A stretch of 5,338 bases of DNA from an uncultured Planctomycetaceae bacterium (GTDB lineage Bacteria; Planctomycetota; Planctomycetia; Pirellulales; Lacipirellulaceae): contig CALMBE010000800.1 in assembly GCA_937860165.1 (NCBI GenBank), positions 1 to 5,338 of the forward strand. The letters are read 5' to 3'. Of this stretch, positions 1-5,338 are shown piece by piece. Position 1 is the first letter of the stretch, and the number at the start of each line of letters is the position of its first letter. A program made the translations under genes and the position numbers. Below the pieces are notes generated by a model. That model was not told the DNA's origin. It made no database searches and worked only from the letters and a program-made list of their open reading frames with translations.

Positions 1-176
1 AAAAACTGATCGGCCCAGGGCGGAACCAATTCTTGGTTGTGGGTCGAACAAGGAATGCTTGCACAAACTACCTGACCCCGAAAGTTTTCGCGGACACTGG
101 CATGGTTTGCAACGGCATTTTTCGTTATGAAAATACCTTCCTGGTTGGAATTAGTGGCTTCCACATACCTCTTCCA

Positions 177-983
177 ATGACGGCAAACCTTTCCATGGGA
201 CCTTCCATCCACTCAGCTCGAACTAACCCGAATTGCTACCTGGTGATCCCTGCGCGGAGACGCTCGACGCGACTGCCAGACAAGATGTTGCTCCGCGCGA
301 CGGGCCAGACGCTTTTGCAGCACACCTATGAAGCAGCCCGTGGGGCCCAGATTCCCGTCGCAGCGATCATCGCCACAGACGACCAAGAAATCGCCGAGGA
401 GGCCCGAAGATTCGGAGCCCAAGTGGTGCTTACCGATCCCGATTGCCCCAGCGGCACGGATCGGGTGGCCGAGGTGGTCCGTCAAATTCCTGGCGCCGAT
501 ATCATTGTCAATCTCCAGGGGGACGAACCCGAGATCGATCCGACAGCCATCGACCAATTAGCCAACCTGCTCCTTGAAAATCCCACAGCTAGTATGGCGA
601 CCCTCGCCACGCCGATTCGCACCCGCGCAGTTCTTGAAGATCCAAGTTGTGTCAAGGTGGTGTTCGATGCCGCTGGCCGGGCGATGTATTTTAGCCGGAG
701 CCCGATTCCCCATGCACGCGAGTGGCGCGACGAGCTGCTCACCGCCTCCCCCGCCACTTTTTTCCAACACGTCGGCATCTACGCTTACCGCCGTGACTTG
801 CTGCTCCGATTCGCTGGACTCCCGCAGGGTCAAACCGAGCAAGTCGAAAAGCTCGAGCAACTCCGCATCTTAGAGCGCGGCGAAACCATTCTCGTCGGAC
901 AGATTGCACACCCCACGCTGGGTATCGACACCCCGGCCGACTATGCAGCGTTCGTGGCCAGGCAACGCGGTGTGGCCGCGTAG
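177..983 (+). CDS. kdsB: 3-deoxy-manno-octulosonate cytidylyltransferase (CMP-KDO synthetase)
   Basis: KdsB activates KDO with CTP to give CMP-KDO, the donor used in the cytoplasm to build the inner core of lipopolysaccharide. The protein has the family's motifs in order. With this start (268 aa) they are the nucleotide-binding IPARRRSTRLPDK at about 24-36, ATDD at 66-69, GTDRVAE at 93-99, LQGDEP at 113-118, VKVVFD near 159-164, YFSRSPIP at 171-178, HVGIYAY near 198, EKLEQLR at 224-230 and IDTPADY at 250-256. The Asp of QGDEP and the Asp of IDTP match the metal-binding aspartates of characterised KdsB. The start is uncertain. The frame is open back to a TTG at 33, but the residues before about 225 do not look like KdsB, whose family length is about 250. 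ATG 177 and ATG 195 (262 aa) are the realistic choices, and neither has a Shine-Dalgarno. The gene converges on the sulfotransferase gene. I see no clear terminator: the T-rich stretch at 1021-1028 has no good stem before it. The identity is secure. Confidence 0.93.
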   Translation: MTANLSMGPSIHSARTNPNCYLVIPARRRSTRLPDKMLLRATGQTLLQHTYEAARGAQIPVAAIIATDDQEIAEEARRFGAQVVLTDPDCPSGTDRVAEVVRQIPGADIIVNLQGDEPEIDPTAIDQLANLLLENPTASMATLATPIRTRAVLEDPSCVKVVFDAAGRAMYFSRSPIPHAREWRDELLTASPATFFQHVGIYAYRRDLLLRFAGLPQGQTEQVEKLEQLRILERGETILVGQIAHPTLGIDTPADYAAFVARQRGVAA

Positions 984-1028
984 GAGCGATACAACAATAA
1001 TAGCTTCTTGCGGGCTGGGATTATTTTT

Positions 1029-1056
1029 ACCGCGGAGTCGCGGAGGCACGGAGAAG
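1029..1056 (+). repeat. Degenerate octamer array, left arm
   Basis: Three successive 8-base units are read as ACCGCGGA, GTCGCGGA and GGCACGGA, followed by GAAG. An inverted counterpart lies at 1232-1258. The left arm appears to carry one more octamer than the right arm, as expected if unit number changes by slippage. Confidence 0.75.
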
Positions 1057-1058
1057 AA

Positions 1059-1079
1059 GTGACTGGTGATTTGTGATTG
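1059..1079 (+). repeat. Heptamer array, three units (GTGAYTK)
   Basis: Three units in perfect register are GTGACTG, GTGATTT and GTGATTG. The period is 7 with one or two substitutions between units. The array begins three bases after the left octamer arm. Confidence 0.75.
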
Positions 1080-1108
1080 GAATTACTACCTACCACGTTT
1101 ACCTTACC

Positions 1109-1136
1109 ATTCCGCAATCCGCACTCCGCATTCTGT
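1109..1136 (+). repeat. Heptamer array, about four units (ANTCCGC)
   Basis: The units are ATTCCGC, AATCCGC, ACTCCGC and a decayed ATTCTGT, with a strict period of 7. The weaker period-7 stretch just before it (about 1085-1108) has units sharing ACC. Confidence 0.75.
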
Positions 1137-1142
1137 TCCGTC

Positions 1143-1162
1143 ATTCCCGCGCAGGCGGGAAT
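1143..1162. repeat. Palindromic dRS3-type repeat
   Basis: The 20 bases form a perfect hairpin: an 8-base arm ATTCCCGC, a loop GCAG and the complementary arm GCGGGAAT. This fits exactly the ATTCCC-N8-GGGAAT form described for Neisseria dRS3 elements, and similar palindromes are common in many unrelated bacteria. Its six-frame translations give the familiar spurious peptides FPRRRESS, HSRAGGNP, VIPAQAGI and WIPACAGMT that are often misannotated as small proteins. No T-run follows on either strand, so it is not a canonical terminator. Confidence 0.8.
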
Positions 1163-1198
1163 CCAGTTCCTCCGTTGGGACTGCACAATACTGTTCCA

Positions 1199-1233
1199 CT
1201 TACTTTCGACTTACGACCAACGACTTACACCCT
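1199..1233 (+). repeat. Heptamer array, about four to five units (ACGACTT)
   Basis: The units read CTTACTT, TCGACTT, ACGACCA, ACGACTT and a decayed ACACCCT. The core three are clear and the end units are degraded. The array runs directly into the right octamer arm. Confidence 0.65.
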
Positions 1234-1258
1234 TCTCTTCTCCGCGTCTCCGCGGTTT
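1232..1258 (-). repeat. Degenerate octamer array, right inverted arm
   Basis: On the plus strand the units are CTCCGCGT and CTCCGCGG, preceded by CTTCTCTT. Bases 1240-1256 are the reverse complement of 1029-1045 with a single mismatch, which makes the two arrays the inverted ends of the block. Confidence 0.75.
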
Positions 1259-1317
1259 ATTCTGAAATGGGAAAGTTATACCTGAGCCATGCCTTAGCGG
1301 TTTTCTTCTACCTGGCT

Positions 1318-1333
1318 GTGACCTACTGGTCAC
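1318..1333. other. Small hairpin overlapping the sulfotransferase stop codon
   Basis: GTGACC and GGTCAC form a perfect 6-bp stem around a 4-base TACT loop, and the minus-strand stop codon (1332-1330) lies within it. No T-run follows on the minus strand, so it is a poor intrinsic terminator. A stem this short could also be chance. Confidence 0.3.
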
Positions 1334-2439
1334 GGTATCAAGCAGAGATCAGCAAATCGCTCGGCGACGGCGGCGGTTTCTTCGGCGATGATTGTCTCTT
1401 CGCGTTCCGAAAAATTCGGCGTGTAATACTTGGGAAGTGCAATTTGTGATGCGAATTCATCGAGTGGACTAGCCGGTTCCAATTCGCAGTGCGCGAGTAG
1501 TGTACTCAAGATTTCGTGGGGATTCTCGCACAGATTTTCGTAGCGAACGATTTTCGTCGCGGCGGCTAACTCGGAATCGTTCGCCAACTGATCCGCCAGC
1601 CAACCATAAACACTCGCCCAGTAGCGGGCCGTGCCACGGACTTCTTCCCCACGGTTCCACAGGTCGCACACTTCTTGGGCCACTTGATCGCCGATACAGA
1701 TCGGGCGGCGATCCAAGCCGAACTCAAAGTGTCCCACCCGCTGCATGTGGGCCAAGGCCCGTGGGTAGGCTGTTTCTCCCGCACAGAAGAGTCGGTGCTG
1801 TTTAGTCAGCGAGGCAATGTGTTCCCGTGGATTTCGTACGACGACCACAAACCGCGCATCAGGCAAAAACTTCTGTAAGTAAGCCATGCGTGTCAGATTG
1901 TAATTCCCCTTGGCCAAGTAACGTGGCCGAGCCCGCACGAGTAGCAACTTGCGAATATGATCGCGGTAGAATTTTTCAAAGGCCGGGTTATCTATCGTGC
2001 GGTCCAAGATGTTCGAGCGATCCGAGCGATGCAGGTCTGCGAAGAACGCCATCCACAGGGATTCTTCCATCGCCTCGGGGCTGTCGAGCGATACCTGTAA
2101 CCGGTCGCCGTGGGCTCGTTCTTGCACAGGTGCCGGTTTCGGATTCTGCCCCCGATTCCACCAAGCTGGGATAAACTGCCCGGGAAAGTCTCGATACTGG
2201 TGTGTGGCCAAGTCTGGGTGCCGCGACAAAAGCTCCAAGACGATGGTGGTCCCTGCGCGGGCGATTCCCGAGACATAGATGGGGCGATCGATTGCGAGCC
2301 CCTGGAGTTGGTCACGCAGAGTGGCCGATTCGAGATTTCCGAGCCGTACCCACCAATTGGAGAATTTCTCAACCAATCCCGACAAGAGATGCACCCCTAG
2401 CGGGACTTGAAAGGCATCGAGCTGGCAGGGAGTGTTCAT
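1330..2439 (-). CDS. Sulfotransferase family protein (PAPS-type, Sulfotransfer_3-like)
   Basis: This is probably a cytoplasmic enzyme that moves a sulfuryl group from PAPS to a hydroxyl or amine of an unknown acceptor. The 369-residue protein has the 5'-phosphosulfate loop PIYVSGIARAGTTIVLELL at 53-71, with GIARAGTT (58-65) in place of the common GxPRSGTT. It also has a 3'-phosphate-binding segment, ARFVVVVRNPREHIAS at 195-210, where Arg202 and Ser210 are the likely ligands. A KGNYNLTRM segment (177-185) precedes it, as in the Sulfotransfer_3 group. ATG 2439 is chosen because it overlaps the upstream stop as ATGA, which implies translational coupling. There is no Shine-Dalgarno. The frame stays open to 2565, but that extension would lie inside the upstream gene and has no family character. 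It is the last gene of a four-gene operon. The family is fairly sure; the substrate is unknown. Confidence 0.85.
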   Translation of the reverse strand: MNTPCQLDAFQVPLGVHLLSGLVEKFSNWWVRLGNLESATLRDQLQGLAIDRPIYVSGIARAGTTIVLELLSRHPDLATHQYRDFPGQFIPAWWNRGQNPKPAPVQERAHGDRLQVSLDSPEAMEESLWMAFFADLHRSDRSNILDRTIDNPAFEKFYRDHIRKLLLVRARPRYLAKGNYNLTRMAYLQKFLPDARFVVVVRNPREHIASLTKQHRLFCAGETAYPRALAHMQRVGHFEFGLDRRPICIGDQVAQEVCDLWNRGEEVRGTARYWASVYGWLADQLANDSELAAATKIVRYENLCENPHEILSTLLAHCELEPASPLDEFASQIALPKYYTPNFSEREETIIAEETAAVAERFADLCLIP

Positions 2440-2801
2440 GCGATCTTGTGGAGATACTTGGTGGTGAGTGCCGCGACAACGACCGCCGAAAAGTATGAAA
2501 TCAAACTGTGTTCGACCAACGGCAGTGCCGCCAGTACGGGAATCCCAGAAATTAGCGAGGGCCACAACACCAGCCCCAGGCGTTGGAAGGTGAGTCGCAA
2601 ATTCTCGCGGGTAAGAGCCATGGCCCCACTGAAGTCACCCTCAAAGGTGGCCAATTCGCCCTGCAAAGCTTCAATCCGGAGTTTCAACGATTGCAGTTTC
2701 ACTTGCGGCGAAAACCGCCCGTACACAAGCATGGACACTACGCCGGAAACGCAGCCCAACAGGAGGGGAAACCAGAAAGCATCACCCGCGAAAAACGACA
2801 T
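2436..2801 (-). CDS. Small three-helix membrane protein, possible EMC3/DUF106-like (Oxa1 superfamily)
   Basis: This 121-residue protein has hydrophobic segments at about 9-28, 75-96 and 99-115. Between the first two lies a charged helical stretch likely to form a coiled coil (about 32-57, including KLQSLKLRIEALQGEL). The order TM, coiled coil, TM, TM, with RENLRL and then WPSLISGIPVL before and in the second helix, resembles archaeal DUF106 and eukaryotic EMC3, relatives of YidC/Oxa1 insertases. It is shorter than those families, and the resemblance is by layout only. ATG 2801 is used because it begins just before the first helix. It lies 4 bases after the stop of the preceding gene and has AGGAG at 2818-2814. 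An in-frame ATG at 2837 would overlap the preceding gene by about 30 bases. The stop overlaps the sulfotransferase start by 4 bases, so the two are probably co-translated. The gene is real with good confidence; the function is unproven. Confidence 0.75.
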   Translation of the reverse strand: MSFFAGDAFWFPLLLGCVSGVVSMLVYGRFSPQVKLQSLKLRIEALQGELATFEGDFSGAMALTRENLRLTFQRLGLVLWPSLISGIPVLAALPLVEHSLISYFSAVVVAALTTKYLHKIA

Positions 2802-2805
2802 CGAA

Positions 2806-2997
2806 CTATTGCACTCCTGGCGTCGAGGGTTTGCCATTCCGCAATCTTTTCCACAGCGCACGTAGTGGCCAGAAAGCGATCATCCCCACCGCTCCCACAA
2901 TGGCAACGACTACACCCACGAGCGGCCCCAAAAGGGCGACTCCACCTCCAGGGCCGATATAACCTAAGAGAGATAAACCACAAATTGAACTGATCAT
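2806..2997 (-). CDS. 63-residue membrane protein with GYIGPGGG motif
   Basis: This is a short protein with a single hydrophobic span at about 17-45, preceded by GYIGPGGG (12-19) and followed by a basic tail (FWPLRALWKRLRNGK, 42-56). The pattern of Y-I-G/D-P-G near the N-terminus, one membrane span, then W-P-x-R and a basic end recurs in small bacterial membrane proteins of unknown function, often beside phosphodiesterase or sulfotransferase-like genes (recalled, not searched). The basic tail suggests the C-terminus is cytoplasmic. It is supported as a real gene by an ATG with GGGAG at 3009-3005 seven bases upstream, by its place 17 bases after the arylsulfotransferase-like gene, and by the 4-base gap to the next gene. 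I cannot assign a biochemical role; a subunit or anchor for a neighbour is plausible. Confidence 0.7.
   Translation of the reverse strand: MISSICGLSLLGYIGPGGGVALLGPLVGVVVAIVGAVGMIAFWPLRALWKRLRNGKPSTPGVQ
2814..2818 (-). promoter_or_regulatory. Ribosome binding site, AGGAG
   Basis: AGGAG lies 12 bases before ATG 2801 on the minus strand, inside the end of the 63-residue gene. The spacing is long, but it supports this start over the in-frame ATG at 2837, which would overlap the upstream gene. Confidence 0.45.
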
Positions 2998-3004
2998 GTT
3001 ATGA

Positions 3005-3009
3005 CTCCC
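3005..3009 (-). promoter_or_regulatory. Ribosome binding site, GGGAG
   Basis: GGGAG sits seven bases before ATG 2997 in the short gap after the arylsulfotransferase-like gene. It is the best-placed Shine-Dalgarno in the window and is a main argument that the 63-residue protein is made. Confidence 0.6.
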
Positions 3010-3014
3010 GAAAA

Positions 3015-4433
3015 CTATTTACCCACCGCGGCAACTTCACCCGACAAGGGTGCTTGCCGCGTTTTTAACTTTAACTGTTCCACAAAGGGAAGTTCTTCCC
3101 TCGTAAAGCGGCGTGCCCCGCAGACTAACGGGATCAAGTCGCCCTGCTCCCCTCCCCGCACGGGATGCACGTACTCCCACACGGTTTGTCCAGCGCGATT
3201 GACTTCGAGAATTCGACCTCGATCTCCCTCGGTTATCAGCACATTGCCATTGTCGAGCGACTGCTGGCAACTACGGGTATCGCTGCGGAGATGGTGTGCG
3301 CCATTTCCAGTGTAGTACCATTCCTTTCGCCACTTGCGGGGATCAAATTCCACGACCCCCGAACCATGCTCGACCCCGTGAGCAAGGAAATTATTGAAGA
3401 TCATGATGTTGCCGTTGGGCAGTGGATCCGGATCGTGGGGATGTTCCCAGGCCCCCGTAGTCGCCCACACAATCTTCTCCGATTCCGGGTTCACCACGGC
3501 TACTAGGTTCAGATTTCTCAAGCACACCATCAAATCGCCGGATTTCATTTCTGGATAATGCGCCGCAAAATCCGCGTCGACCACATGTACAGTGTTGTTG
3601 TGCGTGATGTCGCCATAGCGGTCCACATGGATCAACATCGGCCGATAGTACGGGGAAGCGACCAAGGCATCCAGCAGCGAAATGCGTTTCGTTTCCTTTC
3701 CCTCGGGGGAAAGAATCGCCACACAGTCCTCTACGAGCGGCAAGTCGGTGAGCGGGTTGAGCTCGGTATCTTTGCTCGTAAGTTGGCGGAGCTCATGCAC
3801 GAGCACGTAAATTCGCCCATCGTCGCCGATGCTCACATCGTGGTGTGCGTAGTCGTCGTAAGCCCAGAGCACGTTGCCTGCTAGATCGAGCTTGGCCAAA
3901 CCACATCCCGAGGGGGTATTGGCAATTGTCTCATAGAGGGCCAGCAAGTCCCCGTTGGGATACACGAGTCCCCGTCGCATCAATATGAATTGCTCAGGAA
4001 TCCACTGAGGTACATGCCGCGAATTTGGAAATACGTTCTTAAAAGGTGCCACCCAGCGATGAATTTCCTGGCCTTCTCGATCAACCAATGTTGCCGAACA
4101 TTGATCACCCGAGACAAAGCTGGTGTAGTCGCCATAACTCTCGGCGGGATTGTTTTCGACTAGCCCCTGCGGTTGACCCTCGGCTGGATACCACAGGTAT
4201 TTGGGCCACTGGCTGCTCATGATCCCTTGCTGTTCGCTCAACGAACAGAATGCCAACCAGGCATCCCGGACGGCATAAAACGGCGGCGATTGCTTGATGG
4301 CTGTCACCATCCCAAACAGAAACGCCAACAGGCCAATCCCCACGATTGGCAGCAACCTGCCAATCCAAGAGGCACCTTCCACACTTCGCGTGGGTGAAAC
4401 AGCCACTTGGCCAACCTGTAATTCTTCGCTCAT
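3015..4433 (-). CDS. Membrane-anchored arylsulfotransferase (ASST)-like beta-propeller protein
   Basis: Characterised ASST enzymes are periplasmic, PAPS-independent propellers that transfer sulfate between phenolic compounds through a histidine. This 472-residue protein has a polar N-terminus, one membrane helix at about 23-46 and then a long exported domain. That domain shows repeated propeller-type strands: YPNGDLLALYE at 158-168, GLAKLDLAGNVLWAYDDY near 178-195, HHDVSIGDDGRIYVLVHE at 197-214, VAVVNPESEKIVWATTG at 311-327, HPHDPDPLPNGNIMIFNN at 331-348, GVVEFDP near 359-365, and DNGNVLITEGDRGRILEVN at 394-412 followed by WEYVHP. Histidines at 197, 198, 278, 331, 333, 352, 356, 380 and 381 are active-site candidates; I cannot say which is catalytic. 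ATG 4433 gives a type II anchor. An upstream GTG at 4472 adds 13 residues and has a G-run only one base away, too close for a ribosome site. It is the first gene of the operon. The family assignment is good, but true sulfotransfer activity is uncertain. Confidence 0.8.
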   Translation of the reverse strand: MSEELQVGQVAVSPTRSVEGASWIGRLLPIVGIGLLAFLFGMVTAIKQSPPFYAVRDAWLAFCSLSEQQGIMSSQWPKYLWYPAEGQPQGLVENNPAESYGDYTSFVSGDQCSATLVDREGQEIHRWVAPFKNVFPNSRHVPQWIPEQFILMRRGLVYPNGDLLALYETIANTPSGCGLAKLDLAGNVLWAYDDYAHHDVSIGDDGRIYVLVHELRQLTSKDTELNPLTDLPLVEDCVAILSPEGKETKRISLLDALVASPYYRPMLIHVDRYGDITHNNTVHVVDADFAAHYPEMKSGDLMVCLRNLNLVAVVNPESEKIVWATTGAWEHPHDPDPLPNGNIMIFNNFLAHGVEHGSGVVEFDPRKWRKEWYYTGNGAHHLRSDTRSCQQSLDNGNVLITEGDRGRILEVNRAGQTVWEYVHPVRGGEQGDLIPLVCGARRFTREELPFVEQLKLKTRQAPLSGEVAAVGK

Positions 4434-4482
4434 CGAATTTTTGACCAGAAAAATCAATACGTGGACAAACACTCCCCCTTAG

Positions 4483-4504
4483 CCGGACCGTCACCACGGT
4501 CCGG
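4483..4504. promoter_or_regulatory. Perfect 9-bp dyad between divergent genes
   Basis: CCGGACCGT at 4483-4491 and its exact reverse complement at 4496-4504 flank a CACC spacer. It lies 50 bases upstream of the chosen arylsulfotransferase-like start, in the region shared with the divergent reductase gene. It could be a repressor operator or an RNA hairpin in the 5' leader of the minus-strand operon. The minus strand continues CTAAGGGGGA and the plus strand AAAATTCGGG, so there is no terminator-like T-run. Confidence 0.5.
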
Positions 4505-4600
4505 AAAATTCGGGTTCCTTGAAAACATAGCTTGCCCACTCCATCGAGGCGGACACCAATCGGAGCGGTTGTAACGGTCGTGCCAAGGGACCACTTCGGC

Positions 4601-4606
4601 TACAAT
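4601..4606 (+). promoter_or_regulatory. Candidate -10 box, TACAAT, for the reductase gene
   Basis: TACAAT differs from TATAAT at one base and ends six bases before ATG 4613, so transcription would begin at or next to the start codon. No convincing -35 hexamer lies 16 to 18 bases upstream. The box sits in the loop of a short dyad (CGGC at 4597-4600, GCCG at 4608-4611). Confidence 0.4.
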
Positions 4607-4612
4607 TGCCGT

Positions 4613-5338
4613 ATGCCAGATTCGCCTAGAATACCCTTACCTTTACTCATCACTGGTATCGCCGGAGTGCCGGGATACAATGCGCTCGCGTATTTTCAGC
4701 AGCATTATCCAGGGCAAGTAATCGGCATCCGCCAGGAGGACAATTGGCCGCTATCGGGTCCGGAAATCATTTCCTGCAACGCGGAGGACCGCAACGCGCT
4801 TGCTAGGCTGTTCGACAACTATGGATTTCGCTCAGTGCTTAACTGTGCCGGGAATTGTGCCCTCAAGTCCTGTGAACTTGATTCCCGACTTGCCTGGCGG
4901 ACCAATGTCGAAGGGATGATTACACTGTTGTCGATCGTCGTCGAACGGCAAGTGCGGCTCGTGCATACCTCGATCGACTTGGTATTCGGTGGCAACGAAT
5001 ATGCTCAAGCCGATTGGCCCGGTTATTGCGAACACGACCCAACCGATCCGGTCACAGTGTACGGCAAGACCATGGTTGCCGCCGAGCAGTTGCTCTTAGA
5101 TAGCATGCCCGCCGCTTGCACCCTACGCATTTCGCTTCCCATGGGAGTGAGCTTCAATGGCCACGCCGGCGCTATCGACTGGATTCAATCCCGCTTCGCT
5201 AAGCAACGACCCGCGACACTGTATTTCGATGAAGTCCGCACTCCAACTTACACCGATTGTCTCAATAGTGTGTACGAAACCCTGCTAGCCAACCAACTCG
5301 CAGGTCTTTATCACGCCGGAGGACCACGCAGACTGTCG
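4613..5338 (+). CDS. RmlD-like sugar-nucleotide reductase (extended SDR), 3' end outside the window
   Basis: An open frame of 242 codons runs from ATG 4613 to the last base of the window without a stop. It is an extended short-chain dehydrogenase of the dTDP-4-dehydrorhamnose reductase type. RmlD reduces a 4-keto nucleotide sugar with NAD(P)H; the substrate here is unknown. Visible motifs are the Rossmann loop TGIAGVPGYN (14-23), LNCAGNCALKSCE (76-88) matching the NAAAYTAVDKAE region, NVEG (98-101), HTSIDLVFGG (118-127) matching STDYVFDG, the active-site segment VYGKTMVAAE (149-158), LRIS (171-174) and RTPTYTDCL (209-217), the typical end-of-core motif. Tyr150 is present, but the Lys expected four residues later is Met154. 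Complete RmlD proteins are about 290-300 residues, so roughly 50 are missing. No Shine-Dalgarno precedes the ATG. It is divergent from the minus-strand operon. The superfamily is secure; the exact enzyme is not. Confidence 0.85.
   Translation, partial: MPDSPRIPLPLLITGIAGVPGYNALAYFQQHYPGQVIGIRQEDNWPLSGPEIISCNAEDRNALARLFDNYGFRSVLNCAGNCALKSCELDSRLAWRTNVEGMITLLSIVVERQVRLVHTSIDLVFGGNEYAQADWPGYCEHDPTDPVTVYGKTMVAAEQLLLDSMPAACTLRISLPMGVSFNGHAGAIDWIQSRFAKQRPATLYFDEVRTPTYTDCLNSVYETLLANQLAGLYHAGGPRRLS

Follow-up and report, generated by a model that had tools for sequence, protein, structure and literature searches.

The four closely packed genes described here encode an ASST-like propeller, two small membrane proteins and a PAPS-type sulfotransferase (ST). 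They raise the question of whether they form one functional unit and what such a unit might do. All four lie on the minus strand of the window, the whole 5,338-nucleotide stretch of planctomycete DNA that we analyzed. The ASST-like gene (3015..4433, 472 aa) is followed after 17 bases by the gene of a YIGPG membrane protein (2806..2997, 63 aa as read from the open reading frame), and after 4 more bases by that of a three-helix, EMC-like membrane protein (2436..2801, 121 aa), which shares an ATGA overlap at 2439-2436 with the ST gene (1330..2439, 369 aa). These open reading frame coordinates agree with the arrangement given in the original prediction. A promoter scan returned one site against 2.6 expected in shuffles and is uninformative on separate promoters in either direction. 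No RNA element at the locus matched Rfam at gathering scores, and the genes flanking the four in the window had no homolog in six related loci (five contigs). A defence system was considered and rejected, as none of the four proteins had a PADLOC match.

To be a unit, the genes should travel together, and conservation of their order across species had been proposed as the check. When loci were collected through the ASST alone, the complete four-gene order was present in 23 of 80, spread over species and four phyla. The EMC-like gene occurs in 8 of 249 genomes of another bacterial order, each time within the same four-gene block; a close ASST occurs in 8 of 248 genomes of that order, and these are the same 8, again always in the block. 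We therefore reject the idea that the genes are coincidental neighbours. The observation of a four-gene unit is confirmed, and is stronger than first claimed. Block conservation and the eight-genome co-occurrence also mean that the two small membrane proteins regularly accompany the ST and the ASSTs of this clade, as had been supposed. The opposite outcome, that the four families rarely occur together, does not hold within the ASST clade; yet at 51 of the 80 ASST loci, mostly the more distant ones, none of the three companion genes lay within the distances applied.

In the ASST tree all 27 full-operon proteins fall on one side of a branch with 100/100 support. They do not make up a single clade of their own, since the full-operon label needs 10 changes on the tree (mean of 22.9 when shuffled). 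Solo ASSTs account for 9 of 40 rows inside the clade, some of them on short contigs, and in Okeania, Ferrimonas and one planctomycete the YIGPG and ST genes occur with no EMC-like gene detected. Two of the phyla are represented by one row each. The Sumerlaeota row is one; the other, from Thermodesulfobacteriota, belongs to a metagenome-assembled genome and sits next to a gammaproteobacterium on the tree, possibly through transfer or mis-binning.

A search for a fifth conserved gene found no broad recurrence besides the four families and the frames read against them. The widest additional cluster, a short-chain-dehydrogenase-like gene (named by eye), was present at 6 loci, all alphaproteobacterial, and the others at 3 loci each. 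Viral cargo was rejected, with 60 stretches matching a pattern and none confirmed. Some ASST homolog was found in 35 of 72,556 plasmid records, a count for the ASST alone, with a best identity of 38.7%. Within open-licence PMC, we found no paper on the YIGPG motif or on the four genes as a set; the sole match for the motif concerned vaccine epitopes.

The description of the first protein as an anchored, ASST-like propeller held up well. It scores 79.1 bits against Pfam PF14269 (ASST; cut-off 27) and is barely over the cut-off for PF05935 (ASST; 24.5 versus 24.2 bits). Hydropathy places one N-terminal membrane anchor at about residues 21-48. The structure model (pLDDT 89.5) finds Cpz4 (9kf6) as its best fold match (E = 3.7e-16, TM-score 0.52), the next match other than Cpz4 having an E-value of 1.1e-9, and Cpz4 is also the closest solved ASST relative by profile (E = 6e-13). 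The relationship to E. coli EcAST/AssT (3ELQ) is more distant. EcAST is absent among the best 50 fold matches listed for the model, its profile match is weak (E = 0.0088), and the stretch containing His252 scores 1 bit. Nevertheless, the sulfo-histidine and surrounding active-site residues, as described in an excerpt of PMC13426309, align: H333 corresponds in the profile alignment to EcAST His436. H333 is the predicted sulfo-acceptor, with H198, H278, N280, R306 and R387 predicted to surround it; the assignment of H278, N280 and R306 rests on the motif and the Cpz4 alignment. The protein thus combines the family profile, the beta-propeller fold of solved ASSTs and the sulfo-histidine and active-site residues, and is predicted to transfer sulfate from aryl sulfates independently of PAPS. 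Like EcAST, it is predicted to be extracytoplasmic. EcAST is described as encoded with the disulfide partners DsbL/DsbI; the ASST of the four-gene unit is instead encoded with a PAPS enzyme and two membrane proteins.

Many propellers act in binding, and the model also matches numerous PDB propellers that lack transferase activity, at E-values of 1e-9 and above. One could imagine that this propeller has lost its transferase activity and merely binds sulfated ligands for the ST. We regard this as very improbable given how constant the active-site positions deduced from EcAST and Cpz4 are: H197, H198, H278, N280, R306 and H333 occur in 25 of 25 operon rows, and R387 in 24 of 25.

The fourth protein is a PAPS-type sulfotransferase, as anticipated, scoring 64.4 bits against PF13469 (cut-off 27) and 30.6 bits against PF00685 (cut-off 22). 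Residues G58, R61, G63 and T65, as well as R202 and S210, are conserved in 93% or more of 25 rows; we take them to be the PAPS loops. The PF13469 profile together with these conserved loops places the protein among the PAPS-dependent enzymes. Hydropathy detects no membrane segment in it. As for the supply of PAPS, APS kinase is present in 23 of 24 operon genomes, including that of the window.

A PAPS enzyme paired with an ASST is known from caprazamycin biosynthesis, where, according to a portion of PMC4257720, Cpz8, a PAPS enzyme, produces the donor for Cpz4; sulfate passes from the PAPS enzyme to a phenolic sulfate and on to the ASST. The four-gene unit resembles this system in the pairing itself, for which both proteins carry the family hallmarks, and in having Cpz4 as the closest solved fold. 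It differs in its two conserved membrane proteins, its anchored propeller, its spread over four phyla and the lack of a linked PKS. Only 7 of 24 operon genomes encode a type III PKS, and the genome of the window (87% complete) is not among them, so we reject a type III PKS carrier as a general rule. By analogy, the unit may work as the caprazamycin pathway does, but we do not class it as a member because the type III PKS is not a regular companion.

What distinguishes the unit, then, is the pair of membrane proteins. In the model of the 121-residue protein (pLDDT 93.5), a helical hairpin lies between the first and second of three membrane helices; the proteobacterial forms are longer by about 110 residues between TM2 and TM3. 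A profile of 32 rows of this family found the archaeal protein MJ0480 with E = 2.1e-11, the next match being at 0.65. MJ0480 was also recovered with the operon rows only (1.3e-7) and with the divergent rows only (5.7e-7). A 7-row profile restricted to planctomycetes did not find it and gave PDB matches at chance level only, and no archaeal YidC or EMC3 chain is among the fold matches listed for the model. The Pfam family EMC3_TMCO1 (PF01956) was matched neither by the window protein nor by five relatives, and was over its cut-off in 0 of 20 related genomes. Going by its model, the protein would share three helices and a hairpin with archaeal YidC/DUF106 (MJ0480) and its eukaryotic kin EMC3, TMCO1 and GET1, and like MJ0480 it has an adjoining gene for a small membrane protein; unlike these kin it is bacterial, tied to sulfotransferases and undetected by PF01956. 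From the profile evidence we assign it to the archaeal/EMC3 branch of the Oxa1/YidC superfamily, as a superfamily relative and not as a PF01956 member, because the Pfam cut-off is not reached. The earlier label "EMC3-like" is therefore correct at the superfamily level.

The 63-residue protein is, as described from its GYIGPGGG motif, a membrane protein, with a single long hydrophobic stretch and a positively charged C-terminal tail, from which an N-out, C-in orientation is predicted. Like the 121-residue protein, it has no Pfam family over the cut-off. Y13, G15, G17 and P44 are invariant across a 31-row alignment.

Superfamily membership suggests one function for the pair that does not involve sulfate. 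The superfamily comprises protein insertases (the MJ0480 match; excerpt of PMC8887752), and the propeller has an anchor to be inserted. The pair could thus be a dedicated insertase that places and folds this anchor, while each sulfotransferase has substrates of its own and the two have regulation alone in common. The co-variation over 25 rows fits this, as the ASST, YIGPG and EMC-like proteins co-vary best among themselves (rho 0.67-0.78, compared with 0.40-0.49 for the ST against the others). On the other hand, solo ASSTs of the same clade manage without either membrane protein. The YIGPG and EMC-like genes also adjoin phosphodiesterases, as at loci L128-L132, where the fetched stretch has no ASST match, and at locus L020 the EMC-like protein is fused in one open frame to the ST and not to the propeller. 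We consider the insertase explanation rather unlikely.

The L020 fusion, the phosphodiesterases of five genomes in which YIGPG forms the membrane stretch at the N-terminus, and an ST with no membrane segment of its own are also what one would expect if the small proteins were a passive scaffold. In this case they would tether the soluble ST for direct sulfation of a lipid, which would undergo ordinary flipping before the propeller moved or removed the sulfate on the other side. One may argue, however, that a tether would need neither a conserved Oxa1-type three-helix core nor a second protein with an invariant motif of its own, and we think this arrangement unlikely.

We favor, at a probability of roughly 40%, a conserved, self-contained module that relays sulfate across the cytoplasmic membrane in two steps. 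In the cytosol, the soluble ST would move sulfate from PAPS onto a phenol-like carrier that is small and soluble in the membrane. Together with YIGPG, its dedicated partner, the Oxa1-type protein would keep the ST at the membrane and offer a groove for the crossing of the charged carrier. Outside, the anchored propeller would load the sulfate on histidine 333 and hand it on to an acceptor beyond the cytoplasm, which might be a lipid or a polysaccharide. We infer the sidedness, the physical complex, the carrier, its crossing and the acceptor, and envelope modification by the unit would likewise be presumptive. The relay is favored because of the recurrence of the full gene order and its co-occurrence in the same eight genomes, the likeness to Cpz4, the conserved sulfo-histidine, the near-constant APS kinase, the L020 fusion and the kinship of the EMC-like family with MJ0480, in a superfamily whose insertases have been reported to scramble lipids (part of PMC10491306). 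Counting against it are the absence of a linked carrier or acceptor gene, the scarcity of type III PKS, the solo ASSTs in the clade, the YIGPG and ST loci without an EMC-like gene, the weaker co-variation of the ST and the weak EcAST match.

In a bolder and rather improbable version, an Oxa1 protein of the archaeal/EMC3 type, recruited by bacteria along with YIGPG, would serve as a dedicated passage for a sulfated carrier, with charging from PAPS inside and discharge by a histidine-sulfating propeller outside. If true, the pair, which in a sister system stands alongside enzymes of the phosphodiesterase fold, would be of general use for carrying activated groups through lipid bilayers.

The chemistry of ASSTs is already known, while natural acceptors are unidentified for most of them (excerpt of PMC13426309). 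Being conserved, and joining an ASST with a PAPS enzyme by way of two membrane proteins, the unit directs attention to the donor as well, which is predicted to be made in the cytosol by the product of the fourth gene. Bacteria also gain a relative of Oxa1, of the archaeal/EMC3 type, that is encoded alongside small-molecule enzymes. Culturable carriers of the unit include Parvibaculum indicum, Phyllobacterium phragmitis and Mesorhizobium.

The four-gene block lies on the minus strand of the window, an entire contig of a genome that is 87% complete in 828 contigs. The ASST-like propeller (4433-3015, 472 aa; Pfam Arylsulfotran_2) is followed by the YIGPG protein (2997-2806, 63 aa), the EMC-like protein (2801-2436, 121 aa) and the PAPS-type sulfotransferase, ST (2439-1330, 369 aa; Pfam Sulfotransfer_3), and the junctions are, in gene order, a 17-base gap, a 4-base gap and an ATGA overlap. 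Neither small protein has a Pfam match over the cut-off, nor was one found among the scanned members of the two families. NCBIfam has a single match for the block, of ST to NoeE, and it is sub-threshold (27.7 bits vs 500). Pfam identifies the flanking genes, both on the plus strand, as a PF02348 cytidylyltransferase (144-983), presumably of the CMP-KDO type, and an RmlD-type protein (4613-5338) that runs off the contig end; no homologs of either were found in six related operon-region loci. Downstream of ST, an inverted repeat (arms at 1029-1057 and 1236-1256, 17-19 bases, 89-94% complementary, about 180-190 bases apart) surrounds a REP-like palindrome, CATTCCCGCGCAGGCGGGAATCCAG, at 1142-1166. 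With at most one mismatch the palindrome has 66 copies in the genome (35 plus 31), and none when read backwards. The inverted repeat has the look of a small element, non-coding and of the mobile or repeat kind.

Conservation of the gene order was examined in a search with the ASST only, in which the best 80 of at least 378 confirmed relatives were taken as loci and the four genes were located by profiles of the four families. The order ASST, YIGPG, EMC-like, ST on one strand was found in 23 of these 80 loci, including one (L027) in which ST is truncated by the contig end. Six loci carry just one or two of the genes that accompany the ASST, and 51 carry none, at least 2.5 kb of downstream sequence being available in 39 of the latter; one of the 51, from Okeania (L042), has YIGPG and ST farther downstream. 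Some genomes are represented by two or more of the 80 loci. If only the 27 loci of highest similarity (L004-L030) are counted, the order is full in 20; of the remaining seven, three (L021, L024, L029) end less than 600 bases from the ASST. With start codons chosen by rule, the EMC-like/ST spacing in the 22 unfused full loci ranges from a 22-base overlap to a 41-base gap, and a 4-base overlap is seen in eight. No broadly recurring further gene was found within 10 kb of the block; the most widespread additional cluster, a dehydrogenase-like gene, occurs at six loci, all alphaproteobacterial. Three tandem ASST genes precede one set of YIGPG, EMC-like and ST genes in L014 (929-5085), and two do so in L020 (8402-11155), as if several acceptors shared one donor side.

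A reverse test that starts from the EMC-like profile is free of the bias of searching by ASST. Within the order to which Phyllobacterium phragmitis, the source of locus L012, belongs, this profile matches 8 of 249 genomes, the starting genome included, and all eight matches sit inside the four-gene block. The ASST of L012 matches 8 of 248 genomes of that order, and they are the same eight. The chance of this coincidence is 3e-15 if the genomes are independent, and kinship makes the true figure larger. Among 296 genomes of the window's own order, four EMC-like matches reach E 1e-15 or better (G000, G029, G485, G006), each within a full block, and two weak ones (G452, G032) have a different setting. 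The ASST is found in 3 of 43 genomes of the window's family (E 1e-20) and in 23 of 392 across the phylum (E 1e-40); when about 1.5 kb on each side was inspected, the full block was seen in three of the phylum genomes (G000, G333, G122). This patchiness is as expected for a module gained and lost whole.

The ASST tree has 80 rows: 76 of the 80 loci, the window, and loci L103, L133 and L134, four loci having been left out for stops, unknown letters or short length. A 100/100 branch has all 27 full-operon rows on the same side, which also includes nine rows without the block and four with a partial one; of the 40 rows opposite, 38 lack the block and two are partial. The full-operon rows do not make a single clade within their side. 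Four phyla are represented among them: Planctomycetota, Pseudomonadota and, by a single metagenome-assembled row apiece, Thermodesulfobacteriota and Candidatus Sumerlaeota.

The structure model of the ASST (pLDDT 89.5, pTM 0.85) matched caprazamycin Cpz4 first (9kf6 and 9kf4, E 3.7e-16 and 1.9e-15); the third PDB match had E 1.1e-9, and E. coli EcAST was absent from the 50 matches listed. A broad 44-row profile likewise gave 9kf6 and 9kf4 at E 6e-13, and EcAST (3elq) at 0.0088. In this profile alignment, His333 pairs with EcAST His436 (stretch i-Evalue 0.11), the transiently sulfated residue according to section 6 of PMC13426309. His198 aligns with EcAST His252 in a stretch scoring only 1 bit. 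His278 and Asn280 are spaced as H-x-N, like His356/Asn358, and line up with that motif of Cpz4, Arg306 aligns with a Cpz4 arginine and is taken as Arg374, and Arg387 occupies the Thr501 position. His197, His198, His278, Asn280, Arg306 and His333 are present in 25/25 operon rows and Arg387 in 24/25. In ST, residues Gly58, Arg61, Gly63 and Thr65, and Arg202 and Ser210, which we take to be the PAPS loops, are conserved in 93% or more of the 25 rows, and hydropathy indicates no membrane segment. PAPS requires APS kinase, which was found in 23 of 24 operon genomes searched (exception, G693). The conserved unit and the family assignment of its parts are firm.

In the YIGPG alignment, Tyr13, Gly15, Gly17 and Pro44 are invariant (31/31 rows). 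Hydropathy and charge suggest an N-out, C-in orientation. In many proteobacterial rows the tyrosine is directly preceded, by eye, by a signal-peptide-like stretch with AFA or similar at its end, so the mature protein may start at the motif. The EMC-like protein is short in the window and its close kin, and proteobacterial members are about 110 residues longer, between TM2 and TM3.

The block resembles caprazamycin biosynthesis in joining a PAPS enzyme and a Cpz4-type ASST in one arrangement; there, as described in PMC4257720, the phenolic sulfate made by Cpz8 serves as the donor for Cpz4. Because ST is predicted to be cytosolic and the anchored ASST to face outward, a sulfated intermediate would need to cross the membrane. 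Insertases of the Oxa1/YidC superfamily are reported in PMC10491306 to scramble lipids through a hydrophilic groove, which makes YIGPG and the EMC-like protein candidates for this step. From this enzyme pair, the predicted opposite sides and the crossing candidates we infer that the four genes may form a transmembrane sulfate relay. We keep this reading conditional because solo ASSTs occur among the tree rows that share a side with the full operons, because variants occur without a detected EMC-like gene, because ST co-varies less with the other three proteins (rho 0.40-0.49, vs 0.67-0.78 among those three; 25 rows, uncorrected for species kinship), and because carrier and acceptor are putative. 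A quinol-like lipid would be our guess for the carrier; a type III PKS was found in just 7 of the 24 operon genomes, the window's not among them.

EMC-like and ST share a single open frame in L020 (Sumerlaeota). Protein P0007 fuses YIGPG and EMC-like; as searching with it turned up no other such fusion, a sequencing error or the loss of a stop may explain it. In two Okeania genomes the ST frame (L040:11745-13241, L042:13863-15374) has a membrane-like N-terminal extension of about 150 residues, which has no EMC-like match; both frames adjoin YIGPG and several ASSTs. In a sister system (loci L130:1789-3870, L131, L132, L136, L137), a YIGPG stretch forms the N-terminus of an open frame that is phosphodiesterase-like and about 700-750 codons long (genomes G676, G677, G702, G697, G701), PF01663 being confirmed for two of the five. 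An EMC-like gene about 275 aa long is often close by. Around these frames, or around further EMC-like genes of that length, a second phosphodiesterase and, in L128, L130 and L131, a short protein whose loop is of the sulfotransferase type (PF13469 confirmed for L130 only) appear in varying combinations, and an ASST adjoins them in L035/L137 and L073/L136. The YIGPG/EMC-like pair is thus combined with enzymes of different kinds, in better agreement with a platform role than with the folding of one propeller.
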